A stretch of DNA of 39,504 nt from a virus. The DNA lies in the IMG/VR virus record IMGVR_UViG_3300023184_000269, positions 1 to 39,504 of that record, one strand, 5' to 3'. How positions within the stretch are numbered: position 1 is the first letter of the stretch; each line of letters begins with the position of its first letter. Of this stretch, positions 1 to 39,504 are shown in pieces. The notes beneath the pieces are model-generated. The model saw nothing but the letters and a program-made list of their open reading frames with translations. It had not been told where the DNA came from and did no database searches. The position numbers and the translations under genes were made by a program.

Positions 1-1
1 C

Positions 2-1465
2 TCTGAAATAGTCAAGGCCTTGACTATACGTAGAAGACCGAAACCTAAAGCAGTTATACGCCGTGAGAAGAAGGCAGAAGAAAAGGCCAAAGAACCGCCT
101 AAGAAAACTGGTGAACCACCTAAGAAAACTGGTGAACCACCTAAGAAACCAGGAGAACCTGAAAAGAAACCAGGAGAACCTGAAAAGAAACCAGGAGAAC
201 CTGAAAAGAAACCAGGAGAACCTGAAAAGAAACCAGCAGAGCCAGCTAAACCAGCTGAAAAACCAGTTGAAAAAGCCAAAAAAGAAGCTGAGGAAAAGGC
301 TAAGAAAGCTGCTGAGGAAAAGGCTAAAAAAGATGCTCAAGAGGCAGCCAAAAAAGCTGCTGAAACCAAAGCCAAAAAAGAAGCTGAGGAAAAGGCTAAG
401 AAAGCTGCTGAGGAAAAGGCTAAGAAAGAAACAGCAGAAAAATTAAAGAAAGAGGAACAAGAAAAATTAAAACGTGAGGCTGCGGAGAAAGCTAAATCTG
501 AAAAATTAAAGAAAGATGCAGAACCGGTTAAACCTTCTACTGCAACATCAAAACCACCAACACCACCTAAGCCAGCTGTTTCTACAGCAGAAAAGATTGG
601 TGCTGGTGCGGCCGTTATTGGAATACTTTCAGGCAGAGAAGCTTTAGCTACCAACATTTCAAAGTATGAATCTGGAGATAAAGGTTATAATGCATATAAT
701 AGAGGTGATTATTTTCTTGCTAAGAAGAACGAAGGTGCATATCTAAAATCAAATAATATAGATTTTAGTAAAATGACAATCGCTGATTATTTGAAAAGAA
801 CAAATAAAAAATTAGATGCTGGTGGCAAATTAGATGCATCTGATCCAAATGTATTATTTGCTGTTGGTAAATATCAACTTATTCCTGGTACAATGAAAGT
901 CATGGCTGAAAAATTAAAACTTGATCCTGATAAAACATATTTGACTCCAGAAACACAAGACATGTTGTTTGCTAAAGGTTTAACAACTAAAGGTAGCGGA
1001 GGTAGAGCTGCGGTTGATGATTATATTAATGGAAAAGAAGGAGCAACAAGAGATGCTGCTATACTAGCACTTGCAATGGAATTTGCATCTGTTGGTGTTC
1101 CTTATGATATAAAAGCAAAAAGTTTATTTAAAAATACATTACCACACGTTGATTTAAAAAAAGGAGAAACTTTTTATAAAACGCCAGGTGGATTTAATGC
1201 AGCACATAATCCACCTGAAGCCGTTGGTGATGCTTTGGATTATGACCGAGCTCAAAAATTAAATAAATCTAGTACCACACAATCAGCACCAGCAAATAAT
1301 ACAGGAGTTACAATTAATAATTCTTCTGTAGATAATAAAGATATGAAGAAACAGGACACTCCTGCGCCAATAAACATACAACAAAATACAACTAATGTAA
1401 ATAATTCAAACGAATCATCAAACACATCAAAGGTTGATGATAGACCAGCACACCAAAGAAAGTAA
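2..1465 (+). CDS. Virion-type protein with repetitive stalk and muramidase-like domain (5' partial)
   Basis: The frame is open to the window edge, so the true start lies upstream; the TTG at 20 is not a convincing start. The N-terminal ~55 residues after the edge carry Pro/Lys/Glu repeats (GEPPKKT twice, then GEPEKKP repeated), followed by a long Ala/Lys/Glu helix that should form a rod or coiled coil. From about residue 200 there is a compact domain with a YESG motif, a YNAYNRGDY stretch and VGKYQLIPGT, resembling muramidase or transglycosylase domains of phage virion proteins, where the Glu of YESG would be catalytic. The C-terminus is Asn/Ser/Thr-rich. It is followed 3 bp later by another structural-type gene. 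Likely a virion-associated cell-wall hydrolase; medium confidence. Confidence 0.6.
   Translation, partial: SEIVKALTIRRRPKPKAVIRREKKAEEKAKEPPKKTGEPPKKTGEPPKKPGEPEKKPGEPEKKPGEPEKKPGEPEKKPAEPAKPAEKPVEKAKKEAEEKAKKAAEEKAKKDAQEAAKKAAETKAKKEAEEKAKKAAEEKAKKETAEKLKKEEQEKLKREAAEKAKSEKLKKDAEPVKPSTATSKPPTPPKPAVSTAEKIGAGAAVIGILSGREALATNISKYESGDKGYNAYNRGDYFLAKKNEGAYLKSNNIDFSKMTIADYLKRTNKKLDAGGKLDASDPNVLFAVGKYQLIPGTMKVMAEKLKLDPDKTYLTPETQDMLFAKGLTTKGSGGRAAVDDYINGKEGATRDAAILALAMEFASVGVPYDIKAKSLFKNTLPHVDLKKGETFYKTPGGFNAAHNPPEAVGDALDYDRAQKLNKSSTTQSAPANNTGVTINNSSVDNKDMKKQDTPAPINIQQNTTNVNNSNESSNTSKVDDRPAHQRK
146..229 (+). repeat. Four perfect 21-bp tandem repeats
   Basis: Four identical 21-bp units run from 146 to 229 and encode the seven-residue repeat GEPEKKP inside the virion protein. 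Two related GEPPKKT units lie just upstream. Identity at the DNA level suggests recent expansion or slippage. Confidence 0.9.
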
Positions 1466-1468
1466 AAA

Positions 1469-2908
1469 ATGGCAGATAATAAACTAAATTATCAACAGGC
1501 TAGAAGTGTCAGAAAAGCAAAATTTTCTGACATATTGCTTGACCAGTTGGCCAACAAAGACACCGGTGTCTTTAGTGCTGTTGGTAAAACCATTTCGATG
1601 AAAGGTCAGGCTAGAATTAAAGGCATCAAAGAGAAATTTGATCCTTTGAATATCATAAGATTTATGACTATGGGATCCAGATTTGGTCCCGCTTTGTTTG
1701 GTAAAATGACTGGTCGTAATCAAAAAGATATTGACTATTTTACTGGCCGTACTAAAAGTGTTGTTGGCACCAGAAACACCGCAGATAGATTAAAGAAAGT
1801 TGGTGGTGACGGTGATTCAGAAGGCATCAATCAACAATTAGCAAAAATATTTTCTTTCCTACAAAATAATCGTGAAGAAGATATTAAGTTAAAACAATTG
1901 GCTAAAAATTCTGAGGAAGAAATTGCCTTAGAAAAAGGCAAACGCCATAAAGAATTGATTGACACACTACAGAAATTAATGAAACATATTAATTCTGGTG
2001 GTAAGATGACTGCTGAACCAATGGAAAAAACTTCAATGTTTGGTAACATATGGGATAATATCAAAGGCTTGGCGGAGATGCTTGGTGAAATGCGAAAATT
2101 CATGTTTGATATGGCAAAAAGAATAGGCATGCCAATTGCTAAAGGCCTTTTGTCGGCTGGTAAATTTGGTTTACGTATGTTACCAATTGTTGCTGCGGCC
2201 GCCATGGTTGGAACAGCTATTCTTGGCGCTGATTATCTTGCTCGTGAGTATCTTGGTGTTGGAAAAAATGCAGACGGAACTGATATTGTAATTGATGAGA
2301 AACAAGATGAAGAAAACTGGAATAAAATGGATGCAGCTGAAAAGTTTGAATCCAGTATTGCAAGAGCTATAGAACAAGCCGGCGATATACTTTCACCAAA
2401 TGTAGCCCTTGAAGCGAGAGCTGCGAGAATAAAAAACGAAACTGAGTATCTAAAAAAGAAAGAACAAGGAACTGCAACAAGAGTGGAACCAGAAGCACCA
2501 GAAGATATGATGTTTGATCCTGAAGGTAATTTGATACCTTTGCCACCAAATAAGTATCAATCTTCACCTGTTACAATGCCAGAAAAACCTGCTGTCGTAC
2601 CACAAGCACCAGCAAATATGGAATTTGATGCTGAAGGTAGATTAATACCCTCGCCTGTACAAACTAAACCAGTACCTGTACCTGCGATACCAAAGTCTGC
2701 ACCCGTTTCATCACTATCAAATACCAATTCTGATTTGAATTTACCTAAACCTGCCGCATCAAATGATATGAAACCTATCATTAACAAGACAGTAAACAAT
2801 CTCTCACAGAAGCAGGAAAGAACTGGATTAAGACCTAGTCAAATATCTGTGCGTAATGATGAACCAACGTTCATGCAATTGATTATTCAATCAACAAGAG
2901 TTGTTTAA
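1469..2908 (+). CDS. Phage structural protein with central hydrophobic segment
   Basis: 479 residues starting 3 bp after the previous gene. The N-terminal part is basic and helical. A hydrophobic Gly/Ala stretch lies near residues 225-258 (LPIVAAAAMVGTAILGADYL). The C-terminal third is Pro-rich, with two similar segments around MMFDPEGNLIP and MEFDAEGRLIP, and the end (SVRNDEPTFMQ) resembles ends of phage tail-associated proteins as I remember them. Probably a tail or internal virion protein working with the preceding hydrolase-domain protein. The exact role is not recognised. Confidence 0.55.
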   Translation: MADNKLNYQQARSVRKAKFSDILLDQLANKDTGVFSAVGKTISMKGQARIKGIKEKFDPLNIIRFMTMGSRFGPALFGKMTGRNQKDIDYFTGRTKSVVGTRNTADRLKKVGGDGDSEGINQQLAKIFSFLQNNREEDIKLKQLAKNSEEEIALEKGKRHKELIDTLQKLMKHINSGGKMTAEPMEKTSMFGNIWDNIKGLAEMLGEMRKFMFDMAKRIGMPIAKGLLSAGKFGLRMLPIVAAAAMVGTAILGADYLAREYLGVGKNADGTDIVIDEKQDEENWNKMDAAEKFESSIARAIEQAGDILSPNVALEARAARIKNETEYLKKKEQGTATRVEPEAPEDMMFDPEGNLIPLPPNKYQSSPVTMPEKPAVVPQAPANMEFDAEGRLIPSPVQTKPVPVPAIPKSAPVSSLSNTNSDLNLPKPAASNDMKPIINKTVNNLSQKQERTGLRPSQISVRNDEPTFMQLIIQSTRVV

Positions 2909-2913
2909 CCAAT

Positions 2914-2935
2914 AAAAAACCCCGCCGAAGCGGGG
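2914..2935 (-). terminator. Rho-independent terminator after the gp32-like gene
   Basis: On the minus strand a 6-bp GC stem (CCCCGC/GCGGGG) with a TTCG tetraloop is followed by six T residues. It ends the minus-strand gp32 gene and sits between convergent genes; on the plus strand there is no T run. Confidence 0.9.
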
Positions 2936-2956
2936 CCTAAACGGTCAGAGAATCGT

Positions 2957-3838
2957 TTAATCTTCAGCCAACTTGGCAAAGTATTCCATATCGTCATCAT
3001 CAGTAGCTGCGATATCAACTTCAACTGGCTTCTTTGGTGCAGCCTTAGCTTGTTCAACTGTGGTACGTGCTCGTGGAGCATCACCTTCATCATTCAAACC
3101 AAGTACTTTATCCAAACGTGTTTTCAACATATCATAAGACTTGAATTCTTTGTCAGCCGTCAACTCAGTCAATGAGAATTGTGACTTCCAAATTTTCTCC
3201 AACTTCTCATCGTCATCCAACAATGCGGATGGTGATGTGAATTCGGACTTATCATAGTTTTGATAACCCGCAACTTTAGTGATACGCAACTTAAAGTTAG
3301 CACCTTTCCACAAATCAAACGGATTGATTGGTGTTTCATCTTCAAATGCAGGATTCATCGCACCTGTAACCTTCTCAAAAATCTTGGCACCAAACTTGAA
3401 CAATTTAACTTGTCCTTCGTTCTCTGGATGCTTAGGATCAGAGATGATATAAACGTTAGCAATGTAACTCAGTTTGCGTTTTTGTTTACGAACAATATCT
3501 TTGTTCGCTTCAATGCCTGAGTTCCACAATTTGTTGTTGTGTTCACATACAGGACATTGTTGGTTCTTGGTTGTTAAACACTTGTCGATTAACCAACCAC
3601 CAGGACCTTGAAATCCATGTTCGAAAATCTTAGCCCAAGGAAGACCATCTTCACCATCAACTGCTGCTGCGGGTAGAAAACGAATCGTAGCCATGCCGTT
3701 ACCAGCTTTGTCTACTTCTGGTCGCCAAAAGTTTTCTTTATCGGATTTACCTTCAGTGGAGGCGTTGAGCTCTGCCACTTTTGCTTTCAATGTGTCCAGA
3801 TTGCCTGAACTTTTTTTAAGATTTGAAAAATCTACCAT
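2957..3838 (-). CDS. 32: gp32-like single-stranded DNA-binding protein
   Basis: 293 residues, the usual length for T4-type gp32. It coats ssDNA during replication, recombination and repair. A zinc-binding set like that of T4 gp32 is visible: His74, Cys87, Cys95 and Cys98 (CLTTKNQQCPVC). The core has aromatic and basic residues, and the C-terminus is strongly acidic (DDDDMEYFAKLAED), as in the gp32 tail that contacts partner proteins. The gene has its own promoter inside the end of the upstream HAD gene and its own terminator, fitting high expression. The adjacent gp59 and gp33 genes support the call. Confidence 0.92.
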   Translation of the reverse strand: MVDFSNLKKSSGNLDTLKAKVAELNASTEGKSDKENFWRPEVDKAGNGMATIRFLPAAAVDGEDGLPWAKIFEHGFQGPGGWLIDKCLTTKNQQCPVCEHNNKLWNSGIEANKDIVRKQKRKLSYIANVYIISDPKHPENEGQVKLFKFGAKIFEKVTGAMNPAFEDETPINPFDLWKGANFKLRITKVAGYQNYDKSEFTSPSALLDDDEKLEKIWKSQFSLTELTADKEFKSYDMLKTRLDKVLGLNDEGDAPRARTTVEQAKAAPKKPVEVDIAATDDDDMEYFAKLAED

Positions 3839-3900
3839 GATTTACCTTTCTAGTATAAACGGAATATTAACGGAGTATAAACGGATTGTCCACATAGTTC

Positions 3901-3929
3901 ATTATATCATATTATTTAGGCATCGTCAA
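3901..3929 (-). promoter_or_regulatory. sigma70-type promoter for gene 32
   Basis: Minus strand: -35 TTGACG (3924-3929), 17-bp spacer, -10 TATAAT (3901-3906). The -35 lies within the 3' end of the HAD nucleotidase gene, giving gene 32 independent transcription. Confidence 0.8.
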
Positions 3930-4410
3930 GTATAAACTTCAACTGTACCAAGGTGTCCGCAACATTCTTATGTAAGATTGCCACTCCACCTGCAGCACGC
4001 CAATCATCAATAACACTCTCTGTATCATCAATGATTAACGTATCTGTTCTTGCATATCTTTTCTTTAGTTCCTTACCTGGAACCAAGTTACGTTGGAAGT
4101 CAATACCCTGCGTTTCCAACCATTTAATCTTTTGTTCAGAGATTGCTTTGTGTCTTTTCTCACTTGCTGTGGAGGACAGAATCTGAGTTGGTGGTAATGC
4201 ATTGCGTAATGCACGAACTAAATCCATTGCATCAGGCATCAAATCAAGTGTTTCAAAGTGTCCATCAGCAATAAACTTATCAAAAAATTTATTGAATTCT
4301 TTATATTCTCTGGTTGAACTAGGCTGAACTTTAAATAATTCAACGTATCTCTTTTCAAAGTCGGCAATAACGCCATCCATATCCAAGTAGATGCAATTAA
4401 TTTTAGGCAT
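3916..4410 (-). CDS. HAD-superfamily 5'(3')-deoxyribonucleotidase-like phosphatase
   Basis: 164 residues. Motif I is LDMDGVIADF (nucleophile Asp10, acid/base Asp12), a Ser/Thr motif II follows (ILSSTAS), a lysine region lies near RHKAISEQK, and motif IV is TLIIDDTESVIDDW. This matches the NT5C-like deoxyribonucleotidase branch of HAD enzymes, which dephosphorylate nucleoside monophosphates. It probably adjusts nucleotide pools during phage DNA synthesis. It overlaps the gp59-like gene by 8 bp, indicating translational coupling. Confidence 0.8.
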   Translation of the reverse strand: MPKINCIYLDMDGVIADFEKRYVELFKVQPSSTREYKEFNKFFDKFIADGHFETLDLMPDAMDLVRALRNALPPTQILSSTASEKRHKAISEQKIKWLETQGIDFQRNLVPGKELKKRYARTDTLIIDDTESVIDDWRAAGGVAILHKNVADTLVQLKFILDDA

Positions 4411-5011
4411 GTTCTCTCAAACTTTCTTTTAAAATTGTCTTAAACTTATCTTTATCGTAAACAAGAAACGGTGTGTACTTTTCAATTTTTCTTTTCAATG
4501 TAGGCCAAATAACATCATCTGTTATTTTTTTGTTCCACATTGGTAAGAAATTCATAATGTCATTAAGTATACACACCGTCTCAATGTTAATGTTGCCATA
4601 AGTCATCTCTCTCAACAGCAATGGATATTGTCCGTCTACAACTACTAACATTTCATTAGGTGATTGTGTTGCTGTGAATAGACCTATTATATCTTGTTCG
4701 AATCGGTATGTCAAGCTCTGGTTTCTTTTTTGCCATTTCTTGTAGTTTTCTTCACCTTCGATACCACATATATCTCCTACCCAATTCACATTGGTTTCTA
4801 GGAAATTGGCAATATAAAAAGTACGTAATTCATCTATGTTGTACTTCCGTGATAACTTGTAAAAAGAATACTTGGCTTTATTGTTTGCAAAGTTGTCCTT
4901 TGATACGTTGGTCTTTCCGTTGTAACGAAAAAAATCGTAAGAATCAGAAGTAAAATGAAGTTTAATGCTTTGATATAGGGCATACGCTTCAAATCCTGTC
5001 GTTTCGGTCAT
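4403..5011 (-). CDS. 59: gp59-like DNA helicase loader
   Basis: 202 residues. The N-terminal half (YALYQSIKLHF, YSFYKLSRKYN, FLETNVNWVGDI) lines up with my memory of T4 gp59, which has YKLYLMIKQHM, YFFQKLSEKYK and an AWVGDI-like segment. T4 gp59 loads the gp41 helicase onto gp32-coated forks. Its place between gp33- and gp32-type genes is the T4 order. Four-base overlap with the gp33-like gene upstream. Confidence 0.85.
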   Translation of the reverse strand: MTETTGFEAYALYQSIKLHFTSDSYDFFRYNGKTNVSKDNFANNKAKYSFYKLSRKYNIDELRTFYIANFLETNVNWVGDICGIEGEENYKKWQKRNQSLTYRFEQDIIGLFTATQSPNEMLVVVDGQYPLLLREMTYGNINIETVCILNDIMNFLPMWNKKITDDVIWPTLKRKIEKYTPFLVYDKDKFKTILKESLREHA

Positions 5012-5229
5012 AGAGGCAATTTAGAACTTTTCTTCAATAGGTTTAGGTCTTGTGCTTCTTCTCTAATCTTTGCTTTCAATGCACTAGAGACTAAAGAAGA
5101 AGCCACATCGACTTCCATGCCTGTTTGTTCACAATGATGTATGATTGCATCCATATGGGTACCACCCAATTCACTGACGTTTTTACTAATCATTTCACTA
5201 AATTCATTAATTTCGGTTTTTGTTGGCAC
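5008..5229 (-). CDS. 33: gp33-like late transcription coactivator
   Basis: 73 residues from a GTG start at 5229, just after the stop of the hydrolase gene. The frame stays open to a GTG at 5298, but that would overlap the upstream gene by 67 bp, so the shorter start is preferred. The sequence (PTKTEINEFSEMISKNVSEL, then a helical acidic/basic region ending LLKKSSKLPL) fits small gp33 proteins, which bridge the sliding clamp and RNA polymerase at late promoters. T4-type late promoter octamers elsewhere in the window agree. Assignment rests strongly on gene order. Confidence 0.7.
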   Translation of the reverse strand: MPTKTEINEFSEMISKNVSELGGTHMDAIIHHCEQTGMEVDVASSLVSSALKAKIREEAQDLNLLKKSSKLPL

Positions 5230-5231
5230 TT

Positions 5232-5729
5232 TTAAGCTTTCATATATTTCGTATAGAACAAATGGTTTCCAATTTTTGCAACATACTTTAATTTCCACGC
5301 CGGATTTACCGATGTGTTATGATAGAACATTGATTTGGTTTCATATATTGTATCATGTAATTTTAATTGTGTCAAGGCTTTTCTTGCGACAATTAGGCAT
5401 TCTTCCCATGCATACTTGCTTCTAACAGGACCGACATTCTCACCAACCCAACTGAATTGGTATGTACTGCCCGTTTTTTGGTATACCACTTCACAAATTG
5501 TTTTAGGATAAAGTGGATTATTCACACGATTCATTGTTACTTGCGCTACTGCTAATTTACCTTCATACGATTCACTTGCGGCTTCATAGTAAATGTTTTT
5601 GGCCATGCAAAGTAATTGTTTATTTAAATCCTGTGAAACCACTCTTTCTATTGGAATTGCTTGTTCTTGGGATGTTAAAGGTAAAATCAATAATGATAAA
5701 GAAAATAATAAAGTTGATAAAAACTTCAT
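5232..5729 (-). CDS. Secreted SleB-family cell wall hydrolase
   Basis: 165 residues. The first ~20 form a signal peptide or signal anchor (MKFLSTLLFSLSLLILPLTS). The rest matches the SleB/CwlJ hydrolase domain: AKNIYYEAASESYEGKLAVA with the predicted catalytic Glu49, TMNRVNNPLYP, and the QFSW motif at 91-94. These enzymes cleave peptidoglycan. With a signal sequence it could be a Sec-exported endolysin or an envelope-remodelling enzyme. A purine-rich RBS (AAGGAG) precedes the ATG. Confidence 0.85.
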   Translation of the reverse strand: MKFLSTLLFSLSLLILPLTSQEQAIPIERVVSQDLNKQLLCMAKNIYYEAASESYEGKLAVAQVTMNRVNNPLYPKTICEVVYQKTGSTYQFSWVGENVGPVRSKYAWEECLIVARKALTQLKLHDTIYETKSMFYHNTSVNPAWKLKYVAKIGNHLFYTKYMKA

Positions 5730-5749
5730 TGGTACTCCTTGTGTGTGTA

Positions 5750-5769
5750 AAGGGGGATAACCCCCCCTT
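5750..5769 (-). terminator. GC-rich hairpin, possible terminator
   Basis: Minus strand: AAGGGGG/CCCCCTT 7-bp stem with a 6-nt loop, directly after the 5775-6053 gene and followed by TACAC rather than a real T run. A weak terminator or mRNA-stabilising hairpin. Confidence 0.5.
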
Positions 5770-5774
5770 AATCC

Positions 5775-6053
5775 TCAGGTAGTTTTTCTGGTAACCTTGA
5801 CTTCGGGTACTACAGGTGAATTAGACACAAAACTATTTAAAGATGTAGCTTTGCTAATAATGTCTGTTTCTGAGGGGATGGTCGGCAATCCTGGATGTTC
5901 AGGTGGTATTTCACCTTTAGACCTTGCCGTTTCGCATTTGATGTGCCAGTCTTGTTGTAGACGGTCTCGTTCTGCGTTGTATGAATCATATAACATGTCT
6001 CTTGCCATTTTTAATAGTTCAAGACGGATTTCAAAGGGTGTCATGTTTGACAT
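5775..6053 (-). CDS. Small conserved T4-like phage protein
   Basis: 92 residues, start ATG with RBS AAGGAG. Sequence TPFEIRLELLKMARDMLYDSY, a charged helix, then PPEHPGLP and a Ser/Thr-rich tail ending in basic residues. I recall similar small proteins in T4-like phages but no known function. It is the first gene behind a T4-type late promoter octamer, so it is probably expressed late, possibly with the SleB hydrolase downstream. Confidence 0.7.
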   Translation of the reverse strand: MSNMTPFEIRLELLKMARDMLYDSYNAERDRLQQDWHIKCETARSKGEIPPEHPGLPTIPSETDIISKATSLNSFVSNSPVVPEVKVTRKTT

Positions 6054-6097
6054 AGTTTTCTCCTTGTGTTGTGTAAGTGTGTTGGTGGATTATTTAA

Positions 6098-6117
6098 ATG
6101 GGTCCCACCGAACCCAT
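6098..6117 (-). promoter_or_regulatory. 5' leader hairpin next to a late promoter
   Basis: Inverted repeat ATGGGT/ACCCAT with an 8-nt loop, starting about 6 nt downstream of the late octamer at 6123-6130. It would form at or near the 5' end of the late transcript and could also act as a weak terminator for the outer-membrane gene. Confidence 0.45.
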
Positions 6118-6122
6118 ATACT

Positions 6123-6130
6123 TATTTATA
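6123..6130 (-). promoter_or_regulatory. T4-type late promoter octamer TATAAATA
   Basis: An exact TATAAATA on the minus strand, upstream of the 5775-6053 gene and in an intergenic position. T4 late promoters are defined by this -10 element alone and need gp33, gp55 and the clamp; a gp33-like gene lies 1 kb away. Confidence 0.65.
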
Positions 6131-6134
6131 CGTA

Positions 6135-6587
6135 TTAGAAACCTACTTTGATTCCGGCAGTAACGATGTTGCCGTTGAATGAATCAACACGGGTTTGGCC
6201 ATATTGACGGTCTACTGACAAACCAGCAGTTACACTTTTTGTAACCGGAACACTTGCGCCAGCACCTACTGTCAATGCTGAACCATCTGAACCTGTATTG
6301 TTATTCAAGTAAGCATAACCAACACGACCATTCAATGATACTGGTCCTAGTTTAAAAACATCTTTGCTAGCAACCAAACTGAAACGATTTTGGTCATTAG
6401 ATTCACGATAGAAACGTGATACACCAGCTGTTAGGTTATATTCACCAAATTTTTCACCAACAGTAATACCATAACCATAACGGTCAGGATTAAGTGAAGT
6501 TTGGCCAACTGCCGTAACTCCAACTTCGATTGCTGATGCGGAAACTGCGGCCAAAGCCAACAAAGATGCGATTGCTAATTTTCTCAT
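6135..6587 (-). CDS. Small outer-membrane beta-barrel protein
   Basis: 150 residues with a clear signal peptide (MRKLAIASLLALAAVSASA, cleavage after ~20) and a mature part of alternating polar/hydrophobic strands rich in Gly, Thr and Val. It ends ...AGIKVGF, a C-terminal Phe beta-signal recognised by BAM. The size fits an eight-stranded OmpX/OmpA-like barrel. RBS AGGAGT lies 4 nt before the ATG. The gene follows the coding piece of the permuted tmRNA without an evident own promoter, so it is probably on the same transcript. A phage-encoded porin-like protein could change the infected cell's surface, for example mask receptors; that role is inference. Confidence 0.75.
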   Translation of the reverse strand: MRKLAIASLLALAAVSASAIEVGVTAVGQTSLNPDRYGYGITVGEKFGEYNLTAGVSRFYRESNDQNRFSLVASKDVFKLGPVSLNGRVGYAYLNNNTGSDGSALTVGAGASVPVTKSVTAGLSVDRQYGQTRVDSFNGNIVTAGIKVGF

Positions 6588-6660
6588 TAAAACTCCTAGT
6601 TGTTAAATAAATGATTGGTTATTCTGTTACGAGGAAACCAACCGAAACCCTAAGCGGCGT

Positions 6661-6693
6661 TTAGGCTGCTAATGCGAACTGTGAGTCGTTTGC
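6661..6693 (-). CDS. ssrA tag: tmRNA proteolysis tag ORF (ANDSQFALAA)
   Basis: Resume codon GCA at 6691-6693, followed in frame by codons for ANDSQFALAA and a TAA stop. The tag has the conserved ANDxxxALAA frame of proteobacterial tmRNAs (E. coli ANDENYALAA), and its LAA end should be read by ClpXP. The stop codon sits in a hairpin, CCTAA (6661-6665) pairing with TTAGG (6649-6653), equivalent to helix P5. Confidence 0.92.
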   Translation of the reverse strand, partial: ANDSQFALAA

Positions 6694-6769
6694 GTTTACT
6701 TTGATTTAGTTTTTACACCTACTCTGGTGAGTTGTCCACTTCTATACTTGTTACCCTGTCGAAACTATG

Positions 6770-6776
6770 CAGCCCC
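6770..6776 (-). ncRNA. 5' end of tmRNA coding piece
   Basis: GGGGCTG followed by a D-loop-like region with TTTCGACAGGG, matching the conserved tmRNA start (E. coli GGGGCUGAUUCUGGAUUCGA). RNase P would be expected to cut at 6776/6777. Confidence 0.85.
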
Positions 6777-6837
6777 ATCAGAAACACACCCCATTAGAGC
6801 CCGTAAAACGGTTTCTTTCATCTAAGACATGTGCTTC
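6777..6837 (-). ncRNA. tmRNA intervening segment removed on maturation
   Basis: 61 nt between the CCA end of the acceptor piece and the G1 of the coding piece. It contains a CCGT/ACGG hairpin and flanking AGAAAC/GTTTCT complementarity that could fold it into one stem bringing both cut sites together. Confidence 0.7.
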
Positions 6838-6899
6838 TGGTGGAGCTGGGGGGATTCGCACCCCCGTCCAGAATACTTTTCTAGTTGCTTCATACAACC
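6838..6899 (-). ncRNA. tmRNA acceptor piece with T arm and CCA
   Basis: The minus strand ends in CAGCTCC-ACCA. The T arm is GGGGG / loop TGCGAAT / CCCCC (6849-6865), preceded by GGAC as in standard tmRNA. CCA is genome-encoded. The 5' part contains GTTG..CAAC and AGAA..TTCT complementarity; partial pairing with the coding piece (TAGAA/TTCTG, ACAAC/GTTGT) could form helix P2, but I could not define P2 confidently. Confidence 0.85.
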
Positions 6900-6911
6900 G
6901 TAATATTATTT

Positions 6912-6940
6912 ATTATAACACAATCACTAGGTCTTGTCAA
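6912..6940 (-). promoter_or_regulatory. Perfect consensus sigma70 promoter for the tmRNA
   Basis: TTGACA (6935-6940), 17-bp spacer, TATAAT (6912-6917). Both hexamers match consensus exactly. The -35 overlaps the stop codon of the nuclease gene. Predicted start near 6905, about 6 nt before the acceptor piece. Confidence 0.92.
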
Positions 6941-7596
6941 CTGTTTTTATGGTAATAATCAATTGCTTTAACTAGACCTTCAATATGGTCTTGTGTTTTC
7001 TCTTTGAATATCATTGGTTGTTCGTTGTCTACGGCCATAATGATAATCAAATCATCAATAGGTGTACCAACCAATTCTTCATACATCAATGCATATGCAG
7101 TACATTGCCAAAAATAATCCAAAATATCTTCACGTTTTTTAATCTTCTTTGATGTTTTGAAATCAATGACTGATAACTTACCCTCATACTCACCAATACA
7201 ATCTACACGACCTGCCAATCCTAGTTGTGCAGACCACAATCCGACCTCTTGGTAGTGTATATTATTGATTTTGTTTAGATGTGGTTTGATTGATATGAAC
7301 ATCTCTTTGGCATCAGGCATAACAGTGCCTGGTGGTTTTGTTTCATTGTTCAAATAATATTCACACATGGTATGCATATTGGTACCACGGGATGTAGCAT
7401 GTTTGGAGATTTTGTTTGCAACTTCTTCACCAACTCTACGGCGCCATGCCATGATGGCCTCTTTTTTCTGAGCACCCACCACTGTGGTCACTGACGGTAA
7501 TTTTTTACCATCAGGTGTAACATAATATCTTTTTCCGTCAGGAAAAGTTTGAGATTCAATTTTTGGAATCTCTTTTGGTGGACAATAATTAAACAT
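6937..7596 (-). CDS. PD-(D/E)XK (RecB-like) nuclease
   Basis: 219 residues. RGTNMH (70-75) is the helix often preceding RecB/Cas4-type nuclease cores, then Glu118, GRVDCIGEY (129-137, metal ligand Asp132), VIDFKTSK (143-150, Asp145 and Lys147) and YFWQCTAYALMYE (motif with Gln164). This is the RecB/MGME1-type exonuclease pattern. It is likely a phage DNA-processing or recombination nuclease. It overlaps the upstream oxygenase gene by 8 bp, so it shares the transcript of the modification cluster although its own role is probably DNA metabolism. Confidence 0.8.
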   Translation of the reverse strand: MFNYCPPKEIPKIESQTFPDGKRYYVTPDGKKLPSVTTVVGAQKKEAIMAWRRRVGEEVANKISKHATSRGTNMHTMCEYYLNNETKPPGTVMPDAKEMFISIKPHLNKINNIHYQEVGLWSAQLGLAGRVDCIGEYEGKLSVIDFKTSKKIKKREDILDYFWQCTAYALMYEELVGTPIDDLIIIMAVDNEQPMIFKEKTQDHIEGLVKAIDYYHKNS

Positions 7597-8245
7597 AATC
7601 TATATCAAATACAAACACATTACGTGGCAACTCACTCTTGTGTACACTAACTGCGTGCCATACTTCTGGTGAATGTATTATCAACTCTCCTTTATTTGGT
7701 TTTAAACGATAAGTATCTGATTCTTCATACTCATCAATATATGTATCTTCTTTTCCATTGCGTATAAAAACCAAATCGGAACTTCCTTCTGGTACATCGA
7801 CATACAATATGGCCACAGCATCTGGACAAAAGTCTTTTTCGGAGTGGTTTGTCCTATCTTTCATGTATTTGTCTAACTTAACATGATTGTGACACATTCC
7901 TTGGCCACCTAAAAATAATCGGTTAGCCCAACTTCTCTTATAATACACTGATTTTACATCTTTGGCAATACCTAATTCTTTATGTACCAAAATTAATTGT
8001 TGTGTGAGCCATTCCACTAATCTGGAAGAACCTGGTAAATAAACTAAATCAAGATATGGTTGGCCAACCGTTGTTCGACCCGCACCTTTATGAGAATCAC
8101 CACTATTTTCACGTTTTCTGTTTATTACATCTGGCATAGCAAAAAGGTGATTGACACTTTTATCCAAATATTCATTGCGATACAAAGTTTCATCTTCACA
8201 TTGAATCTTGATAACATTACTACCAAATACGTTCTCTATTTTCAT
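7589..8245 (-). CDS. Putative Fe(II)/2-oxoglutarate oxygenase
   Basis: 218 residues. A cupin-like pattern is visible: CHNHVKLD (His119 and His121), the strand AVAILYVDVPEGSSDLVFIRN, then GELIIHSPEVWHAVSVHKSELPRNVFVFD with predicted ligand His197 and 2-oxoglutarate-binding Arg208. This resembles phage proteins of the 2OG-FeII_Oxy_5 type, where HxH can replace HxD. Possible reaction: hydroxylation of a protein or peptide side chain. It overlaps the radical SAM gene by 4 bp, linking it to the modification cluster. Confidence 0.65.
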   Translation of the reverse strand: MKIENVFGSNVIKIQCEDETLYRNEYLDKSVNHLFAMPDVINRKRENSGDSHKGAGRTTVGQPYLDLVYLPGSSRLVEWLTQQLILVHKELGIAKDVKSVYYKRSWANRLFLGGQGMCHNHVKLDKYMKDRTNHSEKDFCPDAVAILYVDVPEGSSDLVFIRNGKEDTYIDEYEESDTYRLKPNKGELIIHSPEVWHAVSVHKSELPRNVFVFDIDYV

Positions 8246-9774
8246 AGTATTAAATTTTTATATTCCTCAACCTTAATTCGGTTTAATTCCGGAATATTAT
8301 ATTTTACAATCAATTCATTTTCAGTCATCTCAAACATATCTTCATATGTGACACCTAAATTGGCCATGTTGTGCATACCAAAAGCAGCAATTTTATTTTT
8401 TGGTGCTCTAAACTGATGAAAATATTCACTTATGTTTTTGCATGTACTATAATTTAACTGTTGTGATGGTAATTTCCAATTGGATATCGTATCAAATTCA
8501 TAACCATATATCTGAGGATTTATACCAAATTTAGAATTAAATTTATCTAACTCTTTATTTTTATAATTGAATAACATGAGTGGATAGAACATAATTTCTT
8601 GTAATGGATTATCATCTTCTAAAGACCATTCAAACAATTCATCAAAGTATTCTCTAGTGTCATAGGGTAAACCTAAAATGAAACCAGAACTGATATTGAC
8701 TTTGTTTTTCCATTGTTCTGCAAGCCAATATAATCTATCCTTTACCTTGTTTGGATGTAATCCTTTACCAATAGCTTTAGCACTGTCTGGTTGTAAAGTT
8801 TCGATGCCAAAAAATGTTCCAATCAAACCCATTTCTGTCAGCAACTGTGCTTGATGTGGATATTTGTTCATCAAGTCTATTCTAAGATAACATGTTAGTT
8901 TTGGTTTAAATGGTAAACTGGTGAACATTTTGTGTAGTTCTTCGAGTTTATCATTATCATCATTAAAGGTATCGTCCGTAAGATAATAAGAAGTAGTTCC
9001 GGTCGATTCATATGTTCGTATTAATTCATCCTTAACTTCTTCATAAGACCTAAGATAAGTACCTTTCTTTTTACCTAGTAAAGGGTAGGAACAAAATTTG
9101 CATTTGAAAATACAACCTCTGGCCATCTCAATTGGTAAACTTTCACCTCGTAATATATTGAAATTTTTATCCCACCAATGAGTGGAGATGCAATCCATTT
9201 TTGGTTCATCATATTTGAAAGAATCTATTTTACAACTCTTTACACCATCAATTTGAATTTCTTCAGCATGTTCAATTGATTGTTTTTTTCCTGCGAGGTA
9301 ATCGGTCAAATCTAAAACGGATACATCAGCATTACCCAAAACATAATAATCTATCTTATTATCAAGCATTACAAATGGTGTCTTTGTTCCACCATATACG
9401 ATTTTCGCATCACTATTAGTTCTTATGTAATCAAGTATCTCATGAATTTGTGCAGGATCAGATTTCCAGTACATTTCATTTTTCATTGAACATTTTTCAT
9501 CATGAGTTTTATTTTTAACAATATCATTGCCCGTTTCTGGCCAGAAAAACGTTGAACTGAATCCTACCCATATCGTTTTTTTATCCAAGTGTTTTTTCAA
9601 AACTTGTAGTATTTCTTCTTTCGTAAATTCAACAACATAATCAAAAACAAAGGTGGAATAACCAGATTCAATTAGTGCAGAAGCAATTCTATATGCACCA
9701 AGACTTCTTTGTATCTTACTGTAATTTTCTGTAGGATTTGTTATTCCACCATTTATGATGATGCACTCAGCCAT
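8242..9774 (-). CDS. B12-binding-type radical SAM protein
   Basis: 510 residues. The N-terminal ~170 residues look like the Rossmann domain found in front of B12-dependent radical SAM enzymes, but I see no DxHxxG cobalamin motif. The radical SAM core starts with ARGCIFKCKFCSY (Cys221, Cys225, Cys228 for the 4Fe-4S cluster) and continues with YYLTDDTFN, a GIETLQPDS strand and GFILGLPYDT. Family members methylate or rearrange unactivated carbons. Overlaps of 8 bp with the halogenase and 4 bp with the downstream oxygenase indicate one operon. Substrate unknown; the Asn-Cys-repeat protein is the obvious candidate. Confidence 0.8.
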   Translation of the reverse strand: MAECIIINGGITNPTENYSKIQRSLGAYRIASALIESGYSTFVFDYVVEFTKEEILQVLKKHLDKKTIWVGFSSTFFWPETGNDIVKNKTHDEKCSMKNEMYWKSDPAQIHEILDYIRTNSDAKIVYGGTKTPFVMLDNKIDYYVLGNADVSVLDLTDYLAGKKQSIEHAEEIQIDGVKSCKIDSFKYDEPKMDCISTHWWDKNFNILRGESLPIEMARGCIFKCKFCSYPLLGKKKGTYLRSYEEVKDELIRTYESTGTTSYYLTDDTFNDDNDKLEELHKMFTSLPFKPKLTCYLRIDLMNKYPHQAQLLTEMGLIGTFFGIETLQPDSAKAIGKGLHPNKVKDRLYWLAEQWKNKVNISSGFILGLPYDTREYFDELFEWSLEDDNPLQEIMFYPLMLFNYKNKELDKFNSKFGINPQIYGYEFDTISNWKLPSQQLNYSTCKNISEYFHQFRAPKNKIAAFGMHNMANLGVTYEDMFEMTENELIVKYNIPELNRIKVEEYKNLIL

Positions 9775-11275
9775 TCTTCATTTTCTCCAAAAAATCATAG
9801 TGATTCATTAGTTTTTTACTCATTTGTTCAAACAAACCTTGTACATCCAAATTGAGTTGTTCTTCATTTACATATTTTTTTGCATTAATTGCATTAAAGT
9901 GTTTAATACCTGAACCAACTTGTAACCAACTGTGTTCACTGAACATACCATTGAATGTGATATTAGAACCAATACGTGATGTTTCTATTGCGTCAACATA
10001 ATCTAAAACTTGTTGTTTCGGTAAATCATCAATACAAAAATCATTCAAACTTTTGAGGAAATGTGGAGTCTTATTTTTTGTTCTGAAATTTCTCCAAAAT
10101 TCACTATCTTCTCTTTTACTCAGATAGTGAAAATGAATGAAATTCAAAATATCAAGATTAATTCTTTTAGTTGTATCATTAAAGTATTTTTGTTCAATTA
10201 AGTCCTGATTAATTAAAGCATCTTTGATTTTTCCCCAATAATTTAACATGAGTATTGTGGTCCAAATACTTGTTGCCTCAAGTGGCTCAACAAAACTCGC
10301 ACTCAATCCTAGTGCAATACAGTTCTTAATACAACCATCATCATAACAACCAGGATCAAAACTAAACATTCTTGGACTGTTTATCTCATGGCCAAGATAT
10401 TCTTCTAATTCTTGCTTGATTTCTTCATCTGTTGCATAGTTTGAATCGAAAACATAACCACATCCAAATCTACCTTGAACTGGAATTTTCCACATCCAAC
10501 CATGTTTCATAGCAATTGATTCTGTATATGGTGGTATTTCTTTTGTGTCATTCTGTAGAAAGAATGGCATGGCTCGGTTCATTGGCAAATATTCTTTATA
10601 AGAATTCCAATTAGACTTATAAAATTTACCAATAATTAGACGTTTGAAGCCTGAACAATCAAATGCATAATCTGTATCAATCTGTGAAGCAGATTTCAAT
10701 CCAAAACCAGTGATGTAATCGTTATTATCAACTTTAATCTCAACAACTTCATCATCTATTAAATTAATACCTCTTTCTAGCCCAATAGTTTGTAGGTATT
10801 TGGCTAATAGGTTTGCATCAAAATGTAATGCATCATTCCCAATTTTAACAAAATTGTTTTGATATTGTACTTTGTTTTCTTCAGATAATTTTGTGGCCAA
10901 CTGTACATCATTATAACAATCACCCTCTGAAATTTTTTGAAATTGATAATTACTTAAATCAATTATATCTCCACCTAATGAACCTATTAGTGGTCCTTCA
11001 AATGTGTGATAGAAGTGTTTACCATCACCGTTCCAGTTTGTAAATTTGATGTTATTTTTTATAGTTCCTTTAGCGTGTTTTATGATACCACTAACAGGAA
11101 TATCAATAGATTTTAAAAAATCAATAAAAATTGGTGTGGTGCCTTCACCTGCACCCAATATTCCAATTTCACTACTAGCAATAACTGAAACATTGTCATC
11201 AGGACAATTCTTTTTTACAAATAATGCGGTCAACCAACCAGCGGTACCGCCGCCGACAATCGTATAATTTTTCAT
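9767..11275 (-). CDS. FAD-dependent tryptophan halogenase family protein
   Basis: 502 residues, normal for the family. FAD-binding GGGTAG at 8-13; GAGEGTTP; Lys73 in the TIKNNIKFTNW segment at the place of the catalytic lysine (Lys79 in PrnA); the signature WMWKIP (WxWxIP) at 260-265; and FVEPLEATS (328-336) corresponding to the conserved catalytic-glutamate region. These enzymes use FADH2, O2 and halide to halogenate aromatic substrates, usually tryptophan. In this operon the likely target is a Trp of the cluster's peptide, which ends in Trp. No flavin reductase is seen nearby, so the host would supply FADH2. No clear RBS precedes the ATG. Confidence 0.88.
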   Translation of the reverse strand: MKNYTIVGGGTAGWLTALFVKKNCPDDNVSVIASSEIGILGAGEGTTPIFIDFLKSIDIPVSGIIKHAKGTIKNNIKFTNWNGDGKHFYHTFEGPLIGSLGGDIIDLSNYQFQKISEGDCYNDVQLATKLSEENKVQYQNNFVKIGNDALHFDANLLAKYLQTIGLERGINLIDDEVVEIKVDNNDYITGFGLKSASQIDTDYAFDCSGFKRLIIGKFYKSNWNSYKEYLPMNRAMPFFLQNDTKEIPPYTESIAMKHGWMWKIPVQGRFGCGYVFDSNYATDEEIKQELEEYLGHEINSPRMFSFDPGCYDDGCIKNCIALGLSASFVEPLEATSIWTTILMLNYWGKIKDALINQDLIEQKYFNDTTKRINLDILNFIHFHYLSKREDSEFWRNFRTKNKTPHFLKSLNDFCIDDLPKQQVLDYVDAIETSRIGSNITFNGMFSEHSWLQVGSGIKHFNAINAKKYVNEEQLNLDVQGLFEQMSKKLMNHYDFLEKMKNG

Positions 11276-11287
11276 AATAAATGTTTT

Positions 11288-11950
11288 TTAAAGTTCAACT
11301 TTGGCCGCTGTGAAGTTTTCCGACTTCGTGTTTTCGTAATAATCTTGAATTGCATTTAATATAGATTCATCATGTGATGAGATATCATCAATAACTGATT
11401 TTGGAATAATAAATCTATACGTTGCCGAATCTATGTAATCATATAATAACGTACAACTGAATAATAGATTTTCTTCATCGTTATAAATTTCATAAAAATT
11501 TGGATCTTTAATAAATTCAAATTGATTTATTCTTCTCAACAACTCTTTTACAACATCTGTTTGTTCTTCTGGTGAAACTACATTGTCAATATTAACAATT
11601 ATATTAGTTTCAGGATTTAAGAAAAAGAAAGATTCAATAAGATGATTATCCTTTGTTAACAAACACATTTCATTATTCTTTGTATTCAAAAAGCCTTTTA
11701 TAATGGATTCAAGTTTTTCCTTATTTTCGATTATGTATGGTGATATGGTAGACTTACATATTGACTTAGGCACAACTAAGTCAATATAATTTTTATCATC
11801 ATATATCTTAAATAATAAACTATCAATATTATTAAGTTGTTGTCTCCAAGAAATTGGAACAAGGTCGACCTCAACATTAACAACAGTAGATATAGATTTT
11901 AAGAAATCGATATGATCCTGCAAGTCTTTTGTTATATTTAAACCAGACAT
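11288..11950 (-). CDS. Unknown protein of the modification cluster
   Basis: 220 residues, not recognised. No signal peptide, membrane segment or metal motif. It appears to be two similar halves of alpha/beta type: each holds a phrase such as NIDSLLFKIYDDKNYIDLVVPKSI (first) and NLLFSCTLLYDYIDSATYRFIIPKSV (second), suggesting an internal duplication. Strong RBS (GGAGG), and the ATG follows the maturase stop directly (TAAATG), so it is translationally coupled to the SPASM enzyme. It may be a peptide-binding partner or chaperone for the maturation enzymes; that is inference. Confidence 0.7.
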   Translation of the reverse strand: MSGLNITKDLQDHIDFLKSISTVVNVEVDLVPISWRQQLNNIDSLLFKIYDDKNYIDLVVPKSICKSTISPYIIENKEKLESIIKGFLNTKNNEMCLLTKDNHLIESFFFLNPETNIIVNIDNVVSPEEQTDVVKELLRRINQFEFIKDPNFYEIYNDEENLLFSCTLLYDYIDSATYRFIIPKSVIDDISSHDESILNAIQDYYENTKSENFTAAKVEL

Positions 11951-13396
11951 TTATGCCTCCACTCTAGATTTTCCGTAAATTTGAACTTCATCAATGGAAC
12001 CAATTTTTTCAGCCACAACTTTAATTGGAATAATCTTATTAACTTTCTTTTCTTCGTGCTTGTATGCTGTGCCCCAAATGTCCTGTCTGTCTAAAGGTAA
12101 ACCATCACCTTTAATTGTTACAGGAATAAAACCATCAGTAATCTTCTCAATGGCCAAAGCAAACAAAACAACATTGTCTGAATAGGCATTTGCACAGGTT
12201 ACGTCCCAATGTTTTCCGTCCAAATACATACATGAACCCTTACATAAGTGTAAAACTGGACAATCAGTACAACTAATTTCATTTTTTCTAGCTTTCCAAT
12301 GTGTGACAGATTTTAATTCAACGTTATCATAATCTGATAAATTGCCAGCTAGATGAGATTCACCATTTTTACTGGTTTCAACTACAGAAACATTTTGGCA
12401 TGTAACTACGTTGCCTTTTAAATCCAAAGCGATAGTTTCTGGTTTTTCCATACCACATTTTTGGCCAACATATTTTGACTCAACGTGCGCCAAAGTGTTT
12501 CTAATAAAATCATCAATTTTTTGAAACGTTAAGTGAAAATTGATTTCTCCATTGGTTGAATAGATATCATTAAATGATGTTTTTCTGTAATTAAAATGTT
12601 CATCTAATGTAATTAAAGAATTGTTAACTGCAGCATCATCATATGCATCAATGAAACCACCTTCACCAATCGTGACTGATTTGTCACCTGTTAATTCAAA
12701 GAAGTAATTGTATATAGCTTCACGACTTATGTTTTTATTATTCATCATGGCATTGAAACTCAATCTTCCTTGTGGTGCCATGACCTTATAAAATTCCAGT
12801 ATAATTTTTTTCTTTTCTGGATCATCGAATGGGTCAGGTCCACGAACAAATTGACCTGGTCCATCATGACTGATAGCCACACCAAAACCCATATAGTATA
12901 ACCAAGAACATATTTCTCTAGTTAATAGAGTGCCATTCGTCACCATGGTAAATTTAACTTTATTATTCCAGTGACTGTACTTTTCTGCAAATGCTTCTGC
13001 TAAAGGTTTTAATGTTTTCCAATAAACGAGAGGTTCGCCGCCCCAGAACTCAACGAGTAGACCTTGTTCTTCCGTAAGATTTAATACTTCCAATTTTTTC
13101 ATAAAATCTTCAATATCTTTTTTACTGGTTTCTGGCGGTCTCTCAACAAATCTTTGAGAACAATAATCGCAAGAATAGTTACAAGACAAACCTAATTGAA
13201 TTTTAATTGTACTAATGTTTTTGGATTTTTTTAGTGGCATATCCTTGGAAAAAGGAATAGTCTCTTGCATTGGTGGTTTTTCAATTGTTGGATACTCAAA
13301 AACAGAACCATTAGATTCACTCAATGTTCCAGAAACATTATCATAATAAAAAGTTTTTTGTTCACCTTTTTTTTCAGCACAAATTTCAAAAATCAT
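11951..13396 (-). CDS. Radical SAM/SPASM peptide or protein maturase
   Basis: 481 residues. CNYSCDYC (Cys72, Cys76, Cys79) binds the SAM cluster; FWGGEPLVYW is the GGEP motif; MVTNGTLLT follows. The C-terminal SPASM region has the expected cysteines (Cys in KCGMEK, VTCQN, CTDCPVLHLCKGSC and TCANAY) for auxiliary Fe-S clusters. SPASM enzymes install thioether, C-C or other crosslinks in peptides, or act as anaerobic sulfatase maturases. The gene starts 24 bp downstream of the Asn-Cys-repeat gene with RBS AAGGA, the usual layout of precursor and maturase. Substrate assignment is inference. Confidence 0.87.
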   Translation of the reverse strand: MIFEICAEKKGEQKTFYYDNVSGTLSESNGSVFEYPTIEKPPMQETIPFSKDMPLKKSKNISTIKIQLGLSCNYSCDYCSQRFVERPPETSKKDIEDFMKKLEVLNLTEEQGLLVEFWGGEPLVYWKTLKPLAEAFAEKYSHWNNKVKFTMVTNGTLLTREICSWLYYMGFGVAISHDGPGQFVRGPDPFDDPEKKKIILEFYKVMAPQGRLSFNAMMNNKNISREAIYNYFFELTGDKSVTIGEGGFIDAYDDAAVNNSLITLDEHFNYRKTSFNDIYSTNGEINFHLTFQKIDDFIRNTLAHVESKYVGQKCGMEKPETIALDLKGNVVTCQNVSVVETSKNGESHLAGNLSDYDNVELKSVTHWKARKNEISCTDCPVLHLCKGSCMYLDGKHWDVTCANAYSDNVVLFALAIEKITDGFIPVTIKGDGLPLDRQDIWGTAYKHEEKKVNKIIPIKVVAEKIGSIDEVQIYGKSRVEA

Positions 13397-13420
13397 ATTT
13401 TTCCTTTAATTACCAACATT

Positions 13421-13840
13421 TTACCAACAAGCACAAGCACAAATCCAACAGGCACAATTACAATTGATAGTAGTACCACTAGTAGTACAATTATACGTAC
13501 AGGCACAGTTGCAATTTGGTTGTAAAAAATTTTGTGTATCACAATTTGTACAGTTGACAGTACCACTTATCAGACAATTACCACAATTTTTATTACCACA
13601 ATTACAATTATTGGTACAATTACCATTACTACAATTCCCAGCCATGTTACTTTGATACCATGCTTTATTATGTACTGTATCTAAGTCCTTAACATCTGTA
13701 GAGCCGGCAATCACAGCTGTGCCAACAGTTCGTCTTGTGTTGTCTTTAACCCAAGACATAGATGGACTAGCGCCTGTGGCACTAGCTGTTTCAGTTTTTA
13801 CATCATTTAATGAAATTGCTCCGGTAGCTGGTGTTGTCAT
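13421..13840 (-). CDS. Asn-Cys-repeat protein, candidate modified precursor or virion protein
   Basis: 139 residues in two parts. Residues 1-69 have no cysteine and start with PATGAISLNDVKTE, like the N-terminal ISLND motif of many phage virion or fibre proteins. Residues 70-139 hold 18 cysteines; 13 are preceded by Asn, 4 by Ala and 1 by Ile. The end is CNCACWICACACW, so two of its four tryptophans (132 and 139) lie in the Cys tail. Immediately downstream are a SPASM maturase and a tryptophan halogenase; an oxygenase lies upstream. Best guess: substrate of this enzyme set, either a RiPP-like precursor with a leader or a virion-attached protein with a modified tail. It could instead be a metal-binding protein. 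Confidence 0.8.
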   Translation of the reverse strand: MTTPATGAISLNDVKTETASATGASPSMSWVKDNTRRTVGTAVIAGSTDVKDLDTVHNKAWYQSNMAGNCSNGNCTNNCNCGNKNCGNCLISGTVNCTNCDTQNFLQPNCNCACTYNCTTSGTTINCNCACWICACACW

Positions 13841-13867
13841 ATTTTTCTCTAATGTTTATTACCCTAT

Positions 13868-13875
13868 TATTTATG
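13868..13875 (-). promoter_or_regulatory. Near-consensus late promoter (CATAAATA)
   Basis: One mismatch to TATAAATA, 28 bp upstream of the Asn-Cys-repeat gene, overlapping the stop of the preceding oxygenase. It could give the precursor gene extra late transcription. Weak evidence. Confidence 0.35.
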
Positions 13876-14479
13876 ATAGGTTATAATGATGGTACCTGTC
13901 TGATATTTGATTTTGATTCTGATATTCAATAGAAAAATTATTAAGGAAGAAGTTTAATGTTAAACGGGAATCATCTACAGTTTTACCAAATCCAAAATTG
14001 GCGGAATGCATATAGTCACCTCGATACAAAACCATTCTATTATATTTGTATCCAAAATTACATTCTCCGTCTTTAATTATTTTTGTTCCATGATTATTAA
14101 ATCGGTCTTTGAAATGTTTGTTCAAGTATACCACACCAGAAAATAATGTTGTATCTTTGTGTGGCCACTTATCATTAGGTATATCATACTCTGTTACATA
14201 ATGAAATAAACAAACTGATTGACATTTAACAATAATATTACAGTCATCTCTAACGTAATCTTTGAATGTAAAAGCCTTATTTATTATCACATTGGTAATT
14301 TTTTTATGTAAATTTTCATCCAAGTAAGATAGTTGTAAGGTTCTTTTACCGCTGTAAGTGATACCACTACTTAATGTAGGGTTTTCTTCGCAAGAATAAT
14401 ATTTCTGTCTCTTAGCTATTTCCACAATCTCATCTGGATCATCGAATATGTCATCAATACACATTATATCTGAAAACAT
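13871..14479 (-). CDS. Fe(II)/2-oxoglutarate oxygenase
   Basis: 202 residues with a clean facial triad: WPHKDTTLFSGVVYL (His107-x-Asp109), DYMHSANF (His158) and Arg172 in DSRLTLNFFL, 14 residues after His158, as is typical for the 2-oxoglutarate salt bridge. The fold resembles small phage or bacterial oxygenases that I recall near tryptophan halogenase genes. Likely hydroxylates an amino-acid side chain. First gene of the modification cluster; the precursor gene follows after 30 bp. Confidence 0.8.
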   Translation of the reverse strand: MFSDIMCIDDIFDDPDEIVEIAKRQKYYSCEENPTLSSGITYSGKRTLQLSYLDENLHKKITNVIINKAFTFKDYVRDDCNIIVKCQSVCLFHYVTEYDIPNDKWPHKDTTLFSGVVYLNKHFKDRFNNHGTKIIKDGECNFGYKYNRMVLYRGDYMHSANFGFGKTVDDSRLTLNFFLNNFSIEYQNQNQISDRYHHYNLS

Positions 14480-14480
14480 A

Positions 14481-15245
14481 TTAATATCCTAAATCCTCAC
14501 AGGCCACAATCCATTGTTTAACTAAACTGGAACGAACAATATCGTCTGGTGTAAAGTATATTTCTTGAAATGATGGCATCTTACGTGCCACTTCCAAGAA
14601 ACTATGGAATGCTGTTTGGTCTTTGTTACTCTTAATTAAATCAGTTTGTTTGAAATCACCTGAAAATATGATTTTGGACCTATGTCCAACACGGGTGATA
14701 ATTGTATTTACTTCTGACCAATTCAAATTCTGATTTTCATCAACTATAATAATAGCATCATCAATAGAAATACCACGAATGGCAGTAGTAGAAATAAATC
14801 GCACATGATTTTGTTCCTTTAATCTATCCCATGCATCTGAACGGCCGAATAAAGTAGATGCAATTTCTTTGTAAGGCAATTCATAGATTTCTTGTTTTTC
14901 TTCAAGATTACCTGGTAAATAACCAACGTCACGTAATTGCACAAGTGACCTTACAACTACCACTTGTTTGAAAGAATTGGATTTATCCAAAACTTCTTCT
15001 AGTGATTTATATAGCGCCAAAAAAGTTTTGCCTACCCCAGGACTACCAAATAGTCCCATGAAGTAGGCACCGCCTTTATACATCTCAAAGAATAATCTTT
15101 GATTTTCTGTTAGTGGATCAAATGTCTTTAGATGGTCTGGTTTAATTCTCAATGAATTGTTTACTGCTGGTTGATGCCTTGTCTTATTCTCATCATCCTG
15201 TAATTGTTCCGCTGCGTATTTGGCTGTTGTTCTTTTGGTAACCAT
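14481..15245 (-). CDS. phoH: PhoH-like ATPase
   Basis: 254 residues from ATG 15245 (RBS AAGGGG 6 nt upstream); a TTG one codon earlier is less likely. Walker A GSPGVGKT (67-74), Walker B DAIIIVDENQN (163-173) and SGDFKQTD (195-202) are diagnostic of PhoH. PhoH proteins are RNA/DNA helicase-like P-loop ATPases common in large phages; their phage role is unsettled. One-bp gap to the oxygenase downstream. Confidence 0.92.
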   Translation of the reverse strand: MVTKRTTAKYAAEQLQDDENKTRHQPAVNNSLRIKPDHLKTFDPLTENQRLFFEMYKGGAYFMGLFGSPGVGKTFLALYKSLEEVLDKSNSFKQVVVVRSLVQLRDVGYLPGNLEEKQEIYELPYKEIASTLFGRSDAWDRLKEQNHVRFISTTAIRGISIDDAIIIVDENQNLNWSEVNTIITRVGHRSKIIFSGDFKQTDLIKSNKDQTAFHSFLEVARKMPSFQEIYFTPDDIVRSSLVKQWIVACEDLGY

Positions 15246-15384
15246 CAATTCCCCTTTGAAATATTGCTGAAACTTTTTTAGTAGTATCGGGTTTCTTTTT
15301 CTTCCGATTCTTGCTGGAATTCTTTACCTCAGGTATCTCCTCAATTTTCTTTTTTGGTAGAAATAGGGCTGGTATCTGCGCCAT
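15193..15384 (-). CDS. Small lysine-rich protein of unknown function
   Basis: 63 residues from ATG 15384, overlapping the preceding stop (TGATG). It is rich in Lys (PKKKIEEIPE, KNRKKKKPDTTKK). It overlaps the start of phoH by 53 bp, which is long for this genome and lowers confidence. Possibly a nucleic-acid-binding protein. Confidence 0.5.
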   Translation of the reverse strand: MAQIPALFLPKKKIEEIPEVKNSSKNRKKKKPDTTKKVSAIFQRGIDGYQKNNSQIRSGTITG

Positions 15385-15662
15385 CACCATTCTCTCGACA
15401 TTTTGGTCTTGTGACCAGTCTTAATGGTGTTTCCAGGTATGGTTTCTTTCATACGATTGATGACATACTTCTCAAATGTGGAGTCGGCCTTACCAGTTCC
15501 TGGTGTGTCCATACGCATACCATCACCAAAACCTGGAATGCCGTCTGGTGCAAAGTATCGTTCTAAGTGGGAATTGTTTAGTTTAAACTCATCATACTCT
15601 GCAAGGCGCATCGTATGTTCTTCTATTTCACCTGAATTCTTATTCAAAAATGTATAAATCAT
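15384..15662 (-). CDS. FmdB-like small phage protein without zinc ribbon
   Basis: 92 residues. YTFLNKNSGEIEEHTM and a later EKYVINRMKETIPGNTI match small phage proteins with a start like FmdB regulators (YxFxNxxTGE) that lack the CxxC zinc knuckle; none is visible here. Function unknown. It overlaps the upstream gene by 4 bp. Confidence 0.7.
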   Translation of the reverse strand: MIYTFLNKNSGEIEEHTMRLAEYDEFKLNNSHLERYFAPDGIPGFGDGMRMDTPGTGKADSTFEKYVINRMKETIPGNTIKTGHKTKMSREW

Positions 15663-16213
15663 GCGGTTTGAAACCAGCTTGGTACTGGTCGTGAGTTAAA
15701 TTTTCCTTGCCATGAAGCAAGGTGCGTCTTATTATTTATATAGTAATTGCGGTAAGACTTGATGGAATCACCTGCCACTTTTACATCATCAGGCATAGCA
15801 GGTGTTGGTTCTGTGAAACCTATACCTTTAGGTATGTTTGTTGGTGGTGTGTATAGTGATTCAATCAATTTTTCGCAGGCATGGTTTTTACCATAACGAT
15901 ATGTATATTCTTTCATCAGTTCAATGAACATAGTATACAACCACTCATAGTTTTCATAAGACTTTCTCACCCAAATTGCTGAAGGATGATTGATATGTGT
16001 AGCAACATAGAGCTCAGACTCACGGCCGTCAGAAAGAACATATCTGCTTTGTTTTCGACCAGTTTCAGAGAGGCCAACAGACAAAGTGCCATCAAGAACA
16101 CGATGAGCAGTAGAAAGTAATTGAGCATATTCGAGGATCATTTTGATACAATGTTTGTCGTTATGCATTTCTGCACACACTTTTGGGTCATTGTGAAGGT
16201 AAAAAATGTTCAT
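15659..16213 (-). CDS. Conserved phage protein of unknown function
   Basis: 184 residues, beginning MNIFYLHNDPKVCAEMHNDKHCIKMILE, followed by AQLLSTAHRVLDG and THINHPSAIWVRKSYENYEWL. This N-terminal pattern (xxDxHxxKMxxE) is familiar from many phage genomes, but I know no proven function. No signal or membrane segment. A late-type octamer lies inside the gene at 15733. Confidence 0.75.
   Translation of the reverse strand: MNIFYLHNDPKVCAEMHNDKHCIKMILEYAQLLSTAHRVLDGTLSVGLSETGRKQSRYVLSDGRESELYVATHINHPSAIWVRKSYENYEWLYTMFIELMKEYTYRYGKNHACEKLIESLYTPPTNIPKGIGFTEPTPAMPDDVKVAGDSIKSYRNYYINNKTHLASWQGKFNSRPVPSWFQTA
15733..15740 (-). promoter_or_regulatory. T4-type late promoter octamer TATAAATA (intragenic)
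   Basis: Exact TATAAATA on the minus strand, ~70 bp upstream of the FmdB-like gene at 15662. It could drive that gene, phoH and the downstream modification cluster late in infection. It lies inside a coding region, so chance occurrence is possible. Confidence 0.45.
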
Positions 16214-16497
16214 GTTAACATCCTAATTAAACCAAATGTGTCAATAGCTGTTAACAGTAAATAGTTAGCCAGCATACCAAATGATTTCCGAGTATAAGCA
16301 GCCCAAGCGTACAGAGCACAACCAGTAATCCACACAGGATACAGAGCAAGTAGAGGGGGAGATGGTACAGTGAGTGCCATGGTAATTGAGCAACCAATAC
16401 TAATAGCCCAACCGAGCAACTCAATAACAAAACGAATGTGATTACTGCGCCAATCATCTTTAATCCATTGAATTGTCGGTGCGAATAGTTGCTGCAT
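16210..16497 (-). CDS. Small membrane protein
   Basis: 95 residues from the ATG at 16497, chosen for its AGGA RBS; an ATG four codons earlier is possible. About three hydrophobic segments (ELLGWAISIGCSITMALTV, LLALYPVWITGCALYAWAAY, MLANYLLLTAIDTFGLIRM). Function unknown; overlaps both neighbours. Confidence 0.65.
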   Translation of the reverse strand: MQQLFAPTIQWIKDDWRSNHIRFVIELLGWAISIGCSITMALTVPSPPLLALYPVWITGCALYAWAAYTRKSFGMLANYLLLTAIDTFGLIRMLT

Positions 16498-16687
16498 AAT
16501 ATTCCTCATCTGGTATCACATCTAATGTGCCGTTAATTGTAAAACCACAACCACGCAAGAACATAGAAAATTCTTCTAGAATATCTTCCAGTGTTTCACC
16601 TTCAAATTCCATATTGATTTTTGTTCCTGGTCGTCTGTCGGTCAATGACAAGTAATTGTAATGTTGGCCTGTCAATTCAAATTTCAT
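16460..16687 (-). CDS. Small acidic phage protein
   Basis: 75 residues (MKFELTGQHYNYLSLTDRRP..., then TLEDILEEFSMFLRGCGFTI). Soluble alpha/beta type with RGCGFxI motif seen in small phage proteins; function unknown. RBS is weak. Overlaps the membrane protein gene by 38 bp. Confidence 0.65.
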   Translation of the reverse strand: MKFELTGQHYNYLSLTDRRPGTKINMEFEGETLEDILEEFSMFLRGCGFTINGTLDVIPDEEYYAATIRTDNSMD

Positions 16688-16689
16688 TT

Positions 16690-16998
16690 TTATTCACCAA
16701 ATTTAGGAATTTCAATTTCTTCTGATTTTTTAGTTTTCTTTGTAGTTTCAGATGATGTAGAAACTTTAGGAAAACGGCGTTCAATATCTTCTACTGTTAC
16801 AGTCTGCATAGCGAATTGTCTGAACAAATCATAACTGTCGGAAACTTTCATGGCATTTTTAGAATTCATACCTGCACCATCAAGCGTAAACAATGCACAT
16901 CCACCATTAGCCAATGGTGCAATTTCAATAATGTGGTCCAAATTAATAATAACAGGACAACCTTTTTCAATAGAATTGACTTCAACAAATAAACTCAT
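16690..16998 (-). CDS. Small protein with FlbD-like beta fold, unknown
   Basis: 102 residues. VNSIEKGCPVIINLDHIIEIAPLANGGCALFTLDG followed by VSDSYDLFRQF resembles the short beta-sheet pattern of FlbD-type proteins (FVLNADLI...ITLTNG...). The C-terminus is a Lys/Ser-rich linker. Function unknown. Confidence 0.65.
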   Translation of the reverse strand: MSLFVEVNSIEKGCPVIINLDHIIEIAPLANGGCALFTLDGAGMNSKNAMKVSDSYDLFRQFAMQTVTVEDIERRFPKVSTSSETTKKTKKSEEIEIPKFGE

Positions 16999-17007
16999 AG
17001 TGACTCC

Positions 17008-17262
17008 TTATTTCTTATCACAATCAGCCACACGAATTAAATATACTGTTTGCTCTGTGTGTGGACGTACAAAGAAACATTCACCTTTAATCGACCATAC
17101 AAGGTGGTTTTGAATACCATCTTTAAAGTCTTTTAATACATCTACTGTTGGTGTAGGTCTGGTGACAATTGCCAACATAAACAATAAAATGCCAACAACC
17201 ATTAGTATGTAACCAACGAGTTTCACATAATTTTCTTTTAACCAAAGTAACCAAGTTTTCAT
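17008..17262 (-). CDS. Small single-pass membrane protein
   Basis: 84 residues with one strong membrane segment (LVGYILMVVGILLFMLAIV, about 14-32) after a basic N-terminus, then a soluble C-terminal domain with two cysteines (ECFFVR, ADCDKK), possibly periplasmic. It overlaps the next upstream gene by 4 bp. Unknown function. Confidence 0.65.
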   Translation of the reverse strand: MKTWLLWLKENYVKLVGYILMVVGILLFMLAIVTRPTPTVDVLKDFKDGIQNHLVWSIKGECFFVRPHTEQTVYLIRVADCDKK

Positions 17263-17501
17263 ATTTTTCCTAATTGTAAAAGTAGATTATACACTGCGGT
17301 GCCAATTAAGGCAACTGCACCTATAAAGAATGCTAGTTTGACGGATTCTTCTTGATAATATTCAACTTCATGTTTAATCATATCTCGTTGCGCCAGGATC
17401 ATTGGTGGTGCTTCTCGTTCACCACCTAACATATAGACAGTCTTTTCAGATTCTTTCAACCTACGCAAGGCTGACACATAATGTATAAAACTCATCATCA
17501 T
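17259..17501 (-). CDS. Small membrane protein
   Basis: 80 residues from the ATG at 17501, which overlaps the preceding stop (TAATG). Soluble helical N-terminal part and a C-terminal membrane segment (LAFFIGAVALIGTAVYNLLL). Unknown function. Confidence 0.6.
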   Translation of the reverse strand: MMMSFIHYVSALRRLKESEKTVYMLGGEREAPPMILAQRDMIKHEVEYYQEESVKLAFFIGAVALIGTAVYNLLLQLGKI

Positions 17502-17686
17502 TAACAAGTCACCTTATATGGTGGTGCATAAGGGTCTGGTTGATATGGTGCAGGTCGTGACGCAAGGTGATGCACCAGTGCTCTCAGTGCTTCATTTTCT
17601 TTTTGTAAAGCATCCAATCTTTCTTTTGCATGTTTTACTGCCTCAGTTAAAACTGTTAACTCTTTCACAATTTCTTCTTTTTTCAT
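17501..17686 (-). CDS. Small coiled-coil protein
   Basis: 61 residues from the ATG at 17686 (MKKEEIVKELTVL...). Heptad-like helix up to LHALVHHLA-type residues (KERLDALQKENEALRALVHH), then a Pro/Tyr-rich tail. The upstream in-frame extension overlaps the previous gene and is not used. Function unknown. Confidence 0.65.
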   Translation of the reverse strand: MKKEEIVKELTVLTEAVKHAKERLDALQKENEALRALVHHLASRPAPYQPDPYAPPYKVTC

Positions 17687-17687
17687 A

Positions 17688-18350
17688 TTAGTCCCACAGT
17701 GCTTGATAATATTTGCCGAACAAACGCAAACCATTAGTGATGCGTTCTTGGTGTTTGTTGCGAGCTTCCCAATCTATCTCATATGTATGATTTGGACCAT
17801 GGCGCATTTCAGTAAACTTGTTTTTACCTTTCGGTACTTCATTACCTTCTTCATCAACAGGCACAAAATTGTAATCGGCCACACCAGAACAATATTGTTG
17901 TTCCCAATCATTATCTGGTTGTAGTTGTTCAAACGTCCAAATCAATTCATCCATTACCCAATCCCAACGTTTGAAGTGATTGGCGTCTGTGTCCCATTCA
18001 TTTTCTTTTGGTGGTGCTGAGGTAGACTTCAATTCTTCTGGCACATCATTATCATCAACATTAGGCGAACCATGTTTCGTGGCGTGCAACTGTTTCAACA
18101 TTGGAAGAATAATTGGTGACAATGTGCCATCCATATTCCATGTATCCCATCTGTCGAGTTTTACATAACGAATTTGTGGATGAATAAAGTCCATGAATTT
18201 CATGTATGCGGTTGACAATGGCATTAGACGATTGGACCACTTTTCGATGATTGGTTCATCATAGTCAATCTCACGCCAAAAGAAAATCTTCTCCAAAATT
18301 GTATATGGAGAAATCCAGTGGTTACGATAATTTGAGAAATAAACTTTCAT
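17688..18350 (-). CDS. Conserved phage protein of unknown function
   Basis: 220 residues, Trp- and Tyr-rich (SNYRNHWISPYTILEKIFFWREIDY; VKLDRWDTWNMDGTLSPIILPMLKQL). The DTWNMDGTLSPIILPMLKQL segment is familiar from T4-like phages of aquatic bacteria. No known function. Four-base overlap with the epimerase gene. Confidence 0.75.
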   Translation of the reverse strand: MKVYFSNYRNHWISPYTILEKIFFWREIDYDEPIIEKWSNRLMPLSTAYMKFMDFIHPQIRYVKLDRWDTWNMDGTLSPIILPMLKQLHATKHGSPNVDDNDVPEELKSTSAPPKENEWDTDANHFKRWDWVMDELIWTFEQLQPDNDWEQQYCSGVADYNFVPVDEEGNEVPKGKNKFTEMRHGPNHTYEIDWEARNKHQERITNGLRLFGKYYQALWD

Positions 18351-19168
18351 ACTTTTAACATTTGTTCCAGTGTAAAAACTTTTTGCATATACGGCGACAC
18401 ATCATGCAAAACAGAATGTTCTAAGTCACCTGCTCTACGTGGCATCACATTTACTTTAAAATCACAATCATTCACCTTTTTGAATGTATCTATGGTTTGT
18501 TGTACTGTGTAACCTTGGCCGCTGCCTAGGTTTTCCAAGAGGATATTTGAAGGTCGTCTAATAGCAAGTTTAATGGCCTCGCATATTTCAAGTACGTGTA
18601 TATAATCACGAACTGCGGTACCATCAAGTGTATCATAATCATTACCATATAAATTGAACTCACCTGTTTCTCTCGCTTTCATTAAATTGTACATCAAACC
18701 ATCATGGTTCGTTGGATCAATTCCGTATGCAGAACCAATAACGTTGTAGAACCTGAAAATTGTTTGGTCTTTGTTAGTTAACGTGCAATAATTACGAACA
18801 ATCGTTTCAGTAATCTTTTTTGATATTGCATATGGGCTATCACCACCAACGGCTGCGCCAGTAGATGCAAAGATGAAATGGTCAAAACTCACACGTTCTA
18901 AAAGATTCATGGTACCACCAACATTTGTTTGGTAGTAACGCATCGGCCATTTTACAGAATCACCGACATTCACTAATCCAGCCAAATGAACCACAACATC
19001 ATAGTGGTCATCTAAACAAACCATGTTATCAATGTCTTGTTGTATAAATTTTTCTGCCAGTTGTGGTTTGAACACACGATCCAAACCAACAACATATTCA
19101 TTACTCAGCACCTGACAAAGGTGTTGACCAATGTAACCAGAACTACCGGTGATTAGAACCTTCTTCAT
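18347..19168 (-). CDS. NAD-dependent sugar epimerase (GalE-like, extended SDR)
   Basis: 273 residues. NAD-binding GSSGYIG at 8-14, the acidic Asp30 end of beta-2, HLAGLVNV, ASTGAAVGG and catalytic YAISK (Tyr113, Lys117) are extended short-chain dehydrogenase hallmarks; LDGTAVRDYIHV and NLGSGQGYTVQ are typical of UDP-glucose/galactose 4-epimerases. It is shorter than bacterial GalE (~338). Probably interconverts nucleotide sugars to alter DNA glucosylation, host glycans or virion glycans; the window does not decide which. Confidence 0.85.
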   Translation of the reverse strand: MKKVLITGSSGYIGQHLCQVLSNEYVVGLDRVFKPQLAEKFIQQDIDNMVCLDDHYDVVVHLAGLVNVGDSVKWPMRYYQTNVGGTMNLLERVSFDHFIFASTGAAVGGDSPYAISKKITETIVRNYCTLTNKDQTIFRFYNVIGSAYGIDPTNHDGLMYNLMKARETGEFNLYGNDYDTLDGTAVRDYIHVLEICEAIKLAIRRPSNILLENLGSGQGYTVQQTIDTFKKVNDCDFKVNVMPRRAGDLEHSVLHDVSPYMQKVFTLEQMLKV

Positions 19169-19449
19169 TCTTTGTAATCAATAGAGTTGATTGATTTCAT
19201 TTTGTCGGCAATGTCCCAATTCTTACAGTAATCGTTATCTGCGTCAAACAATTTTAAATAATCTTTTGCCGACAATTCACGACTAGAAACAATCACCTCA
19301 TCAATATGATGTTGTGAGAATTCTTTGAAAGAATCTTTGCCAATTTCCATAATGAATTCATCATGTGCATGAGATTCTTCACGAGCCTCAACTACATAAC
19401 GCATACGAAACATTGATACAGTTTCAACCAGATACAGTTTCTTTTCCAT
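19165..19449 (-). CDS. Small protein of unknown function
   Basis: 94 residues from ATG 19449 (MEKKLYLVETVSMFRMRYVVEAREES), preferred over an upstream in-frame start that would overlap the previous gene by more than 120 bp. The first half looks like a small beta domain also seen in phage proteins (YxVEARxExHAxD). Function unknown; overlaps the epimerase by 4 bp. Confidence 0.7.
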   Translation of the reverse strand: MEKKLYLVETVSMFRMRYVVEAREESHAHDEFIMEIGKDSFKEFSQHHIDEVIVSSRELSAKDYLKLFDADNDYCKNWDIADKMKSINSIDYKE

Positions 19450-19687
19450 CTTCTTGCACTCCAAAAAGTTTATCAATTTCATACAAACACACATTGGCCA
19501 ACTCGGTGGCTGGCCATTTGTGCTGACTGGCATATTTTCTATTTTGCACAATCACATTCATACACTCTATAGCAACATATTTCACCAATGAATTGATGGC
19601 ATTTTGTTGATAAGAATCCATTTCGTCCCAACAACCTTGGGCTGTCATACCGGAACAATACATCAAGTGTTCAATTTTATCGGTCAT
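19424..19687 (-). CDS. Small protein of unknown function
   Basis: 87 residues (MTDKIEHLMYCSGMTAQGCWDEMDSY...), helical, with no signal or motif I recognise. It abuts the metallophosphoesterase stop and overlaps the next gene by 26 bp. Confidence 0.65.
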   Translation of the reverse strand: MTDKIEHLMYCSGMTAQGCWDEMDSYQQNAINSLVKYVAIECMNVIVQNRKYASQHKWPATELANVCLYEIDKLFGVQEDGKETVSG

Positions 19688-20613
19688 TAAATCTCCACAT
19701 ATTTCAATTGGAATCTATCAGCACGGTCTTCGTATGCATCATAACCACGAGGGTTACAAACCACACGAGTGGAACCAACCATATAATCAAAATCTTCATG
19801 TGTATGACCATGAGTCCACAATTTGATTTGTGGATGATCCATGATGAATTCATCTAATGCAGTACTGTAACCACCATTCATAATCACTTCATCCGCATAA
19901 CGAGGATGTGTTGATTGTTTGCTTGGTGCGTGGTGACCCACAACAACAAACTTTTCATCAAACTTACCTTCAATCATTATACGAATGTAGTCCAACATTT
20001 TTTTATGGTCTTCAACCGCATCTTCCGGTGAAAAAGTAGCAACACGGGTTTTGAATTCGAAACCATCCTCAACCAATGAGTTTATTTCACCAATTTTCTG
20101 CATAATGTATTCACCATTCTCATCTTTTTTGTAGATTGGTGCTTTATAGTTAACGACACGGTTACTATTATCCACACAACGGAAGTCGTTCATCATGCCT
20201 TTTATGTGCAACAATGTGATTGGATCCTCATTGTTCATATCAGTCCACAATGTACCACCGATGAATTTAACATCACCAATCTGTACCATCTGTTTATCTA
20301 AGATATGAAGATTAACCAAATAACCAAGCTTATCACGAAGCCTTCCAATAGTATCCCTAAAATCACCGTGATAATGTTCATGGTTTCCAACGATGTAGAT
20401 AACATGAGGGAATCTAGCACAGCATTCTTGAAAGAATTGATGCCATGTTTCAGAACGGCCAAAACGGTCAGCAAGCGCATATTCGTCCCTATTATTTAAA
20501 TCTTTAGCAACACAGATATCACCGCCAAGAATAAGCACATTAGCACCTTCGGTATTGTCGAGGCTGATAGTACCAAATTCTAGGTGAATATCTGAACAAA
20601 CTGCAATCTTCAT
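19687..20613 (-). CDS. Calcineurin-like metallophosphoesterase
   Basis: 308 residues with all family metal motifs: SDIHLE (7-12), GGDIC (30-34), GNHEH (76-80), VVGHHAP and WTHGHTHEDFD. It hydrolyses phosphoesters with two metals; substrate unknown (nucleotide or nucleic acid ends are possible). First gene behind a consensus promoter at 20636-20664. Confidence 0.9.
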   Translation of the reverse strand: MKIAVCSDIHLEFGTISLDNTEGANVLILGGDICVAKDLNNRDEYALADRFGRSETWHQFFQECCARFPHVIYIVGNHEHYHGDFRDTIGRLRDKLGYLVNLHILDKQMVQIGDVKFIGGTLWTDMNNEDPITLLHIKGMMNDFRCVDNSNRVVNYKAPIYKKDENGEYIMQKIGEINSLVEDGFEFKTRVATFSPEDAVEDHKKMLDYIRIMIEGKFDEKFVVVGHHAPSKQSTHPRYADEVIMNGGYSTALDEFIMDHPQIKLWTHGHTHEDFDYMVGSTRVVCNPRGYDAYEDRADRFQLKYVEI

Positions 20614-20635
20614 AGTATTATTTCCTTATGGTGAT

Positions 20636-20664
20636 ATTATAACATGGGTAGTTATATATGTCAA
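20636..20664 (-). promoter_or_regulatory. Perfect consensus sigma70 promoter for the phosphoesterase operon
   Basis: TTGACA (20659-20664), 17-bp spacer, TATAAT (20636-20641), overlapping the end of the upstream gene. Confidence 0.85.
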
Positions 20665-20981
20665 GCCACACTGTTGTTTAATTGCGACAAACGTAGGATC
20701 CTTACCTGGTCATCAGGTACAGCAAATAACCTTGCTCTGAAATAGTGTTTGCCTTCAATATGGTTTTCCATTTTTGTAAATTCAACACTTTTGGTTTCCA
20801 TTATTTTATCCATCAAGTTTGCAATCAACTGTTTTTTTATTTCAAATGAAAAATCATCTGGAACAATATGCATCAACTCATAATCACTCATAATTATTTG
20901 AGATATAATCATGTTGCCTTTGATGGCATATTCCATTTCTTTAATATCAATAGGCAAATTCCATGGGTCAATGATAGCCAT
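20661..20981 (-). CDS. Small protein of unknown function
   Basis: 106 residues; start MAIIDPWNLPIDIKEMEYAI. Soluble, helical middle (FEIKKQLIANLMDKIMETK) and a C-terminal arginine-rich strand. No recognised domain. Overlaps the upstream gene by 14 bp. Confidence 0.65.
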   Translation of the reverse strand: MAIIDPWNLPIDIKEMEYAIKGNMIISQIIMSDYELMHIVPDDFSFEIKKQLIANLMDKIMETKSVEFTKMENHIEGKHYFRARLFAVPDDQVRILRLSQLNNSVA

Positions 20982-21183
20982 CTTTTTCTCTAAGTGTTTT
21001 TTCTAAACAAGGCAACAACATCAACAAGGTGTCGGTATTGCCGGAGTCTTTGGCCAAACAAACCATTCTAGCCATAAAAACACCGGCAACCTCAGAGAAA
21101 CCTACATTGTGATTTTTTACCACTTTGTAAAGAAAATCATCAAAATCCTCAGTGAGTGTAATGATTTCTTCGTTGGTCATCAT
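20968..21183 (-). CDS. Small helical protein of unknown function
   Basis: 71 residues, all-helical (FDDFLYKVVKNHNVGFSEVAGVFMARMVCLAK). No recognised family. Four-base overlap with the acidic protein gene upstream. Confidence 0.65.
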   Translation of the reverse strand: MMTNEEIITLTEDFDDFLYKVVKNHNVGFSEVAGVFMARMVCLAKDSGNTDTLLMLLPCLEKTLREKDGYH

Positions 21184-21560
21184 TCATCAATTCTTTCGAA
21201 TTCAGGATCACAATCAATGATACATTCGGATTCTGTATTAGTCCAGCCATGTTCTTCCAAATCCATCCATGAATTTTCTTCCAAGAATTCTTCTAGCCAT
21301 TCACGGGTTTCTTCATCACATTCATCCATGTCATGTTCTTCCCAACAACCATCAGTCATTTCAATCATTTCAACATCATAACCACAATCCCACAAGTCAG
21401 CGCCAGCTGTAATTTCTGGTGGATTATCATCTTCGGTTTCGCAGGTGAATTCACCCCAACGCCAACCGGTTTCAATCATAACCTTATTGCCATCTTTGAC
21501 AAAGTACATACGTTCAATAAGGGATTTTTTCCATGTAGGTTTAATAGACCAGAGTGCCAT
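21180..21560 (-). CDS. Very acidic phage protein
   Basis: 126 residues with a strongly acidic C-terminal half (CWEEHDMDECDEETREWLEE). N-terminal MALWSIKPTWKKSLIERMYFVK is basic and aromatic. Such acidic proteins can be DNA mimics, but nothing here proves it. One-base overlap with the next upstream gene. Confidence 0.65.
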   Translation of the reverse strand: MALWSIKPTWKKSLIERMYFVKDGNKVMIETGWRWGEFTCETEDDNPPEITAGADLWDCGYDVEMIEMTDGCWEEHDMDECDEETREWLEEFLEENSWMDLEEHGWTNTESECIIDCDPEFERIDE

Positions 21561-21904
21561 TATTTTTTCTCCTGAATTGGTTCAATTTTAGGTTCTTCAT
21601 ATGTGATAGGTGCATGTTCCATTCTAATGCCACTAAATGCACCATTGAACGACATACGCAATGCATATAAAGGGAAAAAGATTAGAGCCAACATAATTGT
21701 AATAAAAACTCCGATTGCAACAAAAGTCTTTACATAAAAAATGTAAGTCACTTCAAGCATCAAGTTCCAAAATCCTGAGGTGCCAAAATTTTCTGTAGGG
21801 TCACCATCATTAAAGGTGCGAATGTGTTTGATGAATTGTTTATTCAAAATTTCTGTTTGATTGGTAAGAATATCAACAATACCACGGTACAAACTAATCA
21901 TCAT
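21560..21904 (-). CDS. Small membrane protein
   Basis: 114 residues with one broad hydrophobic region (TYIFYVKTFVAIGVFITIMLALIFFPLYAL) and a Pro/Glu-rich cytoplasmic-type C-terminus. Unknown function. Confidence 0.65.
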   Translation of the reverse strand: MMISLYRGIVDILTNQTEILNKQFIKHIRTFNDGDPTENFGTSGFWNLMLEVTYIFYVKTFVAIGVFITIMLALIFFPLYALRMSFNGAFSGIRMEHAPITYEEPKIEPIQEKK

Positions 21905-21948
21905 ACTTGCACCTCATATGTCACTTCCGATTTAACAATACTAACCAT
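21901..21948 (-). CDS. Possible 15-residue leader peptide
   Basis: ATG at 21948 with a good RBS (AGGAG), 15 codons (MVSIVKSEVTYEVQV), and a stop overlapping the downstream ATG. It may only couple translation of the next membrane protein. Speculative. Confidence 0.3.
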   Translation of the reverse strand: MVSIVKSEVTYEVQV

Positions 21949-21957
21949 ACTAACTCC

Positions 21958-22485
21958 TTATCTTAGTGTGTAGTGTGCAACAACAGCATTAGGTTTCTTT
22001 AATGCTTCAGCACGCCGTTGTTTATATTTTACATTGTCAACATCCAATAGTTTGACTTCTTCAACTTCACGTTTATTCCAAATAGCTTCACATTGAGCCT
22101 TTGTATAATCCGTAAATTGTAGGCAATCTTCAATGAAGTATTTACCATCATTTTCAGGTTTAGTCATCAATGGTTCTTTGTTGGCTGGTTGTGGATCCAC
22201 ACCTTCTTGAATCTTCTTTTCATTCAATTCAATATGAACAGGATTTTCAGGAACAATTACCTTCTCAATGATGATTTGCTCTTGCTCAACTTTAGGCACC
22301 ACTGGTGTTTTTGGTCTATGATTGGCCAAGACAACAACCGCAGCTAGAGCCATGGCACCAATGATGATTTGTTTCCACCAAAGGAAAAAAACAAGACCAA
22401 GAACAAACACACCAATGGCACCAAATACAATGATTTCCATTGTGTGTTGAGAAATACCAGAATCATTGACGATTTCGGAATACAT
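21958..22485 (-). CDS. Membrane-anchored protein with periplasmic-type domain
   Basis: 175 residues. Two adjacent hydrophobic stretches (IIVFGAIGVFVLGLVFFLWW and IIIGAMALAAVVVLA) near residues 18-55, then a charged, Pro-rich and helical region with two cysteines (EDCLQF, AQCEAIW). RBS AGGTGG. Lies directly downstream of a small lipoprotein gene, so an inner/outer membrane pair such as a spanin is possible but unproven. Confidence 0.65.
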   Translation of the reverse strand: MYSEIVNDSGISQHTMEIIVFGAIGVFVLGLVFFLWWKQIIIGAMALAAVVVLANHRPKTPVVPKVEQEQIIIEKVIVPENPVHIELNEKKIQEGVDPQPANKEPLMTKPENDGKYFIEDCLQFTDYTKAQCEAIWNKREVEEVKLLDVDNVKYKQRRAEALKKPNAVVAHYTLR

Positions 22486-22497
22486 TTAAACCACCTA

Positions 22498-22746
22498 TTA
22501 ACGAACGTTGTAAGTCTCACATTGAACAGAAACTGGATACATGATTGTGCCATGATCCGTTTTCTGCGGCAGTGATTGAATCACCGGACGCATCCTTGCG
22601 TCAATACAATCTTTGGACGCACGAATTACTTCAGCACGTTCAATGACTTTTGCTTTTTCGAAACCATCCAATTTGGGAGTTGAACACGCAGATATCACTA
22701 AAAAAAGAATAGTAAACATACCATATCTCAAAGTTTTGTTAAACAT
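22498..22746 (-). CDS. Small lipoprotein
   Basis: 82 residues from ATG 22746 (RBS AAGGA). Signal peptide MFNKTLRYGMFTILFLVISAC with a lipobox VISAC; the mature protein starts CSTPKLDG. It should be anchored to the outer membrane. Two other cysteines (DCIDAR, VQCETY) could form a disulfide. Candidate o-spanin or surface lipoprotein. Confidence 0.75.
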   Translation of the reverse strand: MFNKTLRYGMFTILFLVISACSTPKLDGFEKAKVIERAEVIRASKDCIDARMRPVIQSLPQKTDHGTIMYPVSVQCETYNVR

Positions 22747-22960
22747 TTTTAATCCTTTCAATTAACTGTGATGCTTCAGTAAAATTGGACACATCATCGG
22801 TGAATTCCATTTCCTGAATCATCAATTCAGCTTTTGCCATACGGATTAATTCTAATGCATAGGCAACATCATCGTTATCGGCTTGATCCAGCCATTCATC
22901 AAAACCCTCATTGGTTGTATTCATAATAAAATCCAGGTTGTCTCGGTCCCACTTATTCAT
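22739..22960 (-). CDS. Small acidic phage protein
   Basis: 73 residues (MNKWDRDNLDFIMNTTNEGFDEWLDQADNDDVAYALELI...). The DEWLDQADNDDVAYALELI phrase recalls small helical proteins of T4-like phages. Function unknown. Overlaps neighbours by 8 bp on both sides. Confidence 0.7.
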   Translation of the reverse strand: MNKWDRDNLDFIMNTTNEGFDEWLDQADNDDVAYALELIRMAKAELMIQEMEFTDDVSNFTEASQLIERIKNV

Positions 22961-23162
22961 TGAAGTTCACCTTAATACCATTCTCTTTGAATAAGATTCC
23001 AGCGAGACCAGTTAAACCCATTGATGTAATGAAACCAATCTCATTCACACCATTAACAGCGTGAATGAGGAATGCATTCCAACATAACATAACCAATAAT
23101 GAATTCAAACAAAGAGTGAATATAACAATCACTATTTGCATTGAAAATTTAGGCCAGTTCAT
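22953..23162 (-). CDS. Small two-pass membrane protein
   Basis: 69 residues from ATG 23162 (RBS GGAG). Hydrophobic segments MQIVIVIFTLCLNSLLVMLCW and a weaker Gly-rich one (GFITSMGLTGLAGILF). Unknown function; its topology is not unlike small holins, but there is no further support. Confidence 0.65.
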   Translation of the reverse strand: MNWPKFSMQIVIVIFTLCLNSLLVMLCWNAFLIHAVNGVNEIGFITSMGLTGLAGILFKENGIKVNFNE

Positions 23163-23191
23163 AACTTCTCCGTTTATAGTGGGACGAAGCA

Positions 23192-23515
23192 TTAGGCTTC
23201 AGCAGTTTCTGTAGTTGTTGGTTGTGCAACAGGTGTTGTTTTAGGTGCACCAACATAACGACCATTCTTATCAAACTCGGTATAATTAACCAACTGATAT
23301 GCTGTTACAGCACGGCCGGTTTTATGCACCTTGATGATACCGCCATCTTTGCGGATGTTATAGATGTTTGTGGATAAGCGATAGAGAACCGCTTCTTGAT
23401 CCGTGCCTTTGAAACAGGACTTAATCTCATCGGGAGATACAGGTTTACCTGACAAAAGGGTTACGGTGATTTTTTCGTGGCGATTTTGTTTGCCTGAGCG
23501 AACGGTGTTTGACAT
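23192..23515 (-). CDS. Putative winged-helix protein
   Basis: 107 residues from ATG 23515 (RBS AAAGGA). The central part (LLSGKPVSPDEIKSCF...EAVLYRLSTNIYNIRKDGGIIKVHKTGRAVTAYQLVN) has the helix-helix-beta pattern of a small winged-helix domain; the tail is Thr/Pro-rich. A DNA-binding regulator is possible. It has its own promoter. Confidence 0.6.
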   Translation of the reverse strand: MSNTVRSGKQNRHEKITVTLLSGKPVSPDEIKSCFKGTDQEAVLYRLSTNIYNIRKDGGIIKVHKTGRAVTAYQLVNYTEFDKNGRYVGAPKTTPVAQPTTTETAEA

Positions 23516-23559
23516 TTTAAGTCCTTTCAAAATTACATGATAAGAGTACCAACATATGA

Positions 23560-23588
23560 ATTATAACACAAAGATGGCATGTTGGCAA
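23560..23588 (-). promoter_or_regulatory. sigma70-like promoter (TTGCCA/TATAAT)
   Basis: TTGCCA (23583-23588), 17 bp, TATAAT (23560-23565), upstream of the winged-helix gene; no GAGTACT box. Confidence 0.75.
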
Positions 23589-23611
23589 CCATCCAGTGTT
23601 GTTTTTTTACA

Positions 23612-24754
23612 TCAAAATGGAACTTCATCAGTATTTACCACCGTAGGGGCTTTTCCTACGGGAGCATCAACTTTCGCATCAACCTTGGAATACAAGTCGA
23701 GGAACGCCATTTTGGTGTCTGTATCGAACCGTGCCACGCATAGTTCAATAGCTTTCATTCGGTCGCCAAAGATTTTAAATGCTTTAGCAATGTGGACCAA
23801 ACGGCGTGTGGAGATAACTTCATCAACAGCACCTTGGTCAAATGATTGTCGAACAATATCAGCCCATTGTGTCAACTTCTCAACAAAATCCTGGTCAGCA
23901 ATCAATGGTGAAAGGATTTTCTTTTCAGTTTTAACATCAGGATATTCCTGTTCAACTGTAATAGGGAAACGTTCTAGGAATGCATCATCTAGAATCTGTG
24001 AAAGATAACGACCTTCTTCACTGCCACGACCTTTGGTGTTTGCAGTAGCAATGACATTGAACCCATCTTTTGGATATACCATCTCACCGTTTTTCTTGTT
24101 GTAGTATGGTTTGCCTTCTAAGATACCTTGCAAACACATCAATTTATTAGAACCACGGTCAACTTCATCAATCAACAGAATGGCGCCACGCTTCATTGCT
24201 GTAATAACAGGACCGTCACGATTAACAACGTTCCCATTAACAAGAGTAGGACCACCGAGCAAATCCGATTCATCAGTTTCAATACTAATGTTAACTCTAA
24301 TGCACTCCCGCCCGAGCTCCGAGCAAGATTGTTCCACCATGAGGGTTTTACCATTACCTGAAAGGCCTGTAATGAACACAGGATAAAACAAATCAGACTT
24401 AATGATATTACGCAAATCTTTAAAAAATCCAAATGGCACATAATCTTTATACTTTACAGGAATTGATACGTCAGAATCATCAACTAGTTTAGGTTGTTTA
24501 AACTCTAAAACTTGTGCAGCCAATGCAATTTCAAGTTCAGGTTCTTTAACGATTGTTTTCTTGGTGCCGATATTAGGCAATTTATATTCTCCTCGACCAA
24601 CCCTATATTCAGACTTGGTTACAAACCAGTGTGGAAAAGAAAGGTCATTTTCTTCAATAACTTGTTGAATGCCGTCACGGGTCAAAATAGAACCTGTGCC
24701 ATACAATTCCTCGGCTGCTTTAACAAAAGCGGTTTGATTGCGGTTTAAACTCAT
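23612..24754 (-). CDS. AAA+ ATPase, MoxR/CbbQ type
   Basis: 380 residues. Walker A GLSGNGKT (130-137), Walker B LLIDEVD (193-199), a sensor phrase FNVIATANTKGRG and an Arg-rich finger region (FLERFPI). The N-terminal ~95 residues form a small extra domain. MoxR/CbbQ-type ATPases remodel partner proteins; phage versions have no settled role. Own promoter upstream. Confidence 0.88.
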   Translation of the reverse strand: MSLNRNQTAFVKAAEELYGTGSILTRDGIQQVIEENDLSFPHWFVTKSEYRVGRGEYKLPNIGTKKTIVKEPELEIALAAQVLEFKQPKLVDDSDVSIPVKYKDYVPFGFFKDLRNIIKSDLFYPVFITGLSGNGKTLMVEQSCSELGRECIRVNISIETDESDLLGGPTLVNGNVVNRDGPVITAMKRGAILLIDEVDRGSNKLMCLQGILEGKPYYNKKNGEMVYPKDGFNVIATANTKGRGSEEGRYLSQILDDAFLERFPITVEQEYPDVKTEKKILSPLIADQDFVEKLTQWADIVRQSFDQGAVDEVISTRRLVHIAKAFKIFGDRMKAIELCVARFDTDTKMAFLDLYSKVDAKVDAPVGKAPTVVNTDEVPF

Positions 24755-24787
24755 TTTTTTCTCCAGTTATGACATCCACATATTGGT

Positions 24788-24816
24788 ATTATACATGAAA
24801 ACCAACTCAATGGCAA
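24788..24816 (-). promoter_or_regulatory. sigma70-like promoter for the MoxR-type gene
   Basis: TTGCCA (24811-24816), 17 bp, TATAAT (24788-24793). Confidence 0.75.
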
Positions 24817-24831
24817 GTACTACTAAAACAA

Positions 24832-25086
24832 TCATTCCATCTCCCACTTTTCGGTTTGTTTAAAGGATTTTTCTTGTATTGTGAGGTTATCTTTAGATAG
24901 ATGCCTAGGATTACCACACAATCCACATTCAGGGTTTCCACAATCCATGGCATGGTGTTTGGCAAACTTGTGAGGTTCTTTAACATCCATGCCGTGGCGT
25001 TTGGCAATTTTCATTTGTTTTTTGATGGCAATCTCATCATTCTGCAAACGTTTTGAGTGTTTGATTTTATCTTCTTCTGTACTCAT
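24832..25086 (-). CDS. Conserved small Zn-binding-type phage protein
   Basis: 84 residues. RHGMDVKEPHKFAKHHAMDCGNPECGLCGNPRH is a distinctive His/Cys pattern (HxFAKHHAMDCxxxxCxxCxxPR) I recall in many T4-like phages. The histidines and cysteines suggest zinc binding. Function unknown. Nine bp separate it from the AAA gene upstream. Confidence 0.8.
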   Translation of the reverse strand: MSTEEDKIKHSKRLQNDEIAIKKQMKIAKRHGMDVKEPHKFAKHHAMDCGNPECGLCGNPRHLSKDNLTIQEKSFKQTEKWEME

Positions 25087-25095
25087 ATTTAATCC

Positions 25096-26205
25096 TTAAA
25101 ATGCATCAAAGTTAAAATACTTAGGCGACTCTTTCACCAAAATCAAGGTCACGCCATTTTTCTCAAAGATAAACTGACCAGTCTTGTTGTTGAATTTCAC
25201 CAAGTCATCGGTAGTAAAATCTTCATCACCCCAACCATCTTCATCATCATTAACAGGACTAACCAATGTGGTTGGTGCATCATTAAGTTCTGACTTCTTC
25301 TTAGAAAAGAAACGCCAGTTGATACAGATTTCTTTTGATGACAACGGTGCGCCATTCCAAATGGAAGGACTTGTACGGTCTGCCTTGCGGTCACCTTTGT
25401 AGATTTCCACACTATATGTTGTACCACCATCAAACTCAGCCTTCACGTTTAGAATACGCATTGCTTCTTGTGGTGTTTCACTATAACGGTTCATTTCTTC
25501 AACCAATGCCTTTAACATATCAAAGTTAAATGCACCGAATACAGAAGCAATACCCACAATGGTGTCAATCGTTTTCAATTCAGGTTTGGCCAGATTGTCA
25601 TAGCAGTATTCACGGATGAATGTCTCATCCAGACCTTTGAAGTCAACCATGTAAAAGATACGACCTGGTCGGTTACGCATATGTGAATCAACACGCCATT
25701 TGTCGTTGCTGGTCAGCATGAATAGTTTCTTTGATGAATAAATGCCATCAAGCAATGTCAGCAATTCTTCCTGTTCTTCTGAATTGTAAACCTTTTCAAA
25801 CTCATCAAACATCACAATACATGGTTGTTGAATGGATTGAATCAGCGTATTGAATTTGTCACCAATCCAAGCATGATTGATAACGATAGTTGGCACACCT
25901 TGTTTGGCCAATTCAACACAGATATTTTTACTTAGCAAAGTTTTACCTGAACCCTTTTCACCAACAAGCATTACACCTGTTGACTTTTCACGGTCCCAAA
26001 AACTATTGATAATCCGTTCTGTATTGCGGATTGTATCACCATACATTTTGGTGGGTACATCAAAATTTTCAATCTGTTCGATATAAAAATTCTCAAACGG
26101 ATCCTGTTTCACGACATAGTTACCTGCTGGCAACTGTTCGTGCAAGTCCATAGATTCTTTTGTGGCAATACGGAATGTATTGCCTGACTTCATGTAGTAA
26201 CTCAT
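25096..26205 (-). CDS. AAA+ ATPase
   Basis: 369 residues. Walker A GEKGSGKT (82-89), Walker B CIVMFDEFEK (129-138), sensor-1-like LTSNDKW and an Arg-rich RNRPGRIFY segment are classic AAA+. The C-terminal ~90 residues are acidic (DDEDGWGDEDFTTDD). Lies just downstream of rIIB on the same strand; partner unknown. Confidence 0.88.
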   Translation of the reverse strand: MSYYMKSGNTFRIATKESMDLHEQLPAGNYVVKQDPFENFYIEQIENFDVPTKMYGDTIRNTERIINSFWDREKSTGVMLVGEKGSGKTLLSKNICVELAKQGVPTIVINHAWIGDKFNTLIQSIQQPCIVMFDEFEKVYNSEEQEELLTLLDGIYSSKKLFMLTSNDKWRVDSHMRNRPGRIFYMVDFKGLDETFIREYCYDNLAKPELKTIDTIVGIASVFGAFNFDMLKALVEEMNRYSETPQEAMRILNVKAEFDGGTTYSVEIYKGDRKADRTSPSIWNGAPLSSKEICINWRFFSKKKSELNDAPTTLVSPVNDDEDGWGDEDFTTDDLVKFNNKTGQFIFEKNGVTLILVKESPKYFNFDAF

Positions 26206-26217
26206 TTTATTTCTAGA

Positions 26218-27033
26218 TTAGGCACCCAAGTCAAAATCAGGGTGACCTTCTTGCACATAAGTGCGGCCAATTTCGACCTTACGTTCCCATGCAGTGTTAG
26301 CATTCTCTTGCACTGGTGCAGTAAATTCTTTTTCATCGTTTGGCATTACACCAACTTCACCAATTACTTCATAACGGCAGGCACGGCCTTTCGCATTGTT
26401 GTAATCGGTTGGGATTGATACAACATCACGGGGATTGATTTTAACAATCACGGTGCGTTCACCACCAAAGTGTGCCAAATAAGACTCAGAGCAGAAATGC
26501 AAACCAGCAGAGCAAGTTTGATTCTTGTCATCATTAACTTGGTTACGTTCCATCTCTACAAACATACCAACAGAATTATCCATTGTGCCTGTATGACAAT
26601 CTTTGTAATCGTCACGGACTTTTTTGTATGCCAAGAAATGACCATCGCCTGTAATTGGCAAACGATTCTTTTCCAAGAAACCATACAACTCATTCACAGC
26701 ACGGAAAGATGGGTTTTGCATCATGTTTTCCATGAAGTTAACCAATGGTTCAATTGGAAAACCTGACTGCAACATTTCAACCATGCGGTTAACAATAGCA
26801 CCATGCATCTCTGTGCCTTTCCAAAACAATTTCTCGCCTTGTACTTCAATATTACCTGCACCATAATTTAACACAACCTTTTTAGGATTGATTGTATCAC
26901 GCACAGCTTCCCAATCATTGGCCTTGATGGCATCAACTACCTTTTGATAGGTGATATGGGTTTTAGAAATTGTGTGTGGTGTGTTATCAATAACAACCAC
27001 AACATTGGAACCTTGAATCAAATACGGAAACAT
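26218..27033 (-). CDS. rIIB: rIIB-like protein
   Basis: 271 residues from ATG 27033 (MFPYLIQG; RBS AAAGG). The C-terminal half has the rIIB hallmark FLEKNRLPITGDGHFLAYKKV and CSAGLHFCSESYL, then VVSIPTDYNNAKGRACRYEVIG. In T4, rIIB acts with rIIA at the membrane and protects against the lambda Rex exclusion system; other roles are unclear. Its position 1 bp after rIIA is as in T4. Confidence 0.88.
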   Translation of the reverse strand: MFPYLIQGSNVVVVIDNTPHTISKTHITYQKVVDAIKANDWEAVRDTINPKKVVLNYGAGNIEVQGEKLFWKGTEMHGAIVNRMVEMLQSGFPIEPLVNFMENMMQNPSFRAVNELYGFLEKNRLPITGDGHFLAYKKVRDDYKDCHTGTMDNSVGMFVEMERNQVNDDKNQTCSAGLHFCSESYLAHFGGERTVIVKINPRDVVSIPTDYNNAKGRACRYEVIGEVGVMPNDEKEFTAPVQENANTAWERKVEIGRTYVQEGHPDFDLGA

Positions 27034-27034
27034 T

Positions 27035-29197
27035 TTAAACACCTTTCACTGTGTCAACTAAATTAATATACTCACACACATCACCCTCATTTGCATACGA
27101 ACTCAATTTATCAAGCAGAGGGTATCGCTTAGAAAAATCAGCCAACTTTTGTTTGTTTTCCAACACCAAATCATCAACATTCATGTTGTTTTCAACTTGC
27201 ATTGCTCGCATTAGTTGTTGCAACCAAGTGATGCCTTTCAACTTTGGTAGACCAACAAAGGCATCTAAGAATGACTTTGCAGGACTTTTTACATCAACAC
27301 CATCAACTACTGTTTGGTAATTATAATTGAAAATGTCGTGCTTGTCAAGCTTTTCCATCACGGATGCCATACAAATTTTGGTATTTAAGGCACTCAAAGT
27401 GGTAGAAATATGGTCTTCAAGGTTAATCCAGTTTGGCATCTTTTTGATAGATTCAATATCACCTTTACGGACACCATATACATCAACCCTCAATTCTGCA
27501 ATCTCGGTTCTATTCAACAAGTGTTTCAACTGGTCAACACTATTACACAATTTGGTAAACTGTGGAACAAAACCAGACAATGGAATATAATAAAACTTTT
27601 CTGTCTTATCAAATTTGTCCAATGTATCAGCAGCACGCCACACAAAATCTTGTGATGCTGAACGATTTGAATGTCCACCACGGCGGTCAAGTTGGAGAAT
27701 AGTTACGTTCTTACCAAAACCATTACCAGCACCATTCTTACGTGGTTTTTCATTCAACGTTGATGCAGTCATACGTTGTGCAGCAGGTGGATTGTGCAAC
27801 ATTGTATAGAAAGCAACCAAGTTCATTGGTTTGGTTTTGTCAAGTCTATCTAACACATACACATATTCACGGTAAGTATTCTTTTCTTTATTACGGAAAT
27901 GAAACTTAGCACGTTCAAATGAACCTTTTTTACAATCATTCTCAACAAACATTGTGCTGTTGTCAACTTCGATATCCCAATACTCAATACGTTTTTGGTC
28001 TTTGCCGTAAGATATGGAAGGATTATGATTCTTACAACGACTATTACCACGTTCAGATTCAAATTGTTTGATATGAATGTTCATAGCCTTCAAATCAAGC
28101 AAATCAGCCTTGATATGAAATGCGTGATTATAATTATTTTTTACATCAAACAAAGGAAAATCTGTAGTGGTCACATATTCATTTACAGCCGATGACCACA
28201 ATGTAAGGTGTTTCTTGTTATATAGAAACATTGAACGTTCCCATTGACCTTCAATTGCATCAGCCTCAACAGCAAGAACCTTGGCCAATGCAGAGTTAAC
28301 TGCAACCAATTTTTTGCAAATAGAATCAATGGTCAATGGAATGTAGGACAAACCTTCACGGCTTGCTTGAAAGTCTAACTCACCAATACCAAATTCAATT
28401 ACAAGGCCACATTTCAATAATTGGTGTACGCCTTCAAGTGATTGTTCTGCTTGTGGTACATCAATTGGATATGCGATGTTACCCATCACAGCGATGGATG
28501 AATTGCGACCATGAAAATCATTTTTAAGTGAATGAACACCAGGAATAATATTCTTGGTTTCATATTCAGCAGGTTCAATTATGATTGTGTTACCTGTGAT
28601 TGTAGGCAATACAGGAAACCAACGATATACTTTTACTGCTTCATCAGTAAATTTACTAAAGTCATACCTGTCATTGACGGAGAATTTTACCTCAACGCCA
28701 TTAGATTCTGCTACCGCTTCTTCACCCATCAGAGCAATAGATGGCACACCAACGTCATTGATAAAGGCAGAGTAAATGCCTTTGCGGCCATTTTGAATAG
28801 CGGTGACAGTGAAGTTATCAGTATAAGAGAATGGAGATTTTGAACCAAGACCAAGAGCACCGATAAACTCATTAGATTCGGTTTTGGTTGATTCAAAATA
28901 TGTGGTGTAAATCTTAGTTACTTGGTCGTGTGACAAACCAGTGCCAAAATCACGAATGGAAAACCACGGTTCTAACGTAGTTGGCAGGTGCACCTCAAAA
29001 GGTTGTGTGGTGCCTGCTGCGGTGTGACTATCAATGGCATTACATGACAGCTCACGAATTATCGCCTTAATCTTATTGGCGTACAAACCGCTGGAAAGAA
29101 TGTTAAATGCTTTTGCTGAATTACGGATACGGAACTCACCAATTTCACCAACATTGGAAAGAATGGCCTCTGTTTGAGGTGCGCTATTGAGAATCAT
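27035..29197 (-). CDS. rIIA: rIIA-like protein with GHKL ATPase domain
   Basis: 720 residues from ATG 29197 (RBS AAAAGG). N-terminal GHKL ATP-binding motifs: IRELSCNAIDSH (N box), WFSIRDFGTGLS (DxGxG) and LGLGSKSPFSYTD. Length and adjacency to rIIB match T4 rIIA (725 residues). A membrane-associated lysis-inhibition/exclusion-defence protein in T4. Own promoter upstream. Confidence 0.9.
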   Translation of the reverse strand: MILNSAPQTEAILSNVGEIGEFRIRNSAKAFNILSSGLYANKIKAIIRELSCNAIDSHTAAGTTQPFEVHLPTTLEPWFSIRDFGTGLSHDQVTKIYTTYFESTKTESNEFIGALGLGSKSPFSYTDNFTVTAIQNGRKGIYSAFINDVGVPSIALMGEEAVAESNGVEVKFSVNDRYDFSKFTDEAVKVYRWFPVLPTITGNTIIIEPAEYETKNIIPGVHSLKNDFHGRNSSIAVMGNIAYPIDVPQAEQSLEGVHQLLKCGLVIEFGIGELDFQASREGLSYIPLTIDSICKKLVAVNSALAKVLAVEADAIEGQWERSMFLYNKKHLTLWSSAVNEYVTTTDFPLFDVKNNYNHAFHIKADLLDLKAMNIHIKQFESERGNSRCKNHNPSISYGKDQKRIEYWDIEVDNSTMFVENDCKKGSFERAKFHFRNKEKNTYREYVYVLDRLDKTKPMNLVAFYTMLHNPPAAQRMTASTLNEKPRKNGAGNGFGKNVTILQLDRRGGHSNRSASQDFVWRAADTLDKFDKTEKFYYIPLSGFVPQFTKLCNSVDQLKHLLNRTEIAELRVDVYGVRKGDIESIKKMPNWINLEDHISTTLSALNTKICMASVMEKLDKHDIFNYNYQTVVDGVDVKSPAKSFLDAFVGLPKLKGITWLQQLMRAMQVENNMNVDDLVLENKQKLADFSKRYPLLDKLSSYANEGDVCEYINLVDTVKGV

Positions 29198-29229
29198 TAC
29201 AAAACCTTTTTCAATCAATCAATACAAGT

Positions 29230-29258
29230 ATTATATCACAGGTGCCAGTGGTTGGCAA
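29230..29258 (-). promoter_or_regulatory. sigma70-like promoter for rIIA
   Basis: TTGCCA (29253-29258), 17 bp, TATAAT (29230-29235). A GAGTACT-related box (AACAACT) lies 11 bp upstream of the -35. Confidence 0.8.
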
Positions 29259-29291
29259 CAAAAATTGGCAGTTGTTGTACAAATACAACAG

Positions 29292-29396
29292 TCAGTTCAT
29301 GAGGTGGAATATTAATGCTAACACCATCATTATACACACAATATAGGTTATTGTGTTTGTTTTCTTGCGTTCACGTTCAAGTACATTACTTTTCAT
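29292..29396 (-). CDS. Small single-pass membrane protein
   Basis: 34 residues: a basic N-terminus (MKSNVLERERKKT) followed by one membrane segment (ITYIVCIMMVLALIFHL). It overlaps the end of the upstream gene by 11 bp, suggesting coupled translation. Plausible but short. Confidence 0.5.
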   Translation of the reverse strand: MKSNVLERERKKTNTITYIVCIMMVLALIFHLMN

Positions 29397-29637
29397 TTTT
29401 GATTTCAAATTTATGTTTAATCTCTAACACACAATCCCTACGGAATGCATCTTCAATCTGGTCACGATAGTCTTTATAACCTGGCGATAGGTTTTCCACA
29501 ATATCAATACAATCCTGAACCACCAAATTGGCCAATTTCTCATAGTTGAAATATTCATTAATCAACAATAATTTTCCATCATACACCTGATGCCATGCAC
29601 CACATTGTAGAGCCAATTCTTTAATTCGTTCGTTCAT
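29386..29637 (-). CDS. MNER-family small phage protein (paralogue 1)
   Basis: 83 residues. Begins MNERIKELALQCGAW and has NYEKLANLVVQDCIDIVENL, the frame shared with three other small proteins in this region (MNER..., KFAELIV..C). Function unknown; family common in phages. Confidence 0.75.
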   Translation of the reverse strand: MNERIKELALQCGAWHQVYDGKLLLINEYFNYEKLANLVVQDCIDIVENLSPGYKDYRDQIEDAFRRDCVLEIKHKFEIKNEK

Positions 29638-29945
29638 ACATTGTTCCTTCCGATACGACTATAATCCAACCGTCTCTTAATCTCTTTGCGGTCGCTGTTC
29701 CGTTCTGGTTTCCATGCTCTTGGATCCACAGTTTCACCAGTTAATTCATAACGAAAGTCTGGATCATAGACCATGTATCCCAGTTTATTCCACTTGATTA
29801 CGCCCGCATCAAAAAGAAAGACGCAACCACGACACATACAGAAACTGGCACCATTATCGCTCATTACATTGCCATTTACTGTGCCAACATATTTGACAAC
29901 ATTACCCTTGTGCATTTCTTTAAGTGCTTGGTAGTAGTCAATCAT
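29634..29945 (-). CDS. Small phage protein, unknown
   Basis: 103 residues (MIDYYQALKEMHKGNVVKYVGTVNGNV...). YxxALKxMxxGxxVxY resembles the start of small phage proteins of the DUF2829 (Thoeris anti-defence-like) kind, but the match is too weak for a firm call. Contains CMCRGC. Overlaps neighbours by 4 bp. Confidence 0.6.
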   Translation of the reverse strand: MIDYYQALKEMHKGNVVKYVGTVNGNVMSDNGASFCMCRGCVFLFDAGVIKWNKLGYMVYDPDFRYELTGETVDPRAWKPERNSDRKEIKRRLDYSRIGRNNV

Positions 29946-30088
29946 TCTTGTTCCATCTTGCTGAAGTCAGGATCCTTGCTGTACCCAATATTAAAGTTAC
30001 CAAGTTTCCACCAAATATAGCGTCCACCATAATCACAGGTTTGTACTGTAAATCCAAGAAACTTAAAATGTGTAATCCATTCAATCAT
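29942..30088 (-). CDS. Small protein of unknown function
   Basis: 48 residues (MIEWITHFKFLGFTVQTCDY...GYSKDPDFSKMEQE). Aromatic-rich, soluble. The ATGA overlap with the next gene supports expression. No family recognised. Confidence 0.6.
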   Translation of the reverse strand: MIEWITHFKFLGFTVQTCDYGGRYIWWKLGNFNIGYSKDPDFSKMEQE

Positions 30089-30362
30089 TCTTCACTCCTA
30101 GTAATTCTTTGATTAGGGTCTTTTTATCTTCCGTGCTCATGCCTTCAAGTCCGAAATGTTGTTTCATTTCTATGGCAACCTCTACCATACCATCATCTTC
30201 AAGTTTCTGGCAACATTCCCCTACAATCAACTCGGCAAATTTTTCAGCGAAGCAATCAGGAATATACATCTTGGCCAATTCATCATCCAGTGCTTCATTT
30301 CCAGTGACAATATCAACAGCTGATACAGCCTGTTCAGCAAGTTGTTTGATTCGTTCGTTCAT
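30081..30362 (-). CDS. MNER-family small phage protein (paralogue 2)
   Basis: 93 residues from ATG 30362 (RBS GGAG). MNERIKQLAEQ, then CFAEKFAELIVGECCQKLE and AIEMKQHFGLE: the family pattern with a longer C-terminus. Function unknown. Confidence 0.75.
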   Translation of the reverse strand: MNERIKQLAEQAVSAVDIVTGNEALDDELAKMYIPDCFAEKFAELIVGECCQKLEDDGMVEVAIEMKQHFGLEGMSTEDKKTLIKELLGVKND

Positions 30363-30571
30363 GCATAATCTCCATGTAAACCATAGTTTATTTCCATACA
30401 CCATGCAATAGATTCTGCGGCTTCATGGTCATAATTTTCACGCACGAAATCGGCACAACCTTGTACAATCAACTCGGCGAACTTTTCCAACAACACAATT
30501 TGTTTTGTGTTCGTCAAATAATCTACGCTAATACCAACTTCTGTGGCAAGTTCTCGAATTCGTTCATTCAT
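30359..30571 (-). CDS. MNER-family small phage protein (paralogue 3)
   Basis: 70 residues from ATG 30571 (RBS GGAGG). MNERIRELATEVG and EKFAELIVQGCADFV. ATGA overlap with paralogue 2, with which it forms a tandem pair. Function unknown. Confidence 0.75.
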   Translation of the reverse strand: MNERIRELATEVGISVDYLTNTKQIVLLEKFAELIVQGCADFVRENYDHEAAESIAWCMEINYGLHGDYA

Positions 30572-30804
30572 TAATGATATCCTCCATTGCAATGTTCTGC
30601 CAAATAATTAAAAACATTTTGTTGGCCAACATCACCTGCATTGAATACTTCAAGTGGTGTTTTCATATTGAAATGGAGATTCTGTCCATTCCACCAATTC
30701 TTCACCAACTCCTTACTACCCAATAAACCCATCAACATGGTATCACAATCTGTTTTCATTTCATAATACTTCATGTTATTAACTATTTCTCTTTTACGCC
30801 ACAT
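30571..30804 (-). CDS. DUF2384 (MbcA/ParS/Xre)-like protein
   Basis: 77 residues from ATG 30804 (RBS GGAG). The C-terminal ~50 residues (LLGSKELVKNWWNGQNLHF, then TPLEVFNAGDVGQQNVFNYL and a Gly-Gly end) fit the DUF2384 toxin-binding domain, which has GSxexaxxWLxxpNxxLxgxTPLelL. These are usually antitoxins of RES-type toxins. No toxin gene is evident here. TAATG overlap with the next gene. Confidence 0.6.
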   Translation of the reverse strand: MWRKREIVNNMKYYEMKTDCDTMLMGLLGSKELVKNWWNGQNLHFNMKTPLEVFNAGDVGQQNVFNYLAEHCNGGYH

Positions 30805-30805
30805 A

Positions 30806-31090
30806 TTATCTCCAAGTCCTGTGTCTTTCAGCAACGTGTTCCATGCCATCATATTCTTCAATATACCAATTCACATCATCTGGAATATCCACAATTTTTA
30901 AATCTGAGAAATCACCACCTGCATCAGTGCCATATTCTGCAACCATTGATACGAGGTATGGACAATCACGGGGAATATCCCAATACCAAAAGTTTTCATC
31001 AGTAACACCAGCACGATTTTTATATTCATCTAATGCAGCCTCAGACAAACCAAAACCACCATGACACGCATTTATAACAACTTTTACCAT
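30806..31090 (-). CDS. Conserved phage protein of unknown function
   Basis: 94 residues from ATG 31090 (MVKVVINACHGGFGLSEAAL). NACHGGFGLS and WDIPRDCPYLV and the C-terminal YDGMEHVAERHRTW are familiar from T4-like and other phages. No known function. The frame is open upstream to an ATG at 31177 that would add a hydrophobic N-terminus; the shorter start fits the conserved N-terminus better. 31091-31201 otherwise holds nothing I can support. Confidence 0.8.
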   Translation of the reverse strand: MVKVVINACHGGFGLSEAALDEYKNRAGVTDENFWYWDIPRDCPYLVSMVAEYGTDAGGDFSDLKIVDIPDDVNWYIEEYDGMEHVAERHRTWR

Positions 31091-31201
31091 AATAAAAATC
31101 CAATTAAAAAACCTAAACCAAAAGCCATAACACAACACCAAATTAGAATACCTAAAAAGGTGAATGTGTTATCCATAATCTTTTCGAATTCTGTCACCTG
31201 A

Positions 31202-32080
31202 TTAACCACAAATTGCATACTCAGCCAAATCAGACCAGTTTTTACCTGCGCCTTGGCGAATCTTTGTTACCTGAATCAGTGTACGGAGCGATAACTCTTT
31301 AACTGAATCTTGGTGCTTCTCAATCAAATTCATAGCATCAGTCTTAACAACTTTGTCAAACTCAGGCATAAACTCACCCGTAGACAACAGGTGGCGCATA
31401 CGTTCGACCTTTTGCTTTGTGGTCATTGACAAGTCAACAGCCAATGAACGGGTCAGGATAGCCTGGTCAATATTGGATGCGGACAAGTTGGAGATAAACA
31501 CAACACGACCTTTGAATTCGAAGGATGTAGGTAAATCTTCATCTTTGATATCCGCTCTCCATGAAATGATCCGGCGTGAATATGAATCAAGCGCACCTTT
31601 GAGCAGGTTCAACGATACTGGATCCTTGAGTACAGAATCACAATCATCAAACACAATAACGCCATCTTTATTCTCATAAAGCGTGCGGTACAGGCCTTTA
31701 GGTGTTGAATAACCTTTGATGACACGGAAAGTCTTGGCAGTCTTTAGGACGGTACCAACAGCGATATCATCAAGCACGGATACATCTTTGAAACCAAGTG
31801 CTGTCAACGTTTGTGACACTGTAAAAGACTTACCAAGACCACCAGGACCAGTCACAACAACGGATGCTTGTGCGCCGTTAGCAAGCATAGTAACCATATC
31901 AGACACAAAACCGAAGCGTTGGTTGATAGAGAAACGGGACTCAAGCACAGGTGCAACAGAATTGGATTCTGATTGTGCCTTACGGATGACATAATCCATA
32001 TGTGCCTTGTTTGAACGCTTCACGGTTTTGCCATTAATAACAGCAACATACTTACCACCAACAAATTTCACATCAATCAT
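31202..32080 (-). CDS. P-loop (AAA-type) ATPase
   Basis: 292 residues. Walker A GPGGLGKS (78-85), Walker B VIVFDDCD (141-148), sensor phrase VVFISNLSAS and Arg-finger-like ILTRSL. The N-terminal ~45 residues are a small basic domain. Similar phage ATPases exist with unknown partners. RBS AGGAG, own promoter upstream. Confidence 0.85.
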   Translation of the reverse strand: MIDVKFVGGKYVAVINGKTVKRSNKAHMDYVIRKAQSESNSVAPVLESRFSINQRFGFVSDMVTMLANGAQASVVVTGPGGLGKSFTVSQTLTALGFKDVSVLDDIAVGTVLKTAKTFRVIKGYSTPKGLYRTLYENKDGVIVFDDCDSVLKDPVSLNLLKGALDSYSRRIISWRADIKDEDLPTSFEFKGRVVFISNLSASNIDQAILTRSLAVDLSMTTKQKVERMRHLLSTGEFMPEFDKVVKTDAMNLIEKHQDSVKELSLRTLIQVTKIRQGAGKNWSDLAEYAICG

Positions 32081-32108
32081 TGTTACTCCTAATCAATCAA
32101 TACTACGT

Positions 32109-32136
32109 ATTCTACAGGTTCTGGTAGAAAAGGCAA
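32109..32136 (-). promoter_or_regulatory. GAGTACT-type promoter for the P-loop ATPase
   Basis: GAGTACT (32149-32155), 12 bp, TTGCCT (32131-32136), 16 bp, TAGAAT (32109-32114). Weaker hexamers but correct spacing. Confidence 0.7.
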
Positions 32137-32166
32137 GCCTAATACTTTAGTACTCAAGCAGTCCGG

Positions 32167-32331
32167 TCAAGTATTCTTCTTGGAACGCTTCGGTTTCTCT
32201 GCTTCAGCAACCATTGCGGTCTGCTTTTCCGTTGCGTCCACCCACTCCTGGTGCGCTGCAACCAGTTTTTTGTACTCATCATATGTGACAACGGCATCAT
32301 TCCAACGATAGGTATACGTTTCTGGATCCAT
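32167..32331 (-). CDS. Small protein of unknown function
   Basis: 54 residues (MDPETYTYRWNDAVVTYDEYKKLVAAHQEWV...) with a Lys-rich tail (KPKRSKKNT). RBS AGGAAA. The YDEYKKL helix and basic tail resemble small phage proteins. Its stop is next to the GAGTACT promoter region. Confidence 0.65.
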   Translation of the reverse strand: MDPETYTYRWNDAVVTYDEYKKLVAAHQEWVDATEKQTAMVAEAEKPKRSKKNT

Positions 32332-32334
32332 ATA

Positions 32335-32541
32335 TTATACGGACTTTCCTGTCGCTAAGTGTACTACGGCAGCTGGGAATAAGACTGCCAGCGCCAATTC
32401 CAAGAGGTCTGGATCCAATCCATCATCATCGGAAAGGCGTTCTATAGTCTTGGTCATAACCCATGGACGGCGGTCAAGAAAACGGAGAGCTGAATCTAAT
32501 GCAAAATCTTGTGCATACGAAATTTCTAATTCATAATTCAT
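32335..32541 (-). CDS. Small protein of unknown function
   Basis: 68 residues from ATG 32541 (MNYELEISYAQDF...). Acidic helices (LSDDDGLDPDLLELALAVL). No family recognised. Its start overlaps the upstream stop. Confidence 0.65.
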   Translation of the reverse strand: MNYELEISYAQDFALDSALRFLDRRPWVMTKTIERLSDDDGLDPDLLELALAVLFPAAVVHLATGKSV

Positions 32542-32759
32542 ACTGTCACACCCCAATATTTCATAACACGTTCCAAACAATATAAATGCTCTGTGATTTC
32601 ACCAATGTCCTTGGCTTCATCAATATCAAATATTGCAAAACCACGACCTTCAGCACGATTCACCAAATCCTGTTTTAGTGATTCATATGTACTTTGCAAT
32701 TCCGTTTGTATGATACCATCAACGGTATCCCAATCCAATTCAACAGTTACTTTTTTCAT
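32538..32759 (-). CDS. Small helical phage protein
   Basis: 73 residues (MKKVTVELDWDTVDGIIQTELQSTYESLKQDL...). The start and ETELxxTYESLKxDL segment are common in small phage proteins of aquatic T4-like phages. Function unknown. Own promoter upstream. Confidence 0.7.
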   Translation of the reverse strand: MKKVTVELDWDTVDGIIQTELQSTYESLKQDLVNRAEGRGFAIFDIDEAKDIGEITEHLYCLERVMKYWGVTV

Positions 32760-32775
32760 AATTGATCCTTAATCC

Positions 32776-32958
32776 TTAATCCTTACTGGGGGGCACCGCA
32801 ATTATATAACAGTGTTGGTTTCTTGGCAAGTCTTTTTCACATTTATATACCATTTTACGGATAATATTGCGGTCACTTGTTTCACTCAAATCCTGATATG
32901 CACTGATTACCACTACAGTAAGTAAAATCCAAATGCCTGCCTTAATAATTTCTTTCAT
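32776..32958 (-). CDS. Small membrane-anchored protein
   Basis: 60 residues from ATG 32958; an ATG at 32970 adds four codons and is equally possible. Membrane segment IIKAGIWILLTVVVISAY, then a charged domain with two cysteines. Follows a lipoprotein gene directly: a second membrane/lipoprotein pair in this window. Confidence 0.6.
   Translation of the reverse strand: MKEIIKAGIWILLTVVVISAYQDLSETSDRNIIRKMVYKCEKDLPRNQHCYIIAVPPSKD
32801..32829 (-). promoter_or_regulatory. sigma70-like promoter inside the membrane protein gene
   Basis: TTGCCA (32824-32829), 17 bp, TATAAT (32801-32806), driving 32538-32759. No GAGTACT box. Confidence 0.7.
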
Positions 32959-32959
32959 A

Positions 32960-33139
32960 TCATCTTTCATTACAATACAAATATGAACCAACCTCACGAC
33001 ATATAGGATTTCTCATTGTGCTCATTTGTTTGATTTTGGCATTGGTCATATCATCATTTTGGCCAGTTTGGGCACAACCAATAATTGAACCAATTAATAT
33101 CAGTACAATTATCAGTTTAATATTACCACCATGAATCAT
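32960..33139 (-). CDS. Small lipoprotein
   Basis: 59 residues from ATG 33139. Signal IKLIIVLILIGSIIGC with lipobox SIIGC; mature CAQTGQNDD... with two later cysteines. Outer-membrane anchoring is expected. Overlaps the previous gene by 17 bp and is followed at once by the membrane protein above. Confidence 0.65.
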   Translation of the reverse strand: MIHGGNIKLIIVLILIGSIIGCAQTGQNDDMTNAKIKQMSTMRNPICREVGSYLYCNER

Positions 33140-33515
33140 AGTAAACGGCATCGCCTTGAGTAATGGCCATTTTGGCAGAACCAATGAATTTCATGTCGTG
33201 TTCCATTGTCCATTCATCAGGCGGATTGGTGCCAAAGAAAAACCCCTGCGTTTCAGGTAGTCTGCCGTTCAATACATCATGTTCCAACAGTTGGAGGTCT
33301 TGCATTGTCAATCGTACAGGCACACAATTAAACGATTCTTTATCACCGCCTTTTGAACGATACAGGCGTTCCATCCAACCATGCAGGTCGTGATGCTTAC
33401 GCCAATAGGCCAATTCTTCTAAATCATCTTCACGACCAGCGTCCTGACCACGCACATTAAAATCGTCAATCACATCTTCCGCTTTTACACGGAATGCGTA
33501 CATATCTAAACCCAT
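33123..33515 (-). CDS. Conserved phage protein (MGLDMYAF family)
   Basis: 130 residues. MGLDMYAFRV, YWRKHHDLHGWMERLY, FNCVPVRLTMQDLQLLEHDV and GFFFGTN form a well-known pattern in many phage genomes, with no known function. Good RBS (GGGAG). Confidence 0.8.
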   Translation of the reverse strand: MGLDMYAFRVKAEDVIDDFNVRGQDAGREDDLEELAYWRKHHDLHGWMERLYRSKGGDKESFNCVPVRLTMQDLQLLEHDVLNGRLPETQGFFFGTNPPDEWTMEHDMKFIGSAKMAITQGDAVYYDSWW

Positions 33516-33516
33516 T

Positions 33517-33978
33517 TTAAACTCCCATAACAGTTTTATAAATTGAATGAAACAACTCAGGATTGGCAGTGCAAGCAGAGTGTGAAAAATCTATAATAGA
33601 AAGTTTTGATTTCATTTCATTATCTTTTTTGGCTTTACGTTCAGCACGTTGCTTTGGTCCTAAAACCTTGCCGGCGTGGTCACCATTGCCACCACGGGTT
33701 GTCCATTCTAAATTTGATACATCATTATTCAATTTGTTGCCATCTAAATGATTAACAATTTCTAAATTTTTACGATTGGTTATAAATGATATTGCAATCA
33801 ATCGGTGGACTTGAAATGTTTTCTTTTCCTTTCCATTAGAAAATCCAACATTATAATAACCAGTTGTGCCTTTGGTTTGAGTCAATTCAACCAATTCACC
33901 ACGTTTTTTTGAAAACACACGACCATCGGTGCTGACCGAATAATCTTCCCAACCTGCAATTTTTTTAGTCTTAATCAT
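33517..33978 (-). CDS. HNH homing-type endonuclease with NUMOD4
   Basis: 153 residues. NUMOD4 at the N-terminus (IAGWEDYSVSTDGRVFSKKRG), then the HNH core: VHRLIAISFI (57-66) and VNHLDGNKLNNDVSNLEW (75-92). Such free-standing nucleases spread between phage genomes. Located between two small genes in the same operon, overlapping the upstream one by 4 bp. Confidence 0.9.
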   Translation of the reverse strand: MIKTKKIAGWEDYSVSTDGRVFSKKRGELVELTQTKGTTGYYNVGFSNGKEKKTFQVHRLIAISFITNRKNLEIVNHLDGNKLNNDVSNLEWTTRGGNGDHAGKVLGPKQRAERKAKKDNEMKSKLSIIDFSHSACTANPELFHSIYKTVMGV

Positions 33979-34502
33979 TTTAACACAATGCCTTCCACAT
34001 TATACTTTTTCTTCAAAAATGACAAACACGCTTCAGGTGTTGGTCGTGCTGCTTCTTGTTTGCCATTCATCATAGCAACCCACTTTAGACGATCCTCACG
34101 GAAGAATACAGTACCATCAGGATGCGTTGTTTTAGTGCCTTTTACAATAGAACCAACAGTGGTATTGCCAACTTTGGAAATAACCAGTTTGGTTGGTGTC
34201 ACTGTACGTTGGCGTGCCATCTTACGTGATGCAGGTTTTGCTTTGGCGACCTTTGGTGTCTTAACTTCAGGATCAGCAACACCTGTAGCAGGGTTGAATC
34301 GAGGACCAGTCATAGGACCTACCCATGGGAAGAAACCAACAGGCGATGGACGACCAACAAATGACAATGCTTCGGTCATATCAGACCCGCACATTGACCA
34401 AGAATCGGTTTCTGCATCATACCAGCGATAATACTTGCCTTGCATTCCACGGTCGACCAAATACATGGCAGTTTGTGGGGGTTTACCAGTTTGAAATTCC
34501 AT
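33975..34502 (-). CDS. Phage protein of unknown function
   Basis: 175 residues from ATG 34502 (RBS AGGAG). N-terminal YLVDRGMQGKYYRWYDAETDSWSMCGSDM resembles a small tryptophan-rich sheet. The C-terminal ~55 residues (GTKTTHPDGTVFFREDRLKWVAMMNGK, then a short Arg/Pro helix ending LSFLKKKYNV) are similar to small AP2-like/phage helical repeats. Not recognised. Confidence 0.6.
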   Translation of the reverse strand: MEFQTGKPPQTAMYLVDRGMQGKYYRWYDAETDSWSMCGSDMTEALSFVGRPSPVGFFPWVGPMTGPRFNPATGVADPEVKTPKVAKAKPASRKMARQRTVTPTKLVISKVGNTTVGSIVKGTKTTHPDGTVFFREDRLKWVAMMNGKQEAARPTPEACLSFLKKKYNVEGIVLK

Positions 34503-34524
34503 AATATCTCCTATTGAATGTGTC

Positions 34525-34552
34525 ATTATACATGAATCCTAGGTAATGGCAA
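34525..34552 (-). promoter_or_regulatory. GAGTACT-type promoter
   Basis: GAGTACT (34565-34571), 12 bp, TTGCCA (34547-34552), 16 bp, TATAAT (34525-34530). Drives 33975-34502 and the HNH gene. Confidence 0.85.
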
Positions 34553-34589
34553 CCTTAATACTAAAGTACTCCATCTCCTAGGTCAAGTA

Positions 34590-34772
34590 TTATTGCATTG
34601 CGAATTTTTCCATTTTTGTTGGTGTGTACAGGCGCTGGGTCAACAACGGATATTCTTTCCGTGACTTAACTTCGCCAATATTCAATTCTGCCAAACACTG
34701 CAAACCATAATTGCTGAATTTAGCGCCAGACAATACATCAAGCATATAAATCCAATTTAAATCTTTCATCAT
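34590..34772 (-). CDS. Small protein of unknown function
   Basis: 60 residues (MMKDLNWIYMLDVLSGAKFSNYGLQC...). Soluble, no recognised motif. Overlaps the upstream gene by 4 bp. Confidence 0.6.
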   Translation of the reverse strand: MMKDLNWIYMLDVLSGAKFSNYGLQCLAELNIGEVKSRKEYPLLTQRLYTPTKMEKFAMQ

Positions 34773-34972
34773 AGTTCCTTTGCCAAGTTTTTAATACCCA
34801 TCAACTGTTCAATTTGAACAGGTCGTGACACTTCACCAAATAGGTGAATATATTGAGAAATGACATATTCAATCACTTCTTCATCACTGCCGTTTTTCTT
34901 AAAATTGTTTTCTAACAAATTTGCCAATATGTCTTCCATATCGGCCTTACGAAATTTTCTTTTCGCCATCAT
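34769..34972 (-). CDS. Small basic helical protein
   Basis: 67 residues (MMAKRKFRKADMEDILANLLENN...). Basic start then acidic helix. Unknown; coupled to both neighbours by ATGA overlaps. Confidence 0.6.
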   Translation of the reverse strand: MMAKRKFRKADMEDILANLLENNFKKNGSDEEVIEYVISQYIHLFGEVSRPVQIEQLMGIKNLAKEL

Positions 34973-35175
34973 TTAACTCCAAAATGTTTCTTCACATAGT
35001 GACCAGCGGTATGAGGTTGATATTGATTAATTGTTGCAACATCAGCACATTCACGAATAATCAATTCAGCGAATTTCTCGGGGTCAAAATGATCCGTGTA
35101 TGTTAGTATTGCATCTTCCGATACAGAAACAGTTCCGCCAGCCTGACGGAATAATTGCAATATTTGCTCATTCAT
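34969..35175 (-). CDS. MNE-family small phage protein (paralogue 4)
   Basis: 68 residues. MNEQILQLFRQAGG, FDPEKFAELIIRECADVA and HYVKKHFGVK: the most canonical member of the local family. Function unknown. Confidence 0.8.
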   Translation of the reverse strand: MNEQILQLFRQAGGTVSVSEDAILTYTDHFDPEKFAELIIRECADVATINQYQPHTAGHYVKKHFGVK

Positions 35176-35369
35176 TCAAGATACTCCAATTCATCCAATG
35201 CTTCTATAATGCACGAATCAGCACAACTCAATGCCTGAGCAATCACGGCATTGGTTTTCAATGGTGAGACCTGCAAACCATTAGACATAGGCATATCTGC
35301 CCAATGATATACATCAGCAAGCAATGCCTGTGCCTGTTCCAGTTTGGCAATCAATTCCGAGTTAGTCAT
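35172..35369 (-). CDS. Small helical protein of unknown function
   Basis: 65 residues from ATG 35369 (MTNSELIAKLEQAQALLADVYHWAD; RBS AAGGTG). Two helices with SCADSCIIEALDELEYLE at the end. Not recognised. Confidence 0.65.
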   Translation of the reverse strand: MTNSELIAKLEQAQALLADVYHWADMPMSNGLQVSPLKTNAVIAQALSCADSCIIEALDELEYLE

Positions 35370-35379
35370 TACTTTCACC

Positions 35380-35604
35380 TTAATCTAATAGAACCATATA
35401 TTCTGCTGAATAGTATTTGCGAAACCAATCCAACCCTTTGCGAACCGTTTTATAATCGCCAATCATTTCACTACCTCGAATGGTATCATACACAGCAACT
35501 GCTTCAGGCGTCAGCATTACACCTTCGCCAGAGAACGGATTTTTTACCTCGACAGATTCCTTATCGAGCACCATACAATCAAACGGCAATTTTATCTTAG
35601 ACAT
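35380..35604 (-). CDS. Small phage protein of unknown function
   Basis: 74 residues (MSKIKLPFDCMVLDKESVEVKNPFSGEGVMLTPEAVAVYDTIRG). The NPFSGExxxLTPEAVAVYDxI phrase is familiar from many phages. No known function. Confidence 0.75.
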   Translation of the reverse strand: MSKIKLPFDCMVLDKESVEVKNPFSGEGVMLTPEAVAVYDTIRGSEMIGDYKTVRKGLDWFRKYYSAEYMVLLD

Positions 35605-35607
35605 ACC

Positions 35608-35730
35608 TTACGCCTCATTAATGTTATAAACAACAAAACCCATCTCATTGGCAATTTCATATGCCGTTTCCAAGTTAGGTGCAACGATTAAATCGCAACC
35701 GTCCTCATGTTCAACAAAAAATTCACTCAT
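35608..35730 (-). CDS. Small acidic protein
   Basis: 40 residues (MSEFFVEHEDGCDLIVAPNL...), with SD GAGGTAAAA before the ATG as in its neighbours. Possibly a truncated small beta-alpha unit; unknown function. Confidence 0.6.
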   Translation of the reverse strand: MSEFFVEHEDGCDLIVAPNLETAYEIANEMGFVVYNINEA

Positions 35731-35741
35731 AATTTTACCTC

Positions 35742-35960
35742 TTAACAATCTGGATCAAAATCGTGCCATTCCTGTGCTTCGTCAGGTTGACCATCAAACT
35801 CATCAAATTCTGGTTCTATATCTACCTCGGGCAGATAAGATTCCAACACCTTTTCAGGCACACGCTTCAGCAATTCTTCTAAAGCCGTCAAATCACAACC
35901 ACGCATATCAACTTCAATTTGCGTAATGACACGGTCAACCAATGATTTTTGCATTTCCAT
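35742..35960 (-). CDS. Small phage protein of unknown function
   Basis: 72 residues: helix VDRVITQIEVDMRGCDLTALEELLKRVP followed by an acidic tail. The VITQIExDMRxGDLTALEELL phrase is common in small phage proteins. Function unknown. Confidence 0.75.
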   Translation of the reverse strand: MEMQKSLVDRVITQIEVDMRGCDLTALEELLKRVPEKVLESYLPEVDIEPEFDEFDGQPDEAQEWHDFDPDC

Positions 35961-35984
35961 AATTTTTACCTCAATGTTACCTGA

Positions 35985-36248
35985 TTAAATTGTAAAGTTT
36001 TCCAACTCAGCAATACGCTCACGGACGAATTCCATATCTTCCGAATCGAATTCAGGATCCATGCGTTGCAAGTCATATTCCAAATCCTCAATATGAGAAT
36101 CAATGATTTCATTCACCATGATGCGATATGCAACAGGATCCAAACGCTTGACAATCTCGGAACGAGAAAATGTCAAATTGCCAATGATTACATCACCTTC
36201 ATCGTCAATCATTTCATCGACCATCTCAATAATATCATAATTTCGCAT
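35985..36248 (-). CDS. Small acidic helical protein
   Basis: 87 residues rich in Asp/Glu (IEMVDEMIDDEGDVIIG, SHIEDLEYDLQRMDPEFDSEDMEFV). Own GAGTACT-type promoter and SD GAGGT. Function unknown. Confidence 0.65.
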   Translation of the reverse strand: MRNYDIIEMVDEMIDDEGDVIIGNLTFSRSEIVKRLDPVAYRIMVNEIIDSHIEDLEYDLQRMDPEFDSEDMEFVRERIAELENFTI

Positions 36249-36277
36249 TTTATTTTACCTCACTGAATAAAAACACA

Positions 36278-36306
36278 ATTATACCAGATTTTACCTGACT
36301 TGGCAA
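36278..36306 (-). promoter_or_regulatory. GAGTACT-type promoter with upstream hairpin
   Basis: GAGTACT (36318-36324), 11 bp, TTGCCA (36301-36306), 17 bp, TATAAT (36278-36283). The GAGTACT box is one arm of a 9-bp inverted repeat (36318-36326 with 36336-36344), which may also end the upstream transcript. Confidence 0.85.
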
Positions 36307-36317
36307 CCTAATACCAT

Positions 36318-36344
36318 AGTACTCCATTTGTTTGCTGGAGTACT
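36318..36344. repeat. 9-bp inverted repeat AGTACTCCA/TGGAGTACT
   Basis: Perfect 9-bp arms with a 9-nt loop between a minus-strand gene end and the next promoter. No T run follows, so either a weak terminator or a palindromic protein-binding site. Confidence 0.7.
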
Positions 36345-36358
36345 ACAGTATTACCTGA

Positions 36359-36592
36359 CTATCGTGGGTATACTGCAAAAGTAGTAGCATCCCGTTTTAA
36401 ACAGGTCGATTGTTTGGTGTTCGGTGAACGGAAAGTGTTATGAGCACGTGGACCCCGAAAACGAAACTTTACCTTCTTACCGGCCTTTGCAAACAAAAGT
36501 CTTACATTATCCAGTTCACCGATAGGCACGCCGTGTAATGCGGAACGTCTACCGACTGAACGATAGAAACCAAAGTATTCAATTAATTTCAT
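36359..36592 (-). CDS. Small basic protein of unknown function
   Basis: 77 residues, strongly basic (LFAKAGKKVKFRFRGPRAHNTF), suggesting nucleic-acid binding. MKLIEYFGFYRSVGRRSALHGVPIG at the start. No family recognised. Confidence 0.6.
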   Translation of the reverse strand: MKLIEYFGFYRSVGRRSALHGVPIGELDNVRLLFAKAGKKVKFRFRGPRAHNTFRSPNTKQSTCLKRDATTFAVYPR

Positions 36593-36606
36593 TTTCTTAG
36601 TACCTT

Positions 36607-36786
36607 TTACTGACTTAGACCAATTGCATTATCTTCCAACAATTCCAACTCACATTGTAAGTCTTCCGTACTCATCATCGGCAGAATCATAGTACAATAG
36701 TTCACAAATGCATCTGCATCTGAATACCCTGTAGTTACAAGGCATTCAATAATGAGTGCTATAGTTTCGTTTTTTGTCAAATTCAT
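36607..36786 (-). CDS. Small acidic helical protein
   Basis: 59 residues (MNLTKNETIALIIECLVTTGYSDADAFVNY...). Helical, acidic end (EDLQCELELLEDNAIG). Its start overlaps the upstream stop (ATGA). Unknown function. Confidence 0.6.
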   Translation of the reverse strand: MNLTKNETIALIIECLVTTGYSDADAFVNYCTMILPMMSTEDLQCELELLEDNAIGLSQ

Positions 36787-36947
36787 ACTAAACCAGTACT
36801 TTCGTTGTAAATTTTACCTTCAATAGACGAAATTAACTCTAAAGTTTCTGTATCGTCCGTATTGTAACCCATTTCGGTTAATGCATCATAAATTACATCA
36901 ACCTCTGCTTCAGTTAACACTAAAGTAAACATTTTCGCTTCTGTCAT
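36783..36947 (-). CDS. Small acidic helical protein
   Basis: 54 residues (MTEAKMFTLVLTEAEVDVIYDALTEM...). VLTEAEVDVIYDAL plus a short C-terminal helix is a common layout of small phage proteins. SD GAGGT; own promoter. Confidence 0.65.
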   Translation of the reverse strand: MTEAKMFTLVLTEAEVDVIYDALTEMGYNTDDTETLELISSIEGKIYNESTGLV

Positions 36948-36975
36948 TTTTTATTACCTCATTCAATAAAAACCA

Positions 36976-37004
36976 ATTATACCAGAATTTTACCTGACTG
37001 GCAA
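36976..37004 (-). promoter_or_regulatory. GAGAACT-type promoter
   Basis: GAGAACT (37016-37022), 11 bp, TTGCCA (36999-37004), 17 bp, TATAAT (36976-36981). Confidence 0.85.
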
Positions 37005-37020
37005 CCTAATACAATAGTTC

Positions 37021-37389
37021 TCAAGCGGCCTGCTCTGATAAAAAAGTATTAACTGCATAACGCAAACCGTCAACATAAGTTCTAATGTTCTCAAAAGAAT
37101 TACTTACCTCATCGGTTATAATACTTGAGTATTCATTTTCCATATGTTCTAAAATGTACTTAACATTCTGGTACAAATTAATACTTTCGTTCTTAATACT
37201 TTCGATTGATTCATACTGGTCAATCAAAAGTTGTAATTCTTCAGCAGAATCCCGTATGTCACCGAATGATAAAGTATACAGTAACCCATCATTGTTAATA
37301 CATTCTTCTACATTTTCAGTTTCAGCAATAATACTTTCCGTTGCATCCAGAATAGTATCACACAAACCCTCTAAGTCAAAAGTATTCAT
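37021..37389 (-). CDS. Acidic helical protein of unknown function
   Basis: 122 residues, all-helical and acidic (MNTFDLEGLCDTILDATESI...; LIDQYESIESIKNESINLY). No domain recognised. Own promoter; its stop region overlaps the upstream box of the next promoter. Confidence 0.7.
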   Translation of the reverse strand: MNTFDLEGLCDTILDATESIIAETENVEECINNDGLLYTLSFGDIRDSAEELQLLIDQYESIESIKNESINLYQNVKYILEHMENEYSSIITDEVSNSFENIRTYVDGLRYAVNTFLSEQAA

Positions 37390-37425
37390 TTCCGCACTTT
37401 CATCATTGTTTGTTGTAAAATGTAC

Positions 37426-37453
37426 ATTATACAGAAAAACCAGAAATTGGCAA
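37426..37453 (-). promoter_or_regulatory. sigma70-like promoter with degenerate GAGTACT box
   Basis: TAAGACT (37465-37471), 11 bp, TTGCCA (37448-37453), 16 bp, TATAAT (37426-37431). Confidence 0.8.
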
Positions 37454-37511
37454 TATAAGAGAAAAGTCTTACATTATGGCCATGGAGTACTATAGTATTC
37501 ATATTATATGC

Positions 37512-37574
37512 TGTGGATAAGTCTGTGGGCAATTTGTGCATAAGTCGCAGATGCTGTGGATATGCTGTGGATAA
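37512..37574. other. DnaA-box cluster, candidate replication origin
   Basis: Four boxes in 63 bp, all in the same orientation: TGTGGATAA (37512-37520), TGTGCATAA (37535-37543), TGTGGATAT (37555-37563) and TGTGGATAA (37566-37574). Three match the TTATNCACA consensus in reverse; one has a single mismatch. They lie in a gene-free region near the strand switch. Confidence 0.55.
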
Positions 37575-37811
37575 CTTTACCTGACTTGTTAATGAGTACT
37601 TCCGTTGTATACCGTTACCTGGTGTACTGAAAAAGTTATCATATTCCGCATAATATACTACAAAAGTGTCATTTTGTGCAATTTTGTGTGCTTTAGTGTT
37701 ACCAGCGCACCTAATCTCGCAAGTTACCTGTAAGAAACAAGTCTTAGTCTCTGCCTGCGATGGCACCTCAAAGCATTACAATGGTTCTCTCAGTGAAAAC
37801 CAAAGTATTAC

Positions 37812-38003
37812 TCAGAAGTTTTCGAGTTCGCCGTTGAATACTTTTGTTTCAAACTCATGGATAATACAAATTACTTCAGCATCAAAGCCCAATTCACACA
37901 AAAGTTTACATTCCTGTATGAAGGGTTCGTGTCCTAAACCAAAAGTATACAGCATTTCTTCCAACTCTTGTAATTGAATACTAATTTCTGACATTTTGCC
38001 CAT
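37812..38003 (-). CDS. Small helical protein of unknown function
   Basis: 63 residues (MGKMSEISIQLQELEEMLYTF..., KLLCELGFDAEVICIIHEFE). RBS GGAG. Own GAGTACT promoter upstream. Not recognised. Confidence 0.65.
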   Translation of the reverse strand: MGKMSEISIQLQELEEMLYTFGLGHEPFIQECKLLCELGFDAEVICIIHEFETKVFNGELENF

Positions 38004-38029
38004 TGTAGTGCTCCTGTATTAAAAATGAT

Positions 38030-38058
38030 ATTATACAGCATTTCACGCAAACTGGCAA
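38030..38058 (-). promoter_or_regulatory. GAGTACT-type promoter
   Basis: GAGTACT (38070-38076), 11 bp, TTGCCA (38053-38058), 17 bp, TATAAT (38030-38035). The box is also the 3' arm of the sRNA terminator just upstream. Confidence 0.85.
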
Positions 38059-38065
38059 TATACTG

Positions 38066-38096
38066 AAAAAGTACTCCATTGCCGAGCTAGAGTACT
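38066..38096 (-). terminator. Terminator of candidate sRNA, overlapping a promoter box
   Basis: Minus strand: AGTACTC (38090-38096), 13-nt loop, GAGTACT (38070-38076), then TTTT. The 3' arm doubles as the GAGTACT box of the next promoter. Confidence 0.65.
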
Positions 38097-38146
38097 TCCG
38101 TTTTCAACGCCCAGCCCCAGCGTCCACCCCAGTCTGCTTTCGAATA
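38066..38146 (-). ncRNA. Candidate ~80-nt small RNA
   Basis: A full promoter (38153-38180) is followed within ~50 nt by a terminator hairpin with no ATG between. The transcribed part is GC- and G-rich compared with its AT-rich surroundings (runs such as CTGGGGTGG and GCTGGGGCTGGGCG). No homology known. Confidence 0.5.
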
Positions 38147-38152
38147 GGTGCT

Positions 38153-38180
38153 ATTATACAGGAACCAGACAGGTTGGCAA
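38153..38180 (-). promoter_or_regulatory. GAGAACT-type orphan promoter
   Basis: GAGAACT (38192-38198), 11 bp, TTGCCA (38175-38180), 16 bp, TATAAT (38153-38158). No coding gene follows before the next terminator. Confidence 0.8.
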
Positions 38181-38229
38181 TATAGCGCAAAAGTTCTCAG
38201 TTTCCCCGATGGAGTACTATAGTGTACCA

Positions 38230-38258
38230 TTGCCAAAATCAGCAGGATCGGTTATACT
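38230..38258 (+). promoter_or_regulatory. GAGTACT-type promoter, plus strand
   Basis: GAGTACT (38212-38218), 11 bp, TTGCCA (38230-38235), 17 bp, TATACT (38253-38258), followed by the shared leader CCATCAAATC. Confidence 0.85.
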
Positions 38259-38288
38259 TTGTCCATCAAATCAAGAAAGCGAGAAAAT

Positions 38289-38579
38289 ATGACCGAATTT
38301 GAAAAGCAGTGCTACGGTATGACCACCGCAGCGATCCGTGAGCAGTATATGAACAGCATTACCGCCCGCTTGTCAGGTCTGGAAATGGTTGCCATGGGCG
38401 TGCTGTCGGATGCACAGGAGCTCATGAGCTTTGGCCATGCACAAGCGACCGACCAGGCTCGGAAAAATATCAATATTGCAAAATTCATCCTTTGCGAAAT
38501 ACAGGACCAGCGCCAATCAGCAGCGCTGCTTGCGGATGAATACTTGGACTCCGATGCTCACCTGTCCCAAGTAGAATAA
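38289..38579 (+). CDS. Small helical protein of unknown function
   Basis: 96 residues from ATG 38289 (MTEFEKQCYGMTTAAIREQY...; LEMVAMGVLSDAQELMSFGH). All-helical; ends with NIAKFILCEIQDQRQSA. Looks richer in GC than the minus-strand genes. An ATG at 38259 in frame would lie only 1 bp after the -10 box, so it is not used. Unknown function. Confidence 0.7.
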   Translation: MTEFEKQCYGMTTAAIREQYMNSITARLSGLEMVAMGVLSDAQELMSFGHAQATDQARKNINIAKFILCEIQDQRQSAALLADEYLDSDAHLSQVE

Positions 38580-38612
38580 CACTACAGGCAACTGGAATAC
38601 AAAAGTTTACAG

Positions 38613-38640
38613 TTGCCATTTTCACCAAAATCTGTATAAT
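38613..38640 (+). promoter_or_regulatory. Plus-strand promoter with GAATACA box
   Basis: GAATACA (38595-38601), 11 bp, TTGCCA (38613-38618), 16 bp, TATAAT (38635-38640), then the CCATCAAATC leader. Confidence 0.85.
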
Positions 38641-38671
38641 CCATTCCATCAAATCGAAAAGGAAACAAAAA

Positions 38672-39001
38672 ATGACTAAAGCTCTCTCCCCCCTGCAAGC
38701 TGAATTGGTTTCAGCACGTGCCTCCCTCAAGTTTTTCAAAGGCGAGGTTGCCTATTTGGCCGCTAAGGTCAAGGTTGAAGCAGAAGCCACCAAGGCAGAG
38801 AAAATCGCAGCTGCTGAAGCGAAGCGTGCTGCTGCTATTGCAAAGGCAGAAGCACGCCTTGCTAAACTGCTTGCTAAAAGCGTGGGTCCTGTAGGCGCCA
38901 AAGCAGTGAAAGCCAACAAGCGCCCAAGCAAAGGCGTGGTGTTCGGTGCTGAGGACAATGCTATTGCTGCTGCCATCATGGCTCGCAAAGCAACAGCGTA
39001 A
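38672..39001 (+). CDS. Basic Ala/Lys-rich protein
   Basis: 109 residues, RBS AAGGAAAC. Long Ala/Lys/Glu helix (EATKAEKIAAAEAKRAAAIAKAEARL) then a basic tail (AVKANKRPSKG). Histone-like composition, possibly nucleic-acid binding or a transcription-related early protein. Not recognised. Confidence 0.65.
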   Translation: MTKALSPLQAELVSARASLKFFKGEVAYLAAKVKVEAEATKAEKIAAAEAKRAAAIAKAEARLAKLLAKSVGPVGAKAVKANKRPSKGVVFGAEDNAIAAAIMARKATA

Positions 39002-39038
39002 CCATTCGGGTGCTGTGAGGAACACAGCAACACCAAAA

Positions 39039-39056
39039 GCCGGTGCCAACACCGGC
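39039..39056. terminator. GCCGGTG/CACCGGC hairpin
   Basis: Perfect 7-bp GC stem with a CCAA loop ~40 bp after the Ala/Lys gene. No T run follows on the plus strand; on the minus strand it is followed by TTTT. A bidirectional or minus-strand terminator is possible. Confidence 0.5.
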
Positions 39057-39154
39057 GCTCGAGTGTAAGGCAAAGGGATCGGATCCCAGAGGCCGCCAGT
39101 TGGAAAATTACTGGCAAATGGTTGACCAAAAGGATGGAAGAAAAAAGTTGTATA

Positions 39155-39182
39155 TTGCCATTTTGACCGATTCTGATATACT
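39155..39182 (+). promoter_or_regulatory. Plus-strand promoter
   Basis: TTGCCA (39155-39160), 16 bp, TATACT (39177-39182), then CCATCAAATC as in the two promoters to the left. The upstream box is degenerate (GAAGAAA). Confidence 0.8.
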
Positions 39183-39214
39183 CCTTCCATCAAATCAAAA
39201 AACGAAAGCGAATT

Positions 39215-39343
39215 ATGAAAATTTTAATGTTTGTAGCAGGTGCTTTATTCGGTGCTGTTTGTCACGCCGCCACCATCAAGTTTTTCCAAAGCTGTGTTGA
39301 CTGCTCAATCGCCGCTTTTCACACCATTGTAGGATTAATCTAA
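39215..39343 (+). CDS. Tiny exported or membrane peptide
   Basis: 42 residues: MKILMFVAGALFGAVCHAA resembles a signal peptide or signal anchor, followed by TIKFFQSCVDCSIAAFHTIVGLI with a CVDC pair and a second hydrophobic end. RBS is purine-rich (GAAAGCGA). Unknown function. Confidence 0.6.
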   Translation: MKILMFVAGALFGAVCHAATIKFFQSCVDCSIAAFHTIVGLI

Positions 39344-39344
39344 T

Positions 39345-39504
39345 ATGAACAAGCTCTCCAAAACCTCAAAGCTCGACAATATCCTCAGCTGGTCGCTGCA
39401 GGCTCTCGAAACCTGCCAAGGTTCTATTGGTGACAATGGCGAGCTGGTGCCTGCTTGCTCTGGTTGCTACGCTACAACCGGCACTTACAATTTTCCTGGC
39501 ACCA
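39345..39504 (+). CDS. Gp88-like protein (3' partial)
   Basis: Starts 1 bp after the preceding stop and runs off the window (53 residues visible). NILSWSLQALETCQGS...LVPACSGCYATTGTYNFPG matches the phage 'gene product 88' type, which has SWSxPAxxTCPG... CxxCYAxxGxYxFP with conserved cysteines, perhaps metal-binding. Function unknown. Confidence 0.7.
   Translation, partial: MNKLSKTSKLDNILSWSLQALETCQGSIGDNGELVPACSGCYATTGTYNFPGT

Follow-up and report, generated by a model that had tools for sequence, protein, structure and literature searches.

Asn-Cys-rich tails of phage proteins are paired with a radical SAM maturase and may form enzyme-modified tail tips

INTRODUCTION

The window analyzed here is the whole of a 39.5-kb virus record (IMGVR_UViG_3300023184_000269, 39,504 nt), which outside the operon described below looks like a T4-like phage (rIIA, single-strand DNA-binding protein, PhoH). 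One of its minus-strand genes encodes a short protein, P0001, whose C-terminal half is rich in Asn-Cys pairs and ends in Trp, and the genes that follow encode a radical SAM enzyme and a tryptophan halogenase. The locus raises the question of whether P0001 is the precursor of a free peptide or a protein of the virion, and what the neighbouring enzymes do to its tail. A sequence-only reading had offered both layouts, leader plus core or virion anchor plus modified display tail.

RESULTS

A protein with a constrained Asn-Cys tail

The features of the locus, all on the minus strand, are as follows:

13424..13840 (stop 13421-13423), minus strand: P0001, predicted modified tail protein of 139 aa (translation, homologues, purifying selection)
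13661..13840, minus strand: N-terminal module of P0001, residues 1-60, beginning MTTPATGAISLND, a probable virion-attachment module (profile match)
13424..13636, minus strand: (Asn-Cys)-rich tail of P0001, residues 69-139, predicted radical SAM substrate (composition; two-way association with the radical SAM gene)
13424..13426, minus strand: C-terminal Trp139, predicted halogenation site (co-occurrence of Trp and halogenase)
13868..13875, minus strand: CATAAATA, upstream of P0001, a T4-type late-promoter-like motif that differs from TATAAATA at 1 position (motif scan)
13871..14479, minus strand: P0008, upstream of the precursor gene, with a DUF6445-type C-terminal match, conserved in several close loci
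11951..13396, minus strand: P0002, radical SAM/SPASM maturase of phrog_1802 (CNYSCDYC and conserved SPASM cysteines)
11288..11950, minus strand: P0003, fast-evolving partner protein of halogenase-type loci (modelled with two alpha/beta repeats)
9767..11275, minus strand: P0004, flavin-dependent tryptophan halogenase (Pfam PF04820, E 4e-91, 306 bits)
8242..9774, minus strand: P0005, accessory radical SAM protein related to B12-binding radical SAM families (CIFKCKFC)
7589..8245, minus strand: P0006, accessory 2OG-Fe(II) oxygenase

The order is operon-like, running from P0001 through P0002, P0003, P0004, P0005 and P0006 to an exonuclease; P0005 is found in a subset of loci. By translation P0001 reads on the minus strand, the plus strand of 13421-13840 being non-coding. 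Its homologues are present in more than 100 phage contigs, and a tblastn search of P0001 against annotated phages gave no match. The Cys counts of the sequence-only reading hold: 13 of the 18 Cys follow Asn, 4 follow Ala and 1 follows Ile, all within residues 70-138 and without CC pairs, and the last 13 residues are CNCACWICACACW, as it had stated. The periodicity that it described stands as far as Asn before Cys is concerned but not as a fixed repeat: the spacings (5,4,2,5,3,8,3,10,2,2,4,9,2,2,3,2,2) are irregular, with 2-residue steps close to the C-terminus, and so describe a rule of Asn before Cys and no strict period. When the 71-residue tail was shuffled 200,000 times, 13 Asn-Cys pairs were reached 0 times (mean 4.3, maximum 12).

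Among six close P0001 homologues we observed an amino acid identity of 75% in the tail versus 50% in the N-terminal half; third codon positions are the most variable, and synonymous changes occur at 13 of 17 conserved Cys columns. Pairwise comparison of the tail with P0001 of the window gave dN values of 0.10-0.19 and dS values of 0.31-1.73. These values (dN/dS well below 1) indicate strong purifying selection on the protein sequence of the tail, and P0001 is a real gene. The length of the Cys tail, which the sequence-only reading had suggested comparing between homologues, varies freely, and no fixed coordination motif was seen. A structure model of a long-form precursor did not resolve the Cys tail (pLDDT about 30) and was poor for the N-terminal module. 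One copy of the L002 precursor (L004, 9734-9988) carries a frameshift inside the Cys tail that leaves 84 aa; it adjoins an intact radical SAM gene and halogenase gene, and the frameshift is either a real mutation or an assembly error.

The tail and one radical SAM family accompany each other

Relatives of P0001 and P0002 were gathered from IMG/VR and from bacterial genomes, and the close radical SAM clade comprised 120 unique sequences scoring over 650 bits. In all but one locus of this clade with usable flanks, a Cys-rich protein, mostly sharing the N-terminal module of P0001, adjoins the radical SAM gene before or after it. Exceptions are contigs cut at the edge, the Achromobacter phages JWF and 2-1, where a fibre with the NC tail has a different N-terminus, and L007, a 44-kb contig in which the radical SAM gene is present and a tail protein was not detected. 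Loci with the same N-terminus and enzymes and no tail, the case that the sequence-only reading had named as speaking against it, were not found among those collected. Radical SAM relatives from bacterial genomes that score below about 350 bits are more distant; many of them occur without an NC tail and may act on other targets.

The converse test was independent of the radical SAM gene: we scanned DNA for NCNCNCNC and considered distinct viral ORFs with at least 3 kb downstream (n = 33). The repeat is almost always located at most 20 residues from the C-terminus of its ORF. A phrog_1802 radical SAM gene accompanies 32 of the 33 viral tails, and the 33rd has a weaker radical SAM gene 10 bp downstream. 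The pairing therefore holds in both directions, and it is present in more than a hundred phages and prophages, two of the phages being cultured; the chemistry performed on the tail can be proposed by analogy (see below). Tail and radical SAM gene also occur together in the cultured prophage hosts Limnohabitans, Polynucleobacter and Paraburkholderia. In Polynucleobacter necessarius (L198) the radical SAM gene is broken into two ORFs and a Cys-like position is missing from the fibre tail (NCNCDRNCGC), which looks like joint decay of enzyme and tail.

Catalytic motifs of the operon enzymes

The CNYSCDYC motif of P0002 (C72, C76, C79) and seven cysteines of the SPASM region (C314, C333, C376, C379, C385, C389 and C401) are invariant in A1. 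Domain matches were obtained to PF04055 (E 1.3e-9) and to the SPASM model TIGR04085 (33.9 bits, above the cut-off of 27), so that P0002 belongs to the radical SAM/SPASM proteins by both its cluster motif and its C-terminal SPASM cysteines. Its best NCBIfam models are the geopeptide, PapB, QhpD and CcpM maturases, which rank above the sulfatase maturase; it scores below every curated equivalog cut-off (geopeptide 82 versus 400 bits, PapB 80.6 versus 340, QhpD 77 versus 453). Scores so far under the cut-offs place P0002 in a family of its own, outside all curated maturase families, and its reaction therefore cannot be read from family membership. P0004 retains the GxGxxG FAD motif, WxWxIP and, by alignment with PrnA, the catalytic Lys and Glu, which makes it a flavin-dependent tryptophan halogenase. 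For P0003, whose fold model is fair (pLDDT 82), a fold search gave no significant match; it is possibly a substrate scaffold. A defence system was considered and rejected: the PADLOC matches are generic (viperin-like radical SAM core, 2OG) and the locus lies within a phage.

The tail is carried by virion-type proteins

Using hhalign, the N-terminal module of P0001 could be aligned with Cys-free ISL-type phage proteins (96.7%, E 3.5e-10), the target being an alignment of only four Cys-free adhesin-like phage proteins. The module had a single match (L057, 6557-7645, E 1e-4), and the N-terminal 65 residues of one P0001 homologue gave only non-significant phage matches (E 3 and above). Judged from these alignments it is a probable virion-attachment module, and its resemblance to a virion module argues against a removable leader in P0001. 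It is the only virion-type module within P0001 itself, fibre modules occurring in the relatives. We also analyzed the late-promoter motif: in the 90 bp before the gene, exact TATAAATA occurs for 33% of the precursor genes versus 2% expected, for 3% of the radical SAM genes and for 0% of the halogenase genes. Its enrichment upstream of precursors is in keeping with a structural protein made late.

Prophages of various bacteria, Burkholderiales among them, carry the tails on proteins recognized as fibres by their collagen repeats or by PHROG tail-fibre matches. In the cultured phages JWF and 2-1, the radical SAM gene belongs to the tail operon and follows the central fibre gene; the JWF fibre gp028 reads ...NCNCDCNCNC-SCFPAGT, with a Hint domain directly after the tail. 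Collagen repeats, Peptidase_S74 domains, PHROG fibre matches and a place in the tail operon mark these relatives as tail fibres. The T4-like group has three main layouts, the short form of the window, a form of ~300 aa with a KIIC domain and a form ending in Peptidase_S74, the chaperone of endosialidase, which in L034 begins at Ser125, directly after Trp124. Chaperones of the endosialidase type are known to be removed by autocatalytic cleavage at a conserved Ser where the domain begins, and a Hint domain cleaves at its first Cys. With either domain starting right after the tail, the mature protein would end, after processing, with the tail or close to it. The C-terminal KIIC domain of the long precursors also ends a Gly-rich, poly-Pro protein without Cys tail in the cultured Synechococcus phage SynMITS9220M01_028 (L206, 3669-5519); this protein adjoins a fibre gene and ends in a hydrophobic helix.

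Taken together, three lines of evidence speak strongly for a virion anchor plus modified display tail: an N-terminal module common to Cys-free adhesin-like proteins, relatives that carry the tail on tail fibres and a tail that tracks one radical SAM family both ways. The layout of leader plus core of a free peptide finds no support, the same tail being present on fibres and the N-terminal module being of the adhesin-like phage type. As far as sequence comparison can tell, P0001 is a virion-type protein and not a free peptide precursor.

A terminal Trp occurs together with the halogenase

For this comparison the Trp label was defined as 'last residue is Trp'; the definition 'any Trp in tail' was dropped, as it mis-parsed L046 and the S74/KIIC forms. 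We observed a strong halogenase in 24 of 24 Trp-ended short forms with enough flank, in 0 of 15 short forms not ending in Trp and in 0 of 51 KIIC forms, so that the terminal Trp and the halogenase are concordant in 39 of 39 assessable short forms. Two S74 forms with Trp directly before the chaperone domain both have a halogenase. In L360, which keeps an internal SWIC and is Cys-ended before S74, no halogenase is present in the 30-kb contig; together with the co-occurrence at the terminal position, this pattern favours Trp139 over Trp132 as the target. On the radical SAM tree the Trp and halogenase traits each change about twice, amounting to two joint changes, and the association therefore rests on few independent events; for this reason a Fisher p of 4e-11 was not used as proof. 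The earlier proposal that Trp is the halogenation site thus gains a perfect co-occurrence with the terminal Trp, within the limit set by those few events, and narrows to Trp139.

Six loci with Trp-less NC tails from one radical SAM lineage (L046, L111, L231, L253, L269, L272) encode, downstream of the radical SAM gene, a more distant flavoprotein of about 400 aa, which matches the halogenase profile at E 1e-19 to 1e-25 and is possibly a QhpG-like hydroxylase. The weak second flavoprotein near the Trp-less tails of L046, L111 and L231 was excluded from the halogenase counts.

Many halogenases of the phage clade occur without a radical SAM gene. A pattern scan for ISL proteins gave 8 matches, two of which (in L467) were dropped as not being true ISL proteins, and an ISL-type adhesin gene is located just upstream in 6 of 37 rSAM-less halogenase loci with enough upstream sequence (L438 6370-7365, L441, L444, L445, L454, L456; MTLQGSGAISLSQIRNEL...SEFYGY). 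In cyanophage Syn10 (L051, 2314-6005) the halogenase genes come after Gly-rich tail-type genes. Both neighbourhoods suggest that phage halogenases may act on tail proteins generally, with ISL-type adhesins or Gly-rich tail proteins as possible native substrates of viral halogenases.

DISCUSSION

The pair of tail and maturase is real, conserved and widespread, and its most likely product is an enzyme-modified phage tail tip. We consider it probable that P0001 is a late-expressed tail-tip or fibre protein with a RiPP-like maturation, in which the radical SAM enzyme cross-links Cys, Trp is halogenated and the tip is displayed. As in a RiPP, a gene-encoded precursor adjoins its maturase. The N-terminal module would anchor P0001 to the particle, probably at the tail tip or a fibre, and P0002 would most likely join Cys thiols of the tail to carbons of neighbouring Asn/Asp through thioether bonds, by which the tip would become polycyclic, rigid and resistant to proteases. 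P0004 would then halogenate the C-terminal Trp in the subset of loci that includes the window, and P0003 with the accessory oxygenase P0006 and radical SAM protein P0005 may act on the same tail. On the virion, such a tip could serve receptor binding or stability.

The closest known mechanisms are QhpC/QhpD/QhpG and PapA/PapB. In QhpC, the quinohemoprotein amine dehydrogenase gamma-subunit, three Cys-to-Asp/Glu thioethers are formed by the radical SAM enzyme QhpD, and QhpG then modifies a Trp of the cross-linked chain; QhpG is a flavoprotein Trp hydroxylase, and its substrate channel is the counterpart of the HOCl tunnel in flavin halogenases (PMC7876137). As in our locus, a radical SAM enzyme and a flavoenzyme act on one Cys-rich polypeptide, and P0002 matches the QhpD model at E 8e-22. 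However, P0002 lies far below the QhpD cut-off, the flavoenzyme here is a halogenase and the target a phage tail protein with Asn-Cys repeats; a leader protease and an ABC exporter were not seen among the operon genes examined. The known QhpD acceptors are Asp/Glu, whereas Asn dominates in the P0001 tail. PapB forms six thioethers from Cys to the Asp beta-carbon in CX3D motifs and tolerates spacings of 0-6 residues (PMC9413430). Its model is matched by P0002 at E 1e-22, but the PapB acceptors are likewise Asp/Glu and the substrate here is a full virion-type protein in place of the ranthipeptide PapA. By analogy with both systems, Cys-to-Asx thioethers along the tail followed by Trp halogenation would be expected.

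Two phage systems resemble the window more directly. VirX1 of cyanophage Syn10 (PDB 6QGM) is phage-borne and of the same halogenase superfamily as P0004 (E 3e-45), but has no adjoining radical SAM gene or Asn-Cys tail; in part of a review it is described on small-molecule substrates (PMC8407142). The tail operon of JWF and 2-1 has a phrog_1802 radical SAM protein with 46% identity over 86-91% of P0002 and the same tail on gp028; unlike in the window, the fibre has a Hint domain and a halogenase was not seen nearby. The family is annotated only as 'radical SAM domain-containing protein', and its records name neither substrate nor role. In the open-access literature, which omits some journals, we found no published description of a radical SAM enzyme with a phage tail or RiPP.

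How else might the locus be read? With a radical SAM enzyme, a halogenase and an oxygenase, the operon looks like a RiPP cluster, and P0001 could be a free RiPP (leader plus core) that is secreted or released by the infected cell, for example as a bacteriocin. We give this hardly any credence: no protease or transporter was seen among the operon genes examined, fibres with collagen, S74 or Hint domains bear the same tail, the N-terminal module is of the adhesin-like phage type, and a late-promoter motif lies upstream. Also very improbable is a sulfatase-maturase-like conversion of Cys to formylglycine, by which aldehydes at the fibre tip would react with host amines. The JWF radical SAM gene, gp030, was indeed deposited as 'anaerobic sulfatase-maturating enzyme', and a profile search detects solved anaerobic sulfatase maturases over residues 72-390; however, the C-x-P-S-R context is absent, and NCBIfam puts the geopeptide, PapB, QhpD and CcpM models above that of the sulfatase maturase.

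That the tail instead forms a tip that binds metal, in the manner of a metallothionein or an Fe-S protein, or is rich in disulfides, the radical SAM enzyme doing something else such as a single modification, would suit 18 Cys in 70 residues without CC in an Asn-rich flexible context and a tail without a confident predicted fold. We nevertheless hold it to be quite unlikely, as metal binding leaves the near one-to-one link to the radical SAM gene across fibre, Hint, S74 and short forms unexplained and the tail varies freely in length with no fixed coordination motif. The role of the halogenase can be doubted separately. It could act on free tryptophan or a small molecule, the link to the terminal Trp being hitch-hiking in two phage lineages, and this would be compatible with the rest of the cross-linked tip that we prefer. 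About two changes per trait on the tree and the many phage halogenases without radical SAM gene or tail speak for it; we still think it unlikely, given the full concordance in the assessable short forms and the S74-tailed forms with halogenase that place Trp directly before the chaperone domain.

A wider version of the enzyme-modified tip is tentative, and we lean slightly against it as a whole. Here a system of the phage's own would turn the C-terminal tip of a fibre into a polycyclic thioether with an optional halogenated-Trp cap, the tail would stay exposed whichever of the exchangeable options follows it (none, Hint, endosialidase-type chaperone, KIIC), and flavin halogenases of phages would generally act on tail adhesins, the native substrate for VirX1-type enzymes. 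If the proposal is true, phage receptor-binding tips bear enzyme-made cross-links and halogens that sequence-based host-range prediction misses, radical SAM maturases gain a new substrate class, and viral tryptophan halogenases a testable proposal for their role.

Further observations in the window

An ORF at 20-1465 of the window has PGEPEKK-type repeats in tandem, together with a long stretch rich in Lys, Ala and Glu, near its start; its sole match is a PHROG of unknown function. Between 6500 and 15500 we counted ten terminator-like hairpins compared to 3.5 expected in shuffles, several of them inside opposite-strand genes.
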